Made by a program: the position numbers and the translations under genes | Notes under the pieces: generated by a model | Database searches by the model: none | Told to the model about the DNA's origin: nothing | What the model saw: only the letters and a program-made list of their open reading frames with translations | In this document: positions 1 to 64,000 of the stretch, one piece after another | How positions within the stretch are numbered: position 1 is the first letter of the stretch | Layout: each line of letters opens with the position of its first letter | Source: Prolixibacter bellariivorans ATCC BAA-1284 | GTDB taxonomy: Bacteria; Bacteroidota; Bacteroidia; Bacteroidales; Prolixibacteraceae | Length of the DNA: 64,000 nt | NCBI RefSeq assembly: GCF_000621705.1 | Contig: NZ_JHXO01000001.1 | Span: 496,001 to 560,000 of the forward strand | Reading direction: 5' to 3'

Positions 1-327
1 AATGCAGGCATTTGCCAGAATATTCCCGGATTGACACAGGAACAGCAGGATAAAATTGCTGATTTACAGAAAACTCACTGGAAGCAAATGGACGAATTGC
101 GTCTGAAACGGATGCGCGCTGCAACTTTGAAGGAACGCGACCAAATTGGTATTCAAATAGCTGAAGCTCGCGCGGCTCATCATGCCGATTTAATGGCAGT
201 GCTTGACAAAGACCAACAGCAATGGGCCAACGATCATTTAGCTATGCGTTTCGGACGTGGCCAGGGACGCGGTGCCGGTTGTGGCAGAGGCAACGGCCAG
301 GGACGTCACGGACGCGGTGGGTGGTAA
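1..327 (+). CDS. Spy/CpxP-like periplasmic protein, 3' end (partial)
   Basis: The reading frame is open from the first base, so this is the C-terminal 108 residues of a gene that starts before the window. An L-T-x-E-Q motif near the window edge is followed by a charged amphipathic helix region (about residues 12-80), which resembles the LTxxQ repeats of Spy/CpxP-family periplasmic chaperones and metal-responsive proteins. The last 25 residues are very rich in Gly and Arg with one Cys, a low-complexity tail seen in some Bacteroidetes members. The signal peptide would lie outside the window, so export is inferred from the family. A terminator follows about 50 bases downstream. The family call is moderate because only half of the protein is visible. 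Confidence 0.6.
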   Translation, partial: NAGICQNIPGLTQEQQDKIADLQKTHWKQMDELRLKRMRAATLKERDQIGIQIAEARAAHHADLMAVLDKDQQQWANDHLAMRFGRGQGRGAGCGRGNGQGRHGRGGW

Positions 328-374
328 AATCCAAATTTTTTAATCAACTGTCATATTAATTTAAGTGAAGCCAG

Positions 375-402
375 GCCCGGGGAAATTTCTCCGGGCTTTT
401 TT
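375..402 (+). terminator. Rho-independent terminator after the Spy-like gene
   Basis: GCCCGG (375-380) pairs with CCGGGC (391-396), with a self-complementary GAAATTTC between them, followed by a run of T. It closes the unit of the upstream partial gene. Confidence 0.8.
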
Positions 403-579
403 GATTGGGTGGTAGAATTCTCTGATTGCCCGAATGATTGATGACAACAGCTCTTTGCTTTGTTGCGGAGGCGAATTGAAAAATTCAACAGCGCCAAATG
501 TTGAACCGGGAACCTTCTGAAAAATTTCAGAGCAGCCACGAAAGGTTGTGTCAGTTTGAAATCCCCTATCTTTACGGTC

Positions 580-960
580 ATGGTGAATGTAGTATGTGCA
601 ATTATTCAGGACGACGACAAATTTCTGGCTTGCCGGCGGAAACAAGGTAAAGCAAGAGGCGGAAAATGGGAATTCCCCGGAGGGAAAGTAAAAAAGGATG
701 AATCGCCGGAAGAAGCCGTTGAAAGAGAATTACACGAGGAGTTGTCATTGGAAGTGAAAGTTGATAAAATGTTGGGTTCCGTCGTTCACCACTATCCCGA
801 TATTTCTATCCGGCTAATTGCGATGAAGTGTTTTGTCAACGGGGGAACTATCTCTTTATCCGATCACGATGAGATTCGTTGGGTGTCGCTTTCGGAACTA
901 AAATTGGTTGATTTTAGCGAAGCGGATTGTCGTATTATTGATGAGATCCTGTTGTCCTGA
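580..960 (+). CDS. NUDIX hydrolase, MutT-like
   Basis: A 126-residue protein with a complete Nudix box at residues 35-57 (G35-x5-E41-x7-R49-E50-x2-E53-E54), which binds the metal and catalyses pyrophosphate hydrolysis of nucleoside diphosphate derivatives. Length and the short N-terminal strand before the box match MutT-type sanitation enzymes (8-oxo-dGTP), but substrate cannot be read from sequence. I chose ATG 580 because it gives the usual N-terminus of small MutT proteins; an in-frame TTG at 556 would add eight residues. It stands alone, with a hairpin terminator about 260 bases further on. Confidence 0.85.
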   Translation: MVNVVCAIIQDDDKFLACRRKQGKARGGKWEFPGGKVKKDESPEEAVERELHEELSLEVKVDKMLGSVVHHYPDISIRLIAMKCFVNGGTISLSDHDEIRWVSLSELKLVDFSEADCRIIDEILLS

Positions 961-1109
961 TTTCAGACAGATGGAATCGAGTTGTTAACAACCCGGATAT
1001 TTTTGTGTGGAAAAAATAGACGAATGAGGTATTGACTTTCTACCTGCCAAGGTTGTACCTTGAACTCAGTTATAAAAAGAGTTCCTTCCTAAAATTATAT
1101 CTGTCTTGA

Positions 1110-1232
1110 ATGATGCAGCATAAAAATAATCGGGTTACGGCCATTCTTTACCTGCTAATCTCTTTCGTGCCTATACCGATAGCCGTATCAATATTTCTTC
1201 ATCCCGAAGTGCTGCACAAAACAGCCTGTTGA
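1110..1232 (+). CDS. Possible 40-residue single-span membrane protein
   Basis: A small open frame with two tandem ATG codons (1110, 1113). It has a short positively charged N-terminus (H-K-N-N-R) and then a hydrophobic stretch of about 22 residues containing a P-I-P-I motif, consistent with one membrane span. The stop codon falls inside the loop side of the terminator hairpin at 1219-1251. No family is recognised and no Shine-Dalgarno sequence is seen, so this could be chance. Confidence 0.25.
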   Translation: MMQHKNNRVTAILYLLISFVPIPIAVSIFLHPEVLHKTAC

Positions 1233-1256
1233 TATCCACATCGGGCTGTTTTTTTA
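1219..1256 (+). terminator. Rho-independent terminator between the NUDIX gene and pgeF
   Basis: AAACAGCC (1219-1226) pairs with GGCTGTTT (1244-1251) and a T run follows on the plus strand. It lies at the convergent junction and directly abuts the pgeF stop codon, so it may serve pgeF in the opposite direction as well. Confidence 0.7.
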
Positions 1257-2081
1257 TGTCCGAATCATGATTCCTGTAGCCATGCGTCCGGTAGCTGCAC
1301 CGTCGCGGCGGGCAGAGTAAAATTCTTCCGGGTGACTTAATGTGCACAATTCTGCGATTTCAATATTTTCTTCAGGTAAGCCGGTTTCCAGTAGTTGTAC
1401 GTAATTTGCTTTCCACAAGTCCAGATGAGGTGATTGTTGATGGTCACTTTTTTGCGGATAATATTGGATGAGTCCGTGATTTTTGCCGAGCTGTTGATGG
1501 ACAATTTCCACAACTTCAGGGCCAACTTCGTATACGTCAGGCCCGATTCCTGGCCCAATGCCAGCGATGAGATTCTCAGGAAGAGTACCGTATTCCTGCT
1601 TCATGGAATCGATGGTTTTGGCAACAATCCGGCCAACCGTTCCACGCCAACCGGCGTGGATGGCAGCCATTGCCTTGTGTTGAGGGTCGTATAGCAGAAC
1701 CGGGATGCAATCAGCGGTTTTTATTGCAATGCAGATGTTGGGCACATTGGTTATTAACGCATCGGTCTCGTTAAGTTTTTCGCGACGAGTTTGATCATTC
1801 CAACTAAGCACTTCGGACGTGATTTTGGCAACACGGGATGAGTGCGTTTGCACAGTGAAAACTAAATGCCCGGGCTTCAAATCCAAGGCGTTGCTCAGTA
1901 TTTCACGATTGGCTTGTACATTATATTCTTCATCACCCGAGTTAAAGCCGAGATTTAGCGTTTTATAACGACCGTGGCTTTGTCCGCCGTTTCGGGTGGT
2001 TGAAAAATGGACAATTTCCGGGTAGCCGGAAAAACGGGAAAAAACGTAAACCGGAAGCTGTTCAAGTTGTGTCTTTCTCAT
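1254..2081 (-). CDS. pgeF: Peptidoglycan editing factor PgeF (YfiH family, laccase domain)
   Basis: A 275-residue protein of the multicopper-polyphenol-oxidase/YfiH family. PgeF keeps non-canonical amino acids out of peptidoglycan precursors, and family members also show purine nucleoside phosphorylase or deaminase activity. The zinc-binding set is present: H80 in a QTHS motif, C125 in ADCIPV and H142 in HAGWRGT. Length is normal. The gene is monocistronic, diverges from ppk1 across about 200 bases, and ends at the hairpin shared with the region to its left. The family assignment is firm; the precise physiological substrate is inferred. Confidence 0.92.
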   Translation of the reverse strand: MRKTQLEQLPVYVFSRFSGYPEIVHFSTTRNGGQSHGRYKTLNLGFNSGDEEYNVQANREILSNALDLKPGHLVFTVQTHSSRVAKITSEVLSWNDQTRREKLNETDALITNVPNICIAIKTADCIPVLLYDPQHKAMAAIHAGWRGTVGRIVAKTIDSMKQEYGTLPENLIAGIGPGIGPDVYEVGPEVVEIVHQQLGKNHGLIQYYPQKSDHQQSPHLDLWKANYVQLLETGLPEENIEIAELCTLSHPEEFYSARRDGAATGRMATGIMIRT

Positions 2082-2277
2082 ATTAAGTGTTTTCGAACTT
2101 TACGCAGAAAATGTGGTTACCAATAATAGAACAATCCTTCACCTGCGTAGTTCTGGCGAACTGGAAACTCTATCTTTTTTCGTTATTTTTTAACGCAGGA
2201 AGTAGCCTTTGTCAGGTTGCTTTTTCCACATAATTCTTATCTTTAAAATTTACCATAACATTATGGTCACAAGTTTT

Positions 2278-4344
2278 ATGAGCATTGAAGTTAGAAATAA
2301 AGAAATAAGCTGGCTATCATTCAACGAGCGTCTTTTACAGGAAGCTTCGAAGAGAAATGTACCGGTTATCGAACGTATTAAGTTTCTGGGCATTTATTCC
2401 AATAACCTGGATGAGTTTTTCCGTGTTCGGGTAGCTATTCTCCGGCGTTTGGCGATGATGGGACGGACTACGATGGTAGAAGGTGCCGATCCAAGAGAGG
2501 TGCTGGATGAGATAGAACGCATTGTGGTAGAACAGGGGAAACGATTTGAGCAGATATATAAGGGCATTCTGAAAGAACTGGCCAAGGATTACATTTACCT
2601 GGTTAATGAACATGAACTGTCGGAAAGTCAGGGAAAATATGTGCGCGACTACTTTTTGCAGGAAGTCCGTCCCCGGCTGATGCCCATTATTTTGAAGAAG
2701 AGCCTGCCATTGCCCATGTTGAGCGATGATGCGATTTACATGGCGGTGGAAATGATCTGCCAGGAGAAAATGACGTATGCACTCATCGAAGTTCCGTCGG
2801 ACGTATTGCCGCGTTTCGTTATTATTCCTTCGGAAGATCCCCGTGGAACTTACATCATCTTGCTGGAGGATATTATCCGGTATGAGCTGAAGGACCTGTT
2901 TTACATGTTCGAGTTTGATGAAATTGGTTCATACATCGTTAAGCTTACGCGTGATGCCGAGCTGGATATTAACGATGATGTGGCAGAAAGTTACGTGAAA
3001 ACGGTAGAAAAGAGCCTGGAGAAACGGGGACAGAGTGAACCGACCCGTTTTGTTTACGATAAAAAACTTCCTCAGGAATTTCTGAAAATTCTGTTGAAGA
3101 AACTGAACTTTACGAAGGACGATACCATTATTGGTGGGGGAAGGATTCATAACTTCAAGGACTTTATGAGCTTTCCCAAGGTAGGACGAAAAGAACTGCA
3201 GTATCAATCTATTTCACCGATCAGGCACAAGCGGGTCCTTCCGGGAAAAACCTACCTGGAAAGCATTTCGGAAAAGGACCTGCTGTTTCATTTTCCCTAC
3301 CAGTCGTTTATCCATTTTATCGATCTTCTGCGGGAAGCTTCGATTGATCCAAAAGTTACCGAGATAAAGCTCACGGTTTACCGGGTAGCTCCCGATTCGA
3401 GTGTCATGAATGCCTTAATCAATGCCGCCCGGAATGGGAAACAGGTAACGGTTGTGTTGGAGCTTCGGGCCCGGTTTAATGAACAGGACAACATTGAATG
3501 GGGAAACCTGCTGGACAAAGAGAATGTGAAAGTTATTTTTGGTGTACCCGGTCTGAAAGTGCATTCTAAAATATGTATTATCAACCGGAAGGAGCACGGC
3601 GAAGATAAGCTTTTTGCCTGTGTGGGAACCGGTAACTTCCATGAGGATACGGCCAGGGTATTCAGCGATCATCTCTTGTGTACCGCTGATCCACGCGTCG
3701 CCCGTGAGGTTAATTATGTGTTCGATTTTTTCGAACGTAATTATAAATTGAATCGTTTCCGGCATTTGATGGTTTCGCCGTTTAATATGCGAAGCCGGAT
3801 TATTCGCATGATTAATCAGGAAATTCGCAATAAACTGGAAGGGAAAAAGGCAATGTTTTACATCAAGTGCAACAACCTGGTCGATCCGGTTATTATTCGG
3901 AAAATCCACGATGCTGCGCGAGCCGGTGTTGACGTTCGCCTGAATGTGAGAGGCATGTTCTCGTTGCTGCCAACACCGCCCGACCGGAAATATACCATTC
4001 CCTGTATCGGAATGATTGACCGTTTCCTGGAACACTCCCGGGTTTACTATTTCCATAATAGTGGAAATGAGCGCCTGTTTATTTCGTCATCCGATCTCAT
4101 GTCGCGAAACCTTGACAGGCGTGTTGAGGTGGGAGCTCCGATTTATGACGATGATTTGCGCAGGGAAATTGTGAAGATGCTGGAACTACAGTGGCAGGAT
4201 AATGAGGCTGCCCGTGTTTTGGACAATAATCTTGCGAATCAGCTAAGGAAAACAGATAACGAAACTCCGTTTAAGTCGCAGATGGAGTTTTACCGGTATA
4301 TCCGGCAACAGCACGAAAATAACGAAGAAGACACCCGCGGTTAA
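2278..4344 (+). CDS. ppk1: Polyphosphate kinase 1
   Basis: Ppk1 reversibly transfers the gamma-phosphate of ATP onto a growing polyphosphate chain at the membrane. With ATG 2278 as start the protein has 688 residues, the usual length, and opens with the conserved R-x-I-S-W-L-S-F-N-x-R motif near residue 8-17. The autophosphorylated histidine is predicted at H429 (LKVHSK) and the second catalytic histidine at H586 (EHSRVYYF). ATG 2263 or TTG 2209 are possible earlier starts but add residues without family support. The downstream HEAT-like gene begins seven bases after the stop, so the two are probably cotranscribed. Confidence 0.95.
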   Translation: MSIEVRNKEISWLSFNERLLQEASKRNVPVIERIKFLGIYSNNLDEFFRVRVAILRRLAMMGRTTMVEGADPREVLDEIERIVVEQGKRFEQIYKGILKELAKDYIYLVNEHELSESQGKYVRDYFLQEVRPRLMPIILKKSLPLPMLSDDAIYMAVEMICQEKMTYALIEVPSDVLPRFVIIPSEDPRGTYIILLEDIIRYELKDLFYMFEFDEIGSYIVKLTRDAELDINDDVAESYVKTVEKSLEKRGQSEPTRFVYDKKLPQEFLKILLKKLNFTKDDTIIGGGRIHNFKDFMSFPKVGRKELQYQSISPIRHKRVLPGKTYLESISEKDLLFHFPYQSFIHFIDLLREASIDPKVTEIKLTVYRVAPDSSVMNALINAARNGKQVTVVLELRARFNEQDNIEWGNLLDKENVKVIFGVPGLKVHSKICIINRKEHGEDKLFACVGTGNFHEDTARVFSDHLLCTADPRVAREVNYVFDFFERNYKLNRFRHLMVSPFNMRSRIIRMINQEIRNKLEGKKAMFYIKCNNLVDPVIIRKIHDAARAGVDVRLNVRGMFSLLPTPPDRKYTIPCIGMIDRFLEHSRVYYFHNSGNERLFISSSDLMSRNLDRRVEVGAPIYDDDLRREIVKMLELQWQDNEAARVLDNNLANQLRKTDNETPFKSQMEFYRYIRQQHENNEEDTRG

Positions 4345-4351
4345 CCGGGAA

Positions 4352-4936
4352 ATGACGAAAGTCGGGAGCAATACATCTGAAATGGAAAGCGTTGAAGAAA
4401 TGATCGAAATGTTGCGCGGTGGCTTTGTGAACATCGGAGGCAACCAATCGGGCTTTTGGCACGAGGCTTTACACAGCAATCCAGCGTTGTTCAATCGATG
4501 TCTTGAAGTTGCTTTTTCTGATGAACATCCTGCGGCCTGGCGAGCCTGTTACCTGATCGATAATACCACGGAAAAGTATCCTGAACTGTTGAAGCCACAA
4601 ATCGGAAAATTCTGTGAACGGCTTCCTTCGTTGGAAAACAGTTCACAAAAGCGGCATTTCGCGCGCATACTAACCCGCGTTTTGATTCCCGAAAAATGGT
4701 TGGGCATTGTCATAAATACCTGTTTTGATTGGTTGTATTCTCCAGAACCACCGGCTGTGAAAGTGCATTGCATGCAGATTATCTTTCAGGCTGGGAAAAA
4801 AGAGCCCGATTTGTTGCAGGAACTGAAAGCTATTATTGAAGAACAGTGGGACACGGAAGGTAAGGGATTTCGAAGTAGGGGCCGAAAATTACTGGCAGCC
4901 ATCGACGCTCAACGGAAGATGGACGGAAACTTGTAG
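4352..4936 (+). CDS. Helical (HEAT-repeat-like) hypothetical protein
   Basis: A 194-residue, all-helical-looking soluble protein with no signal peptide. Helix pairs such as the segment around PAAWRACYLIDNTTEKYPE and the later segment LKAIIEEQWDTEGKGFRSRG resemble degenerate HEAT repeats, which usually serve protein binding. I do not recognise a named family. It follows ppk1 by seven bases and is probably in the same transcript, but a functional link to polyphosphate is only inferred from position. Its last 28 bases overlap the 3' end of the convergent membrane gene. Confidence 0.7.
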   Translation: MTKVGSNTSEMESVEEMIEMLRGGFVNIGGNQSGFWHEALHSNPALFNRCLEVAFSDEHPAAWRACYLIDNTTEKYPELLKPQIGKFCERLPSLENSSQKRHFARILTRVLIPEKWLGIVINTCFDWLYSPEPPAVKVHCMQIIFQAGKKEPDLLQELKAIIEEQWDTEGKGFRSRGRKLLAAIDAQRKMDGNL

Positions 4937-5421
4937 AAAAGAATGAACGATATAATGCCCCATAGGAAGATGGAGAAGATCATTAATGGCAGAAATCTTC
5001 TTTTCCGTTCATAGTATTTTTTCCCAAGAAAGGCTCCCAGCGGAATAGACAGTAAAATCGGTGTGAGAATGATGATGCCCCACATGCCGTATTTCATCCG
5101 GGTACGAACAATAAACTTGTTTCGGCGGGTAAATTTCCGACGCTGCCTGCGTCTTTCCTTAAACTGATCCAGCCAAATATCTACTCTTCGCTGAAAAGTA
5201 ATTGGTGTGCAGCAGTACAATTTGGGCAGATGCTCCAGGAATTTATGGATAATGATGCCGCTCAGGTAGTAGTAGAAGATGAATCCAAGTATTCCTCCGG
5301 CTTCAACAGCCAGGAAGGTCTCCCAAAACTCAAGGTTCAATAGTTTGACATAAGGCGGTGTCCAGAAGTACTTAATGCTCGCCAAAACAAATACGTTCAA
5401 TATCTTCAGCAGGTATCCCAT
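4909..5421 (-). CDS. Integral membrane protein of unknown function
   Basis: A 170-residue protein with an N-terminal hydrophobic region (about 5-25), a second span around residues 38-62, a strongly basic cytoplasmic loop (about 80-108, with clustered Arg/Lys), and two C-terminal spans (about 112-135 and 143-163). The third span resembles the I-P-L-G-A motif region of small multidrug export-like proteins, but I would not name it. ATG 5421 was preferred to TTG 5442 because a purine-rich GGGGGAG lies just upstream of it. The 3' end overlaps the convergent upstream gene by 28 bases. Confidence 0.7.
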   Translation of the reverse strand: MGYLLKILNVFVLASIKYFWTPPYVKLLNLEFWETFLAVEAGGILGFIFYYYLSGIIIHKFLEHLPKLYCCTPITFQRRVDIWLDQFKERRRQRRKFTRRNKFIVRTRMKYGMWGIIILTPILLSIPLGAFLGKKYYERKRRFLPLMIFSIFLWGIISFILFYKFPSIFR

Positions 5422-5626
5422 CTTACATCTCCCCCTTAACAAAATTACGGGAGATTCTAATGCGATTGTTCTTTTTGAGGATTATTTTGATGACTTTTTT
5501 TAATCTTTCAAAGCGTTGAATTTGTTTGGTCGGAAGTAATACAACGATTAATTTTATGCTCAATTCCGAAAAAGACAAACCAAATGTGGCAGTTGGATGT
5601 TGTCTTTGGGATAGAAACTTTTACTT

Positions 5627-6253
5627 ATGGATTTCTCTGAATATTATGAAGCGATCGGATTGGTAGCTTCGGTGTTGGTGGCGATTAGCCTGATGATGTC
5701 TTCGCTTGTTAAACTGCGGTGGTTAAATCTCGTTGGTTCTATTATATTTTCGGTATATGGTATATTAATTCATTCCATTTCGGTAGCCGGAGTTAATATC
5801 TTTATTGTTGGTGTTAATTTGGTATATCTTTACGGAATTTACCGGAAGAAGGAAGCGTTTCGCGTAGCCTTTGTCCATTCCGAGGAAAACGATTACCTGG
5901 CCGATTTTCTGGAATATTACCATGACGACATCGAGCGCTTCTTTCCCCGTTTTAACTTCAAAATAGAAGAGGAATACCTAATTATGTTTGTCCATCGTGA
6001 CCTGAATATGGCCGGCCTCATTGTCCTGGAGATTAAGGATGCTGATACGCTCCATATTGTCCTCGATTATGTGGTGCCCCGCTACCGCGACTACAAGGTG
6101 GCCGATTATATCTTCAAAAGGAATATTGACCGCTTCCGGTATCTGGGATATAATATGCTTTATTCCGAAGTTCAAAACACGGCCCATAACAACTATCTCG
6201 AGAAGATCGGTTTTATCCGCGAAGGTGACCAGTATGTGTTTCGGATTAAATAA
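5627..6253 (+). CDS. YgjV-like membrane domain fused to GNAT-like acetyltransferase domain
   Basis: Residues 1-75 form three hydrophobic helices like the YgjV/LEPR-type family of small membrane proteins, ending in a Y-x-Y-G-I-Y-R motif. Residues 85-208 are soluble and end in a GNAT-like fold: conserved features include an RYRDYKVADYIF segment resembling the acetyl-CoA loop and the terminal N-N-Y-L-E-K-I-G-F sequence typical of GNAT C-termini. Acetyltransferase activity is inferred, and no substrate can be named. The stop codon directly abuts the stop of the convergent DUF3267 gene with no spacer. Confidence 0.75.
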   Translation: MDFSEYYEAIGLVASVLVAISLMMSSLVKLRWLNLVGSIIFSVYGILIHSISVAGVNIFIVGVNLVYLYGIYRKKEAFRVAFVHSEENDYLADFLEYYHDDIERFFPRFNFKIEEEYLIMFVHRDLNMAGLIVLEIKDADTLHIVLDYVVPRYRDYKVADYIFKRNIDRFRYLGYNMLYSEVQNTAHNNYLEKIGFIREGDQYVFRIK

Positions 6254-6892
6254 TCAGGCTATTTTTTCGTAGAAATAGGAACAACGCTCATGCTTCAAAT
6301 CAAAAGTGACGATTTCCTTGTCCGGATGATTTTGATAAAGACAAAGTAAACCGTAATCACCTGCACAAAAAAAGCTGTGTATCGCCATAATGCTCAGCCA
6401 TAGAATAATGGCAGACGAATTTTGTCCGAGGCTCCACAAAGCCCCTGCGGCCGTAATCAGGTTGATCACAATGAAAGGAGTGAGTGCCACGAATCGAAAT
6501 TGCTTTTTTTGAATCACTTCGCGGTCTGCCTGTACATAAAAGATGAAACGCCAGAAATTGGCTCCAAAGGAAATATTTTTTACTCCGGTCATCAGAAAAG
6601 CCAATGCATGTAGCAGTTCATGCAAAATCACCAGGAAAGTAAACGAGATAAGTACAGCCAAAGAAAACCATTCGAGTTCCTTTTTTGAGCCTTTAAAGAA
6701 AGATACAATGCTGTAGGTTAGTAATCCGGCCAATACTATCCCCATTACCGTTTGGTATACCATATACCGTTTGGCCAACCTCGAACCACCTGAAAACTGG
6801 TCCAGCAAAAAAGCTTTTATGTTGTCATGAGAAATTTTGGCTACTAATTTATAGCCCGGGCCGTGTTGAATCTGTTCAGGAGTTGGTCCCAT
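6254..6892 (-). CDS. DUF3267 putative membrane zinc metalloprotease
   Basis: A 212-residue protein with four hydrophobic segments. The second is followed by an H-E-L-L-H motif (HExxH, zinc and catalytic Glu) in a predicted membrane-embedded helix, then a G-x-x-F-x-A-N-F segment and a late N-L-I-T segment, the arrangement of DUF3267, which resembles site-2-type proteases. Activity has not been shown for this family to my knowledge. A candidate small RNA or attenuator with its own terminator lies just upstream, so expression may be controlled by readthrough. Its stop abuts that of the neighbouring YgjV-like gene. Confidence 0.8.
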   Translation of the reverse strand: MGPTPEQIQHGPGYKLVAKISHDNIKAFLLDQFSGGSRLAKRYMVYQTVMGIVLAGLLTYSIVSFFKGSKKELEWFSLAVLISFTFLVILHELLHALAFLMTGVKNISFGANFWRFIFYVQADREVIQKKQFRFVALTPFIVINLITAAGALWSLGQNSSAIILWLSIMAIHSFFCAGDYGLLCLYQNHPDKEIVTFDLKHERCSYFYEKIA

Positions 6893-6934
6893 TTTTTTTG
6901 CCTATTTGCTGGTAATTACCTTCAGACAAGATAT

Positions 6935-6962
6935 AAAAAAACCCGCTGGAATGCAGCGGGGT
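6935..6962 (-). terminator. Rho-independent terminator, minus strand
   Basis: On the minus strand CCCGCTG (6960-6954) pairs with CAGCGGG (6948-6942) around a five-base loop and is followed by seven T. It ends the candidate small RNA; the cyclophilin gene lies 240 bases upstream and could also use it. Confidence 0.8.
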
Positions 6963-7018
6963 AAAAACCAAAAATTGCCTGTTCGTTTTCGTGCGAGGCA
7001 ACTTGAACTTTAATCAAC
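6935..7018 (-). ncRNA. Candidate small RNA or attenuator leader
   Basis: On the minus strand a Bacteroidetes-type promoter (TATCTTTG at 7031-7024, TTTG at 7058-7055) is followed within 90 bases by a strong intrinsic terminator at 6962-6935, with no credible reading frame between. The predicted transcript starts near 7018 and contains a hairpin with arms at 6996-7001 and 6975-6980 before the terminator. It may be a free-standing RNA or a transcription-attenuation leader for the DUF3267 gene at 6892. I do not recognise an Rfam-type family by eye. Confidence 0.45.
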
Positions 7019-7023
7019 CAATA

Positions 7024-7058
7024 CAAAGATACACCTTTCGTAATATTTATTTAACAAA
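7024..7058 (-). promoter_or_regulatory. Bacteroidetes-type promoter of the candidate small RNA
   Basis: The -7 element TATCTTTG occupies 7031-7024 and a TTTG -33 element occupies 7058-7055, separated by 23 bases, slightly longer than the usual 19-21. The remaining sequence from 7059 to 7200 is AT-rich and shows no gene or structure that I can support. Confidence 0.5.
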
Positions 7059-7200
7059 TATTAAATTAGAATGAGCGAATAGGTATTTTGAATGATTGAA
7101 TCATATGTTTGAAAGGATGAACGATGATTTTAAAATCTTTTAATGCTTTAATATACGGCACTTATTCCTTGATTTTCAGCAAATAATTTGCCCTGAAGCA

Positions 7201-7770
7201 TCATTTTAATCTGGTTATATTTAGAATCTTTACCGGGTGCACTAAATATTGTCCTGAGTCCGGGAGCATTTGTATCTTCTTAACTATATCCATCCCCCTA
7301 ACGACTCTACCGAATGCAGCAAAACCTTGCCCGTCGGGATTTCGTTTTCCGCCATAATCCAATTCCGGTTGGTCTCCAATGCAGATAAAGAACTCAGACG
7401 ATGCACTACCCGGTGCATTCCGTGCCATGGATATCACACCATCTTTGTGTTTAATACCAGTTTGTTTTGTTGTTTCGTGAGGTATGGGCGGAATCTTGTC
7501 AACCAGACTGTCTTCAAACAGTCCACCCTGAATGACTTCAATCTTTACTTGATTATTGGGCTGGTTGTTCATACGAACGGTGCGGTAAAACTCAGCGTTA
7601 CGGTAAACTCCTTCATCTGCGAGATGTAAGAAATTTTTGGCCGTGACCGGAGCCTTATCCGGGTAAAGTTCCACCTGAATGTTTCCCAAAGTCGTCTGGA
7701 TTTCAACGATGGGTTCGTTTTGGCAAGCACTAAAGGCAACCAGAAGGAAAGCTAATACGAAATTTTTCAT
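7201..7770 (-). CDS. Lipoprotein peptidyl-prolyl cis-trans isomerase, cyclophilin type
   Basis: Cyclophilin that accelerates proline isomerisation during folding of exported proteins. The first 16 residues form a lipoprotein signal peptide with a lipobox ending at C16 (L-V-A-F-S-A-C), so the protein is anchored in the periplasm. The cyclophilin core covers about residues 24-187, with the T-x-x-G-x-I-x-V-E-L-Y-P-D-K-A-P-x-T-x-x-N-F signature, an A-R-x-A-P-G-S-A-S-S-x-F-F-I motif and an A-F-G-x-V motif. The catalytic arginine is probably within the F-Y-R-T-V-R segment. The gene appears monocistronic. Confidence 0.92.
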   Translation of the reverse strand: MKNFVLAFLLVAFSACQNEPIVEIQTTLGNIQVELYPDKAPVTAKNFLHLADEGVYRNAEFYRTVRMNNQPNNQVKIEVIQGGLFEDSLVDKIPPIPHETTKQTGIKHKDGVISMARNAPGSASSEFFICIGDQPELDYGGKRNPDGQGFAAFGRVVRGMDIVKKIQMLPDSGQYLVHPVKILNITRLK

Positions 7771-7912
7771 TGGAAAAGGCTTTAGCTATGAATGCATAAA
7801 TATAAATCGTTCCATCCGGAATTTTGTGCGTGTTGATTTGCTAATTCAGTTGATGCACCGGCCGTAATTTCGTAAATTTCTTGTAATCAATTAACCAGAA
7901 AAATTTTATCCC

Positions 7913-8173
7913 ATGAAAAGAGATGTGTTATTGCTACTCGTCCGTCATCGGAAAGACACAGCTGAACGTGTTCAGAAGATATTAACCGGATGGGGCTGTT
8001 TCATCAAAACGCGATTGGGGCTTCACGATGGAGTTTTGGATAACTGTTCTGAGAGTGGTTTGATATTCTTAGAATTGGTCGGAGATCAAACCAAACACGA
8101 CGAACTGGTTCGAAAACTCAAATTAGTAAAAGGAGTTGATGCCCGGCTGGTGCAATTGGACGTGTCTGATTGA
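7913..8173 (+). CDS. Small ACT/NikR-C-like ferredoxin-fold protein
   Basis: An 86-residue protein whose pattern (strand-helix with V-Q-K-I-L-T-G-W-G, then I-K-T-R-L-G-L-H-D-G, then a hydrophobic strand and a second helix ending L-V-K-G-V-D-A-R) resembles TM1266-like ACT-fold proteins, some of which sit beside Fe-only hydrogenase genes. No hydrogenase genes are visible here, so its role is open; a ligand-sensing regulatory subunit is an inference from fold. It converges with the helicase gene, nine bases apart, with no obvious terminator. Confidence 0.6.
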   Translation: MKRDVLLLLVRHRKDTAERVQKILTGWGCFIKTRLGLHDGVLDNCSESGLIFLELVGDQTKHDELVRKLKLVKGVDARLVQLDVSD

Positions 8174-8182
8174 ACCATTTTT

Positions 8183-10672
8183 TCAAGACAAATCTTCCGT
8201 CTCTATTCTTTTCAGATGATTGATCACAAAGTGCAAATCGGAGTAAGTTACCTCGTCGCCGGCCAGGTGCTTTATTTCGGTAAGGGAGCGTGTGTCATCA
8301 CGCTCAATGAGTGGTATGATTGTATTTATCTTTTCTTCCGGAACAAATTCAGTGATTTCCAACTTGCCCTGTTGAATAAAATAGCCGAGGTGTCTTTCAA
8401 TAGTCGCCTGAGTCAGGCCTCTTGTTTCACTGATGGTGGTAATATCCATGCCTTGCCGGTACAAGTCGAACGTGATTTGTTTGGTATTCTCTTTGTGTTT
8501 TTCAGTTGTTGATTGCCCATTGTCCTTCCTTTGCGGGATATTATTCCGGAGACAATATTCTCTGACAACTCCGAGTATATCGTCACCATGTTGGGTGAGT
8601 TTTTTCTTGCCAATACCATGAATGGAACCGAGCTGTTTTATGGTTGTTGGTAATTCGTTGGCAATTAAACGTAATGATTTCTGCGATACGATTGAGTAGA
8701 GAGCAACGCCGGATTCACTGGACAGTTGATACCGCCAGGTTTTTAGTTGTTGATAGAGTTCCGGATGGGTGACGTCTGTATCCGTCAACGCTTCAGTTTT
8801 TGAACGGACCGGTTTTGGTTCCTCTAGGTGTGCCAGCGCTCTTGCCCGAAGATATTTTTCCAGCTCAAAGCCTTCGGCAACAGACGTGAGAAAGATCTTC
8901 TTATGCGTGATGAATTCAGTGATTTTATCGGATAATTCATCTAATGATTTTAGAACGGCGGTATTGTCCGATTCATAGAAGAGTGACTCGACGACGGGTT
9001 GCCAGTCATTTTCCAGGTAATTCTTAAAATAATGGCTGGCTTTAATTATCCGTTCGTTGAAAAATGCATCGGTTTCCGGATACCGGTTTTCCTGAAAAAG
9101 GTGCTCACATTGCTTCATGAATTTCATTGAAACTTCGTTTAGATGAAGCAGGTGAGGCTTTAACAATTCCGGTAGTTTTACTTTCAGGTTACCTTGAATA
9201 CTTCCTTCGTTTTCGTTGAGTAGTTTGAGAAGTTGCCTGATTAGTTTTTCCACAGTCCTGAAGTCAAAAAGCTCATTCAACAACATTTGCTGATAAGCTC
9301 TTTTCGATTTAGTGAACTCCTGCCCATCGGGCGTATGTGCTGCTACATTATTATTGAAATGTTGAACTGTGGGGTCGCAAATAACGGCATCGGTTGATAG
9401 TGGCGTACTCAGCCGCAGTCCCTCCAGCGATTTGCAGCGACTGAGCGCCACGTAGGTTTGACCGTGCGCGAATGCCGCATGCGCATCAATGACAGCTTTT
9501 TCAAAAGTGAGTCCCTGGCTCTTGTGGATGGTGATGGCCCACGCAAGCTTTAACGGGTACTGAATGAATTTGCCAATTTCCTTTTCTTCAATATTTTTCG
9601 TCTCGGGATGAATCGTATATTGAATGTTTCGCCACTCTTCCTTTTGCACATTAACCCGTTCATCCTCTCCCGGAAAGGATACCTCGATATGTTCTTCATC
9701 GAGTTCGGTTACGACACCAATTTTTCCGTTGTAGTACTGTTTCCGAAACGAGCTGTCATTTTTCAGAAACATGACCTGTGCACCTTCCTTCAGTTGCAGT
9801 TCTGCCGGTGCCGGGAAATTGTATTGCGCAAAATCTCCTTGTATTTCGGCATCGTACGAGTGAAGCTGTGATTCTAGTTTTGTCAGCTTCTGGCGATTGA
9901 TGCTTTCGGCTCCGGCATTGTGTGTTGTGAGAATAATGTACCCGTCATTATCTCCGTTCAGATAGGAAGGGTGATATCGCTTATTTAGCTTTTCGAGCGA
10001 CGCAGGCGTTAGTTTGTCATCTCTAATTTCATTCAGAATACGGATAAAATCGTCATCGCGTTGGCGGAAGATCGTTTTCAATTCGATATTAACGGGTTTT
10101 GCACTGGCCAGTGCCTGGCTGCTGAAGAAATAGAACGTATCGTAGTAGGGCCTTAACAATTCCCATTCTTCTTTTTTTACCACCGGCGGTAATTGCTGAA
10201 GGTCACCAATCAGCAACAGTTGTACACCTCCAAAAGGAAGCTCCGGGCGTCTGTATCTGCGAAGAACGTCATCGATTCCGTCCAGTATGTCGGCTCGTAC
10301 CATACTGATCTCGTCGATGATCAATAAATCCAGCGACCTGATAATATTGATTTTAGTTTTACTGAAACGGTAAAGCCGCTCATTGCGGTTGGGTTGATTT
10401 GCGACTCCGGTCACCCGTTTGGTCAGAATCGGGCCAAAAGGAAGTTGAAAAAAAGAATGGATAGTTACCCCGCCGGCATTGATGGCTGCTACACCGGTTG
10501 GTGCAACAACAATCATGCGCTTTACCGGATTTAATTTCAGGTTTTGTAAAAAGGTCGTTTTTCCGGTCCCGGCTTTACCCGTCAGGAAAACATTCCGGTT
10601 GGTAAACCAGACGAATTTTTTGGCCAAGTCAATTTCAGGATTCTCAGTCATTGTTTTGGTGAAATTTGGCAT
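8183..10672 (-). CDS. PIF1-like superfamily 1 DNA helicase with HRDC and C-terminal HTH
   Basis: An 829-residue ATP-dependent helicase. The N-terminal half is a PIF1/RecD-type core: Walker A G-K-A-G-T-G-K-T-T at residues 32-40, Walker B L-L-I-I-D-E at 116-121, and a late motif with A-H-G-Q-T-Y-V-A-L-S-R that typifies the PIF1/RecD C-terminal domain. After a helical linker, an HRDC domain spans about 650-735, and the last 90 residues form an HTH_40-type winged helix like the one found in RecQ. This architecture is recurrent in Bacteroidetes. ATG 10651 is an alternative start seven codons downstream. Likely roles are unwinding of G-quadruplexes or recombination intermediates, which is inferred. 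Confidence 0.88.
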   Translation of the reverse strand: MPNFTKTMTENPEIDLAKKFVWFTNRNVFLTGKAGTGKTTFLQNLKLNPVKRMIVVAPTGVAAINAGGVTIHSFFQLPFGPILTKRVTGVANQPNRNERLYRFSKTKINIIRSLDLLIIDEISMVRADILDGIDDVLRRYRRPELPFGGVQLLLIGDLQQLPPVVKKEEWELLRPYYDTFYFFSSQALASAKPVNIELKTIFRQRDDDFIRILNEIRDDKLTPASLEKLNKRYHPSYLNGDNDGYIILTTHNAGAESINRQKLTKLESQLHSYDAEIQGDFAQYNFPAPAELQLKEGAQVMFLKNDSSFRKQYYNGKIGVVTELDEEHIEVSFPGEDERVNVQKEEWRNIQYTIHPETKNIEEKEIGKFIQYPLKLAWAITIHKSQGLTFEKAVIDAHAAFAHGQTYVALSRCKSLEGLRLSTPLSTDAVICDPTVQHFNNNVAAHTPDGQEFTKSKRAYQQMLLNELFDFRTVEKLIRQLLKLLNENEGSIQGNLKVKLPELLKPHLLHLNEVSMKFMKQCEHLFQENRYPETDAFFNERIIKASHYFKNYLENDWQPVVESLFYESDNTAVLKSLDELSDKITEFITHKKIFLTSVAEGFELEKYLRARALAHLEEPKPVRSKTEALTDTDVTHPELYQQLKTWRYQLSSESGVALYSIVSQKSLRLIANELPTTIKQLGSIHGIGKKKLTQHGDDILGVVREYCLRNNIPQRKDNGQSTTEKHKENTKQITFDLYRQGMDITTISETRGLTQATIERHLGYFIQQGKLEITEFVPEEKINTIIPLIERDDTRSLTEIKHLAGDEVTYSDLHFVINHLKRIETEDLS

Positions 10673-10833
10673 TCGGATATTGAAGTTACGAAAAAATACC
10701 GAGGTTATCGGGTAATGAGAGACGTTTGAAAAACAGTTTTCGACGCAAGTAAATAGGTTGTCTTTAGTATTGAATATTTGTAACTTAAATAGATTTGATT
10801 ACTAATTGATTATAAAAAAAAGGAGGGCTTATT

Positions 10834-11043
10834 ATGTCGGAAAGTGTATACAAAATTATTGAACTGGTTGGTACCAGCAAGGAATCATGGGAAAAAGCGG
10901 CTATGAATGCGGTTGAGCGCGCTTCAAAATCGTTGCGTGATTTGCGTATTGCAGAAGTTTCGCAATTGGATATGCAGATAAATGACGGTAAAGTAGAAGC
11001 TTACCGAGTCAAGGTAAAAGTATCTTTCAAGTTCGAAAATTGA
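10834..11043 (+). CDS. Dodecin family flavin-binding protein
   Basis: A 69-residue protein matching dodecins, which assemble into hollow dodecamers that bind and buffer riboflavin or FMN. The pattern V-Y-K-I-I-E-L-V-G-T-S-x-x-S-W-E-K-A-A, then the conserved helix, strand with R-I-A-E-V-x-Q-L-D, and C-terminal strand Y-R-V-K-V-K-V-S-F is characteristic; the flavin-stacking Trp is in the S-W-E motif. It has an unusually strong Shine-Dalgarno for this genome (AGGAGG at 10821-10826), which fixes the start. Monocistronic, ended by the bidirectional hairpin at 11103-11138. Confidence 0.93.
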   Translation: MSESVYKIIELVGTSKESWEKAAMNAVERASKSLRDLRIAEVSQLDMQINDGKVEAYRVKVKVSFKFEN

Positions 11044-11102
11044 TAATGAGGCGTAAAGACGTTTCAATTTTTTCCCGGGAAGCTTAACTGAGTCGGGAAA
11101 AC

Positions 11103-11138
11103 AAAAGCCGCATTCCTGATATCAGAAATGCGGCTTTT
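11103..11138. terminator. Bidirectional terminator between the dodecin gene and tRNA-Cys
   Basis: AAAAGCCGCAT (11103-11113) pairs with ATGCGGCTTTT (11128-11138) around an internal self-complementary segment. A-rich and T-rich flanks allow termination in both directions for two convergent units. Confidence 0.8.
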
Positions 11139-11144
11139 GGGTTG

Positions 11145-11215
11145 AGGTCGGTGGCGGATTCGAACCGCCGTACGCGGTTTTGCAGACCGCTGCCTAGCCA
11201 CTCGGCCAACCGACC
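11145..11215 (-). tRNA. tRNA-Cys (GCA)
   Basis: On the minus strand a complete cloverleaf: acceptor arm GGTCGGT/ACCGACC, D-arm with GCC/GGC, anticodon stem GCGGT/ACCGC around the loop CTGCAAA (anticodon GCA), short variable region, and T-arm GGCGG/CCGCC with loop TTCGAAT. The discriminator base is U, a cysteine identity element. CCA is not encoded. A TAnnTTTG promoter lies about 75 bases upstream. Confidence 0.96.
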
Positions 11216-11288
11216 ATTATTGCGTTCGAAAATTAGGTGGGAACTCACTTTTTAGTGACGAATAACCCTTATTTTTTCGATGCGGATG

Positions 11289-11320
11289 CAAATATAGGCA
11301 AATTTCTTTATCCCTTGCAA
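11289..11320 (-). promoter_or_regulatory. Promoter of tRNA-Cys
   Basis: Minus-strand -7 element TATATTTG (11296-11289) and TTG at 11320-11318 with 21 bases between them, a good fit to the Bacteroidetes consensus. Transcription would start near 11282. Confidence 0.6.
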
Positions 11321-11344
11321 CTCTCTTTTTAAAAATCCCCGGCG

Positions 11345-11695
11345 TCAGCGTTCCAGGGTCACACTCACCCGTTCAATTTGTCCTCCCATCGGAGGATTCA
11401 TTTTCGAGATCTTTATTTTAGCCCAGTGAATTTCCGGAAAAGTTGCGTATAGTCGGTCAAGAATGCGTCCGCCAATGTGTTCCAACAGATGCGATTTTTC
11501 TTCCATCTCATCTTTAATAACCTGATAAACTATCTGGTAATTCAGTGCATCTTCCAGTTTGTCGCTCTTTGATGCAGCCTGGCAGTTGGTGCGTATGGCT
11601 ACATTAACCAAAAAGCGGTTTCCAACCACTTGTTCCTCCTTAAAATGCCCGTGATAGGCATAAAATTCCATGTCCTCAATTTCAATCAGTCCCAT
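11345..11695 (-). CDS. folB: Dihydroneopterin aldolase
   Basis: FolB converts 7,8-dihydroneopterin to 6-hydroxymethyl-7,8-dihydropterin and glycolaldehyde in folate synthesis. At 116 residues it is of normal length, with the family's N-terminal Y-H-G-x-x-x-x-E segment (residues 14-20), the central S-H-L-L-E-H-I region bearing the catalytic glutamate and a K-I-K-I-S-K-M-N-P-P motif with the catalytic lysine. The start ATG 11695 is the only sensible one. It stands alone between tRNA-Cys and the divergent glnS. Confidence 0.93.
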   Translation of the reverse strand: MGLIEIEDMEFYAYHGHFKEEQVVGNRFLVNVAIRTNCQAASKSDKLEDALNYQIVYQVIKDEMEEKSHLLEHIGGRILDRLYATFPEIHWAKIKISKMNPPMGGQIERVSVTLER

Positions 11696-11836
11696 GCTGT
11701 TATTAACCCGTTTAAAAATTAACCCTTACGCGGGAATAGTGTCTTTATAACCGTTGTATGTTTTCCCAAAATTACGAGTATTTTATCAAAACCTATTTTT
11801 ATGATTGATTATTACCATGAATGGGGAAACTCTTCT

Positions 11837-11844
11837 TACTTTTG
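11837..11844 (+). promoter_or_regulatory. -7 promoter element of glnS
   Basis: TACTTTTG matches TAnnTTTG and lies 44 bases before the chosen ATG. It argues that translation does not begin at the longer in-frame start at 11801, which would be upstream of transcription. No good -33 element is seen. Confidence 0.45.
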
Positions 11845-11887
11845 TGAGAACATTTTGACAACAATTCCGCGAAGTAATTCATTGCAT

Positions 11888-13585
11888 ATGACGGAAAAGA
11901 AAACCGCAACAGAAGGAGCTGAGAAAAAGGCTCCCACGAATTTTATTCATCAGCAGATTGAAGCTGAGTTAGCTGAAGGTAAAAATGATGGACGGGTTCA
12001 TACTCGTTTCCCTCCGGAGCCTAATGGCTATCTGCATATTGGCCATGCTAAATCGATTTGTTTGAATTTCGGTATTGCTGAAAAGTATAACGGATTGACC
12101 AATTTACGTTTCGACGACACCAATCCGACCAAAGAAGAGACGGAATATGTCGATTCCATTAAAGCAGATGTTCGCTGGCTCGGTTTTGACTGGGGCGATC
12201 GGGAATACTATGCCTCCGATTATTTTGACAAATTGTATGAGTTTGCCGTAACGTTAATCAATCGGGGACTTGCCTATGTCGATTTCCAGTCGCAGGAAAT
12301 CATTAGCCAGCAACGGGGAACACCGCAACGTCCGGGAATAGACAGCCCCTACCGAAATACTTCGCCGGAAGAAAACCTGATGCATTTCGAAAAAATGCGG
12401 AATGGAGAATACGATGAAGGTCATTGTGTTTTGCGGGCCAAAGTGGATATGGCATCGCCCAACATGCACATGCGTGACCCGTTGATGTACCGTGTACTGA
12501 AAAAGACACATCACCGCACGGGTGACAAGTGGTGCATCTATCCGATGTATGATTTTGCTCACGGGCAGAGTGATTACTGGGAAGGAATTACCCATTCGGT
12601 TTGTACGCTTGAATTTGAGATTCATCGCCCATTATATGACTGGTTCGTCGATGAGCTGAAAACGGACGATTACCGTCCGCGCCAGATTGAATTCTCCCGG
12701 TTGAATTTAAGTTATACCGTTATGAGCAAGCGTCGCCTGCTCGAACTGGTTCAGAAAAAATATGTAAGTGGATGGGACGATCCGCGAATGCCTACCATTT
12801 CTGGTTTGCGCCGGCGAGGATATACACCGGAATCGATCCGGAAGTTCTCGGAACGAATTGGCGTAACAAAAGTGGATGGAGTAACTGATGTAGCGCTTCT
12901 GGAACATGCTGTTCGCGAAGATTTGAACAAGCGTGCACAACGCGTAATGGGCGTTTTGAATCCGTTGAAAGTGGTTATCACGAATTTCCCGGAAGGCAAA
13001 GAGGAGATGAACCAGGCGGTAAATAATCCCGAGGATGAAAGCATGGGTAAACGCAGTGTGCCTTTCTCGCGGGAGCTGTATATCGAGCGGGATGACTTTA
13101 TGGAAGATCCGCCTCGTAAATTTTTCCGTCTGGCGCCCGGTCGCGAGGTTCGTTTGCGCTATGCTTACTTCATTACCTGTAACGAAGTAGTGAAAGATGA
13201 AAACGGAGAAATAACTGAGTTGAGATGTACCTACGATCCAGAGACAAAAGGGGGTAATGCTCCCGACGGACGGAAAGTTAAAGCAACGCTCCACTGGGTT
13301 TCAGCAAAACATGCAGTGAAAGCAGAGGTACGGCTCTATGATCGGTTGTTCAACGATCCCGATCCAGCTGGTCACAAAGATGTTGATTTCAAAGAATTCC
13401 TGAATCCCGATTCGTTGACAATTCTTTCGGAATGTTATGTCGAACCGTTCGTGAAGGACGCTCAACCGCTTGATCATTTCCAGTTCGAACGCATTGGCTA
13501 TTTCAATCTCGATCCAGAGTCAACTCCTGAAAAAATGCGTTTTAACCGGACAGTTTCGCTCAGGGAAACCTGGAAGAAAATGTAA
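11888..13585 (+). CDS. glnS: Glutamine-tRNA ligase
   Basis: Class I aminoacyl-tRNA synthetase that charges tRNA-Gln with glutamine. With ATG 11888 it has 565 residues. The HIGH signature is at residues 50-53 ([11 protein letters not shown]) and the KMSKS counterpart is the V-M-S-K-R motif at 278-282. The C-terminal half is the beta-barrel anticodon-binding domain typical of GlnRS rather than the GluRS type. ATG 11801 in the same frame is excluded by the promoter element at 11837. An intrinsic terminator follows immediately, so the gene is monocistronic. Confidence 0.96.
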
Positions 13586-13614
13586 TAACTCTGTACGAAA
13601 TAAATATTTGAATG

Positions 13615-13651
13615 AGCTGTTTCCGGCATTGACCGGAGACAGCTTTTTTTG
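13615..13651 (+). terminator. Rho-independent terminator of glnS
   Basis: A 12-bp stem, AGCTGTTTCCGG (13615-13626) with CCGGAGACAGCT (13633-13644), one wobble pair, six-base loop, then a T run. Confidence 0.85.
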
Positions 13652-13659
13652 TTGTTATA

Positions 13660-14115
13660 TTATATTTTTCCCCTGTTTTTCTTGTAGAAAGGAAGAACGG
13701 CATAGGTGTATACGTAACAACCCATGCAAAAACCGACACTCCATTCCAGGAAGGCAAACAGTGTAAGAATTCCCATTACAATTTGTGAGGCCAGAACATA
13801 ATGGGCGAGCAGAAGAATAAAGGATACAATTGAAAACAGAAATCCGACCCGGGCAGCAAAGATTTTCGGTCCCTTATTAATCTCCTTCGATTGGAACGGG
13901 ACGAACTGTGTGAGTCCTGCACCGGAGCAGGCCAGGATGCTGGTATTCTTCATTCCAAAAGCGCGCGAATAAAAATCAATAGCCAGAAACCCCGCCGCAT
14001 ACAGGTTGGGTTTAAGAGTGAACAGAATGGCTATAATAAAACTGAGCAAAGCGGTAGCTCGTACGACTTTCTCGTCGACTTTTTCATTAGAAACAGGGCA
14101 AATAAGTGAGCTCAT
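13660..14115 (-). CDS. DUF4395 membrane protein
   Basis: A 151-residue integral membrane protein with the DUF4395 hallmarks: N-terminal C-P-V-S motif, F-x-A-I-D-F-x-x-R-A-F, I-N-K-G-P-K-I-F-A-A-R-x-G and a C-terminal C-M-G-C pair of cysteines. Four hydrophobic segments are visible. The CxxC-like pair suggests redox or metal chemistry, but no function is established. It starts 24 bases after the stop of the MATE gene on the same strand and may be cotranscribed with it. Confidence 0.85.
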   Translation of the reverse strand: MSSLICPVSNEKVDEKVVRATALLSFIIAILFTLKPNLYAAGFLAIDFYSRAFGMKNTSILACSGAGLTQFVPFQSKEINKGPKIFAARVGFLFSIVSFILLLAHYVLASQIVMGILTLFAFLEWSVGFCMGCYVYTYAVLPFYKKNRGKI

Positions 14116-14139
14116 ATGTGTTCAAGTATAAGGGTTAAA

Positions 14140-15504
14140 CTAAGCTTTAGACGTATAAGATTGTGCAACCTTACGAATTTTTTTTCGGGTATAGAAAAAA
14201 GTATAAATGGCTGCGCTCCAGTTTACGATAAAAAGGCTCCACCAGATTCCTTTTGTGCCCCAATTTAACGTTACGGCAAGAAAATAGAATAGCGGCAGCG
14301 GAACAATTAATCGCCGGTAGAGGCCTATCCATATGGCATACATCGGTTTTTTCATTCCTTGTAAAGTGGACACCGATATATTTAATAAAATGTATGAGAG
14401 AAAATAAAATGCCCCCACGTGGAGGTATTCAACACCAGTTCGTATAACCTCGGTATCGTCAGTGAAAAAACCGATCAACTGCGCAGCAAAAAAGTAAACA
14501 AGGGCTGAACCAACCAAAATGATGGCAATGCCGTAAGTCTGGCTCAATTTCCAGGTTTGATTAACTCGGTGTAGCAGAAAAGCACCCATATTCTGACCTG
14601 TCAGTGTCAATGTGGCAATATTCAGTCCGATGGTTGGAAGAAGGGCCATCTGTTCTATCCGGATGGCGATTCCGAATGCTGCTACGGTTTTCGCTCCAAA
14701 TCTTCCGGCGAAAGCGGTAATGATGAAAATCCCCAAAGCGATCATCATCATGTTTAAGCTGGCCGGAAATCCTTGTTTGAATAGATTGGCAAAAAACGAC
14801 TTCCGCGGGAAAAGTTCGCGGTAATTCAAATGTAGCAGGATACCTCGGCGCCGAACGACATACAGGAGATAAAACATGCCAATAGCCTGAATCATAACGG
14901 TGGATAAGGCAATACCGCCTATGCCCAAAGCAGGCATTCCCAATCCCCCAAACATGAACCATGGATCGAATCCGAGATTCAGAAAAAATCCGGCTATCAG
15001 GAAATTGCGGTAGGTTCGGGTATCTCCTCTCGATGTCAGGAAAGCGTTGAAGATATTATTCATCAGGAAGAAAACGGTTCCGAGCAATATCAAACGCATA
15101 TAAACCAGGGCAGTGTCGAGATATTCTCCTTCGGCACCCATGATGCGAAAAAGAACCGGAGCGATAAAAAAACCGATAATGGTAAGTAGTATCGAGTTCG
15201 CGACAGCAAAAGAGATGGCTTGAATACCGTATAACCGGGCCTCCTTTAATTTACCTGCTCCCAGGGCATGAGATATGAGAGCGGTTGTTCCGGTTCCCAG
15301 GCCGGTACCAAGGGCCAGAATGATAAAGAAAACCGGAAACGAAAGCGACAGAGCTGCCAGTACTTTGGTCGATAGAAGTCCGCCATACCAGGTATCGGCT
15401 ACATTAAACAGCGTGTTGAAAATAAAACCGACACTGGCCGGTACCGCCAATTTTTTTATCAATCCCGGTAGTGGTGCAGTGGTAAAATTAGATTGGCTGT
15501 TCAT
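14140..15504 (-). CDS. MATE family efflux transporter
   Basis: A 454-residue protein with about twelve predicted membrane segments in two homologous halves, matching the MATE (MatE) fold of Na+- or H+-coupled antiporters that export cationic drugs and metabolites. The first half has the P-A-S-V-G-F-I-F-N-T-L-F-N-V-A-D-T motif region, and the second repeats the pattern near residue 240. Substrate cannot be inferred. The downstream DUF4395 gene follows after 24 bases. Confidence 0.9.
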   Translation of the reverse strand: MNSQSNFTTAPLPGLIKKLAVPASVGFIFNTLFNVADTWYGGLLSTKVLAALSLSFPVFFIILALGTGLGTGTTALISHALGAGKLKEARLYGIQAISFAVANSILLTIIGFFIAPVLFRIMGAEGEYLDTALVYMRLILLGTVFFLMNNIFNAFLTSRGDTRTYRNFLIAGFFLNLGFDPWFMFGGLGMPALGIGGIALSTVMIQAIGMFYLLYVVRRRGILLHLNYRELFPRKSFFANLFKQGFPASLNMMMIALGIFIITAFAGRFGAKTVAAFGIAIRIEQMALLPTIGLNIATLTLTGQNMGAFLLHRVNQTWKLSQTYGIAIILVGSALVYFFAAQLIGFFTDDTEVIRTGVEYLHVGAFYFLSYILLNISVSTLQGMKKPMYAIWIGLYRRLIVPLPLFYFLAVTLNWGTKGIWWSLFIVNWSAAIYTFFYTRKKIRKVAQSYTSKA

Positions 15505-15684
15505 GTAAGGTTATTCTTCTGTTTTATAATTTTCTGATGCAAAGATTGACAAAGTACTTGCTAATACTGACTCTCCAACAATTTATTTTTTGTAGAGTTT
15601 CATTTTATGACAAGTTTTTAAGTTGTAAATTGTAAGTAACACCCCTCAACGCTTTGTTCACCTACATTTTTCGGAGGATAACTT

Positions 15685-18405
15685 ATGAAAGTTTCGTTTA
15701 AGATAGATTATCAAACGGTTTGGGGACAACGGCTATGTGTTTTGGGCTCCCGGCCTGAATTTGGTGAATGGAATCCCGATCGCGCTCTTGAGATGGAGAA
15801 TAACTTTCCCGGCGAATGGGAATTGGTTATCGATGTCGAGCATGTTAAATCGTGGGATTACAAATATCTTATGAAAGACGATGAAGGCGGCGTTCTGTGG
15901 GAATGGGGCGGTAACCGGCATGTCGATCTTTCAGGCGGTCAGTTTGATGAAATTCGCATTCGCGATTTTTGGAGAACATCGCAAGATGTGGAAAATACCC
16001 TCTTTCATTCGGCATTTACCCGTGTGCTGATGCTTCGGAAGCCATCTGATAAGCGTCAGAATCAGCTACATTCTGGTCGCGTTTTGCGGGTTCAGGTGCA
16101 TGTTCCCCGTGTAAATCATCGATATTCGATTGCCTTGCTGGGTAATCGTCCCGGGTTGGGCGCATGGAAAGAGCGGGATGCGCTGGTGATGGATGACTCT
16201 CGTTTTCCGCTTTGGTCGGTTGACATCGACGCTTCTGAATTAAAATTTCCTGTGGAATTTAAGTATGTAGTTTATGACGAGCGCGAGCGAAAGGTGATTT
16301 CGTGGGAAGATGGTAATAACCGGATAATTCGGGATTTCGTCTGCCAGGAGGATAATAGCCTGAAAGTACATACCGATGAGAAGTTCCGTTTCCCGATTGG
16401 CGTTTGGCGGGGAGCTGGTATTTCGTTGCCGGTTTTTTCCATACGGACAGAAAAGAGTGGTGGTATAGGCGAATTTCCTGATTTGAGAATGGTAGTCGAT
16501 TGGGCGAGGAAAACCGGTTTGAAGTTGATCCAGCTTCTTCCGGTAAACGAAACGGTCGCTACGCAAAGCTGGCTCGACTCCTATCCATATAAGGTTATTT
16601 CGGCTATGGCTCTGCACCCGGTTTATGCCAACATCGAATTAATGGGTAACTTGAAGGATGAGAAGACCATGCAGGATTTCCGGGCTCAGCTCTACGAGTT
16701 GAACCAGATGGAGTCGGTTCCTTACGAAGAAGTTCATCGGGTAAAGTCGCGATATTTTAAGCTGCTTTTTGACCAGGAGATGGAAGCATTTCTTAACAGC
16801 CGGGATTTTCGTCTTTTCTTCGAAGAAAACAAAGAGTGGTTGGTGCCGTATGCCGCATTCTGTTTTTTGCGCGATCAGAACAAAACGGCTGCTCACCGGA
16901 TGTGGAAAAAACATGCCATCTATCGTCCGGAAGAGATACAGAAACTTTGCGATCCCTCACAAAAACAGTATCCCGATATTGCCGTTCATTATTTCATACA
17001 GTACCATCTCGACCGGCAACTCCGCGATGCTTCGAACTATGCCCGGAAAAACGGAGTTGTGTTGAAAATCGATATCCCGATAGGTGTTAGCCCCGATAGT
17101 GTAGAGACGTGGACGCATCCGGAGTTGTTTAATCTGGAAGAACAGATAGGCTCACCACCGGATGAAGACGATGATATGGGCCAAAACTGGGGATATCCTA
17201 ATTATAACTGGGAGCGAATGGCATACGACGGTTACGACTGGTGGCGTAAACGGTTACTAAAACTGGGATCATGGTTTGATGCTTACCGGTTGGCTCACGT
17301 TGTTGGCTTTTTCCGCACCTGGGCGATTCCGTCGTCGCAAATGAATGCAGAGATGGGCTGTTTTGTTCCTTCGCTTCCGCTTACGCGTGATGAAATCATC
17401 GATGCCGGAATTAATTTCGTGGAAGAGAGGATGACACGGCCTTTTATCCGTGAATATTTTCTGTGGGATTTGTTTGGCGATTATACCGATGAGGTGAAGA
17501 ATAGGTACCTGGAAGAGTACGGTTCCGGTAAGTATAACCTGAAACCGGGAGTGGATACGCAACGAAAGATTACAGTTCATTTTGAGCAGTTCAAGAAAGA
17601 TGGCAGCCTTCCGGATAAAGAAAACCGGATTATGGAGGGCCTGAATTCTCTTGTGAGCGAGGTTCTATTTTTACGCGATCCGTACGATAGATATAAATTC
17701 CATCCGAGGATTCGCCTTCAGGATACGTACTCGTTTATTAACCTTGATGAAGAGACACGCCACAATTTTGAACAGCTTTATGTCGATTACTTTTATAAGC
17801 GGCACGAAGATTTGTGGCGCGACAATGCCATGATAAAACTTCCGGCATTATTGCGTACTTCCGACATGATGGCCTTCGGTGATGATTTTGGGATGAATCC
17901 CGATTGTGTTCAGCGGATACTCAAAGAGCTGGGTATTCTGACCCTTGAGGTACAGCGCCGACCCCACGATACCGAGGTGGAGTTTGGTCACCCGTCCGAT
18001 GCGCCTTACTTATCAGTTTGCACTACTTCCAGCCATGATATGACAACTATCCGCGGCTGGTGGGAAGAAGACTATGATCGTAGCAAGCGATTTTTTCATA
18101 CCCTGTTAGGACACGCCGGTGAGGTACCTCGTTTTATGGAACCATGGATTGCACGCGATATTATCAGTCAGCACTTGTGGTCGCCGGCTATGTGGGCCAT
18201 ATTCCCATTACAGGATTTGCTGGCCATGGATGGTGAATTGAGGTGGGAGAAAATATGGAATGAACGAATTAATATTCCGGGAATAACCTATTATTACTGG
18301 CGATATAGGATGCATCTGAAAATGGAGGATCTATTGCACTCCGATGGCTTTAATCACACAGTGCTCAGGATGATTGAGCGATCAGGAAGGAATAGTGATT
18401 ATTAA
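15685..18405 (+). CDS. GH77 4-alpha-glucanotransferase-like protein with altered catalytic residues
   Basis: A 906-residue protein of the DPE2/MalQ type: two tandem starch-binding CBM20 domains (about 1-110 and 125-235) followed by a GH77 barrel (about 245-890). Family members disproportionate maltodextrins in glycogen or maltose metabolism. The fold-defining segments are conserved, for example D-I-P-I-G-V near residue 468 and N-W-G-Y-P-N-Y-N-W. However, the nucleophile position, normally R-I-D-H, reads R535-L-A537-H, and the acid/base position, normally G-E-D-L-G, reads G-D733-D-F-G. The third residue, D785 in S-H-D, is kept. It may therefore be inactive or act as a glucan-binding protein. 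ATG 15685 follows a GGAGG sequence. Confidence 0.85.
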   Translation: MKVSFKIDYQTVWGQRLCVLGSRPEFGEWNPDRALEMENNFPGEWELVIDVEHVKSWDYKYLMKDDEGGVLWEWGGNRHVDLSGGQFDEIRIRDFWRTSQDVENTLFHSAFTRVLMLRKPSDKRQNQLHSGRVLRVQVHVPRVNHRYSIALLGNRPGLGAWKERDALVMDDSRFPLWSVDIDASELKFPVEFKYVVYDERERKVISWEDGNNRIIRDFVCQEDNSLKVHTDEKFRFPIGVWRGAGISLPVFSIRTEKSGGIGEFPDLRMVVDWARKTGLKLIQLLPVNETVATQSWLDSYPYKVISAMALHPVYANIELMGNLKDEKTMQDFRAQLYELNQMESVPYEEVHRVKSRYFKLLFDQEMEAFLNSRDFRLFFEENKEWLVPYAAFCFLRDQNKTAAHRMWKKHAIYRPEEIQKLCDPSQKQYPDIAVHYFIQYHLDRQLRDASNYARKNGVVLKIDIPIGVSPDSVETWTHPELFNLEEQIGSPPDEDDDMGQNWGYPNYNWERMAYDGYDWWRKRLLKLGSWFDAYRLAHVVGFFRTWAIPSSQMNAEMGCFVPSLPLTRDEIIDAGINFVEERMTRPFIREYFLWDLFGDYTDEVKNRYLEEYGSGKYNLKPGVDTQRKITVHFEQFKKDGSLPDKENRIMEGLNSLVSEVLFLRDPYDRYKFHPRIRLQDTYSFINLDEETRHNFEQLYVDYFYKRHEDLWRDNAMIKLPALLRTSDMMAFGDDFGMNPDCVQRILKELGILTLEVQRRPHDTEVEFGHPSDAPYLSVCTTSSHDMTTIRGWWEEDYDRSKRFFHTLLGHAGEVPRFMEPWIARDIISQHLWSPAMWAIFPLQDLLAMDGELRWEKIWNERINIPGITYYYWRYRMHLKMEDLLHSDGFNHTVLRMIERSGRNSDY

Positions 18406-18506
18406 TTTTTCGCTGTTTACCGATAATTAAACGGGATTTACCGATTTAGCATTTTGGGTTCTGCTCTTTCGGGCTATTTTTGAGGTAAATAATAAAAATT
18501 AATATC

Positions 18507-19247
18507 ATGATGTCAAATCATAATCAGCGTTTCCCCAAAGATGATTTTGATAAACCTTATCGTTCTCACAAAGGGAATCGTCCACTTCTCGGATTGATAC
18601 TCGTCCTGGTAGGAGTTGTTCTTATTGCCGATAATTCAGGAATGATACCTTACTCGGTATCCCGAATTGTTATCAGCTGGCAGATGCTGCTTATCGTAAT
18701 AGGCCTGTTTAATCTGGCCAAACGAGCTGTTACTCCTGGTCTTATTTTAATCGCTATCGGAGGTTTTTTCCTCTTGCCTCGCATTTCAGGTGTCCCCGAT
18801 AATATTGTTTATAATTTCTGGCCGGCTGTGCTGGTCATTGTCGGCCTGGTATTTTTGATGGACCGGACACGGCACGGTTCGAATTTTAAAAAAGGGATAA
18901 ATTCAACTGACTATTTTGACGAAGTCGCTGTGCTTGGTGGTCGTGAAACATCACTGGTAACCGATAATTTTAAAGGCGGAAAAGTGACGACTATTTTTGG
19001 TGGTTGCACATTTAATCTGTTGAAGGCAAACCCGGCAGAAAACTGCACCATCGATATGTTTACGATGTTTGGTGGTTCCAAGTTCATTGTGCCATCCGAT
19101 TGGAACGTGAAAGTGGAGGTCGTAGCTATTCTTGGCGGATTTTCTGACAAGCGCTCTATCTCATTGAGTGAAGTTGATACTAATAAAGTAGTTGTCATAA
19201 AGGGATTTGCTATTTTCGGCGGAGGAGAAGTGGCCAATTTACCTTAA
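18507..19247 (+). CDS. LiaF-like membrane protein
   Basis: A 246-residue protein with an N-terminal cytoplasmic stretch, four hydrophobic helices (about residues 27-46, 52-68, 72-88 and 98-117), and a soluble beta-helical C-terminal domain with repeated G-G motifs (V-L-G-G, I-F-G-G, M-F-G-G, I-L-G-G, I-F-G-G). This matches the LiaF family, where LiaF restrains a cognate sensor kinase responding to cell-envelope stress. It directly precedes a LytS-like kinase and a LytTR regulator, so the three probably form one signalling unit. The G-G repeat spacing is regular, suggesting a right-handed beta-helix. Confidence 0.8.
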   Translation: MMSNHNQRFPKDDFDKPYRSHKGNRPLLGLILVLVGVVLIADNSGMIPYSVSRIVISWQMLLIVIGLFNLAKRAVTPGLILIAIGGFFLLPRISGVPDNIVYNFWPAVLVIVGLVFLMDRTRHGSNFKKGINSTDYFDEVAVLGGRETSLVTDNFKGGKVTTIFGGCTFNLLKANPAENCTIDMFTMFGGSKFIVPSDWNVKVEVVAILGGFSDKRSISLSEVDTNKVVVIKGFAIFGGGEVANLP

Positions 19248-19265
19248 CCATCTAACCACTAACCC

Positions 19266-20336
19266 ATGACTCACCCGTTTATTGCTAACAGGCGTTTTCT
19301 TGTCATATATCTATCGGTCCTGATTGTAATCGGGCTCGGTATCTTTCTGGTATTGGCCTTGAATAATCCGGTGCCCTGGTGGTTTGCCTTTGTCGACAGT
19401 TTTGTCAATATTGTGCTTTTCGGAGGCATGGGATTAGGTGTATGGTATATGGTTGTATATACCGATCCGGATGAAATGAGCCGGTTGCAGTTTTTGGGGA
19501 ATCATATCGCAGCTGCCCTGATATTTATTTCCCTGTGGCTATTTGTTGGAGGAGTAATCGTTCATTTGTTTGTCCAGTCGCCCACTTATTACGGGTTTTA
19601 TGAGAATAGTTATCCCGGCCGTGCCTGGACCTGTCTGCTACTTTATGTCTTGTTGGTCCTGTTTTATTACCTGATTGTTTACTATCGGAATTTCAGGGAA
19701 AAAGTAGAACGCACTGCACAGCTTGAATCGATGGTGAAGGAATCAGAGCTGAAAGCTCTGAAGTCCCAAATCAATCCACATTTCTTATTCAACAGTTTGA
19801 ACTCCATCGCTTCCTTGACGATGACAAGACCTGAGCGAGCCCGCGAAATGGTCGTTTGTCTCTCCGAATTTATGCGATACTCACTTAAAAGTCGTAACGA
19901 AGAAAAAGTCTCTTTAAACCAGGAATTGCACAATATCGAGCTTTACCTAAAAATTGAGAAAGTCCGTTTTGGCCAAAAGTTGATTTATCATTTCGATATT
20001 GAAGAAGAGGCCGGTGAATGTTTGGTTCCTAATCTTATTTTGCAACCGATTTTTGAAAATGCCATTAAATACGGGGTTTATGAAGCGATTGAACCTGTTG
20101 AGATTCGATTGAAGGCGGTGGTGGTCGCTGAATTTCTCGTTTTGGATATTGAAAATGATTTCGATCCGGATACCGTCCCGACAAAGGGTGAAGGTGTTGG
20201 ACTCAGGAATATTGGGAGTCGAATTAGGGTAATGTATGGACGTAGTGGATTACTGGATGTCGAAAAGCGGATGAATACATTTCACGTTCATATGAAAATT
20301 CCTCAGGGTGATTCTGATAAGTCCCAAAGTGTCTAA
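19266..20336 (+). CDS. LytS/YehU-like sensor histidine kinase
   Basis: A 356-residue membrane kinase. Four hydrophobic segments (about 11-33, 38-62, 73-97 and 114-136) are followed by a coiled coil and the His_kinase domain of the LytS/YehU class, with phosphoacceptor H172 in the Q-I-N-P-H-F-L-F-N motif and an ATP-binding part with N-A-I-K-Y-G and G-x-G-L-R-N-I. There is no extracellular sensor domain, so it may sense the membrane or be gated by the LiaF-like protein 18 bases upstream. The response regulator begins shortly downstream. Its 3' end is close to, but does not overlap, the ATG used for that gene. Confidence 0.9.
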   Translation: MTHPFIANRRFLVIYLSVLIVIGLGIFLVLALNNPVPWWFAFVDSFVNIVLFGGMGLGVWYMVVYTDPDEMSRLQFLGNHIAAALIFISLWLFVGGVIVHLFVQSPTYYGFYENSYPGRAWTCLLLYVLLVLFYYLIVYYRNFREKVERTAQLESMVKESELKALKSQINPHFLFNSLNSIASLTMTRPERAREMVVCLSEFMRYSLKSRNEEKVSLNQELHNIELYLKIEKVRFGQKLIYHFDIEEEAGECLVPNLILQPIFENAIKYGVYEAIEPVEIRLKAVVVAEFLVLDIENDFDPDTVPTKGEGVGLRNIGSRIRVMYGRSGLLDVEKRMNTFHVHMKIPQGDSDKSQSV

Positions 20337-20385
20337 AGAGTGGTCCTTTTATCTGAGCATTGAATCAATTGAAAACCTTTTTGTC

Positions 20386-21138
20386 ATGAAAAAATATCGC
20401 GTCCTTGTTGTTGATGATGAAGATCTGGCTCGTGAATTATTAATTGAATACCTCAAAGAAGACCAGCGTATTGAAGTGATTGGAGAATGTTCTAACGGAC
20501 TTGAAGGTGTTAAGACGGTTCAGGATCTACGCCCTGACCTTGTATTCCTGGATATACAAATGCCTAAGGTAAATGGTTTCGAGATGTTGGAGCTGCTGAC
20601 AGATCCTCCGGAGATAATTTTTTCTACAGCATTTGATCAATTTGCGATTCGGGCATTTGAGATGAATGCTGTTGATTACCTGCTAAAGCCATATCCAATT
20701 GAAAGACTTTCGCAGGCTGTTGATAAAGCCATCGAACGAATCGAGAAAAAGCATACCAACGAATTGCCTGTTGAAAAGTTAGTCAGTGATCACGATGAAC
20801 AGGTGGTGCACGTTGAGCGGATTGTGGTGAAGTCCGGAAGTAAGATCCATATTATACCGGCCAGTGATATCCGGTACATTGAGTCGCAGGATGACTATGT
20901 GATGATATACTGGAAGAATGAACATGCCCTGAAGCAGAAGACGATGAAATATTTTGAAAATCATCTCGATCCGCAGCAATTTATCCGAATTCATCGTTCC
21001 TACCTGGTGAACATATCGCAAATCAGTGAAATTCAACAGTACGAAAAAGAGTCGTGGATTTTGCGTCTTAATGGTGGTGAAAAACTGAAGGTTAGTAAAT
21101 CGGGCTACCGCAACCTGCGGGAGCGTCTGAGTTTTTAA
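20386..21138 (+). CDS. LytTR-family response regulator
   Basis: A 250-residue regulator with a receiver domain at residues 1-120 (acidic pocket D-D-E near 11, phosphoacceptor D56 in F-L-D-I-Q-M-P, switch Thr/Ser in the F-S-T-A motif and K near 104) and a LytTR DNA-binding domain at about 145-250. It is the likely partner of the kinase upstream. A longer in-frame start at 20308 is less likely because the receiver begins M-K-K-Y-R-V-L-V-V-D-D-E. The operon target is unknown; the glucan genes on both sides are candidates. Confidence 0.92.
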   Translation: MKKYRVLVVDDEDLARELLIEYLKEDQRIEVIGECSNGLEGVKTVQDLRPDLVFLDIQMPKVNGFEMLELLTDPPEIIFSTAFDQFAIRAFEMNAVDYLLKPYPIERLSQAVDKAIERIEKKHTNELPVEKLVSDHDEQVVHVERIVVKSGSKIHIIPASDIRYIESQDDYVMIYWKNEHALKQKTMKYFENHLDPQQFIRIHRSYLVNISQISEIQQYEKESWILRLNGGEKLKVSKSGYRNLRERLSF

Positions 21139-21449
21139 TAATTTCTGTTGATAAACTGTGAATAACACCTATTCTTATCAACCATTCTTTAACCAGGGGC
21201 TACCCGGTTATTCACGTTAAATTACATGTTCTTCATATTTTTTACACCGATTGTCAAGGTGTGCTAACTTGTTTTCAACTTGTATTTGAACTGCGCTGCT
21301 TGGGTTATCAACGAGATATTAACATGATTTAAACAGGTGTTTGCCTTCTATTAGTTTGTTTTCGAAAATATTTTGGCAATCAGCTCAGTTTTATGATGGA
21401 ATATCCATGGAATTCCGTTTTTTTGTGTGGTTAAATCCTGCACCAGAGG
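21139..21449. other. Intergenic region with a cluster of DnaA-box-like nonamers
   Basis: About 310 bases without a gene. Five sequences resemble the DnaA box TTATnCACA: TTATCAACA at 21154-21146 (minus), TTATTCACA at 21165-21157 (minus, full match), TTATCAACC at 21175-21183, TTATTCACG at 21208-21216 and TTATCAACG at 21305-21313 (plus). The surroundings are AT-rich. Nothing else is recognised. Confidence 0.4.
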
Positions 21450-21983
21450 ATGATTGCATGTGTTACACTTACGGTGGATAATTTATCGGAATTACATGAT
21501 GTCGGGCCCGAAGGATATAAGATCCTCTGGACGTTGGTTGCTATACTCGCTCCACTCGTCGTGTACCTCTTGTGGAAGAAAATTTCATGGAGGAAGTTGT
21601 TCCAGGTAAAAACATATAGAGAGCAAAGTTTTGGGAATACAGAGTTGTCGATTTCGCTGAATGGTGAACCGGAATTTAAACCCATTGTTTTGTATCTCAA
21701 AATGACAAATCATTCCGGCCATACAAAAGATATCAAGGCGCCGGTGATTGTGTTTAAGCGATGGCGGAGTTCAAGGAAATTCCGGATACGGAAGGTAAAT
21801 GAATCGGAAATTTATCCGCTACTGCTTGATCCCAACCAATCACATGAACTTACCATTCACCTCGAGCCCTTTTACAGGCAGGAGCCCATATTGAGAACTG
21901 CAACAAGAGTGAGGATGGAAGTAGAGGAGGTGCGAGGAAGTGAACGGCTGAGAAGCCGGTTTGTACGTTTAAAATGGATATAA
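21450..21983 (+). CDS. Single-span membrane protein of unknown function
   Basis: A 177-residue protein. After a short N-terminus there is one membrane span (about residues 25-42, ending L-L-W-K-K), then a basic, beta-rich domain in which alternating hydrophobic and charged residues suggest a small beta-sandwich. No family is recognised. It ends four bases before the pullulanase start and is probably cotranscribed with it, but nothing in the sequence links it to glucans. The start codon choice is uncertain, since no clear Shine-Dalgarno sequence is present. Confidence 0.6.
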   Translation: MIACVTLTVDNLSELHDVGPEGYKILWTLVAILAPLVVYLLWKKISWRKLFQVKTYREQSFGNTELSISLNGEPEFKPIVLYLKMTNHSGHTKDIKAPVIVFKRWRSSRKFRIRKVNESEIYPLLLDPNQSHELTIHLEPFYRQEPILRTATRVRMEVEEVRGSERLRSRFVRLKWI

Positions 21984-21986
21984 ACT

Positions 21987-23933
21987 GTGAGAAGCTGGAA
22001 ATTTAATCCTGTTGAATTTGATAAATACCCTGCTTACGAAGGTAATGATTTAGGGGTTTTCTGGTCTGAGGAAAAGACCATGGTGAAGATTTGGGCTCCT
22101 TCGGCTACTCGCATTTTTTTTCGGTTGTACCGGGAAGGGGTTGGAGGAGATGTTGAGTCTGAGCACGATTTGGAAGGAAGTGAAAACGGCCTCTGGTTGC
22201 TGGAATTGGCAGGCGACTGGAATGGTTGGTATTATACTGTTCAGGTGCGTGATAATAAAGGATGGCTTCTCGAAGGTCCCGATATCTACGCACGTACCAC
22301 TGGAATTAATGGTCATCGTGGAATGATATTTAATCCTGCGGATACGCAGCCGGACGGTTGGTCTGCGGATGAACATGTTCTGCCTGCTTCTCCTACGGAT
22401 ATGATAATTTATGAAACGCATATCCGAGATTTTTCCATGTCTCCCGATTCGGGTATTGAACACAAAGGAAAATACCTGGGATTTACTGAGACGGATACCA
22501 GGTCACCCAAAGGAGTTAAAACCGGAATTGCCCATCTTGATGAGTTTGGGGTGACCCACGTGCATCTGTTGCCTGTTGCCGATTTTTATACCGTTGACGA
22601 AAATAAGGAGACACCTCAGTACAACTGGGGATACGATCCGTTGAATTACAATACTCCGGAAGGTTGGTACTCCTCTAATCCGAACGATGGCAGAGTTCGA
22701 ATTAGGGAACTGAAGCAATTGGTGAAAGCTCTCCATGACCAGGGAATTGGCGTAATTCTGGATGTTGTTTATAACCATACCGGCCTGATCAATGAATCAT
22801 ATTTTAATCAAACGGTTCCCGGTTATTTTTACAGGCAAAAGGATGACGGAAGTTTCTCTGACGCTAGTGGCTGTGGAAATGAGCTCGCTTCGGAGCGGGC
22901 AATGGTGAGGAAGTATATCATTGACTCGCTGATGTATTGGGCCTCCGAATATCATATCGACGGTTTCCGCTTTGACCTAATGGGAGTGCTGGATATCGAT
23001 ACGATGAATGCTATTCGGAAAAGCCTGGATACGATTCATCCAAATATCTTCCTTTACGGCGAAGGCTGGGCTGCTGGTAAAAGCCCTTTAGAGAAAAAGA
23101 AACGGGCTCTTAAAAGACATACCCTGAAACTTGACCGGATTGCCAGTTTTAGCGACGATATGCGCGACGGACTCAAAGGAAGCGCCTTTGACAAATTTAG
23201 TACCGGATTTATCAGTGGTCATACGCTTCAGGAAGAGCGGTTGAAGTTTTCAATGGTTGGCGCAGTGAAGCACGAGCAGATAGCGTACGAATTTGTAGAA
23301 TCTTCTAAAGAGCCCTGGGCCAATGAAGCCGCGCAGTGCATCAACTATGTGTCGTGCCACGACAATTATACGCTGTTCGATAAGTTGCAATATTCTTGTC
23401 CCGAGGCTTCCAAGGTCCAAATTGAGCGAATGGTCCGACTGGCGTTGGGTATTGTCATTACCTCACAGGGAGTTCCCTTTCTGCATGCCGGTTCTGAAAT
23501 GATGCGGACAAAAGGCGGTCATCACGATTCGTACCGCTCGCCCGATTTGCTGAACCAGATTGACTGGAGTCGGAAGAGTGAATTTCACGACTTGTTTGTC
23601 TTTACCCAAAAATGTATTGAACTACGCCGACAGCACCCAGCATTCAGGATGAGTTCTGCAAAAATGATTAATGAAAAAATGCGGTTTGCCGCGAAATATA
23701 TTCCCGGCATTATTCAGTATGAGCTGGGTGAGTATGCCAACGGCGATTCCTGGAAAAACATACAGATGCTGTTCAATGGTAATAACTATTCGGTTGAACT
23801 AGACGTTCCTGAAGCCAATTGGCTGGTCGTTGCTGAGGATGGTGAGATTAATCCTAACGGAATGGGGCGGAGGACTACCGGAAAAGTACGTATTCATCCA
23901 ACTTCGATGATGATTTTGGTTGTCGAAGATTAA
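21987..23933 (+). CDS. pulA: Type I pullulanase (GH13_14)
   Basis: Debranching amylase that hydrolyses alpha-1,6 linkages in pullulan, glycogen or limit dextrins. The 648 residues comprise an N-terminal CBM48-like domain (about 15-130) and a GH13 barrel, with the pullulanase-specific Y-N-W-G-Y-D-P motif (about residue 212). The catalytic residues are intact: nucleophile D330 (F-R-F-D), acid/base E359 (G-E-G-W) and transition-state D459 (C-H-D-N). No signal peptide is seen, so it acts in the cytoplasm on storage or imported glucans. It starts at GTG 21987. Its stop codon overlaps the stop of the convergent ald-like gene. Confidence 0.93.
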   Translation: MRSWKFNPVEFDKYPAYEGNDLGVFWSEEKTMVKIWAPSATRIFFRLYREGVGGDVESEHDLEGSENGLWLLELAGDWNGWYYTVQVRDNKGWLLEGPDIYARTTGINGHRGMIFNPADTQPDGWSADEHVLPASPTDMIIYETHIRDFSMSPDSGIEHKGKYLGFTETDTRSPKGVKTGIAHLDEFGVTHVHLLPVADFYTVDENKETPQYNWGYDPLNYNTPEGWYSSNPNDGRVRIRELKQLVKALHDQGIGVILDVVYNHTGLINESYFNQTVPGYFYRQKDDGSFSDASGCGNELASERAMVRKYIIDSLMYWASEYHIDGFRFDLMGVLDIDTMNAIRKSLDTIHPNIFLYGEGWAAGKSPLEKKKRALKRHTLKLDRIASFSDDMRDGLKGSAFDKFSTGFISGHTLQEERLKFSMVGAVKHEQIAYEFVESSKEPWANEAAQCINYVSCHDNYTLFDKLQYSCPEASKVQIERMVRLALGIVITSQGVPFLHAGSEMMRTKGGHHDSYRSPDLLNQIDWSRKSEFHDLFVFTQKCIELRRQHPAFRMSSAKMINEKMRFAAKYIPGIIQYELGEYANGDSWKNIQMLFNGNNYSVELDVPEANWLVVAEDGEINPNGMGRRTTGKVRIHPTSMMILVVED

Positions 23934-25147
23934 AATGCCGCCAGCAACAGATTAATATCTTTAACAGGAATATCGAGAATATTGCCCAGATCGTGATTGG
24001 TTAGAATGCCGTTGAACACGTAAATTCCTTCGCAGAATCCCTGGTTGATCCGAATGTATTGTTTCAAACTACCCGAACGTCCCATGTTGACCAGGATGGG
24101 AGCGATGATATTGCTGAGGGAAATAGACGTTGTCCTAGCCATCCTTGAAGAAATATTTGGTACGCAGTAATGAATAACGCCATGTTTGGTGAATACCGGT
24201 TTTTTCAGGTTGGTAATCCGGGATGTCTCAAAGCAGCCTCCCTGAATGATATTCAAATCGATGATGACCGAGCCGTTTTTCATGTTTTCAACCATCGTTT
24301 CCGGCACAACAATTTTCGGCACCTCATTCATCGACAATGCCCCAATGGCTACATCGGCCGACTTCAAGGCCTTTTTTAGTGCTTTGGGATGAAAAACAGA
24401 GGTGAATACCCGTTGACCAAGGCGTTCCTGAAAGCGCATTAGTTTGTGAATACTGTCGTCGAATACCTTTACCACGGCGCCCAATCCCAACGCATTACGG
24501 GCCGCAAATTCGGCAGCCGTTCCCGAACCGATAATGACCACTTCTGTTGGGGATATTCCGGTAATTCCGCCAAGGATGACACCCTTACCGTTTCGGTGGG
24601 TGCTTAGGTATTCGCTGGCCACAAAAATAGCTGCGTTCCCCATTATCTCACTTAAAATCCGGGTAACCGGGAAAATGCCATGTTCATCTTTCATGTATTC
24701 GAAACCGATGGCTGTTACCCTTTTTTGCATCATTTTACGAACCGTTTCTTGGCTTTGAAAAGTGATGTATAACGGTGACAGGAGGAGCTGGTTTCCTTTC
24801 AGTAATTTTGCTTCCTCATGGGTGAAAGCCGACATCTTAACAATCACATCCGATTGAAAAATCTCAGCTTTGGTTTCGCAGATAACTGCACCCGATTCAG
24901 CGTAAGCATGATCGGAATAACTGGAACCCTCACCCGCACCTTTTTCGATAAAGACATCATGGCCGTTAGATACCAAAAGTTCGACGGCTTGTGGTGTCAA
25001 CGGAATACGGAATTCTACATCCGGAACGACATTCGGGATGCCAATACTCAGTTTCATACTCTTTTTTTGCGGAATCAGCAGCTGTTCCTTTGGTAGCAAC
25101 TGTGGATTGGCAAGTGAACTCATTCTTTCCGATTTCCGTTGGATCAT
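23930..25147 (-). CDS. Alanine dehydrogenase/transhydrogenase-like protein
   Basis: A 405-residue protein of the AlaDh/PNT family, with a substrate domain in both halves and an NAD-binding Rossmann domain around residues 203-230 (V-V-I-I-G-S-G-T-A). Alanine dehydrogenases interconvert alanine and pyruvate using NAD. The substrate-binding Arg (R47) and Lys (K104) appear conserved, but the catalytic His position reads as Y127 and the catalytic Asp (V-x-I-D-Q-G-G) reads I301 (N-I-I-Q-G-G). Activity is therefore in doubt, although some family members from this phylum also lack the His. It lies downstream of tsaE, probably in one transcript. Confidence 0.75.
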   Translation of the reverse strand: MIQRKSERMSSLANPQLLPKEQLLIPQKKSMKLSIGIPNVVPDVEFRIPLTPQAVELLVSNGHDVFIEKGAGEGSSYSDHAYAESGAVICETKAEIFQSDVIVKMSAFTHEEAKLLKGNQLLLSPLYITFQSQETVRKMMQKRVTAIGFEYMKDEHGIFPVTRILSEIMGNAAIFVASEYLSTHRNGKGVILGGITGISPTEVVIIGSGTAAEFAARNALGLGAVVKVFDDSIHKLMRFQERLGQRVFTSVFHPKALKKALKSADVAIGALSMNEVPKIVVPETMVENMKNGSVIIDLNIIQGGCFETSRITNLKKPVFTKHGVIHYCVPNISSRMARTTSISLSNIIAPILVNMGRSGSLKQYIRINQGFCEGIYVFNGILTNHDLGNILDIPVKDINLLLAAF

Positions 25148-25158
25148 GATGTTTTAGG

Positions 25159-25578
25159 TTAGTTTTTCGATTCGATCGTCCTCAATCCATCATCCATTTC
25201 AGTGATATAAACTTTGACCGTATTTTCCGGCAGGATACTTTCGATTTTTTCAGGCCACTCGATAAAACAGTGTTTTCCGCTGAAAAAGTAGTCTTCGTAA
25301 CCAAAATCATAAGCTTCTTCCAGAGCTTTTATTCGGTAAAAATCGAAGTGAAAAATCTTATCGTCGGTCGACGTTTGATACTCATTTATCAATGCAAAGG
25401 TTGGAGATGTGACGTAGTCAGTCACCTGCATTTCTTCACATAACGCTTTGATAAACGTTGTTTTACCAGCCCCCATCTTTCCATAGAATGCAAATACTCT
25501 GTCGGCAGGATGTGCAGCAATAAATCGCTGTGCAATATGGTTGATTTCCTCCAGAGAATGTATCTCAGCCTTAAACAT
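25159..25578 (-). CDS. tsaE: tRNA threonylcarbamoyladenosine biosynthesis ATPase TsaE
   Basis: TsaE is the ATPase that drives turnover of the TsaBD complex, which installs t6A at position 37 of ANN-decoding tRNAs. With ATG 25578 it is 139 residues long, typical for the family. Walker A is G-K-M-G-A-G-K-T-T at residues 33-41, followed by the T-S-P-T-F-A-L-I motif and H-F-D-F-Y-R. A TTG at 25614 would add 12 residues and is less likely. The ald-like gene follows after 11 bases on the same strand. Confidence 0.93.
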   Translation of the reverse strand: MFKAEIHSLEEINHIAQRFIAAHPADRVFAFYGKMGAGKTTFIKALCEEMQVTDYVTSPTFALINEYQTSTDDKIFHFDFYRIKALEEAYDFGYEDYFFSGKHCFIEWPEKIESILPENTVKVYITEMDDGLRTIESKN

Positions 25579-25723
25579 TTTCCGCGTCCGTTTTTGTTTC
25601 TCAATTTTAATCAATTTAGGGATTTAATAAAAACAGTGGGTTAAAAATTTCAGCGCTTAGTTTTTGCATTCGGATTCTGCTTTGGAGCTGATTTTATCAC
25701 AGGGTTTAAACGAAAAATTGTTG

Positions 25724-25731
25724 TACTTTTG
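25724..25731 (+). promoter_or_regulatory. -7 promoter element of gcvH
   Basis: TACTTTTG matches TAnnTTTG, 36 bases before the gcvH ATG. A clear -33 element is not seen. Confidence 0.45.
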
Positions 25732-25767
25732 GGAAAGCATCTGAAAATTTTTAAAACGTTTTATCTT

Positions 25768-26148
25768 ATGAATATTCCCGCTGATTTAAAATACACGAAA
25801 GACCACGAATGGGTCCGTGTGGAAGGTGACAAAGTCGTCGTTGGTATCACCGATTTTGCTCAGGGTGAGTTAGGTGATATTGTTTTCCTTGAAATTGAAA
25901 CCGAAGGAGAAGAGCTCGCAAAAGAGGAAGTATTTGGAACGGTGGAAGCCGTTAAGACTGTTTCCGATTTGTTTATGCCTGTTTCCGGAACGGTTGAAGC
26001 GTTCAATACTGAACTGGAGGATGCACCTGAACTGGTGAATAAAGATCCGTACGGAAAAGGATGGATGATTAAGATTGCCATGAGTAACTCATCTGAATTG
26101 GATGACCTGTTGTCGGCAGATGAATACAAAGATTTAGTGGAAGGTTAA
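25768..26148 (+). CDS. gcvH: Glycine cleavage system H protein
   Basis: Lipoyl-carrier protein that shuttles the aminomethyl group of glycine between the P, T and L proteins; also a lipoate reservoir for other complexes. The 126 residues match the family from Y-T-K-D-H-E-W to the end, and the lipoylated lysine is K63 in [12 protein letters not shown] 25768 is favoured over the in-frame upstream start at 25729 by the family N-terminus and the promoter element at 25724. No other glycine cleavage genes are near. Bidirectional terminator follows. Confidence 0.96.
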
Positions 26149-26164
26149 TGTATCTTCAAAGACA

Positions 26165-26202
26165 TAAAAAAAGCCGGTCAAATTTGACCGGCTTTTTTTA
26201 TA
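26165..26202. terminator. Bidirectional terminator between gcvH and infB
   Basis: A near-perfect hairpin, AAAAGCCGGTCAAA with TTTGACCGGCTTTT, flanked by A and T runs, ends two convergent units. Confidence 0.88.
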
Positions 26203-26215
26203 TAGTGAAATTTGA

Positions 26216-29200
26216 TTATTTCAGTTTCTTGGCTACTTCCACTTCGGTGAATGCTTCTACAAAGTCACCTACTTTAATGTCGTTGTAACCATTAATGTTC
26301 AGTCCGCATTCGTAACCACGGGCTACCTCCTTCACATCGTCTTTAAAACGTTTCAGTGAACCAAGTTCGCCGGTGAAAACGACAATACCGTCTCTGATGA
26401 TGCGAACTTGCGCGTTGCGGGTAATCTTTCCGTCGCGAACAATACAACCGGCGATAGTACCCACTTTGGTAATCTTGAAGGTTTCCATGATTTCTGCTGT
26501 TCCCTGGATTTCTTCCTTGATTTCCGGTGCAAGCATTCCTTCCATTGCCGATTTGAGTTCGTTAATCGCGTCGTAGATAATGGAGTAAAGACGAATATCG
26601 ATTTCCTCTTTCTCTGCAATTCGACGGGCATTAAGCGACGGGCGTACCTGGAATCCAATAATAATGGCGTTGGACGCGGTCGCTAGCATCACATCCGATT
26701 CGGTAATCTGTCCCACTGCTTTGTGGATAACATTCACCTGAATTTCTTGTGTCGACAATTTGATCAACGAGTCGGAGAGGGCTTCGATGGAACCGTCTAC
26801 GTCACCTTTCACAATAACATTGAGTTCCTGGAAGTTTCCGATGGCAATACGACGACCAATTTCGTCAAGTGTAATATGTTTTTGTGTCCGAAGTCCCTGC
26901 TCTCGCTGCAACTGTTCACGTTTGTTGGCAATTTGACGGGCCTCTTTTTCACTTTCCATGATGTTGAACTTGTCACCGGCCTGCGGAGCGCCATTCAAAC
27001 CGAGAATCAATGCCGGTTCTGATGGGCCGACCTCTTCAATTCGCTGGTTACGCTCGTTAAACATTGCCTTGACGTGTCCAAAATATTGTCCTGCCAGTAT
27101 TACGTCTCCTACCCGAAGTGTACCAGCATGAACCAATAGCGTGGCTACATAACCCCGACCTTTATCCAGCGATGATTCAATTACTGAACCAACAGCACGT
27201 TTGTCGGGATTGGCCTGCAGGTCGAGCATCTCAGCTTCCAGCAACACTTTTTCCATCAGCTCTGCTATACCGCTACCGTTCTTGGCAGAAATATCCTGCG
27301 ACTGATATTTACCACCCCACTCTTCGATGAGGTAGTTCATGTTGGCCAGTTCTTCCTTAATACGTTCCGGGTTGGCTCCTGGTTTATCGACCTTGTTGAT
27401 GGCAAATACAATGGGTACACCGGCAGCTGCGGCGTGATTGATTGCTTCAATGGTCTGCGGCATCACGTTGTCATCAGCAGCGATGATAATGATGGCGATA
27501 TCGGTAATCTGTGCACCACGGGCACGCATCGCCGTAAAGGCTTCGTGACCAGGAGTATCCAGGAAGGTTATTTTACGTTTATCTTCGAGAGTTACGTTAT
27601 ATGCACCAATGTGCTGTGTAATACCACCGGCCTCACCGGCAATTACATTGGTTTTGCGAATATGGTCAAGAAGGGATGTTTTACCATGGTCGACGTGTCC
27701 CATTACCGTAACAATCGGTGGACGAGCTTGCATTTCCTCCTCGGTGTCCTCTTCTTCCGTAATCGCTTCCTGCACCTCTACCGAAATGAACTCCACTTTG
27801 TAACCGAATTCATCGGCAACAAGCGCCATCGTTTCCGCATCAAGACGTTGGTTGATGGAAACAAACAGGCCAAGGTTCATACAGGTTTCAATAATCTTGG
27901 TCACGGGCACATCAATCATGCTGGAAAGTTCGTTTACCGAAACGAATTCCGTTACCTTAATTACATTCTTATCCTGTTCAGCTTTGGCCATTTCCTCAGC
28001 CATTTTCTCACTGACGGCATGGCGTTTTTCACGACGGTATTTCGAACCTTTCGATTTCTGTCCTTTTGAAGTCAGGCGGGCAAGCGTTTCCTTGATTTGC
28101 TTCTGAACATCTTCTTCGCTAACCTCTTTCTTTGGTGCAGGTTTTTTCCGGTTCGGCTTTTTCTTCCAATCGCCCCCGCCCCGTTTGGCACCATCTTTTT
28201 GATGTTGCGGATGTTGCTGTCTGGGCTGATTGTCCTTTTTATTGTTGCTTACCGAAACGCGTTCTTTCTGATCCTTTGGAATCCTTTTACGTTTTTTCTT
28301 CCGGTTCTGCCGTTCTTCTTCTTTTTTATTCTTGTTGTTCCCCGGCTTGCGTTTGTCTGCTACCGGAAGATCAATTTTGCCGACTACGGTCGGGCCGGAA
28401 AGTTTCTTCCTTTCCAGTTTGAATATTTCGTCTCCGTTCTCAGCATTTTTTTCCTGCGATTGCTTTTCCTCAGCAACTTTACCCTTCGGTTTCTTCTGAG
28501 CTTGCTGCTCTCCGGAGGTCGGTTTTTGTTGTTTTTTCGGAGTCTCTTTTGTTTGTTTTGAGCCAGGCTTCATGGAATCGAGATCGACTTTACCAACGAC
28601 TTTAACTTTGTCCTCTGCTTTTGGTGAAGCAGATTCCTTTTTTGCTGATTTTTCAGCTTCTGGGGATGTCCCGGCCTCGGGTTTTTCTGGTTTCCCTGGC
28701 TCTTTTTTCTCCTGTTGAGGAGTTTTTTTGGACTTATCTTGTTCTTTTTGCTTTTCAGGAGAAGGTGCCGGCTCTTCTTTTTTCTCCGGTGCTTTCGCTT
28801 TGGGAGGTTCCGGTATTTCTTCTTTCGAAGTCTTTTCCTCTTCTTTAGGGGCTTTCGGACCCAGATTTTCCAAATCTACGTGTCCAACAACTTTAACTTT
28901 TGGCTTTTCTTCTTTTTTCTCGGGCGCAGGAGGTGCAGGTGCTTGGGATTGTTTCGGTTTCGGAGTTTCTTCAGAAGGTTTCTTTTTCTCTTCTGTGCGG
29001 TGGGCTGAACTACTGTGGTCGGCAATACGGATGGAATCATCCTGAAAATCTTCATCTTCCGTTTCATTTTTTTCCTCCTGATGCACGTCATCAAGTGAAA
29101 CGGATTCTTTTTTCGATCTTGTTTGACGTAAGTTCACCTTGTCGGCTTCGATACGTGCCTCATGATCTTTACGGAACTGCTTCTCCAGCATTTCCTGGGT

Positions 29201-29338
29201 CTTGTCATCAATCTTGGTGTTCGGATTGGATGATATCTCGACCCCTTGCTTTTGCAAATAATCAACCAGGGTAGAAATACCTACGTTTAATTCGCGTGCA
29301 ATTTTACTTAATCTAGTACCTTTATTTCCTACAACCAT
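26216..29338 (-). CDS. infB: Translation initiation factor IF-2
   Basis: GTPase that delivers initiator tRNA to the 30S subunit and promotes subunit joining. The 1040 residues comprise an N-terminal IF2_N module (1-50), a long disordered Lys/Glu/Pro-rich region (about 60-420), a second IF2_N domain (about 455-520) and the G domain with G1 at 547-554 (G-H-V-D-H-G-K-T), D-T-P-G-H at 595-599 and N-K-V-D at 648-651, then domains II-IV. Three copies of a V-V-G-x-[VI]-D-L motif occur in the disordered part (about 149-155, 247-253 and 318-324). Last gene of the rimP-nusA-infB operon. Confidence 0.97.
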
Positions 29339-29422
29339 ATTTAGCCAAAGAGTTAATAATCAAATTGTCTGTTCCGTTTACCCCGAATCTCTGTACGGCA
29401 GATTGCTTACTGCTGACATGAT

Positions 29423-30661
29423 TTATTCAAATTCTGTCCGGAAGATACGGAGAACCTCGTCAATGGTTTCCTCTTCGAGATCGGTTCTTTTGATTAGCTC
29501 CTCACGCGAAAGACTCAATACGTTCCTGGCTGTGTCGCAACCAATGGCTTTCAGTTCGTCAAGGATCCAATCTTCAATTTCATCGGAGAATTCTTCGAGG
29601 TTAACGTCCTCGTCATCTTCTTCCACCTGATCGCGGTAAACATCAATTTCATAACCGGTCAACTGACTGGCCAGACGTATATTTAATCCGCCTTTTCCAA
29701 TTGCCAGCGATACTTCTTCGGGTTTCAGATATACCTCGGCACGTTTTCCCTCTTCATTAATTTTAATGGAGGAAATTTTTGCCGGGTTCAATGCCCGTTG
29801 AATGAATAGCTGTAAATTATTGGTATAATTAATTACATCAATATTCTCATTGCGCAACTCACGAACGATGCCGTGTATACGGGAACCTTTCATTCCAACA
29901 CATGCACCTACCGGGTCAACGCGCTCGTCGTACGATTCTACAGCAACTTTAGCCCTTTCGCCAGGTACCCTGACAATCTTCTTGATGGTAATCAAACCAT
30001 CGAATATTTCAGGAACTTCCAGCTCGAAAAGCCTTTCGAGAAATACCGGTGATGTACGTGACAGAATAATCTGCGGATTGTTATTTTTCATTTCAACCCT
30101 TACGACAACGGCACGAATGGTATCTCCCTTCCGGAAAAAGTCTGAAGGAATCTGTTCTGCTTTCGGAAGTAACAGTTCATTGCCTTCGTCGTCGAGTACC
30201 AGAATTTCCCTTTTCCAAATTTGGTAAACTTCTCCGGTAACAATATCACCTACTTTTGATTTATAGATGGTGTAAATGTTATCTTTCTCAAGCTCCAATA
30301 TCCTCGCCGCCAGATTCTGACGAAGGTTAAGAATTGCCCGTCGGCCAAAATGAATCAACTTCACTTCATCAGAAACTTCTTCTCCTACTTCATAGTCCGT
30401 GTCAATTTTTTTCGCTTCGGATAACGAAATCTGAAGATTGGGATCGGTTAAATCCGCATCTTCCACAACCTCACGGTTTCGCCAGATTTCAAAGTCTCCT
30501 TTATCAGGATTGATGATTACGTCGAAATTTTCATCTGTGCCAAACTGTTTCTGCAGCACACTGCGAAAAACATCCTCCAACACACTCATCATGGTGGCCC
30601 TGTCGATGTTTTTTAATTCCTTAAACTCCGAGAAGGTGTCAATCAAGTTCAGATTGTCCAT
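29423..30661 (-). CDS. nusA: Transcription termination/antitermination factor NusA
   Basis: NusA binds RNA polymerase and nascent RNA and modulates pausing, termination and antitermination. The 412 residues follow the expected order: N-terminal RNAP-binding domain (1-125), S1 domain (about 130-200, with G-D-I-V-T-G-E-V), and two KH domains (about 205-345, with the V-G-A-C-V-G-M-K-G-S-R-I and I-G-K-G-G-x-N-I-R-L-A loops). An acidic region and a short helical tail end the protein, without the duplicated C-terminal repeats of enterobacteria. It lies between rimP (13 bases upstream) and infB (84 bases downstream). Confidence 0.97.
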   Translation of the reverse strand: MDNLNLIDTFSEFKELKNIDRATMMSVLEDVFRSVLQKQFGTDENFDVIINPDKGDFEIWRNREVVEDADLTDPNLQISLSEAKKIDTDYEVGEEVSDEVKLIHFGRRAILNLRQNLAARILELEKDNIYTIYKSKVGDIVTGEVYQIWKREILVLDDEGNELLLPKAEQIPSDFFRKGDTIRAVVVRVEMKNNNPQIILSRTSPVFLERLFELEVPEIFDGLITIKKIVRVPGERAKVAVESYDERVDPVGACVGMKGSRIHGIVRELRNENIDVINYTNNLQLFIQRALNPAKISSIKINEEGKRAEVYLKPEEVSLAIGKGGLNIRLASQLTGYEIDVYRDQVEEDDEDVNLEEFSDEIEDWILDELKAIGCDTARNVLSLSREELIKRTDLEEETIDEVLRIFRTEFE

Positions 30662-30674
30662 TTCTTTATATCTT

Positions 30675-31139
30675 TTATTTAAAAGAAATAACGCTTTTTG
30701 CTGTTCTTATCTTATCGAACGAAAACTGAAGGGTCTCTGTTACAGTTACCTTCTTCTTTTTTCCTTCAACTCGCTCACGCCGGCTTTCTTCCAGTATTAT
30801 GCCGTTTTCACCGGCTTCTTTTAATATGCCGGTGTGTTTATCACCGTCATTGGTTGCTATTTCAATTTCGCGTCCAATATTTTTCTGGTACTGACGAAGC
30901 ACCTTGAAGGGGTGGGTTAAACCGGGTGATGATACTTCTAATTCAAAATCTTCAGCATCCCGGTCAAGATTGTGCTCAACCTGACGACTAAATGCAATGC
31001 ACTGATCGATGCTCAGCCCGTTGTCACTATCCAATAGAACAGATATGGCATTGCCGGGTGAAACCTGTATATCGACAATGAATATGTCGTCAGTTAGCTT
31101 CTCCTCAATCAGGCTCTGAATTAGTTCTTTATTAATCAT
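30675..31139 (-). CDS. rimP: Ribosome maturation factor RimP
   Basis: RimP assists maturation of the 30S subunit. With ATG 31139 it has 154 residues, an N-terminal alpha/beta domain with the V-S-P-G motif and D-x-x-x-G-L-S-I-D-x-C pattern, a V-S-S-P-G-L-T-H-P motif, and the C-terminal Sm-like domain. A longer in-frame reading from 31229 would pass through the promoter and 5' leader and is rejected. It is the first gene of the operon, preceded by a strong Bacteroidetes promoter and a stable hairpin in the leader. Confidence 0.95.
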   Translation of the reverse strand: MINKELIQSLIEEKLTDDIFIVDIQVSPGNAISVLLDSDNGLSIDQCIAFSRQVEHNLDRDAEDFELEVSSPGLTHPFKVLRQYQKNIGREIEIATNDGDKHTGILKEAGENGIILEESRRERVEGKKKKVTVTETLQFSFDKIRTAKSVISFK

Positions 31140-31157
31140 CTTTAACCCTAATAAAAT

Positions 31158-31176
31158 AGGGGACACACTGTCCCCT
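31158..31176 (-). promoter_or_regulatory. Stable hairpin in the rimP leader
   Basis: A perfect 8-bp stem (AGGGGACA with TGTCCCCT) around a three-base loop, 19 bases before the rimP start and inside the predicted 54-base leader. No T run follows, so it is not a terminator. A protein- or ribosome-binding regulatory site is possible. Confidence 0.5.
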
Positions 31177-31199
31177 AATCCTTCGATTATTCTCCGCCG

Positions 31200-31230
31200 C
31201 AAAAATAATATAATTGTATGATATATCAAA
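31200..31230 (-). promoter_or_regulatory. Promoter of rimP-nusA-infB
   Basis: Minus-strand TATTTTTG (31207-31200) with TTTG at 31230-31227, separated by 19 bases: an exact fit to the Bacteroidetes consensus. Transcription should start near 31193. Confidence 0.75.
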
Positions 31231-31352
31231 ACAAACCTTTTTTTGTTTCCGCTATTTTGGTTTTGGGTTTTAGGGCGTTGCCGGCTTTTCCTTCCCCTTC
31301 CGAAAACATTTTGTATTTTGCAGAAGTTTAAAATATCCTAAAAGGAAGTCAT

Positions 31353-32603
31353 TTGAAGCCGCTTAAACGAAAAATTGTCAACGATCCGGTGTGGGGGTTT
31401 ATCGAGTGGGATTCGCCGTTGTTGTTAGATTTGATAAGCCATCCATACGTACAGCGTCTTCGTCGTATTAAACAGCTGGGACTCTCCAGTCTGGTTTATC
31501 CCGGAGCTAATCATACCCGTTTCGAACACGTCATAGGAGCAACACATCTGGTGCGTTCTGCGTTGGATGTTTTAAAAACCAAAGGTCACCAAATTACCGA
31601 TGAAGAAACAACCGGCGTGTTGGCTGCCATTTTGCTGCATGATGTCGGACATGGTCCCTTTTCTCATGCGCTGGAAGAGAGTATGGTGAAAGGGGTTTCG
31701 CATGAAGTTATTTCAAAGCTTTTCATGCACCAACTAAACCGGGAATTCGATGGTCGGCTTGATTTGGCTATTCAGATATTTGCCGGGGAATACCATAAGA
31801 AGTTTTTACACCAGTTGGTCAGTAGTCAGCTCGATATGGATCGACTTGATTATCTAAAGCGGGACAGCTTTTATTCAGGCGTTTCAGAAGGAATTGTTTC
31901 ATCGGACCGGATTATTAAAATGCTTAATATCCGGAATGATGAATTGGTGGTTGAATCGAAGGGAATTTACTCCATCGAAAAGTTTTTGATTGCCCGTAGG
32001 TTGATGTATTGGCAGGTGTACATGCATAAAACGGTTCTCTCCGCCGAACATATGATGATTAGTTTGCTCAGAAGGGCACATGAGTTGGCTTCGGGAGGTG
32101 ACACTGTTTTTGCCCCGCCGGCACTGGGAGTATTTCTTCGCGGGGATGTTAGCCGTTACCAATTTGAGTCGGGAGATCCGCAAACGGTGAAATCGGCACT
32201 TCAGTTGTTTGCCGAACTGGATGATACAGATATTCTGAGCTCTATTAAAGAATGGACCCGCCATCCCGATGTAATTCTTTCAACACTTTCAAGAGATATA
32301 ATCAACCGGAATCTATTTAAAATAAAGCTAAGCAGCCATCCGGTTACCGAAAAAAAGAAAGAGGAATTGCGCAGTCAGGTTATGGAAACTTTTTCTGTAA
32401 CTGCATCCGAGGCTGATTACTTTGTTATTTCGGGAATGGCGGCGAATAATGCCTATAAGCCAAGCGTAGAGCAGATTAATGTTTTATTCAAAAACGGAAA
32501 AATCAAAGATATTAAGGATGCTTCTGACATCAATTTGTCAGGATTATCGGCAACTGTACGCAAATATTTTGTCTGTTATCCGCGTGAAATAATTTCGAAG
32601 TAA
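31353..32603 (+). CDS. HD-domain phosphohydrolase (dGTPase/SAMHD1-like)
   Basis: A 416-residue HD-superfamily protein. The metal ligands are seen as H in R-F-E-H-V-I-G, the H-D pair in [12 protein letters not shown] and a later D in S-Q-L-D-M-D-R-L-D. Similar proteins in Bacteroidetes and Firmicutes are annotated as deoxynucleotide triphosphohydrolases (YwfO-like), so nucleotide pool control is probable but not shown. The start is TTG 31353, supported by AAGGAAG eight bases upstream and no better ATG. lpxD begins 41 bases after its stop with its own promoter element. Confidence 0.88.
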
Positions 32604-32614
32604 TATTAATTAAC

Positions 32615-32622
32615 TATTTTTG
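32615..32622 (+). promoter_or_regulatory. -7 promoter element of lpxD
   Basis: TATTTTTG matches TAnnTTTG 22 bases before the lpxD ATG, just after the stop of the HD gene. No TTG at the expected -33 position. Confidence 0.45.
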
Positions 32623-32644
32623 CACGAAATTTAAAAAACAGCGC

Positions 32645-33685
32645 ATGGAGTTTTCAGCCAACGACATTGCCGGTTTGCTGGGCGGAGAGGTAGAAGGAGA
32701 TGGCAGTGTAAAAGTGAATAATGTTTCAAAAATCGACCAGGGAGTTCCCGGGACACTTGCTTTTCTCGCTAATCCGGCTTACACAAAATATATATATACG
32801 ACCAAAGCATCGGTAGTGCTGGTTAATCGCGATTTTAAACCGGAAAATGAACTCCCCTGTACGTTGATTCGTGTAGACGATGCATACGCTTCCATTGCCA
32901 AATTGTTGAATTATTATGAGCAGTCGAAGCCTAAAAAAGTGGGCATCGAACAACCTTCCTATATAAGTGAATCGGCATCAGTCGGCGAACAGGCCTATAT
33001 TGGTGCTTTTGCCTATGTGGGTGAAAAGGCCACTGTTGGTAATAATGTAAAAATTTATCCGAACGTATATATTGGCGATGGTGCTACCATTGGCGATGAT
33101 ACCATTCTTTACGCAGGAGTAAAGATTTATGCCGGCTGCAAGGTTGGTAAAGGTTGTATTCTGCACGCAGGTGTAGTTGTTGGTGCCGATGGGTTTGGAT
33201 TTGCGCCTACGGCTGATGGTAGTTACGATAAAATTGCCCAGGTAGGGAACGTGGAGATCAAGGATGACGTGGAGATTGGAGCGAATACCACCATCGATTG
33301 TGCCACTATGGGGTCAACGGTTATCAACGAAGGTGTAAAAATTGACAACCTGGTACAGATTGCACATAATGTAGAGGTTGGTAAGAATACCGTTATTGTG
33401 GCTCAGGTAGGCGTTGCGGGATCGGCTAAGATTGGCGAAAATTGCATGATTGGCGGACAGGTAGGTATTGCCGGACATATTAGAATTGGCAATAATGTTA
33501 AAATTGGTGCCCAATCAGGAATTTCAAATAATGTTAAGGATAACTCATCGCTTTGGGGAACACCAGCCTTCGGGTATCGCGATTTCATGAAATCGTATGC
33601 CGTATTTAAAAACCTACCCCAATTGCGTTCCGATGTAATTGAATTGGGACAGAAATTGAAAGAGCAAGAAGGAACCGGTGAGTGA
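32645..33685 (+). CDS. lpxD: UDP-3-O-acylglucosamine N-acyltransferase
   Basis: LpxD adds the second hydroxyacyl chain in lipid A synthesis. The 346 residues have the N-terminal uridine-binding domain (about 1-100) and a left-handed beta helix of hexapeptide repeats (about 105-310, such as I-G-A-F-A-Y and I-G-D-G-A-T), with the catalytic His in the A-H-N-V-E-V-G segment. A C-terminal helix follows. It is the first of three lipid A genes and has its own promoter element. Confidence 0.95.
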
Positions 33686-33700
33686 TTTTTATTGAAGTAA

Positions 33701-33730
33701 TTGATTCAGACGGTTATTTATTTATTTTTG
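33701..33730 (+). promoter_or_regulatory. Promoter of lpxC-fabZ
   Basis: TTG (33701-33703) and TATTTTTG (33723-33730) with 19 bases between them. Transcription would start near 33736, leaving a leader of about 80 bases. Confidence 0.6.
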
Positions 33731-33815
33731 GGAGTTCTGAAAATTAGTATGAGGGGATAAATCTTCCAAATTTCGGCAATTGCCTAACCGGATTGGACCA
33801 AATTTCTCAGAAAAA

Positions 33816-35207
33816 ATGAGTGTGAAACAAAAGACCATTAAGAAGCCTGTTTCGGTTACAGGTAAAGGGCTCCATACCGGAGTGGAAGTTACGATGACTT
33901 TTAAACCTGCACCCGAAGATCATGGCTTCAAATTTCAAAGGATAGATGTAGAGGGAAAACCGGTTATTCATGCCGATGTATCGAAAGTAAAAGGTACTTC
34001 ACGTGGAACCGTTCTTCAGGAAGGTGAAGTTTGGATTAGTACCATTGAGCATACCATGGCTGCCTTAATGGGAATGGATATCGACAATGTATTGATTGAG
34101 GTAAATGGCCCCGAGGCTCCCATCCTCGATGGCAGTTCTGCTCCGATTGTGGCGGCATTGAAAGAAGCGGGTCTGGTTGATCAGGAAGCCCGTCGTGATT
34201 ACTTCGAAATCAAGGAGAAAATTGTTTACCGTAACGAAGAGCAAGGAATCGAACTTATTGCGCTTCCGGATGATGATTTTGCACTGGACGTGATGATTTC
34301 CTATGATTCAGTTGTTCTGGGAAATCAGTTTGCCACTCTCGATTCGTTAAATGACTTTGAAAAACATGTGGCCCCTTGCCGCACGTTTGTTTTTGTGCGT
34401 GAGCTGGAAATGTTGTTGAAAAATAACCTGGTGAAAGGTGGCGATCTCGATAATGCGATTGTCATTATGGATCAGCAGATGCAGCAGAATGAGCTGGATC
34501 GTATTGCTGATTTGTTTCATCACGAGCATGTTCAGGTAGACAAGATTGGCGTATTAAATAATGTTGATCTTCATTTTGAGAATGAGTGTGCACGCCACAA
34601 ATTACTTGACGTGATTGGTGATTTGGCTCTGGTGGGGAAACGGATTAAAGGTCGCATCATTGCGCGCCGTCCCGGGCACATGGCCAATACCGAGTTTGCC
34701 CGTATTCTTCAGAAAGAATGTAAGCGCCAGACGGCACTGAATTCCGCCCCGGAATACGATCCCAACGCGACTCCATTATATGATATTAACAAGATCAAAA
34801 CGATGTTGCCGCATCGGTCTCCATTTCTGTTGGTCGATAAAATCATGGATAAGGGAGATGATTTCATTATCGGAGTGAAGAATGTAACCATGGATGAGCC
34901 GTTTTTTAGCGGTCATTTCCCCGACGAACCGGTTATGCCGGGTGTTCTGATGGTGGAAGCCATGGCACAGTGTGGTGGCGTTTTTGTTATCAGCTCGCTG
35001 CCTTCCGATGGAGATTATTCCACCTATTTTCTGAAGCTTGATAATATTAAATTCAGAAAAAAAGTAGTGCCGGGTGATACGTTGATATTTAAGTTGAAAC
35101 TTGTCGGTCCTATTCGTCGTGGAATTGCGAATATGATTGGTTACGCTTTTGTGGGCGACACCATTGTTTGCGAAGGCGAATTTATGGCTCAAATTGTTAA
35201 AAACTAA
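33816..35207 (+). CDS. lpxC-fabZ: Bifunctional LpxC deacetylase / FabZ dehydratase
   Basis: A fusion typical of Bacteroidetes. Residues 1 to about 300 are LpxC, the zinc-dependent deacetylase that commits UDP-acyl-GlcNAc to lipid A; zinc ligands lie in the S-T-I-E-H-T segment and in the H-x-x-x-D motif of H-K-L-L-D-V-I-G-D. Residues from about 322 are FabZ, the hydroxyacyl-ACP dehydratase, with the L-P-H-R-S-P-F-L-L-V-D motif, catalytic H in G-H-F-P and E in M-V-E-A-M-A-Q. ATG 33816 was chosen over TTG 33780 because it matches the family start. The fusion couples lipid A and fatty acid synthesis. Confidence 0.96.
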   Translation: MSVKQKTIKKPVSVTGKGLHTGVEVTMTFKPAPEDHGFKFQRIDVEGKPVIHADVSKVKGTSRGTVLQEGEVWISTIEHTMAALMGMDIDNVLIEVNGPEAPILDGSSAPIVAALKEAGLVDQEARRDYFEIKEKIVYRNEEQGIELIALPDDDFALDVMISYDSVVLGNQFATLDSLNDFEKHVAPCRTFVFVRELEMLLKNNLVKGGDLDNAIVIMDQQMQQNELDRIADLFHHEHVQVDKIGVLNNVDLHFENECARHKLLDVIGDLALVGKRIKGRIIARRPGHMANTEFARILQKECKRQTALNSAPEYDPNATPLYDINKIKTMLPHRSPFLLVDKIMDKGDDFIIGVKNVTMDEPFFSGHFPDEPVMPGVLMVEAMAQCGGVFVISSLPSDGDYSTYFLKLDNIKFRKKVVPGDTLIFKLKLVGPIRRGIANMIGYAFVGDTIVCEGEFMAQIVKN

Positions 35208-35255
35208 GATGATTCTGAAACGACAACCGGCGGTGTTGTCTCAAATTTTATAGTA

Positions 35256-36038
35256 ATGAAACAACCTTTAGCGTACGTTCATCCCGAAGCTCAGATTGCT
35301 GAAAATGTAGTCATCGAGCCCTTTACAACTGTTGATAAGGACGTGGTGATTGGCGAAGGTTCCCATATTGGACCTAATGTTACCATTTTGCCGGGTACCC
35401 GGATTGGTAAGAATTGTAAAATATCTCCCGGAGCGGTCATCGGTGGTGAGCCACAGGACCTGAAATTTCAGGGAGAATACACTACTGTGGAAATTGGTGA
35501 TAACACGACCATTCGTGAGTATGTAACCATTAATAAAGGTACTTCTGCCAAGGGTAAAACAGTGGTTGGAAGTAACTGCTTAATTATGGCTTATGTCCAT
35601 ATCGCCCACGATTGTGTGGTGGGTGATAACGTTATTTTGGTAAATTATACTGGTTTGGCTGGCGAAGTTTTTGTCGACGATTTTGCCATTCTTGGTGGTT
35701 ATACTGCCGTACATCAGTTCTGTCATATTGGTAAGCACGTTATGCTTTCGGGTGGTTCGCTGGTGCGGAAGGATGTTCCTCCATACATTAAAGCCGGACG
35801 GGAGCCACTTTCGTATGTGGGTGTAAACTCCATCGGACTTCGTCGTCGTGGATACACCAACGAAAAAATCCGTGAGGTGCAGGAAATTTACCGACTGATT
35901 TATCAGAAAGGATACAACAACACGCAGGCATTGGAGGTAATAGAAGCCGAGCTTCCTGCTTCCCGCGAACGCGATGATATCCTGCTGTTTGTGAAAGATT
36001 CGAAAAGAGGAATTATCAAAGGATACTTCCCCGATTGA
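35256..36038 (+). CDS. lpxA: UDP-N-acetylglucosamine O-acyltransferase
   Basis: LpxA performs the first acylation of lipid A synthesis, using hydroxyacyl-ACP. The 260 residues are a left-handed beta helix of hexapeptide repeats (about 1-190), with the catalytic His in the M-A-Y-V-H-I-A-H-D-C segment and the Q-F-C-H-I-G region, then a helical C-terminal domain. It follows lpxC-fabZ by 48 bases on the same strand, and the chain ends at a bidirectional terminator. Confidence 0.96.
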   Translation: MKQPLAYVHPEAQIAENVVIEPFTTVDKDVVIGEGSHIGPNVTILPGTRIGKNCKISPGAVIGGEPQDLKFQGEYTTVEIGDNTTIREYVTINKGTSAKGKTVVGSNCLIMAYVHIAHDCVVGDNVILVNYTGLAGEVFVDDFAILGGYTAVHQFCHIGKHVMLSGGSLVRKDVPPYIKAGREPLSYVGVNSIGLRRRGYTNEKIREVQEIYRLIYQKGYNNTQALEVIEAELPASRERDDILLFVKDSKRGIIKGYFPD

Positions 36039-36056
36039 TGATATGATATTGAAAAA

Positions 36057-36090
36057 AGAAAACCGCCTCAGCAATGAGGCGGTTTTTTTA
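36057..36090. terminator. Bidirectional terminator between lpxA and thiL
   Basis: AACCGCCTC (36061-36069) pairs with GAGGCGGTT (36075-36083) around a five-base loop, with A-rich and T-rich flanks. Confidence 0.88.
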
Positions 36091-36106
36091 TGACTTGACT
36101 TTTATT

Positions 36107-37159
36107 TTATTCCTGATCCTTCAGAGGATTCCAACCCTGTGCCATGAGCGGGATTTCCTGACCACTGCCTGCGGTAACCAGATTGGCTCCTTCCGATTTT
36201 TCCGTGATGTGGCCAATAACGGTAATGTCCGGATGATTTCGGATTTTATCGTATTCTCCAACGGGAATGGTAAACAGCAATTCGTAGTCTTCACCACCGT
36301 TCAGGGCTGCTACCAACGGATTAATGTTTAATTCCTCTGCCATTTGCTTGGTCTGGTCATCCATCGGGATGCGATCTTCGAACAATTTGCAGCCAGTTCC
36401 CGACGCTTCGCAAATATGCATGATTTCGGATGACAATCCGTCCGAAATATCAATCATCGCTGTGGGACGAATTTTCTGGTCCGCAAAAACTTTCAGCATG
36501 TCGCGACGGGCTTCCGGTTTTAGTTGTCTTTCCAGAATATAGTCGTAACCTTCCAGCTGTGGCTGCATTTTCGGATTTACCTTGAAGACTTCATTCTCTC
36601 TTTCCAATAGTTGCAGTCCCATGTAGGCACCACCCAAATCACCACTAACGCAGAGCAGATCGGTCGGTTTAGCACCACTGCGAAAAACCACGTCTTCCTC
36701 TTCAACTTTACCAAGTGCCGTAATGGAAAGTACCAATCCTGTCATCGACGAGGTGGTATCTCCACCTACCAAATCCACTCCGTAATTGTCGCAGGCCAAC
36801 CGGATACCGGCATACAATTCATCAATTGCCTCGATTGAAAACTTTGAAGACAATGCCATGCTCACAGTAATTTGCTTCGGAATGGCATTCATGGCGTAAA
36901 CATCGCTCAGGTTTACCACAACTGCTTTGTAGCCCAGGTGTTTCAAGGGCACATACATCAGGTTGAAATGAACTCCTTCCGTCAGCATGTCGGTGGTCAC
37001 CACCGTTTTTTTGTTATTAAAATCTAAAACTGCACAATCGTCGCCAACCCCTTTCAGGGTACTTTTGTTGTGTATGGTAAGATGAGATGTAAGCCTGTTA
37101 ATCAGGCCAAACTCTCCGAGTTCGGAAAGTTGGTGAATTGTTCCTTTTTTTTCTGTCAT
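36107..37159 (-). CDS. thiL: Thiamine-monophosphate kinase
   Basis: ThiL phosphorylates thiamine monophosphate to the active cofactor. The 350 residues match the PurM-like AIR-synthase fold: G-D-D-C-A-V near residue 40, T-T-D-M-L-T-E-G-V-H-F and N-L-S-D-V-Y-A-M in the first half, the L-V-G-G-D-T-T and I-D-I-S-D-G-L motifs in the second, and a G-G-E-D-Y-E-L-L-F-T-I-P motif near 290. It is divergent from the suf operon and shares a compact promoter region with it. Confidence 0.95.
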   Translation of the reverse strand: MTEKKGTIHQLSELGEFGLINRLTSHLTIHNKSTLKGVGDDCAVLDFNNKKTVVTTDMLTEGVHFNLMYVPLKHLGYKAVVVNLSDVYAMNAIPKQITVSMALSSKFSIEAIDELYAGIRLACDNYGVDLVGGDTTSSMTGLVLSITALGKVEEEDVVFRSGAKPTDLLCVSGDLGGAYMGLQLLERENEVFKVNPKMQPQLEGYDYILERQLKPEARRDMLKVFADQKIRPTAMIDISDGLSSEIMHICEASGTGCKLFEDRIPMDDQTKQMAEELNINPLVAALNGGEDYELLFTIPVGEYDKIRNHPDITVIGHITEKSEGANLVTAGSGQEIPLMAQGWNPLKDQE

Positions 37160-37202
37160 AGAATAAAAGACCTCGAGGTTTTTTTTAGTAGAAATCAGGC
37201 TT

Positions 37203-37233
37203 CAAAAATAGCTTACATTTTATATCTTTGCAA
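37203..37233 (-). promoter_or_regulatory. Promoter of thiL
   Basis: Minus-strand TATTTTTG (37210-37203) with TTG at 37233-37231, 20 bases apart. It overlaps the plus-strand promoter element of the suf operon. Confidence 0.6.
37223..37230 (+). promoter_or_regulatory. -7 promoter element of the suf operon
   Basis: TATCTTTG matches TAnnTTTG, 93 bases before the sufB ATG, leaving a leader of about 85 bases. It sits between the two elements of the divergent thiL promoter. Confidence 0.55.
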
Positions 37234-37322
37234 CAATTTAAAAGCGGTCTATTTAAATGTGTTAACGGTGTGAGGAGCGCATAATGAAGGGGTAGGCCGG
37301 CTTTAACCAAATATATGAAGTT

Positions 37323-38768
37323 ATGGAGGACCAAAATAAATTACTTGATAAAGTAACGAAGAGCGAATATCAATACGGTTTTGTGACCGACATTGATTCC
37401 GATGCACTGGGGAAGGGTCTGAATGAAGACGTCGTCAGATGGATTTCGGCCAAGAAGAATGAGCCGCAATTCATGCTTGATTTCCGGTTGAAAGCTTACC
37501 GTAAATGGCTGGAAATGGAAATGCCGGACTGGGCTTACCTGAAAATCCCAGAAATCGATTACCAGGATATCATCTATTATTCTGCCCCCAAAAAGAAAAA
37601 AGAACTGGAAAGTCTCGATGAGGTGGACCCTGAATTGCTGAGTACTTTCGAGAAACTTGGTATTCCGCTGGAAGAGCAGAAATTGCTTGCTGGCGTTGCC
37701 GTGGATGCGGTAATGGATAGTGTGTCGGTAAAGACGACTTTTAAGGAAACACTTGCTGAAAAAGGAATTATTTTCAGTTCATTCAGCGAAGCCGTTCAGG
37801 AACATCCTGATTTGGTACAGAAATACCTCGGAATGGCGGTTCCGTCAACCGATAACTACTTTGCTGCCTTGAATGCGGCTGTTTTCTCCGACGGTTCGTT
37901 TGTCTATATACCGAAAGGCGTTCGCTGTCCGATGGAGCTTTCCACTTATTTCCGTATCAACGCTGCCAATACCGGTCAGTTCGAGCGGACACTGATTGTA
38001 GCTGACGATGACAGTTACGTTTCGTACCTCGAAGGTTGTACTGCACCGATGCGTGATGAGAATCAGTTGCATGCTGCGGTTGTGGAAATCATTGCAATGG
38101 ATAGGGCCGAAGTAAAATACTCAACCGTTCAGAATTGGTACCCGGGTGATAAAAATGGCAAAGGCGGAATTTACAACTTCGTGACCAAACGTGGATTGTG
38201 TAAAGGAGAATCGTCCAAGATTTTCTGGAACCAGGTGGAAACCGGTTCAGCCATTACCTGGAAATACCCGAGTTGTATTTTGTTAGGTGATAATTCGGTT
38301 GCTGAGTTTAACTCGGTAGCAGTAACCAACAATTATCAGCAGGCCGATACGGGAACCAAGATGGTACACATTGGTAAAAACACCAAGAGCACGATTGTCT
38401 CGAAAGGTATTTCCGCCGGAAAGAGTGATAACTCCTATCGTGGTTTGGTAAGGGTAGCTCCTAAGGCAGAGAATGCCCGGAACTTCTCACAATGTGACTC
38501 ATTGCTGTTAGGTGATACCTGTGGAGCGCATACATTCCCGTATATCGAAGTTTCCAATAACTCATCGGTGGTAGAACACGAAGCCACCACATCGAAAATT
38601 GGTGAAGACCAGATTTTCTATTGTAACCAGCGCGGAATTTCAACGCAGGACGCAGTTGGAATGATTGTGAATGGTTATGCCCGTGAAGTGATCAATAAAT
38701 TGCCCATGGAATTTGCAGTGGAAGCTCAAAAGCTGTTGCAAATCAGCCTCGAAGGTAGTGTGGGTTAA
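37323..38768 (+). CDS. sufB: Fe-S cluster assembly scaffold SufB
   Basis: SufB forms the SufBC2D scaffold on which Fe-S clusters are built. The 481 residues cover the N-terminal helical domain and the right-handed beta-helix core, with [16 protein letters not shown] near residue 180 and C-terminal E-H-E-A-T-T-S-K-I. The conserved cysteine of the S-Q-C-D-S-L-L motif is the expected site in the core. It is first of a six-gene suf operon. Confidence 0.97.
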
Positions 38769-38800
38769 TCGGATATATACGTAAGATAAGTTCAGAAAAT

Positions 38801-39553
38801 ATGTTAATAGTAAAAGACTTACACGCGAAAGTCGAAGGTAAAGAGATATTGAAGGGTATTAACCTGGAGGTAAATCCCGGAGAGGTTCATGCCATTATGG
38901 GACCCAATGGCTCCGGAAAAAGTACGCTGGCTAACGTGTTGGCTGGTCACGAAAATTACGAAGTAACCAAAGGCGAAGTTTCTTTCTTCGGAAAAGACTT
39001 GCTGGATATGGATGCAGATGTTCGTTCGAAAGAAGGTCTGTTCCTTAGCTTCCAGTATCCGGTAGAAATTCCGGGTGTTAGCATGGTGAATTTCCTGAAA
39101 ACAGCTCTGAACGAGCACCGGAAGTACCGGGGAAAGGATGAGCTGAAAGCCGGCGATTTTCTCAAACTGATGAAAGAAAAGAAAGAGCTGGTCGAAATCG
39201 ATTCGCAGCTGACCAATCGTTCAGTAAATGAAGGTTTTTCGGGTGGTGAGAAGAAGAAGAACGAAATCTTCCAAATGGCCATGCTCGAACCGAAACTGGC
39301 CATTCTCGATGAAACGGATTCGGGATTGGATATCGACGCTCTTCGTATTGTTGCGCACGGTGTGAATGCTCTGAAAAGGCCTGATAATGCAACCATCGTG
39401 GTAACGCACTACCAGCGTTTGCTCGATTATATTGTCCCCGATTTTGTTCATGTTTTGTATAACGGTCGTATCGTGAAGTCAGCCGGAAAAGAACTGGCTT
39501 TTGAATTGGAAGAGAAAGGTTACGACTGGATCAAAAAAGAGGTGGGAGAGTAA
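38801..39553 (+). CDS. sufC: Fe-S cluster assembly ATPase SufC
   Basis: ABC-type ATPase of the SufBC2D scaffold, without membrane spans. The 250 residues carry Walker A G-P-N-G-S-G-K-S-T at 34-42, a Q-loop (F-L-S-F-Q-Y-P), the signature F-S-G-G-E-K-K-K-N-E with the SufC-specific lysines, and Walker B L-A-I-L-D-E-T-D-S-G-L-D. It lies between sufB (32 bases) and sufD (one base). Confidence 0.97.
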   Translation: MLIVKDLHAKVEGKEILKGINLEVNPGEVHAIMGPNGSGKSTLANVLAGHENYEVTKGEVSFFGKDLLDMDADVRSKEGLFLSFQYPVEIPGVSMVNFLKTALNEHRKYRGKDELKAGDFLKLMKEKKELVEIDSQLTNRSVNEGFSGGEKKKNEIFQMAMLEPKLAILDETDSGLDIDALRIVAHGVNALKRPDNATIVVTHYQRLLDYIVPDFVHVLYNGRIVKSAGKELAFELEEKGYDWIKKEVGE

Positions 39554-39554
39554 T

Positions 39555-40928
39555 ATGACTGAGGCGAAAAGAAATACAGAAATCAATCAGCGGCTCGCCA
39601 ACCTTTTTGAATCGAATGTTCACCTTCTGGAAGATGGCGCAGCCGGTTTTATGAATGCTGCACGCAAGCCGGCAATCGAGGCATTCCGGAAACAGGGAAT
39701 TCCCGATTTTAAGACGGAGAATTATAAATATACGGACCTGTCGAAGGTCTTTGCCAGCGAAAATCACCGGCGTGTTTTTACCTATGAGGACATCAATGTC
39801 AATCTGCGCGAACTGTTTCAGTGCGATGTTCCGGAGCTGGACACCAACCTGGTGATGATGACGAATGGTTGGTACTATTCCGGTAACGAACAACTGACCG
39901 AGCTGCCGAAAGGCGTGGTTGTTACCAGTCTTCGCAAGGCTGCCGTTGAACATCCCGAATTGGTTGAGAAATATTACGGCAAGATGGCGGATCCGGAAAA
40001 AGATCCGTTGACCGCGTTAAATACGGCTTTTGCCCAGGATGGAGTTTTCATATACGTGCCGCGAAGTGTGGTTGTCGAAAAACCCATCCAAATTATCGAT
40101 CTGATGCGTGGTGGAGAGGATACTTATGCAACACAGCGCAACCTGGTCATTGCCGAAGAGAATAGTCAGGTGAAAGTGATTTTCTGCGATCATACACTTG
40201 ATCCGCAGGATTACATGGTGAATAACCTGACCGAAGCTCATGTGGGCGAAAATGCAGTGGTTGATTTTTACAATCTGCAAAACCAGCACAACAAGGCGGT
40301 GAATCTGAATGGTTTATATATACGGCAGGAGCGTAACTCCAATGTGTTGACCAATACCTTGTCGCTGCACGGTGGAATTGTGCGTAACAATCTGAACGTT
40401 CTTATCGACGGCGAGCACGCAGAGGCGAATCTCTTTGGATTGGCGCTGACCGATAAAAGTCAGCATGTCGATAATTTCACTTTCGTGGAACACGCGCATC
40501 CCGATTGCCAGAGTAACCAGCTTTTCAAAAATGTATTGGACGATAAGTCCACCGGTGGATTTACTGGTCGAATTCATGTTGGACGTGGAGCGCACGGAAC
40601 ATTGGCTTACCAGCGAAACAACAATGTGTTGCTGAGCGGTACGGCGAAAATGAATACCAAACCTCAGTTGGTTATCGATAACGACGATGTGAAGTGTTCG
40701 CACGGAGCGACTGTTGGCCGGATTGATGAAGAAGCGTTATTCTATTTGAAATCGCGTGGTATCGCTGAGCGAGAAGCCCGCCTGATGTTGATGTATGCTT
40801 TTGCACACGAAGTACTTCAGGAAGTTCGGGTTGATAAACTGGGCGAACGGATTGACGAATTGGTGAACAAGCGTTTGCGTGGTGAAGTGTCGAAATGTCA
40901 CTCCTGCGTGATGGATTGTGAGAGCTGA
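39555..40928 (+). CDS. sufD: Fe-S cluster assembly protein SufD
   Basis: Paralogue of SufB and third scaffold subunit. With ATG 39555 it has 457 residues. The C-terminal half is a beta-helix with the conserved H in the D-D-V-K-C-S-H-G-A-T-V-G motif, which contributes to the SufB-SufD interface where the cluster forms. The N-terminal domain (about 1-120) is helical. ATG 39555 follows the sufC stop by one base; a longer frame from 39501 overlaps sufC and is not needed. Confidence 0.96.
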   Translation: MTEAKRNTEINQRLANLFESNVHLLEDGAAGFMNAARKPAIEAFRKQGIPDFKTENYKYTDLSKVFASENHRRVFTYEDINVNLRELFQCDVPELDTNLVMMTNGWYYSGNEQLTELPKGVVVTSLRKAAVEHPELVEKYYGKMADPEKDPLTALNTAFAQDGVFIYVPRSVVVEKPIQIIDLMRGGEDTYATQRNLVIAEENSQVKVIFCDHTLDPQDYMVNNLTEAHVGENAVVDFYNLQNQHNKAVNLNGLYIRQERNSNVLTNTLSLHGGIVRNNLNVLIDGEHAEANLFGLALTDKSQHVDNFTFVEHAHPDCQSNQLFKNVLDDKSTGGFTGRIHVGRGAHGTLAYQRNNNVLLSGTAKMNTKPQLVIDNDDVKCSHGATVGRIDEEALFYLKSRGIAEREARLMLMYAFAHEVLQEVRVDKLGERIDELVNKRLRGEVSKCHSCVMDCES

Positions 40929-40994
40929 TTCGGTTTAGCTTTAGCTGATTAATTTTCTGGGTTTTCACGGTAGTGGAAAACCAGCAGGCATAAG

Positions 40995-41027
40995 CCGGGA
41001 GTTACAGTTGTTAAACTTAATTCCCGG
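40995..41027 (+). promoter_or_regulatory. Hairpin between sufD and sufS
   Basis: CCGGGAGTTA (40995-41004) pairs with TAATTCCCGG (41018-41027), 10 bp with one wobble, 13-base loop, followed by a weak T-rich stretch. It may partly terminate transcription or stabilise the upstream sufBCD message. Confidence 0.45.
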
Positions 41028-41050
41028 TTCTATATTTTATCATTCGTACT

Positions 41051-42268
41051 ATGAGTCTCGATTTCCGGAAAATAAGAAAGGATTTTCCCATACTGGATCA
41101 ACAGGTTCACGGAAAACCGCTGGTATATCTCGATAATGCCGCCACCACGCAAAAGCCGCAGGTAGTGTTGGATAAGGTGGAAGAGTTTTACCTGAAAACC
41201 AATGCGAATATTCATCGCGGTGCTCACTTCATGGCGAACGAAACAACGGAGGCTTTTGAAGAAGCGCGCGAAACGGTGCGGCAGTATATCAACGCCGGCG
41301 AACGGAGCGAGATTATTTTCACGCATGGTACCACGGAATCAGTCAACCTGGTAGCTTTTTCTTTTGGCGAAGCTTTTGTTTCGGAGGGCGATGAGATTGT
41401 GGTTTCCGAGTTGGAGCACCATGCGAACATTGTTCCCTGGCAATTGCTTTGTGAGCGGAAGAAAGCAACGCTGAAGGTATTACCCTTCGATGAAAATGGC
41501 GTTCTGAAGATTGATGAGCTGGATGGATTGCTGAGTGAACGCACCCGGCTGGTGGCCATGAACCACGTTTCGAACACGCTGGGAACCATCAATCCGGTTG
41601 ATAAGATTGTGGAAATCGCGCATAAGCGGAATATTCCGGTTTTGCTTGATGGTGCGCAAGGAATTGCCCATTACCCGCCGGATGTACAAAAGCTCGATTG
41701 TGACTTTTACGTCTTCTCAGGTCATAAGATTTACGGTCCTACCGGGATTGGTGTTCTTTACGGAAAACGGAAATGGCTGGACCAGATGCCTCCGTTTATG
41801 GGCGGTGGTGAGATGATTTCGGAAGTGAAATTCTCCGGAACGACCTTTAATGAGTTACCCTACAAATTCGAACCTGGAACGCCTAATTACATCGGAGCTG
41901 TAGCTCTTGGTACTGCCATTGACTATGTGCAATCGCTCGGAGTTGACAATCTGGCAGTTCGTGAACAGGAATTGTTGAATCTGGCAACCGCAAAACTGAA
42001 GTCAATCGAAGGGTTGCGGATTTTCGGGGAGGCTGAAAATAAGGTGGGTGTGATTTCATTCGAGATTGAAGGAATTCACTCGTTCGATTTAGGTACGCTT
42101 CTTGATCAACTGGGTGTAGCAGTCCGTACCGGGCGTATGTGCACCGATCCGATTATGGATCATTTTGGTGTTCCCGGAATGACGCGGGCTTCGTTTGCAT
42201 TTTATAATACAGAAGAAGAGGTTGAGGCGCTGTACAAGGCCCTGATTCGTATCAAGGGTATGTTTTGA
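41051..42268 (+). CDS. sufS: Cysteine desulfurase SufS
   Basis: PLP enzyme that releases sulfur from cysteine as a persulfide for cluster assembly. The 405 residues belong to the group II (SufS/CsdA) class. PLP-binding lysine is K226 (S-G-H-K-I-Y-G-P) and the catalytic cysteine is C364 in R-T-G-R-M-C, within the short loop typical of SufS that needs SufE for activity. Upstream lies a hairpin that could separate its expression from sufBCD. Confidence 0.97.
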   Translation: MSLDFRKIRKDFPILDQQVHGKPLVYLDNAATTQKPQVVLDKVEEFYLKTNANIHRGAHFMANETTEAFEEARETVRQYINAGERSEIIFTHGTTESVNLVAFSFGEAFVSEGDEIVVSELEHHANIVPWQLLCERKKATLKVLPFDENGVLKIDELDGLLSERTRLVAMNHVSNTLGTINPVDKIVEIAHKRNIPVLLDGAQGIAHYPPDVQKLDCDFYVFSGHKIYGPTGIGVLYGKRKWLDQMPPFMGGGEMISEVKFSGTTFNELPYKFEPGTPNYIGAVALGTAIDYVQSLGVDNLAVREQELLNLATAKLKSIEGLRIFGEAENKVGVISFEIEGIHSFDLGTLLDQLGVAVRTGRMCTDPIMDHFGVPGMTRASFAFYNTEEEVEALYKALIRIKGMF

Positions 42269-42319
42269 TTTTTATCGTAAGTTTGTTCCCTCTATTCTGA
42301 TTCAAAGCATTTTTTAGTT

Positions 42320-42751
42320 ATGACTATTGAAGATATACAGCAGGAAATCATTGAAGAGTTTTCGGTATTCGAAGATTGGATGGACAAGTATGCCTACCTG
42401 ATTGAACTCGGGAATGACCTGGAACCCATTGATGCGAAATATAAGATTGATGACAACCTGATTCGGGGATGTCAGTCGCGTGTGTGGCTTCATCCAGAGA
42501 AAGACGGTGATAAGATTTTGTTTGAAGCGGAAAGTGATGCGATTATCGTGAAAGGCCTTGTTGCACTTTTGTTGCGCGTTCTCTCTAATCGCTCACCGAA
42601 GGAGATAATCGATGCCGATTTGCATTTCATTGATGATATCGGATTGAAACAACATCTGTCTCCCACACGTTCAAATGGACTACTGGCCATGGTAAAGCAA
42701 ATGAAACTTTATGCCTTGGCCTACGAAAAACTTTCACAACAGGAGGGTTAA
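42320..42751 (+). CDS. sufE: Sulfur acceptor protein SufE
   Basis: Accepts the persulfide from SufS and hands it to SufB. The 143 residues include the family's N-terminal helix, the catalytic loop with C51 in I-R-G-C-Q-S-R-V-W, and the L-L-x-x-x-x-x-P-x-E-I region. It lies 51 bases after sufS and only three bases before the MIP18-family gene. Confidence 0.96.
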   Translation: MTIEDIQQEIIEEFSVFEDWMDKYAYLIELGNDLEPIDAKYKIDDNLIRGCQSRVWLHPEKDGDKILFEAESDAIIVKGLVALLLRVLSNRSPKEIIDADLHFIDDIGLKQHLSPTRSNGLLAMVKQMKLYALAYEKLSQQEG

Positions 42752-42754
42752 AAA

Positions 42755-43060
42755 ATGGATGAAAGAATTGACAAGATAATCGCAAGCCTGAAAGAGGTTT
42801 ACGACCCGGAAATCCCGGTAAATGTTTACGATTTAGGAATGGTTTACAGCGTAGATGTGGATGAAAATGATACCGCCAATGTGCTGATGACGCTGACCGC
42901 TCCCAACTGCCCCGCTGCCGATATGATTGTTTCCGATGTGGAATTCATGACGAAAAAGGTGGATGGCGTTGAAGATTGTAAAGTAGAAATTACCTTCGAT
43001 CCGCCGTGGGACAAGTCGATGATGTCGGAAGAGGCACGGCTTGAACTCGGTTTCATGTAA
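42755..43060 (+). CDS. MIP18-family (DUF59) Fe-S assembly protein, SufT-like
   Basis: A 101-residue DUF59 protein with D-P-E-I-P-V-N-V-Y-D-L-G-M-V-Y near the N-terminus and the conserved cysteine in T-A-P-N-C-P-A-A-D-M. Such proteins assist maturation of Fe-S targets and commonly end suf operons in this phylum. The spacing of three bases to sufE and the terminator just after it show it is the last gene of the operon. Confidence 0.93.
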   Translation: MDERIDKIIASLKEVYDPEIPVNVYDLGMVYSVDVDENDTANVLMTLTAPNCPAADMIVSDVEFMTKKVDGVEDCKVEITFDPPWDKSMMSEEARLELGFM

Positions 43061-43067
43061 AATATTC

Positions 43068-43095
43068 AACCATCACATATTGTGGTGGTTTTTTT
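43068..43095 (+). terminator. Rho-independent terminator of the suf operon
   Basis: AACCATCACA (43068-43077) pairs with TGTGGTGGTT (43081-43090), one wobble, tight loop, then a T run. It ends just before queG. Confidence 0.82.
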
Positions 43096-43121
43096 GTCAG
43101 AAATAATACCGTACCCGGAAG

Positions 43122-44054
43122 ATGATGAATACCGAAAAAGACAGATACAGTGAGCGCATTAAAGCGGAGGCGAAACGTCTCGGTTTTACTGATTGCGGCA
43201 TTGCTTCGGTACAGCATCTCGATGAAGAAGAACCCCGCTTGCTGAAGTGGTTGGAGAATGGTATGAACGGGCAGATGGGGTACATGGAAAGGAATGTAGA
43301 AAAGCGTCTCGATCCGGGGAAACTGGTAGAAGGCGCCCGTTCCGTTGTTTCTGTTATTCTCAATTACTATCCGGGCGAAAAGCAAAAAGCCGAAGATGCG
43401 CCGGTCATCTCGAAATATGCCTACGGAACGGACTACCATTTCGTCATTAAAGACAAATTGAAAAGTCTGCTTCATTTCATTCAGGAAGAGATTGCTCCAT
43501 GTTCCGGACGACCATTTGTCGATTCGGCGCCGGTTCTCGACCGGGCCTGGGCCCGACGTGCCGGACTGGGTTGGATTGGGAAAAACTCACATCTTATTTC
43601 GCCCAAACATGGTTCCTTTTTTTTTATCGGGGAGCTCATCATTGATTTGGAGCTGGCATATGATCAACCTGCCGACACCGATTTTTGCGGTTCGTGCACA
43701 CGCTGCATCGATGCCTGTCCGACCAAGGCGATTGTTGCTCCCCACACAATCGATGCAAGAAAATGTATTTCCTATCTGACGATTGAAAACCGCGATGAAA
43801 TTCCGGAAACATTCAAAGGTCAGTTAAAAGATAGAATGTATGGTTGCGACATCTGCCAGGACGTTTGCCCGTGGAACCGCAACCCTTCACCTCATAATGT
43901 CGAAGCCTTTATCCCAGAACCTGATTTACTGGAGATGACCCGGGCTGACTGGAAGGATTTAGACAGAGAAAATTTCAATCAACTCTTCAGAAAATCGGCG
44001 GTAAAACGAGCCGGTTTTAAAGGTCTTCGTCGCAACATCGATTTTTTAGATTAA
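43122..44054 (+). CDS. queG: Epoxyqueuosine reductase
   Basis: Reduces epoxyqueuosine to queuosine in the tRNA wobble base pathway, using cobalamin and two 4Fe-4S clusters. The 310 residues have the N-terminal cobalamin-binding domain and the paired cluster motifs C-x2-C-x2-C-x3-C starting at C189 (C-G-S-C-T-R-C-I-D-A-C-P) and C-D-I-C-Q-D-V-C-P-W-N. There is no C-terminal HEAT extension, unlike some homologues. The adjacent ATG pair at 43122 and 43125 makes the exact start uncertain by one codon. Confidence 0.95.
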   Translation: MMNTEKDRYSERIKAEAKRLGFTDCGIASVQHLDEEEPRLLKWLENGMNGQMGYMERNVEKRLDPGKLVEGARSVVSVILNYYPGEKQKAEDAPVISKYAYGTDYHFVIKDKLKSLLHFIQEEIAPCSGRPFVDSAPVLDRAWARRAGLGWIGKNSHLISPKHGSFFFIGELIIDLELAYDQPADTDFCGSCTRCIDACPTKAIVAPHTIDARKCISYLTIENRDEIPETFKGQLKDRMYGCDICQDVCPWNRNPSPHNVEAFIPEPDLLEMTRADWKDLDRENFNQLFRKSAVKRAGFKGLRRNIDFLD

Positions 44055-44117
44055 TTAAGTTTTACTCCTGCGAAACTTTTTGCACATTTAGTTAATCAAA
44101 GATGAACCCTTGTGCCA

Positions 44118-44948
44118 ATGAAGTTTTCGGAATACAAATGGGAATCGTTCGACGGACTGGATTACTATGCGGTCAGCTGGGCGCCTGAAGTTTACCCGAA
44201 AGCTGTGTTGGCATTGGTCCATGGGCATGGAGATCATTGCCGGCGATACGACCATTGGTTAAGTCGGTTTCCGGAGGAGAATCTGGCTGCTGTTACATTC
44301 GATTATCGCGGTCACGGACGCTCGGGAGGAAAAAGAGGCGTTCTTCGTCACTATAGCGACTTTTTGCAAGATGTTGAGCTGCTACTGAGAAAAACCCGCG
44401 AATTGTTTCCGGGCATTCCGGTCATCCTTTACGGGCACAGTATGGGCGGGAATATGGTGCTTAGTTATTGTTTGCGCAGAGCTGCCATTCCACAATTGGC
44501 CATCATCACTTCGCCGTGGATTACCTTGCGGAAAAAGCCGGGTGCTGTGATGACCGCCGCGGCTTGTTTGGCCAATCGGTTGACTCCACGTCTTACTTTT
44601 AGAACCGGACTTCGCTCAGGCGATTTCTCGGAAGATGAAGAAGCTGCACAGTCGCGCAGCAAAGATGAGTTGTTGCATAACCGAATTTCCGTTCGACTGT
44701 TTTGCGAGGTGAAACGCGAAGGGGAATGGTTGCTGGAGAATGCCTACCGTTTGAATATCCCTGTCCTGCTGATGCAGGGACTGGATGATCCCATTATGGA
44801 TAGCAATGCCGGTTTGAAGTTATTCGATAATGCGGCCGACCGTATTACCTACCGGGGATGGCACGGCGCCCGTCATCAGTTGCACGATTTTGAAGAGCAG
44901 GATGAGGTATTGACATTTATTTTTCATTGGATAGAACAGAATATATGA
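44118..44948 (+). CDS. Alpha/beta hydrolase, monoacylglycerol-lipase-like
   Basis: A 276-residue Hydrolase_4 (serine aminopeptidase S33) family protein: lid and core as in bacterial monoacylglycerol lipases. H-G-H-G-D-H forms the oxyanion-hole region, the nucleophile is S108 in G-H-S-M-G, an Asp lies in G-L-D-D-P-I, and the catalytic His is in A-R-H-Q-L-H. No signal peptide, so cytoplasmic. A GTG start two codons earlier (44112) is possible. The stop overlaps the start of the GSCFA gene (ATGA), so the two are translationally coupled. Confidence 0.88.
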   Translation: MKFSEYKWESFDGLDYYAVSWAPEVYPKAVLALVHGHGDHCRRYDHWLSRFPEENLAAVTFDYRGHGRSGGKRGVLRHYSDFLQDVELLLRKTRELFPGIPVILYGHSMGGNMVLSYCLRRAAIPQLAIITSPWITLRKKPGAVMTAAACLANRLTPRLTFRTGLRSGDFSEDEEAAQSRSKDELLHNRISVRLFCEVKREGEWLLENAYRLNIPVLLMQGLDDPIMDSNAGLKLFDNAADRITYRGWHGARHQLHDFEEQDEVLTFIFHWIEQNI

Positions 44949-45940
44949 GCCGATTCAGAACGAAAATAGCATTGCCGGGATATGAGAAGAAGCTCGATTA
45001 CCGTCAAAAAATCGTGTTGATGGGCTCTTGCTTCGCCGAAAATATTGGCGAAAAGCTAACGAGTCGCTGTTTTTCCGTCGATGTGAATCCGTTCGGAATT
45101 CTGTATAATCCGGTTTCGGTTGGCAATAGCCTGGAAATTCTGATGGAGAATAAAAGATTTGGAGATGAGGATATCTTTTTTTCTAACGGAAGGTGGAATA
45201 GCTATCATCACCATAGCCGTTTTTCTCATCAGGATAAAGAAATCTGCCTCGGGCAAATTAACAAACGCGTAACAAATGGTGCTGAGCAGCTTCGTGAAGC
45301 CAGCTTTCTTTTTATCACGTTTGGTACGGCCTGGGTATACGAAAACCGTGAAGATCAAAAGGTGGTGTCAAATTGTCACAAGCAGCCGGCAAAGCAATTC
45401 CGCAGATATCGGTTGAATGTTGATGAAACGGTTGCCCGCTGGGAGACTTTGCTAACCCGTTTGTGGGAGATGAATCCTGGTTTGCAGGTTATTTTTACCG
45501 TGAGTCCGATACGTCATTGGAAAGATGGGGCCCACGAAAACCAAATCAGCAAATCTGTGTTGTTTTTAGTAATCGAAGGCCTGATAGCGAAGTTCGGAAA
45601 AGAGCGGATTGCCTACTTCCCATCTTATGAAATCGTGATGGATGAATTGCGCGACTACCGGTTTTATGCATCCGATATGGTGCATTTGAGCGAGTTGGCT
45701 GTCGATTACATCTGGGAACGTTTTTCTGATGTCCTGATAACTTCAGATAGTTTGGACATCATGAAGAAAGTGGAAAAACTGAGGTTGGCAGCAAAGCACA
45801 GACCTTTTGATCCGAAGGCCGAATCGTATCGGTTATTCCTTGACAATCAGTTAACACGGGCCGAGAACTTGATGAAACAATACCCGTTCCTTAACATTCA
45901 AGAAATTTTGGAGTATTTACTTAGTAAACTGAAGGAATAA
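44945..45940 (+). CDS. GSCFA family protein
   Basis: A 331-residue member of the GSCFA family (PF08885), named for the motif seen here as M-G-S-C-F-A-E-N near residue 30. The fold is SGNH-hydrolase-like: G-S-C-F supplies the nucleophile-region and V-S-P-I-R-H plus the D-M-V-H-L-S motif near residue 245 supply the other catalytic-type positions. Activity is uncharacterised; esterase or acetyl transfer is inferred. It overlaps the upstream hydrolase by four bases. Confidence 0.88.
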   Translation: MSRFRTKIALPGYEKKLDYRQKIVLMGSCFAENIGEKLTSRCFSVDVNPFGILYNPVSVGNSLEILMENKRFGDEDIFFSNGRWNSYHHHSRFSHQDKEICLGQINKRVTNGAEQLREASFLFITFGTAWVYENREDQKVVSNCHKQPAKQFRRYRLNVDETVARWETLLTRLWEMNPGLQVIFTVSPIRHWKDGAHENQISKSVLFLVIEGLIAKFGKERIAYFPSYEIVMDELRDYRFYASDMVHLSELAVDYIWERFSDVLITSDSLDIMKKVEKLRLAAKHRPFDPKAESYRLFLDNQLTRAENLMKQYPFLNIQEILEYLLSKLKE

Positions 45941-46049
45941 ATTTTTATAAAAGTGACAATTGGCTAAATTTAGTTCCTGTTAAAATTCATTCCTGTCACG
46001 AATTGTTCGAAATTAGTCGTTGAAGTCCTTTTAAAATAATTCTGCACCT

Positions 46050-47993
46050 ATGAGTTATCTGAAATTTGATAAACAGCAGTTAGTCAATCTGGAGTATTCG
46101 CTACAGCGCGAATTCTTACGTACCAACCGGGCCGGAAGTTATTCTTCATCTACGCTTTCTGGTTGTAATACGCGAAAGTATCATGGTTTGCTCATTACTC
46201 AGCTGAACGAGCTGGATGGTGGTAAGCATGTACTCCTTTCATCGTTGGATGAAACCGTTATTCAGCATGATGCAGAATTTAACCTCGGGCTTCATAAGTT
46301 TCCTGGTGATCACTACGAACCTCGGGGACATAAGTATATAAGAGATATTGAGTTTGAAAAGATATCGAAAGTCACTTATCGGGTTGGCGGTGTTATTTTG
46401 TCGCGAGAGCGGATATTAGTGGAAAAAGAAGAACAGTTGCTGATTCGGTATACACTGGAAGATGCGCACAGCCCAACTACGCTTCGGTTCAAACCATTTC
46501 TGGCCTTCCGGAATGTGCATACTTTGAGTAAAGCCAATATGTTTGCTAACACTCGTTACGTCCCGGTCGAAAACGGGATTAAGATGCGTTTATACGAAGG
46601 GTACCCTTTTCTGCATATGCAGTTCTCCAAAGAGGTCGATTTTGTTCCGTTTCCAGATTGGTACTACAACATCGAGTACATGAAGGAACAAAAACGCGGT
46701 TATGAATTTCAGGAAGACCTTTTTGTTCCCGGGTATTTTGAGCTCCCGATAGAAAAGGGCGAATCCATTGTTTTTTCAGCGTCAACTGCTGAAGAGAAAC
46801 CTAGTGGATTTAAACGCCGGTTTACCAATGAGACGAAGAAAAGAACGCCCCGCGATTCGTTTTCAAATTCGTTGCTTAACTCGGCCCAACAGTTTCTCTG
46901 TGTCCGAAATGATGGTGAGGACATCATTGCCGGTTATCCGTGGTACGAGTCGGTGCCAAGGCAAACGTTTCTGGCCATTAACGGTGTACTCCTGCTTCAG
47001 GGAAATTTGAAGACGTATGAGTCGATTCTAAAAACGCAGATGAAGCGACTGAAAGATGGTCTTTTTCCCAAATATGTTGGCTCAGGTGAAAGTGATTATG
47101 ATGCCGCAGATGCGCCTTTGCTTTTCTTTACCAGTGTGCAGGAATTGAACGATTTTGTGGAGAAGAAGGAGTTATGGGAAAAGTATGGAAAGGCCATGAA
47201 AGGTATTCTTTCGAATTACCGGAAAGGAACCCGTTTTAACATTCACATGCAGGACGACGGTTTAATTTATGCCAAAGCTGAAGACGTTGCTCTGACCTGG
47301 ATGGATGCCTATGTGGATGGAAAACCAGTTACTCCGCGGGGAGGCTTAGCTGTCGAGATCAATGCGCTTTGGTTCAATGCCGTTTCGTATGCGCTTGAAC
47401 TGGCCGATGCGGCGGGGGACAAAGCCTTTGTTGAGGAATGGAAGAATCTGCCGGGAAAAATTGCTGCGGCATTTGTCAGTACATTCTGGTGCGATGAAGA
47501 AGAGTATCTGGCTGATTACGTCGATGGTGATTATAAGGACTGGTCGGTACGACCGAATATGTTGTTTGCCACATGTTTGCCTTATTCTCCGATATCGCGC
47601 GAGCAGAAGAAATCAATTGTCAGTAGGGTGAGAAATGAATTACTTACGCCAATGGGCTTACGTTCATTGTCGCCAAAAAACCCGGAATACCTGGGAATTT
47701 GCGACGGAGATCTGCCGACCCGCTCTCTGGCGGTGCATCAGGGGTCAGTTTACCCGTTTTTTATCGGCCCGTTTATCAAAGCTTACATCGGAATTCATAA
47801 GATGGGAGGGATGTCGTTTGTGAAGAATATTATGGAATCCTTTGAAGAAGAAATGACGGAACATTGTATTGGTACACTTTCCGAGATGTATGACGGAAAT
47901 CCCCCGCATGAAGCCCGGGGAGCAGTTTCTCAGGCATGGAACGTGGGCTCCATTTTGTCGGCCATTGCTTTTGTCGAGAGTTATGGAGAGTAA
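46050..47993 (+). CDS. Glycogen debranching enzyme (amylo-alpha-1,6-glucosidase type)
   Basis: A 647-residue protein with an N-terminal beta-sandwich domain (about 1-240, GDE_N) and an (alpha/alpha)6 barrel (about 270-640). It removes alpha-1,6-linked branches of glycogen. The barrel has D-Y-D-A-A-D-A-P-L-L-F-F, T-W-M-D-A-Y-V-D and P-R-G-G-L-A-V-E-I-N-A-L-W, the motifs expected to hold the acid and base residues. No signal peptide. It is the first gene of a four-gene glycogen cluster on the plus strand. Confidence 0.93.
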   Translation: MSYLKFDKQQLVNLEYSLQREFLRTNRAGSYSSSTLSGCNTRKYHGLLITQLNELDGGKHVLLSSLDETVIQHDAEFNLGLHKFPGDHYEPRGHKYIRDIEFEKISKVTYRVGGVILSRERILVEKEEQLLIRYTLEDAHSPTTLRFKPFLAFRNVHTLSKANMFANTRYVPVENGIKMRLYEGYPFLHMQFSKEVDFVPFPDWYYNIEYMKEQKRGYEFQEDLFVPGYFELPIEKGESIVFSASTAEEKPSGFKRRFTNETKKRTPRDSFSNSLLNSAQQFLCVRNDGEDIIAGYPWYESVPRQTFLAINGVLLLQGNLKTYESILKTQMKRLKDGLFPKYVGSGESDYDAADAPLLFFTSVQELNDFVEKKELWEKYGKAMKGILSNYRKGTRFNIHMQDDGLIYAKAEDVALTWMDAYVDGKPVTPRGGLAVEINALWFNAVSYALELADAAGDKAFVEEWKNLPGKIAAAFVSTFWCDEEEYLADYVDGDYKDWSVRPNMLFATCLPYSPISREQKKSIVSRVRNELLTPMGLRSLSPKNPEYLGICDGDLPTRSLAVHQGSVYPFFIGPFIKAYIGIHKMGGMSFVKNIMESFEEEMTEHCIGTLSEMYDGNPPHEARGAVSQAWNVGSILSAIAFVESYGE

Positions 47994-48028
47994 AGTCAGT
48001 TATGAAACCCCTTAAATCGCAGAGCTGA

Positions 48029-49342
48029 ATGAAAGTATTAATGTTCGGATGGGAATTCCCTCCCCATATCAGTGGCGGACTCGGAACAGCCAGTTATGGA
48101 CTCACCAAAGGATTGGCCCATTATGATGATGTGAATGTTCTTTTTGTTGTACCCAAAGCGTACGGGGACGAGGATCGTTCGGCTGTGGATGGAATTATCG
48201 GTGCCGGAGACGTGCCCATTACCCGTAAGCAAGTTAGTTTTGAAGATCTGCAGAAAAAAGTTGAATATTTTGAAGTCGACTCTTCGTTAATTCCCTATGT
48301 CGGGGAGGAGGAATTTTACCGACTTACGCAACAGAAAGTTAATTCACGCTCTCGTTTTATCCAAACCGATTCACAAGGACGTTTGCCTTTTACAGGAAAA
48401 TACGGCAGCGATTTATTACAGGAAATTGCCCGTTATGCTGTCGTGGCCGATGTGATTGCACAGGAGAATGAATTTGACCTGATTCACGCGCACGACTGGT
48501 TGGCCTATCCGGCCGGAATTGCAGCGAAGAAGGCCAGCGGTAAGCCTTTGGTAATACACGTACATGCCACCGATTTCGACCGCTCAGGTGGTAGTGTCAA
48601 TCCCAATGTGTACGCTATCGAGCGTGAAGGAATGGAGGTGGCAGACAAGGTAATTACCGTAAGTAATCTTACCCGGAATATCGTAATTGAAAAATATGGA
48701 ATCGACCCAGCCAAAGTAGTGACCGTTTACAATGCAGTTGAACCGGTCGAACGCACGCCAAGGTTGGGCGTCAACAAGGGAGTCGATGAAAAAATTGTGA
48801 CGTTTCTTGGGCGTATCACTATGCAAAAGGGACCTGAATATTTTATCGAGGCAGCTCACCAGGTATTGCGGCGAATGGATAATGTTCGGTTTGTGATGGC
48901 TGGCAGTGGGGATATGATGAACAAAATGGTGAAGCGTGCAGCACAACTTGGTATAACCGATCGGTTTCATTTTACCGGTTTCCTCAAGGGAGACGATGTA
49001 TTCGATATGTTCCGCCTTAGCGATGTATATGTGATGCCATCAGTATCCGAACCGTTTGGTATTTCACCGCTCGAAGCGATGATGTCTGATGTTCCGGTAA
49101 TTATTTCCAAACAATCGGGGGTCGCCGAAATTCTTACACACGCTATCAAGGTCGATTTCTGGGATATCAATGCTATGGCCGATGCCATATATTCAATATT
49201 ACAATATCCGGCTTTACCCAAAATGTTTAAAAAGCATGGTCGGATTGAAGTGGATCACTTGCAATGGCGCCATTCAGCGGCCCATGTTCGTCAGGTTTAT
49301 TTATCCGCTTTAGGTCAGTCAAACAACAACAGTAACGCGTAA
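48029..49342 (+). CDS. Glycogen synthase-like glycosyltransferase (GT4/GT5)
   Basis: A 437-residue GT-B glycosyltransferase. It opens with the nucleotide-sugar binding start W-E-F-P-P-H-I-S-G-G-L-G (residues 9-20) that typifies starch/glycogen synthases, has the H-A-H-D-W motif, and in the second half an F-x-G-R-I-T-x-Q-K-G-P-E-Y motif and the E-x7-E signature in S-V-S-E-P-F-G-I-S-P-L-E-A. The sequence suggests chain elongation from a UDP- or ADP-glucose donor; the donor cannot be read from sequence. It sits between debranching enzyme (35 bases) and GH57 gene (12 bases). Confidence 0.9.
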   Translation: MKVLMFGWEFPPHISGGLGTASYGLTKGLAHYDDVNVLFVVPKAYGDEDRSAVDGIIGAGDVPITRKQVSFEDLQKKVEYFEVDSSLIPYVGEEEFYRLTQQKVNSRSRFIQTDSQGRLPFTGKYGSDLLQEIARYAVVADVIAQENEFDLIHAHDWLAYPAGIAAKKASGKPLVIHVHATDFDRSGGSVNPNVYAIEREGMEVADKVITVSNLTRNIVIEKYGIDPAKVVTVYNAVEPVERTPRLGVNKGVDEKIVTFLGRITMQKGPEYFIEAAHQVLRRMDNVRFVMAGSGDMMNKMVKRAAQLGITDRFHFTGFLKGDDVFDMFRLSDVYVMPSVSEPFGISPLEAMMSDVPVIISKQSGVAEILTHAIKVDFWDINAMADAIYSILQYPALPKMFKKHGRIEVDHLQWRHSAAHVRQVYLSALGQSNNNSNA

Positions 49343-49354
49343 AAAGTTAGCCAT

Positions 49355-50737
49355 ATGAAATCCGTTTGCTTGTATTTTCAGATTCATCAGCCGTTCCGTT
49401 ACCGGAAATACCGCTTCTTCGACATTGGTAACGACCACTATTATTATGATGATTATGCCAATGAAACCATCCTGAGGAAGGTGGCAAACAATTGTTATTT
49501 ACCGGCTAACAAAGTGTTGCTGGAACAGCTGAAAAAGCATAAAGGTAAGTTCAAGGTGGCATTGTCCATCTCCGGGATTGCCCTGGAGCAATTCGAACTG
49601 TATGCTCCCGAGGTATTGCACTCATTTCAGGAACTGGCCGAAACCGGTTATGTGGAGTTCTTATCCGAAACTTACTCCCACTCACTTGTTTCACTATTCG
49701 ATGGTGAATCGTTTGAAAAACAGGTGAAGGATCATGACGATAAAATAGAGGCTTACTTTGGTCAGCGTCCTTCCGTTTTCCGGAATACCGAAATGATCTA
49801 TTCCGATGAAATCGGTGATAGGGTGTACAAAATGGGTTTCAAAGCCATGTTGACGGAGGGAGCGAAACATGTGCTGGGATGGAAGAGTCCCAATTTCCTT
49901 TATTGCAATGCCATTAATCCCCGGCTGAAAGTATTGATGCGGAACTACAAACTCAGTGACGATATTTCTTTCCGTTTTTCCAATAAAGCATGGAACGAAT
50001 ATCCACTGACCGCTGAGAAATTCCTCAAATGGATGAGTGAGCTCGATAAAAATGAGGAGATGGTTAATCTTTTTATGGATTATGAAACGTTTGGAGAGCA
50101 CCAAACCGCGGATTCGGGCATTTTAAATTTCCTGAAAAGCCTTCCGGAGACTATCTTGAAGAATGGTTCTTTTACGTTCGATACTCCGTCGGAAATAATT
50201 GAAAAATACCAACCAATTTCAGCCGTACATGTTCCACATCCCATTTCATGGGCTGACGAGGAGCGTGATCTTTCGGCCTGGTTGGGAAACGAATTGCAGG
50301 AAGAAGCTTTTGGTAAATTATACGATTTGAAGGAGCGAATGCTGCGTTGTTTCGACCCCGTAATGATTAAAGATTGGAACTACCTGCAAATTAGTGACCA
50401 TTTTTACTACATGTGTACCAAGTTCTTTTCTGATGGAGAGGTACATAAGTATTTCAATCCTTACGCTAGTCCTTACGAAGCATTCATCAACTATATGAAT
50501 GTATTGAGTGATTTTAGAATCCGACTTAACGCGCTTGTTCCCGAATCGGATATCGACCGCGAAATTGCCGCGTTAAAAGAGGTGATTGATGAGAAGGACG
50601 ATCGGCTAAGTAAAGCCGAAGATGAGGTGAAGACTCTGAAAAACAAACTCAAGGAAGCCAAAGGGGCTGTGCTTCCGAAAGTTGAAAAGAAGAAAACAAC
50701 GGGTAAGACAAAAACGAAAAGTAAATCGGCAAAATAG
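49355..50737 (+). CDS. GH57 family alpha-glucan hydrolase
   Basis: A 460-residue GH57 enzyme. The conserved regions are present: I-H-Q-P (residues 10-13), the F-R-N-T-E-M motif with nucleophile E146, and M-D-Y-E-T-F-G-E-H with proton donor D242. Members of this subgroup in Bacteroidetes are annotated as alpha-amylases, but 4-alpha-glucanotransferase or branching activity is equally compatible. A coiled coil (about 405-440) and a short Lys/Thr/Ser-rich tail end the protein. It is 12 bases after the glycogen synthase gene, so these act together on glycogen. Confidence 0.88.
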   Translation: MKSVCLYFQIHQPFRYRKYRFFDIGNDHYYYDDYANETILRKVANNCYLPANKVLLEQLKKHKGKFKVALSISGIALEQFELYAPEVLHSFQELAETGYVEFLSETYSHSLVSLFDGESFEKQVKDHDDKIEAYFGQRPSVFRNTEMIYSDEIGDRVYKMGFKAMLTEGAKHVLGWKSPNFLYCNAINPRLKVLMRNYKLSDDISFRFSNKAWNEYPLTAEKFLKWMSELDKNEEMVNLFMDYETFGEHQTADSGILNFLKSLPETILKNGSFTFDTPSEIIEKYQPISAVHVPHPISWADEERDLSAWLGNELQEEAFGKLYDLKERMLRCFDPVMIKDWNYLQISDHFYYMCTKFFSDGEVHKYFNPYASPYEAFINYMNVLSDFRIRLNALVPESDIDREIAALKEVIDEKDDRLSKAEDEVKTLKNKLKEAKGAVLPKVEKKKTTGKTKTKSKSAK

Positions 50738-50813
50738 AAAAACCTGCATCAGACCAGACTCTCTATTCAAACCTATGTTCTTGTAATTTAACGTACAGGT
50801 AATTTGTAATGTC

Positions 50814-50831
50814 TAAATTGCATGCAATTTA
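50814..50831. promoter_or_regulatory. 18-bp perfect palindrome upstream of the phosphorylase
   Basis: TAAATTGCA followed directly by TGCAATTTA, a perfect inverted repeat with no spacer, about 70 bases before the phosphorylase ATG. The symmetry and position suit a dimeric repressor or activator site. I see no second copy near the other glucan genes. Confidence 0.45.
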
Positions 50832-50899
50832 TCGTGTGAACGTAGTTGACCCATTATTAACCGAACTCTTACAAATGGAGAGTTAAATGAATACCAATC

Positions 50900-53491
50900 A
50901 TGGAAAAACAAGGAGTGAGATTTGTAAAATTACCTGATAACGCTGAACCAACCTGGAAAAAAATAATAGTTGAGTCCAATGTCCCGGAATTATTAGAACC
51001 GCTGAGGGTGATTTCAAGGAACCTTTGGTGGAGTTGGAATGATGATGCGCGGAAACTTTTCGAGGAAATCGATCCCGAAATCTGGGAACAAACAGCACAC
51101 AACCCTATACAGTTACTCGAAGAGACAAGTCTTGAGCGGTTCAGTGAACTGGAAGCGGATATGTCTTTTATTCTCCGCATGAAAGAAGTAGAAGCTCGTT
51201 TAAGTCAATATCTTAATGAGCGGAAAGAGTTATTAGGGCCGAAAGTGGCATACTTCAGTATGGAGTACGGCCTGCATACCAGCCTGAAGATTTATTCCGG
51301 CGGCTTGGGAATTCTGGCAGGTGATTACCTGAAGGAGGCCAGCGACTCAAAAGTGGAAATGGTGGCAGTTGGATTGCTGTACCGATTCGGTTATTTCAAG
51401 CAAACAATATCTGCCAACGGTGAGCAGGTGGCTCATTACGAAGCCGAGCATTTTACCCATATCCCGGTACAACCGGTAATGGATGAAAACGGTAACTGGG
51501 TGACCATTACCATTGAAATGCCGGGGCGGACAGTTCTGGCGCAGGTGTGGAGTGTCAATGTTGGTTCCGTGAAACTATTCCTGCTCGATACCGATTTGGA
51601 AGCGAACCAGGAGCAGGATCGTTTCATTACCCACCATCTGTATGGTGGCGACAACGAGAATCGTTTGAAGCAAGAGATGGTGCTTGGTTTAGGAGGTATC
51701 AGGGCACTGGAAAAAATGGGGATATCGGCAGAGATTTATCACATCAACGAAGGTCATGCCGCATTCATTGGTTTGGAGCGGATGTGGAATCTGCAGCAGA
51801 AAGCCAATCTTACTTTTGCTGAAGCGAAAGAAGCTATTCGTGCGTCAAACCTCTTTACTACTCATACGCCGGTTCCTGCCGGACACGATGCGTTCCACGA
51901 CGATTTATTCCGTGCTTACATGGAGAAATTCACCGACCGTTTGGGTATTTCGTGGGATGAATTTGAAATGTTGGGTAAGACCAATCCGCACGAGGACCAT
52001 TTCAATATGAGTTTTCTGGCCGCTAATCTTTCAGAACGTATTAACGGTGTAAGTCGTTTGCACGGAAGAGTGAGCCAGGAACTATTGGTAGAACTGTATA
52101 AAGGGTTTCTTCCGGAAGAGTTGGAAAATGTTGGTTATGTGACTAATGGAGTGCACTATCCGACCTGGGCAGCCCCAGAGTGGAGGAAAATTCATGAGAA
52201 ATTCCTGAAGGAAGAGCTTCCGGAAGATATTCATGATTATGATGAAGCTTCAGAAGCTCGTGCCTGGAAGAACATATACAAGGTAGAAGATGGTGTTATC
52301 TGGAATACCAAATCGACGTTGCGTGCCCGGTTGATTGAATACATCAAGGAGCGGTTTACCGATACCCACATTCAGCGTAACGAAAATCCAAAGTTTATTG
52401 CCGAAGCTCTTTCGAAGCTGAATCCGAACGCCCTGACCATCGGTTTTGCCCGGCGTTTTGCTACGTACAAACGGGCGCATCTTATTTTCCGTAACCTCGA
52501 TCGGCTGGATAAGATTGTGAATAATCCAGAGCGACCGGTACAATTTATTTTTGCCGGTAAAGCGCACCCGGCCGATAAAGCTGGTCAGGATTTGATCAAG
52601 TATATCATGGAGATATCCAAGCGACCGGAGTTTGTTGGGAAGATTTTGTTTATCCAGAATTACGACATGAATCTCGCCAAGATTATGGTGCAGGGCTGTG
52701 ATGTGTGGATGAACACCCCGACACGTCCGTTGGAAGCTTCCGGTACTTCGGGCGAGAAAGGGGTGATGAACGGTACATTACACTTCTCGGTGCTCGATGG
52801 CTGGTGGGTCGAAGGTTATAAAAAGGATGCCGGATGGGCACTTAATGAAGAACGCTCGTTCGACATTCAGGACCTGCAGGACGAATTGGACGCTGAAAGT
52901 ATTTACAGTACGCTCGAAAACGAAATCATTCCGGCTTATTATTACCGGAACGAAAAAGGTGTGCCGGTCCTTTGGGTCGATTTTATTAAAAATACATTTG
53001 CCGAAGTGGCTCCCTATTTCACTACACGCCGGATGATGCGCGATTATTTCGACCGCTTTTATATCAAACAGGCTGAGCGTTCAAAGGGTATTGTTGCGGA
53101 AGATTATCGGCATGCACGTGATATGGCACAATGGAAAGCAAAGGTGTCGGGCGTATGGAGCGATATTGAGGTAGTAAACGTGCAACTGGCCGACGGTATT
53201 ACGAATTCCTATAAAATGGGGCAGGATTATCCGTCGAAGGTTGTCCTTGACTTGAAAGGACTGACACCTGAGGAAGTTGGCGTGGAGATGATTGTCGTTA
53301 CGTCTGACGAACCTGTAGAGTTTGTACAGAAGCAGGAATTTACGCCGGTGAAAACGGAAAACGGAATGACGCATTATCAGCTGGATCTCAATCTGAAACA
53401 GTCGGGAACTTTCAACTATGGTTTGCGGGTTTATCCGAAGAATGAGAATCTGGCGCACCGTCAGGATTTCCGCTACCTGAGATGGATTTAA
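50900..53491 (+). CDS. glgP: Alpha-glucan phosphorylase (GT35)
   Basis: Releases glucose 1-phosphate from the non-reducing ends of glycogen or maltodextrins. The 863 residues include the N-terminal domain of the short bacterial subfamily, S-G-G-L-G-I-L-A-G-D-Y-L-K-E-A-S-D-S near residue 133, H-I-N-E-G-H, and the PLP-binding motif A-S-G-T-S-G-E-K620-G-V-M-N-G. The G-E-K-G variant is typical of this subfamily rather than of the MalP type. A palindrome at 50814 and a bidirectional terminator at 53511 flank the gene. Confidence 0.95.
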   Translation: MEKQGVRFVKLPDNAEPTWKKIIVESNVPELLEPLRVISRNLWWSWNDDARKLFEEIDPEIWEQTAHNPIQLLEETSLERFSELEADMSFILRMKEVEARLSQYLNERKELLGPKVAYFSMEYGLHTSLKIYSGGLGILAGDYLKEASDSKVEMVAVGLLYRFGYFKQTISANGEQVAHYEAEHFTHIPVQPVMDENGNWVTITIEMPGRTVLAQVWSVNVGSVKLFLLDTDLEANQEQDRFITHHLYGGDNENRLKQEMVLGLGGIRALEKMGISAEIYHINEGHAAFIGLERMWNLQQKANLTFAEAKEAIRASNLFTTHTPVPAGHDAFHDDLFRAYMEKFTDRLGISWDEFEMLGKTNPHEDHFNMSFLAANLSERINGVSRLHGRVSQELLVELYKGFLPEELENVGYVTNGVHYPTWAAPEWRKIHEKFLKEELPEDIHDYDEASEARAWKNIYKVEDGVIWNTKSTLRARLIEYIKERFTDTHIQRNENPKFIAEALSKLNPNALTIGFARRFATYKRAHLIFRNLDRLDKIVNNPERPVQFIFAGKAHPADKAGQDLIKYIMEISKRPEFVGKILFIQNYDMNLAKIMVQGCDVWMNTPTRPLEASGTSGEKGVMNGTLHFSVLDGWWVEGYKKDAGWALNEERSFDIQDLQDELDAESIYSTLENEIIPAYYYRNEKGVPVLWVDFIKNTFAEVAPYFTTRRMMRDYFDRFYIKQAERSKGIVAEDYRHARDMAQWKAKVSGVWSDIEVVNVQLADGITNSYKMGQDYPSKVVLDLKGLTPEEVGVEMIVVTSDEPVEFVQKQEFTPVKTENGMTHYQLDLNLKQSGTFNYGLRVYPKNENLAHRQDFRYLRWI

Positions 53492-53510
53492 TTTCTATTC
53501 GATGATAAAT

Positions 53511-53548
53511 AAAAAGGCCTCCAACATTGTGGAGGCCTTTCTTTTTTT
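53511..53548. terminator. Bidirectional terminator between glgP and the acyl-CoA ligase gene
   Basis: AAAGGCCTCCA (53513-53523) pairs with TGGAGGCCTTT (53530-53540), six-base loop, with A run upstream and T run downstream. Confidence 0.88.
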
Positions 53549-53556
53549 ACCGGTTT

Positions 53557-55209
53557 TTATATCGGCTCAATGCCTTCTTGTTTCAGCAATTCAAGGCTCA
53601 GTTGACTGAGTTTATACTTTTGAATTTTTCCGCTGGCCGTCATCGGATATTCATCGACAAAAAAGACATACTTCGGGATTTTGTACCGGGCAATTTGCCC
53701 GCGGCAATAATCCCTGACATCTTCTGCCGTTAACGAGACATCCTGTTTCAATTTAATGAAAGCACCGATTTGTTCGCCATATTTCGGACTAGGGACTCCG
53801 GCCACTTCTACCGATTGAATTTCGGGCATTCCATACAGGAAATTTTCAATTTCACGAGGATAAATGTTCTCTCCACCCCGTATAATCATGTCCTTTATCC
53901 GGCCGGTTACCCGGAAATATCCTTCTTCGTCACGCACGCCCAAATCGCCTGAGTGTAGCCAGCCATCTTTATCGATAGCTTTGGCAGTGGCTTCCGGATT
54001 TTTGTAGTAACCTTTCATCACGTTATAACCTTTGCAGCAAAGTTCTCCCTGTTCTCCCGGCTTCAATTCTTCGCCGGATTCGGGATTCACCACTTTTACA
54101 TCAACAAAGGGAAACGCTTTACCTACCGTTGTCGATCGGATTTCAGGTGGGTCGGCTATCCGGGTAGCTGTCATTCCCGGCGACGATTCCGTCAGGCCAT
54201 AAACAATGATGATTTCCTTCATGTACATCTTGTCCATAACCTGGTTCATCGTATCGATTGGGCAAGGCGCTCCGGCCATAATACCGGTGCGAAGTGATGA
54301 CAGATCAAACATGTCGAACATCGGGTGATGGAGTTCAGCGATGAACATGGTCGGTACACCGTAAAGCGCTGTGCAGCGCTCTTTGTGAACCGAAGCCAGC
54401 ACCATCAGTGGGTCGAAGTCTTCTACCATCACCATGGTGGCTCCGTGCGAAACAATCGCGCATACGGCCAGTACGCAGCCAAAGCAGTGAAAGAGCGGCA
54501 CGCAGACGCACAACCGGTCGTCCTGCGTGTAATTCATGCACTCGCCGGTGGTATACCCATTGTTCAGGATGTTGTGATGCGAAAGCATAACGCCTTTCGG
54601 GAAACCGGTTGTTCCGGAGGTATATTGCATGTTCACCACATCATGCGGAGTAACCAACTTTTTGGTTGAGTTCAGCAGATCGTCATCAAGTTGGCTTCCC
54701 AGCAAAATTAACTCTGCTGTATTGTACATTCCCCGGTGCTTCTCGGGACCGATGAAAATAACGTTTTTGAGGAAAGGAAATTTCTCACTTTCCAGGTATC
54801 CTCGCTCGCACGACTTCAGTTCCGGCACCAGCTCATTCACCATTTTCACATAGTCGCTGTCGCGGAAACCATTGATGATACAGAGTGTTTGCAAATCGGA
54901 GTTCTTCACGAGATACTCCAGTTCGTGCAACTTGTAATTGGTGTTAATGGTCACCAGTACAACACCGATTTTTGCCGTAGCAAACATGAAAGTCATCCAA
55001 TCGGGAACATTGTTCGCCCAGATGCCCAGCTTGTCGCCCGGTACCAATCCAATGTACAAAAGTCCTTTGGCCAGATTATTGACCCGCTCGTCAAATTCCC
55101 GGTAGGTGAAACGCAGGTTCCGATCGGGGTAAACCATGAATTCGTGATCGGGCGTTTCTGTGGCCCAATGCTCCAGTTGGTCGCCTAACGTAATATCAAG
55201 TAATTCCAT
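53557..55209 (-). CDS. AMP-binding acyl-CoA synthetase
   Basis: A 550-residue member of the ANL superfamily, close to bacterial fatty acyl-CoA synthetases. It activates a carboxylic acid through an acyl-AMP to the CoA thioester. The P-loop [11 protein letters not shown] (about residue 195), the A5 motif Y-G-L-T-E-S-S-P, the G-W-L-H-S-G-D motif and the C-terminal [10 protein letters not shown] lysine motif are intact. Substrate is uncertain, but medium- or long-chain acids are likely. The XRE-cupin gene starts 12 bases upstream and probably controls it. Confidence 0.9.
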
Positions 55210-55221
55210 AAAAAGCCGTTT

Positions 55222-55797
55222 TTAATAGGGTGCATAAACAACGGCAAGAATGGTGGCCGGTTTATCGGCGTTGGTGTGAATGTGATGCTCCACCACCGAG
55301 TCGTAATAAATGCTGTCGCCAACTGCCAGTGTGTGGCTTTCTTTCCCGTAAATAACTTCTATTTCTCCTTCGAGAACATATATAAACTCCTCGCCTTCGT
55401 GCGACGAAAGCAAATAATCTTTACGCTCCGTTGGTTTGATTTGCACGATCAGCGGTTCCATATGGCGGCCCGATTTATCGCTGGCCAGCGAATAAAAATC
55501 GAGATCGACCCGTGCGTCGCTATTTTTGTTCGAGAAGCTGGCACTGGGTTTGCTAACTCCCTTGCGGGATACAACTGGTCCCAGCTGTTCAGAATCGTCG
55601 AGGAAAGTTCCCAATCGAACGCCTAATACCCGCGATATTTTGATGAGATGCCCCAGCGAGGGTATGACGGCATCCTCCTCAAGTTTTGTTAAAACCTCTG
55701 CTGTAAACTGACACCGGTCGGCCAGTTCTTCCCTTGAAATTTCTTTCAACTGACGAATGTTGCTGATGCGTTCACCAACACTTCTTCCTTTGGTCAT
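55222..55797 (-). CDS. XRE-family regulator with cupin domain
   Basis: A 191-residue transcription factor. Residues 8-62 form an HTH_3/XRE domain (I-R-Q-L-K-E-I-S-R-E-E-L-A-D-R), and residues 115-190 a cupin_2 domain with the pair of strands carrying H-x-G-E-E-F-I-Y-V-L-E-G and E-H-H-I-H, likely for a small-molecule or metal ligand. The neighbouring gene 12 bases downstream is the acyl-CoA ligase, an arrangement seen in many bacteria where the regulator senses the acid or its CoA ester. Nested inverted repeats lie just upstream. Confidence 0.88.
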   Translation of the reverse strand: MTKGRSVGERISNIRQLKEISREELADRCQFTAEVLTKLEEDAVIPSLGHLIKISRVLGVRLGTFLDDSEQLGPVVSRKGVSKPSASFSNKNSDARVDLDFYSLASDKSGRHMEPLIVQIKPTERKDYLLSSHEGEEFIYVLEGEIEVIYGKESHTLAVGDSIYYDSVVEHHIHTNADKPATILAVVYAPY

Positions 55798-55826
55798 ATC
55801 ATTTTGATTTTTGGTTCCGGAAGTAA

Positions 55827-55877
55827 GCTGAATTAACAGGTTGTGTTCTGTCAGTAGTTAAGACAGCTTAATTCAGC
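55827..55877. promoter_or_regulatory. Nested inverted repeats between the XRE-cupin gene and dprA
   Basis: GCTGAATTAA (55827-55836) and TTAATTCAGC (55868-55877) are perfect inverted arms 31 bases apart. Inside lie a further pair, CTGTC and GACAG. It is 30 bases upstream of the XRE start codon, so it is a candidate autoregulatory operator. The rest of 55798-56103 shows no gene. Confidence 0.45.
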
Positions 55878-56103
55878 GCGAAAAGTTAAAGGAATTTTGT
55901 GGTAGATTGACGTTATTTTTATTGATAAAGAGCTTGAATCTGTTTATTTATATTGATTTTAATCAGGTTGTGTTCAGCCTGTTGAAGCTGCATGGCTTGC
56001 TATTCCCAGTTTAAGAGGCGCTTATAAGGTGCCGGTCGTTTATGTTTTGGATATTCAGAATTACCCGTGGTTTTAGTAACTTAAGGTGTGATTTTCCTTT
56101 CCT

Positions 56104-57213
56104 ATGAATGACGACCGACTATATCAAATTGGCATTTCCTTGATCCCCCTGGTGGGATGCATTACTGCGCGAAACCTGGTAGCTTATACCGGCGGAAGCC
56201 GGGAGGTTTTTCGTACACCGGAAAAAGAGCTGCGGGAAATACCGGGGATTGGTACTGTTTTAGCGCGCAACATTGCTAACAGCAATGTGTTGAAACGGGC
56301 CGAAAAAGAATTGGAATTCATCGATAAGCACCAAATCCAACCACTGTTTTATCTCGATAAAGAATATCCCGAACGTTTAAAGGCCTGCAGTGATGCGCCG
56401 GTGATGTTGTATGTGAAAGGAAAGCCCGATTTGAATATGGCCAAAATTATCAGTGTGGTCGGTACCCGAAACGCGACGGATTATGGTTACCAAATGGTTG
56501 ACGAGTTGCTGAGCGAATTAGGTAATCACAATTACCCGGTCATGGTGGTGAGCGGTTTGGCTTACGGTATCGATATCCGGGCACATCGTTCGGCACTGAA
56601 GAACGGACTGCCGACCGTTGGTGTATTGGCGCACGGTCTCGACAAGCTTTACCCGCAGCTGCATGCAGGTACTGCGCGCGAAATGATTGCCAGTCAAGGT
56701 GGCTTGATTACCGATTTCATTAGCGGATCGGCTATCGACCGGAAACATTTTATTCGCCGCAACCGGATTATTGCCGGACTGGCCGATGCGACCATCGTGG
56801 TTGAGTCGGCGCATAAGGGTGGCGCCCTGGTTACCGCCGAAATTGCCAATTCGTATAACCGCGACGTTTTTGCTTTTCCCGGTAGGAAAGGCGATGCGTT
56901 TTCCGAAGGATGCAACTTCCTTATCAAATCGAACCGGGCAGCCCTGATTGAGTCAGTAAAAGATTTGGAATACATTATGAATTGGGAGCATGGTAAAAGC
57001 AACCCCGATGCTCTTCAGCCCCGTTTGTTTTCCGATTTCACGGAAGACGAAAAAATCGTGATAACCCTTTTGGAAGAAGAAGGTCCGTTGGCAATCGACA
57101 TGCTTTGCATTAAAAGCGGGTTGCCCATGAATAAAGTTTCCCCGCTATTGCTCAACCTCGAATTTACGGGCCTGGTAAAAGGACTTCCCGGAAAGGTTTT
57201 TAAGTTGATTTGA
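56104..57213 (+). CDS. dprA: DNA processing protein DprA
   Basis: DprA protects incoming single-stranded DNA and loads RecA during natural transformation. The 369 residues have an N-terminal SAM-like or HhH part (about 1-80, with the I-P-G-I-G-x-V-L-A motif), the extended Rossmann fold with V-V-G-T-R-N-A-T-D-Y-G (about 118-130), V-V-S-G-L-A-Y-G-I-D, and a C-terminal winged helix (about 310-369). No other competence genes are near, and DprA is widespread in non-competent bacteria. A palindromic repeat array follows immediately. Confidence 0.95.
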   Translation: MNDDRLYQIGISLIPLVGCITARNLVAYTGGSREVFRTPEKELREIPGIGTVLARNIANSNVLKRAEKELEFIDKHQIQPLFYLDKEYPERLKACSDAPVMLYVKGKPDLNMAKIISVVGTRNATDYGYQMVDELLSELGNHNYPVMVVSGLAYGIDIRAHRSALKNGLPTVGVLAHGLDKLYPQLHAGTAREMIASQGGLITDFISGSAIDRKHFIRRNRIIAGLADATIVVESAHKGGALVTAEIANSYNRDVFAFPGRKGDAFSEGCNFLIKSNRAALIESVKDLEYIMNWEHGKSNPDALQPRLFSDFTEDEKIVITLLEEEGPLAIDMLCIKSGLPMNKVSPLLLNLEFTGLVKGLPGKVFKLI

Positions 57214-57237
57214 AACCATTTGCCGGTCGTTTGTGCT

Positions 57238-57540
57238 GGCTACAAATTGTAGTTGCTTCCCGCAAGGTGACAGGAGCAAACTACAAAATGTAGTTACTCC
57301 CCGCGTCGTTTTGGCAATGAACTACAAGATGTAGTTGCTTCCCGGGTCGTTTCGGCAATGAACTACAAAATGTAGTTACCTCCCGCTTCCCAAAAAGAAT
57401 GAGCTACAAAATGTAGCTGCTTCCCGCAACGTGAAACGATGTCGTTGCAAAACGCGACAGCTTCCCGCGTTGTGCGGGGAACAAACCGCGAAATGCGACA
57501 ATGCTTCTCGTTGTGACGGGAACCGGTCGCAAAGCGCAAT
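57238..57540. repeat. Tandem array of eight 41-bp palindromic units
   Basis: The array spans the dprA-DEAD helicase interval. Palindrome centres lie at 57246, 57287, 57328, 57369, 57410, about 57450, 57492 and 57532, so the period is 41 bases with small drift. Units 2-4 carry AACTACA-nnn-TGTAGTT. Unit 5 has AGCTACA-nnn-TGTAGCT, a compensated change in both arms. Units 6-8 replace the arms with GTCG/CGAC or CGC/GCG. A TTCCCGC-type block follows in most units. There are no unique spacers, so it is not a CRISPR array. Confidence 0.8.
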
Positions 57541-57606
57541 CTTGTGGAGTTAACCCGCATGGTAATGTCATCAAATCGTCACTTCTTATCATGCCCAAAC
57601 AATCTG

Positions 57607-57638
57607 TTGAGGCAATTCGTTGGGAAAGTGTATTTTTG
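57607..57638 (+). promoter_or_regulatory. Promoter of the DEAD-box helicase gene
   Basis: TTG (57607-57609) and TATTTTTG (57631-57638) with 21 bases between. Transcription should start near 57644, which favours ATG 57660 as the translation start. Confidence 0.6.
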
Positions 57639-57659
57639 CAGCAAATGAATACCAGCAGA

Positions 57660-58976
57660 ATGAAAACGTTTCAGGAATTAGGTGTAGGAAAATCGATATT
57701 GAAGGCACTGGATGAGATTGGATTTGAAACACCAACTCCAATTCAGGAAAAGGCGATTCCGGCCATTAAATCGGGACAGGATGTATTGGGCATTGCGCAA
57801 ACAGGAACCGGGAAGACAGCGGCCTATCTGATTCCTCTGTTCATGAAGCTGGTAAAGGCTGAGGGAGACGATCCCCGTGCGATTATTTTGGTTCCCACGC
57901 GCGAATTGTCTGTGCAGGTGGGAGAGGATATCGAGGAGTTAACGACTTATTCCAATCTCAGGCATGCGGCTGTTTATGGCGGTGTAGGCTGGACCAAACA
58001 TGCGGCTTTGGTAGAACCCGGAATCGATATCCTGGTGGCGACACCGGGACGGTTGTGGGACTTGTATAAAGCGGGCGTACTTTCGTTCAAAAAGGTAAAA
58101 ACGCTGGTGATTGATGAAGCCGACCGGATGCTGGACATGGGATTCATGCAGCAGATAAACCAGCTGTTCGAAGTCATTCCGCCCAAGCGGCAAAACCTGC
58201 TTTTTTCGGCAACTTTTTCCGGTAAAGTGGAGAAAATGAGTGATGAATTTCTCGATTTTCCGGTTCGTGTTGAGGTGGCTCCTTCGGCTACACCAGCTGA
58301 AAAAGTGGAACAGTATTTTTACAATGTTCCCAATTACCGGAGTAAGTTGAACCTGATTCAATATCTTTTAAAGAATGAAGAGCAGTTTAACCGGGTATTG
58401 ATTTTTTGCCGGACGAAGGAGAATGCCGAAGGTGTTTATAAAGTCATCAAGCGGAAGGCGGAGGGCGAGGTTCGTATTCTGCATTCCAACAAAGGGCAGA
58501 TGACACGAATTAATGCGATTAATGCGTTCAAAAACGGAGAAGTGCGTGTGTTGATTTCTACCGATGTGTCGGCACGTGGGCTGGATGTGTCGCGCATCAG
58601 CCATGTGATTAATTTCGATTTGCCTCCAAGCGATGAAGATTACGTGCACCGGATTGGACGGACCGCCCGGGCCAGTTATGAAGGTGTTGCTATTTCGCTG
58701 GTGAATCCGGCTGAAATATATCATCTCGAACGGATTGAAAAATTAATCCGTATGGAAATTCAGGAAAAAAGCGTACCGGAAGAAGTAGAATTTGTCGAAT
58801 CGACAAATCGGGAGACGCAGGAACAGGCCCGCGAAATTGATCGGATGAAAAAATTGTCCGACCCAACGTATAATGGTGCTTTTCACGAGAAGAAGAAGCA
58901 TTTTAAAAAGAACTCTTTCTCATTTAACACGAAGAGTAAGCACTTGCGTGGAAAGAAGAAATCGCGGCGGAAGTAA
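57660..58976 (+). CDS. DEAD-box ATP-dependent RNA helicase
   Basis: RNA helicase of the RhlE-like class. With ATG 57660 it has 438 residues. The Q motif (F-E-T-P-T-P-I-Q) is at about 25, motif I A-Q-T-G-T-G-K-T at 46-53, the D-E-A-D motif at 152-155, then S-A-T, and motif VI H-R-I-G-R-T-A-R. The C-terminal tail is rich in Lys and Arg, which helps RNA binding. ATG 57645 is in frame, five codons upstream, but would be almost leaderless on the predicted transcript. The repeat array ends 120 bases before it. Confidence 0.93.
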   Translation: MKTFQELGVGKSILKALDEIGFETPTPIQEKAIPAIKSGQDVLGIAQTGTGKTAAYLIPLFMKLVKAEGDDPRAIILVPTRELSVQVGEDIEELTTYSNLRHAAVYGGVGWTKHAALVEPGIDILVATPGRLWDLYKAGVLSFKKVKTLVIDEADRMLDMGFMQQINQLFEVIPPKRQNLLFSATFSGKVEKMSDEFLDFPVRVEVAPSATPAEKVEQYFYNVPNYRSKLNLIQYLLKNEEQFNRVLIFCRTKENAEGVYKVIKRKAEGEVRILHSNKGQMTRINAINAFKNGEVRVLISTDVSARGLDVSRISHVINFDLPPSDEDYVHRIGRTARASYEGVAISLVNPAEIYHLERIEKLIRMEIQEKSVPEEVEFVESTNRETQEQAREIDRMKKLSDPTYNGAFHEKKKHFKKNSFSFNTKSKHLRGKKKSRRK

Positions 58977-58997
58977 GTTCCTTTTTTAGTAGAGAAG

Positions 58998-59561
58998 TTA
59001 AGAGAAAAAATGCTCCAGCAGGATTTTAAATCCGATAGCCAGCAATACAATTCCTCCGAGTAGTTCCATTCGTTTCCCAAAGCGGTTACCCACATCTTTT
59101 CCTATGCGGATTCCCAGCATCGAGAAAAAGAAGGTGACAGCCCCGATGATAATCGCTCCCCAAATGAGATCGCCCGGTGAGGCTAATGCATAAGAGAAGC
59201 CCACAATCATCGCATCGATACTGGTAGCGATGGAAAGGGTTAATATATTTTGCCACGAATAAACATTGGACATTCCTTTGGTACTTTCCTTATCCAAACT
59301 TTCGAATATCATTCTTCCGCCCAGGTAAGAAAGAAGTGCAAAGGCGATCCAGTGATCGAAATGCTCTACAAAATATTTGATTTCGGACCCCACAAACCAT
59401 CCAAGCAAAGGAAGTAATCCCTGAAAGAAAGCTAAGGACAAGGCTATTTTAACTGCATGCTGGAAGGAGATTTTTCGCTCGGCCAGTCCACAACTGATGG
59501 AAACAGCAAATGAGTCCATTGAAAGACCAAGAGCGAGAATGGAAACAGTTAATAAATCCAT
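58998..59561 (-). CDS. mntP: Manganese efflux pump MntP
   Basis: A 187-residue, six-span membrane protein of the YebN/MntP family, which exports Mn2+. Two homologous halves are seen: each begins with a G-x-S-x-D-[AS] pattern (A-L-G-L-S-M-D-S-F-A-V-S at residue 11 and A-T-S-I-D-A-M-I-V-G at about 111) that carries the metal-binding Asp. No riboswitch of the yybP-ykoY type is evident in the short upstream region. It converges with the helicase gene. Confidence 0.92.
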   Translation of the reverse strand: MDLLTVSILALGLSMDSFAVSISCGLAERKISFQHAVKIALSLAFFQGLLPLLGWFVGSEIKYFVEHFDHWIAFALLSYLGGRMIFESLDKESTKGMSNVYSWQNILTLSIATSIDAMIVGFSYALASPGDLIWGAIIIGAVTFFFSMLGIRIGKDVGNRFGKRMELLGGIVLLAIGFKILLEHFFS

Positions 59562-59611
59562 TAAAATGATTTTGGACGAAGATAGAAAAAGAGCCGGAAT
59601 CGGGCAAAAGC

Positions 59612-59647
59612 GATAAAAAAGAAAGCCGCCCGGAAAATCCGGACGGC
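59612..59647 (-). terminator. Rho-independent terminator of groEL
   Basis: On the minus strand GCCGTCCGG pairs with CCGGGCGGC (positions 59647-59639 and 59633-59625, one wobble), followed by a T-rich stretch. Confidence 0.8.
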
Positions 59648-59697
59648 CTGTTCAAAACCAATAAAAAGGTTATTATATATATTGTGTGATGTATTGC

Positions 59698-61341
<1,644 letters not shown>

Positions 61342-61373
61342 TCATTTTAATTTTTGTACAATCGGTCTTTTCA

Positions 61374-61652
61374 CTATGCGATGTAAAGAACATCTGACTG
61401 AGAAATCAACAGGTAGTTTTCGTTATCAATCTGAAGCTCCGTACCGGAGTATTTACCATAGAATACGGTATCCCCAACTTTCACCTCCATGGGTTCGTCT
61501 TTTTTATCACTTCCCACCTTCACAACGGTTCCCGTTTGTGGTTTTTCCTTGGCTGAGTCGGGGATGATAATCCCTCCGGCGGTTTTCTCTACAGCGTCCT
61601 GCGGCTGCACTAAAACTTTGCCGGCAAGAATTCTACCTTTCAGTTCTGTCAT
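61374..61652 (-). CDS. groES: Co-chaperonin GroES
   Basis: Seven-fold cap of the GroEL chamber. With ATG 61652 it has 92 residues, with the G-R-I-L-A-G-K-V-L-V-Q-P start, mobile loop (E-K-T-A-G-G-I-I-I-P-D-S-A), and C-terminal L-L-I-S-Q-S-D-V-L-Y-I. A frame extended to 61679 adds nine residues outside the family. No CIRCE element is recognised upstream; the 250-base gap to secG contains its terminator and otherwise nothing I can support. Confidence 0.97.
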   Translation of the reverse strand: MTELKGRILAGKVLVQPQDAVEKTAGGIIIPDSAKEKPQTGTVVKVGSDKKDEPMEVKVGDTVFYGKYSGTELQIDNENYLLISQSDVLYIA

Positions 61653-61902
61653 CTTGCATTGTATTTTTTTGTTAGACAATAGTTATTTCATTGACATCCG
61701 CTATTCATCACATTACGTGCCAAAGGTTGTATTTAGCAGTAACGGCTGCTTTTCAGGACAAAAAATCATCCGGATACGAGCGGCTGGAGAAAAGTAATAC
61801 CCTAATGTGTGTATAGTCAGTAAGATACGGATTTTTTAGATTGTCAGTTAAGGCTGACAAGCTGACATTTTTTGCGGTTGCCGGGTTGGCAATTGGCAGG
61901 CA

Positions 61903-61935
61903 CAAAAAAAGCCCACCATATGGTGAGCTTTCTTA
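61903..61935 (-). terminator. Rho-independent terminator downstream of secG
   Basis: On the minus strand AAGCTCACCA pairs with TGGTGGGCTT (61930-61921 with 61918-61909, one wobble) and a run of seven T follows. It closes the lptE-TPR-secG unit. Confidence 0.82.
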
Positions 61936-61952
61936 ATTCTATCAGGGTAATA

Positions 61953-62312
61953 TTATTTACCGTTGTTTTGTTGTGTTGCGCTGTTTGAATCCTGCTGCTG
62001 AGGTGCTGCCTGCGGGAATGTAGGCAATTCAGTCGGATCTGCTGCATTTTCAATCTGCTTTTCAATGGCAGAACGTTGTTGTACTCCCTGACGGGGAATA
62101 AACGCTGAAGCAGAAATTGACAGAATAAAAAGAGCACCAGCAAGGTACCAGGTGGCTTTTTCGAGGAAATCGGTGGTTTTACGAACGCCCATTACCTGGT
62201 TTGATCCTGAGAATGTCGAGGTAAGACCTCCACCTTTTGAGTTCTGTACCAATACGATTAAAATCATAAGGACACAGACTATGAAAATTAATACGGTTAT
62301 CAGTGTATACAT
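61953..62312 (-). CDS. secG: Preprotein translocase subunit SecG
   Basis: Small auxiliary subunit of the SecYEG channel. The 119 residues have two membrane spans (about 3-22 and 53-73) with the G-G-G-L-T-S-T-F-S-G loop between them that characterises SecG. A hydrophilic Gln/Asn-rich tail of about 45 residues follows, as in other Bacteroidetes. It starts six bases after the TPR gene on the same strand, so it is cotranscribed with it and lptE. Confidence 0.95.
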   Translation of the reverse strand: MYTLITVLIFIVCVLMILIVLVQNSKGGGLTSTFSGSNQVMGVRKTTDFLEKATWYLAGALFILSISASAFIPRQGVQQRSAIEKQIENAADPTELPTFPQAAPQQQDSNSATQQNNGK

Positions 62313-62318
62313 ATCCGG

Positions 62319-63206
62319 TTATCTATTTAGCAGTTTCCTGACTTCTTCAATTTGCCGAGCAAAGTAAACACTTTTTTCGGGATATTTCAAACTTAATTTT
62401 TGAAAAGCTTTAATAGCTTTCTCGTAGTATCCCTGCTTTACGTAGATGTGTGCAAGGGTCTCAGTCATAAACTCATCCGTTTCCTCAGCGCTCCGTTCCG
62501 AAATATCTTCATGTTGGGCATCACCTTTTTTTGCCGGAGCAATTTTGGGTTTTGTTTCCAGAAATTTGTCAATCAGATTATCTTTTAACCCGCCTTTCTC
62601 CGGCTGTTCTTCTTGTGTTGGGTTGTTCTTCTTCGCGTTAAGGTTGATGGATTTACTAAGTTCCGATAATCCCTCAATACTTTTAACTTCTTCGCCAAGT
62701 TGATAAAAGGACGGTTCCATTACATCAAAGTCTAATAAATCGAAAGATTTTTGCGGACGCTTCGACGGAATATGATCTTTTTCGGTTGTCGCATCTGTTG
62801 TATCTTCTACTGCAGACTCTTTTACCGGAGGTGTATGTGATGATTCATCTGCCAATTCGAAGAAGCCTTCATCCTGTGTGTCTTTATCGGCGATATCCGG
62901 CTCAGGTGAAATAGTCATCTGAGGTATCTCCTCCGCAACTTTTTTCCTTGTCTCAGCTTCCTCTCGGGCTTTCGGATGCAACAGGAAATACAACATTGAC
63001 CGGTCGGTTACGCTGGCGGCTGCTATTTTTAACTGGTTGGTGAAGCGAAAGCTTTTTTCGTTGAGCAAATTACGCGCATAGAGCATATGAGCCGTTTGGA
63101 AAAACGGGAATTCATCCAATATTTCCTTCAGTTCGCCCAGCGACTTCTCATTTAACTGAGTTGGGTCGTCAAGGTATCGCATCATTTGCTCTCTGTTCAT
63201 CGACAT
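62319..63206 (-). CDS. TPR-containing protein of unknown function
   Basis: A 295-residue soluble protein. Residues 1-80 are helical and contain a L-D-E-F-P-F-F-Q-T-A-H motif and L-L-H-P-K, known from conserved Bacteroidetes TPR proteins. A long acidic, low-complexity stretch covers about 80-235, and a TPR-like helix pair near the C-terminus contains the Y-V-K-Q-G-Y-Y-E-K-A-I-K-A-F motif. Lying between lptE and secG suggests a link to envelope biogenesis, but function is not known. Confidence 0.8.
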   Translation of the reverse strand: MSMNREQMMRYLDDPTQLNEKSLGELKEILDEFPFFQTAHMLYARNLLNEKSFRFTNQLKIAAASVTDRSMLYFLLHPKAREEAETRKKVAEEIPQMTISPEPDIADKDTQDEGFFELADESSHTPPVKESAVEDTTDATTEKDHIPSKRPQKSFDLLDFDVMEPSFYQLGEEVKSIEGLSELSKSINLNAKKNNPTQEEQPEKGGLKDNLIDKFLETKPKIAPAKKGDAQHEDISERSAEETDEFMTETLAHIYVKQGYYEKAIKAFQKLSLKYPEKSVYFARQIEEVRKLLNR

Positions 63207-63217
63207 AAAAACTCTTT

Positions 63218-63757
63218 TTACCAGTTTGCTACCGAGCGGTTGAAGATATCATCGACGAGCTGTTCAGTAATGTCGCTCACCGCCTGATCTTCCACATCAC
63301 TCAGGTTTTTTGTACTATCCCAATCGAAGAAAGCGGAGAAAGTGGAATTAAAATCCTGGTCGTGATCCTTGTTGTTAACAAATTTCACTTTCACCGTTAC
63401 GGTTAACCGGTTTTGGGAGGCAACGTCGCGGCCATCGTTGCTTTTTTGAATTGATAACGGCCGAATATCGTAGCCGGTAATTTCTCCGCTGAATTCCAGA
63501 TCTCCCTGATCATTTCTCAGCGTCAGCCCGGTTTCGTTCACAAATTTATCCTTTAAGGCTTCCGTAAAGGTGTTACTTAACGTTGGATTAACCACCCTGG
63601 CCCTGTTGGGAAAGTAATCAATATAAACAGTTTTCACATCCGGTGCAATAGAAGCTCCGGTGAATGAATAATTTATACGGCATCCTGTTACCAGTAAAAT
63701 GGAAACAAACAGCGTTGTTAACAGGAATTTCCCTGAATGCTTTGGCATATTCGTCAT
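63218..63757 (-). CDS. lptE: LPS assembly lipoprotein LptE
   Basis: Outer-membrane lipoprotein that plugs the LptD channel for lipopolysaccharide insertion. The 179 residues begin with a signal peptide and lipobox ending at C26 (L-V-T-G-C), followed by Y-x-F-T-G-x-S-I and the F-x-N-R-A-x-x-V-x-P pattern of the Bacteroidetes LptE family. Its ATG overlaps the stop of the upstream sigma54 regulator gene (TAATG), which supports ATG 63757 over ATG 63748. The operon runs into the TPR and secG genes. Confidence 0.92.
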   Translation of the reverse strand: MTNMPKHSGKFLLTTLFVSILLVTGCRINYSFTGASIAPDVKTVYIDYFPNRARVVNPTLSNTFTEALKDKFVNETGLTLRNDQGDLEFSGEITGYDIRPLSIQKSNDGRDVASQNRLTVTVKVKFVNNKDHDQDFNSTFSAFFDWDSTKNLSDVEDQAVSDITEQLVDDIFNRSVANW

Positions 63758-64000
63758 TAGCTGATGTTGTATTCTTTAATTTTTCGGTAGAGGGTTCGTT
63801 CCGATATGCCTAGCTCGGCAGCGGCCAGCTTCCTTTTCCCGTTATGTTTTTCCAATGCTTTTTGAATCAGTTCAATCTCTTTTTCTTCCAATGATAACGA
63901 TTCTTCCACAAACTCTTCTGTATCCTCAATCTGATGATGCTCATTGTTTGACGGACCGGCGGGTACCGGTGAACCATAATTATCCGGCTCCGATTTAATA
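63757..64000 (-). CDS. Sigma54-dependent transcriptional regulator, C-terminal part (partial)
   Basis: The minus-strand frame enters from the window edge and gives 80 C-terminal residues. A disordered Asn/Glu-rich linker is followed by a Fis-type helix-turn-helix (HTH_8) with the K-A-L-E-K-H-N-G-K-R-K-L-A-A-A-E-L-G-I-S-E-R-T-L-Y-R-K-I-K pattern, as in NtrC-type enhancer-binding proteins. The AAA+ domain lies outside the window. Its stop overlaps the lptE start, so it heads the lptE-TPR-secG unit. Confidence 0.85.
   Translation of the reverse strand, partial: IKSEPDNYGSPVPAGPSNNEHHQIEDTEEFVEESLSLEEKEIELIQKALEKHNGKRKLAAAELGISERTLYRKIKEYNIS

Follow-up and report, generated by a model that had tools for sequence, protein, structure and literature searches.

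The closest described systems are the DPE2 proteins of plants and bacteria, in which two N-terminal CBM20 domains are followed by a GH77 domain interrupted by an insert, and the MalQ/amylomaltase enzymes, which share the GH77 barrel. Arabidopsis DPE2 is described as a dimer whose CBM20-1 binds starch and which requires the residues of the GH77 triad, Asp-563 and Asp-810 having been changed to Ala or Asn (PMC3789958); from the spacing of these positions (563 to 810 there, 537 to 785 in the protein described here) we infer that Asp-563 is the nucleophile. A study of T. thermophilus amylomaltase names D293, E340, D395 and the 250s loop, and describes a D293A/D395N protein that was inactivated yet crystallised holding cycloamylose (PMC8465469).

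In plants, alpha-glucan metabolism includes known pseudoenzymes, which belong to multi-isoform families. The non-enzymatic beta-amylases BAM4 and BAM9 of Arabidopsis regulate glucan turnover (PMC8774843), and the noncatalytic isoamylase subunit ISA2 is kept in a complex with ISA1 (PMC12510319). No report of a GH77 pseudoenzyme was found in the literature searched, which comprised titles and the starts of abstracts; the survey of GH77 and bacterial DPE2 by Kuchtova and Janecek (2015) lies outside that scope and may hold variants. The terms 'pseudoenzyme' and '4-alpha-glucanotransferase' together returned a single paper, which concerns Giardia encystation, and the first 300,000 characters of a review from 2024 on the alpha-glucan enzymes of prokaryotes (PMC11046441) do not mention DPE2.

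The case described here concerns the sole DPE2 found in four Prolixibacter genomes. Its nucleophile has been lost and its binding modules have been kept, and selection has been maintained while the adjoining regulators decayed in one species. Closely related orthologues with an intact triad exist, and the protein may offer a clean natural separation of glucan binding, as predicted from its domains, from catalysis.

Domain architecture and catalytic positions

The window, the whole 64,000-nucleotide stretch of Prolixibacter bellariivorans DNA that was analysed, contains the following features of the gene, with the basis of each assignment in brackets.

15673..15677, + strand: GGAGG, a Shine-Dalgarno-like sequence 7 bases 5' of the ATG (read from the sequence)
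15685..18405, + strand: predicted catalytically dead DPE2 (CBM20-CBM20-GH77), 906 aa (open frame, domain search, orthologue alignment)
15688..15927, + strand: CBM20 domain 1, residues 2-81 (domain search)
16078..16383, + strand: CBM20 domain 2, residues about 132-233 (second domain-search stretch, with limits from the strands of the AlphaFold2 model)
16426..18315, + strand: GH77 barrel match, residues 248-877, split by the DPE2 insert (domain search and Foldseek)
17068..17070, + strand: I462, beside the retained D463 (Gly in 153 of 164 distinct sequences, the others being 6 gaps, 4 Ile and 1 Ala)
17167..17169, + strand: D495, replacing Phe in the 250s loop (alignment)
17293..17295, + strand: A537 (GCT), nucleophile position (alignment, codon read)
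17323..17325, + strand: A547 (GCG) of W-A-I-P, not diagnostic (alignment, codon read)
17380..17859, + strand: central region carrying the DPE2-type insert, approximately residues 566-725 (alignment, limits set by eye)
17881..17883, + strand: D733 (GAT), acid/base position (alignment, codon read)
18037..18039, + strand: D785, third carboxylate, retained (alignment)

The 906-residue protein scored 425 bits against the GH77 model (PF02446), for which the curated cut-off is 25, and the match covered 460 model positions over 630 residues. Together with the two N-terminal CBM20 domains and the insert this is the architecture of DPE2, with which the protein shares domain order and full-length homology. 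Sequence and predicted fold alike pointed to GH77 amylomaltases as the nearest solved relatives of the barrel, and the best 33 Foldseek matches of the predicted model were all GH77 chains. The MalQ of the same genome differs from it in having 495 codons that align to the barrel only and in keeping the triad.

An AlphaFold2 model of the protein reached a mean pLDDT of 85.6 and a pTM of 0.83, and identical values were obtained for an orthologue with an intact triad (L035), although the same 22 sequences were used in both runs and the control is not independent. The block at residues 731-740, which contains D733, had a pLDDT of 66 vs 76 in the orthologue. Since the two models were equal in overall confidence and their weak loops (two in number) were nearly identical, the prediction suggests no hint of a damaged fold.

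Alignment with orthologues 38-57% identical to the protein and with solved amylomaltases placed residues 537, 733 and 785 at the nucleophile, the acid/base and the third carboxylate, respectively. Where orthologues carry R-I-D-H, G-E-D-L-G (or A-E-D-L-G) and H-D, the Prolixibacter protein carries R-L-A-H, G-D-D-F-G and H-D, so that the Asp, Glu, Asp triad of GH77 reads Ala, Asp, Asp. A first-pass annotation of this DNA, made from its letters alone, had described two CBM20 domains, a whole GH77 barrel, replacement of the nucleophile Asp by A537 and of the acid/base Glu by D733, and retention of D785; the domain search, the codons and the alignments agree with it on each of these points. The same annotation had counted the W-A-I-P motif as a further mark of inactivity, which we rejected. 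W-A-I-P is normal in MalQ, being present in the MalQ of all four genus genomes alongside intact R-I-D-H and A-E-D-L-G motifs, and position 547 is variable in DPE2 (135 E, 11 Q, 6 S, 5 A, 3 V and 4 gaps among 164 distinct sequences, genus included).

We then considered the 172 positions with a conservation of 95% or more across 53 other sequences, a set from which rows L002, L056 and L065 had been excluded beforehand. Thirteen of these near-invariant positions were changed in all four genus members, and all 13 lie in the barrel; none of the 39 such positions in the CBM20s and the insert was changed in all four. Another 5 were changed in only some of the four. The 13 barrel changes, which set the protein apart from other DPE2, include D537A and E733D and, absent from the first-pass annotation, F404H, G462I, F495D, I545T, C731F, M759R and K761H. 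Along the sequence the 13 positions were not significantly clustered near the catalytic residues (p 0.065-0.11), nor were the 11 left when A537 and D733 were omitted (p 0.27-0.36). Retained in all four genus members were Y302, D463, W502, R535, H538, H784 and D785, which we take to be sugar contacts, as in amylomaltase structures. Near the active-site motifs, D/N493, A/V547 and F/L735 still vary within the genus, as does position 490. By motif reading D493 appears to align with D249 of the T. thermophilus enzyme, whose change to Ser left very low activity (PMC8465469).

The predicted catalytic death of Prolixibacter DPE2 is well supported. A weak or altered transferase, in which Asp-733 would act as acid/base and another group or water would replace the nucleophile, might draw on the retained D463, R535, H784 and D785, and a Prevotella protein described below likewise has an acid/base Asp, with its nucleophile kept. 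Against it, plant DPE2 requires the triad residues (PMC3789958), the T. thermophilus mutant that was inactivated carries D293A (PMC8465469), and the 250s loop is altered too; we regard residual transfer of this kind as quite improbable. Some other activity, relying on catalytic residues that have moved, is conceivable.

Orthologues, copy number and evolutionary rates

Orthologues were collected from 140 family genomes, named genome contigs and 295 order genomes, with 57 extra stretches fetched for order matches and 20 for family members, and a 98.5% identity cut left 164 distinct orthologues or fragments. The triad read D-E-D in 150, A-D-D in 4 and D-D-D in 1, and was incomplete at one or more positions in 9. 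The combination of an Ala nucleophile and an Asp acid/base was thus confined to 4 of 164 sequences, and these came from exactly the four Prolixibacter genomes, which were all the genus genomes in the search. Their proteins are 89.5-98.3% identical in pairs. A sequencing error behind A537 and D733 is unlikely, because both residues are identical in 4/4 genomes despite saturated synonymous sites between two sub-lineages.

The single D-D-D sequence is a DPE2-like protein of Prevotella sp. RGIG8140 (L056:110-2041), matched from query residue 240 onward only, in which the acid/base is Asp, the nucleophile is kept and the 250s loop is altered. It is possibly an independent step towards loss.

Each of the four genus genomes contained two GH77 matches, the 906-aa-type protein and the 495-codon MalQ, so that one canonical malQ with intact motifs accompanies the altered gene in 4/4 genomes. 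A second CBM20-GH77 gene was not found in the four. The order folB-glnS-MatE-GH77-LiaF-LytS-LytTR is largely common to g10 and g3, the two genera nearest to Prolixibacter, where the triad is intact, so the DPE2 of these genera shares its neighbours with the Prolixibacter gene, which is present in a single copy. Further out in the family, in six of six stretches, DPE2 lacked all the other neighbours that it has in the window. Because the gene shares its place with an intact-triad DPE2 and only two GH77 matches occur per genome, we regard it as the same gene with no extra copy, and the simplest reading is that the sole DPE2 of the genus was converted in place, with no duplication. Here the locus departs from the plant examples. 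BAM4 and BAM9 belong to another enzyme family with multiple isoforms, and plant BAMs have no CBM, whereas Prolixibacter appears to have converted its sole DPE2; ISA2 pairs with its paralogue ISA1. These plant proteins have active relatives of their own enzyme kind alongside them, whereas in the four genus genomes no active counterpart of the dead DPE2 was found, only the distant MalQ.

Evolutionary rates were then compared. Nei-Gojobori dN/dS for the six genus genome pairs was 0.028-0.081, with only four genomes available and dS saturated (above 1.5) in four of the six pairs. In the two unsaturated pairs the pseudoenzyme gene gave 0.081 and 0.043, and its neighbours gave 0.078 and 0.054 (pulA), 0.101 and 0.035 (MatE) and 0.045 and 0.058 (glnS). 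The reading frame runs uninterrupted from end to end in 4/4 genus genomes. The length of the genus stem divided by that of the remaining tree was 0.285 for this gene and 0.113-0.417 for ten neighbouring genes, in trees of 9-15 taxa per gene with differing taxon sets, and no whole-gene acceleration on the stem was seen against those ten. The protein shows the sequence hallmarks of a pseudoenzyme: an essential catalytic residue replaced, an intact protein and purifying selection.

Within the gene the rates were uneven. On the genus stem the barrel-to-CBM20 ratio of branch lengths was 1.07 vs 0.40 over the whole tree (about 2.7-fold); of the 16 branches that exceeded 0.15 in length, none had a higher ratio (0.72 came second). 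Inside the genus the ratio was 0.86, and in the two nearest genera 0.40 and 0.34. The barrel is less constrained than in relatives, yet far from neutral.

A pseudogene in slow decay, intact by chance, would be compatible with this loosening of the barrel relative to the CBM20s. We consider it highly improbable: the frame is open throughout in 4/4 genomes, dN/dS stands at 0.03-0.08, and in one genome (G114, below) the adjoining genes decayed by deletion and the pseudoenzyme gene did not. The first-pass annotation had taken the gene to encode a maintained pseudoenzyme and not to be in decay, and the intact frames, the low dN/dS, the lack of acceleration relative to the neighbours and the separate MalQ uphold that view. 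DPE2 also appears patchy in the family. A DPE2-level match (E <=1e-50, counted by hand) was present in 54/140 family genomes, not all of them complete, and many lineages seem to have no DPE2; that Prolixibacter nevertheless keeps a dead one we count as support for a maintained role.

The pattern of barrel changes might alternatively reflect a re-purposed pocket, in which a different ligand would be bound or converted by way of H404, D495, R759 and H761 together with the retained D463, R535, H538 and D785. All 4/4 genomes share these replacements, and almost every canonical orthologue has a different residue there; the barrel also changed in a burst on the stem, after which dN/dS was low. Positions 490, 493, 547 and 735 still vary in the genus, however, which looks like relaxed constraint, and nothing indicates that a new catalytic set has been assembled; this reading seems to us unlikely, if worth keeping in mind. 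We are about equally doubtful of a more specific version, in which the sole DPE2 would have been converted without duplication and its former active site, with H404, D495, R759 and H761 fixed, would serve as a ligand or regulatory pocket controlling glycogen turnover.

Neighbouring genes and a possible role in glucan turnover

Downstream of the pseudoenzyme gene lie three regulatory genes and a pullulanase.

18507..19247, + strand: LiaF-like membrane protein, gone in one pseudoenzyme-bearing genome (domain search, neighbourhood comparison)
19266..20336, + strand: LytS-type histidine kinase (domain search, neighbourhood comparison)
20386..21138, + strand: LytTR response regulator, start at an internal ATG (domain search, neighbourhood comparison)
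21987..23933, + strand: Type I pullulanase, candidate partner, co-oriented neighbour in 4/4 genus genomes (neighbourhood comparison)

The first-pass annotation had proposed a sensory link to the LiaF/LytS/LytTR trio, and the arrangement at first sight would suit a glucan sensor or input for these regulators: LiaF starts 101 bases after the pseudoenzyme stop codon on the same strand, and the adjacency is kept in the two nearest genera. There, however, the trio adjoins DPE2 with an intact triad, following the gene in 10/11 stretches (the contig of the eleventh, L073, ends after LytS), and in 6/6 stretches from more distant family members it is not beside DPE2. In the Prolixibacter genome G114 (L066:10854-11290), LiaF, LytS and LytTR are represented by short fragments only, apparently left by several deletions, between an intact pseudoenzyme gene on one side and, downstream, a hypothetical gene and the pullulanase on the other. 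No close copy of LytS was found elsewhere in G114, where the best match was 33% identical. The pseudoenzyme of this genome is full length and 94% identical to the window protein. Pseudoenzyme and trio are therefore not always kept together, the trio being fragmentary in 1/4 genomes, and because the neighbours decayed while the pseudoenzyme in the same locus did not, G114 supports maintenance of the protein and opposes its dependence on the trio. The sensory link thus finds little favour here, and we consider it very unlikely.

The association with pullulanase, conserved throughout the genus, was present in only 5/11 stretches from the two nearest genera. A lost glucan pathway, which could have accounted for a dead DPE2, was not seen. 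Phosphorylase, GH57, MalQ and pullulanase are each present in 4/4 genus genomes, and a debranching enzyme is encoded in the window.

From the domains and changed residues we infer a glucan-binding, scaffold or regulator job in intracellular alpha-glucan turnover. The sole DPE2 would have been converted in place in the genus ancestor by the changes of nucleophile Asp to Ala and acid/base Glu to Asp, after which the glycosyl-enzyme intermediate could not form and disproportionating activity would be absent, that chemistry being left to MalQ. Less certainly, the CBM20s would dock on a glycogen-like glucan, and the dead cleft could perhaps hold maltodextrin chains without turnover. The docked protein might then scaffold or regulate the active glucan enzymes; candidate partners are MalQ, the debranching enzyme, phosphorylase and the pullulanase encoded nearby. 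The reading as a whole, that a single-copy DPE2 turned into a pseudoenzyme ahead of the divergence of the four species and now works as a glucan-docked scaffold or regulator of active glucan enzymes, we judge to have about an even chance of being right.

Further along the window, positions 46050-53491 hold an alpha-glucan cluster comprising a glycogen debranching enzyme, a GT4/GT5-like glycosyltransferase, GH57 and a DUF3417-type glycogen phosphorylase. The search for a GT3 glycogen synthase came back empty in 7/7 genomes (G000, G112, G113, G114, G084, G027 and G001) despite the presence of phosphorylase and GH57 genes, an absence that is not specific to the pseudoenzyme since three of the seven have an intact DPE2 triad. 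The strongest GT5 match in 6/7 of those genomes was a short frame of 269-292 codons.
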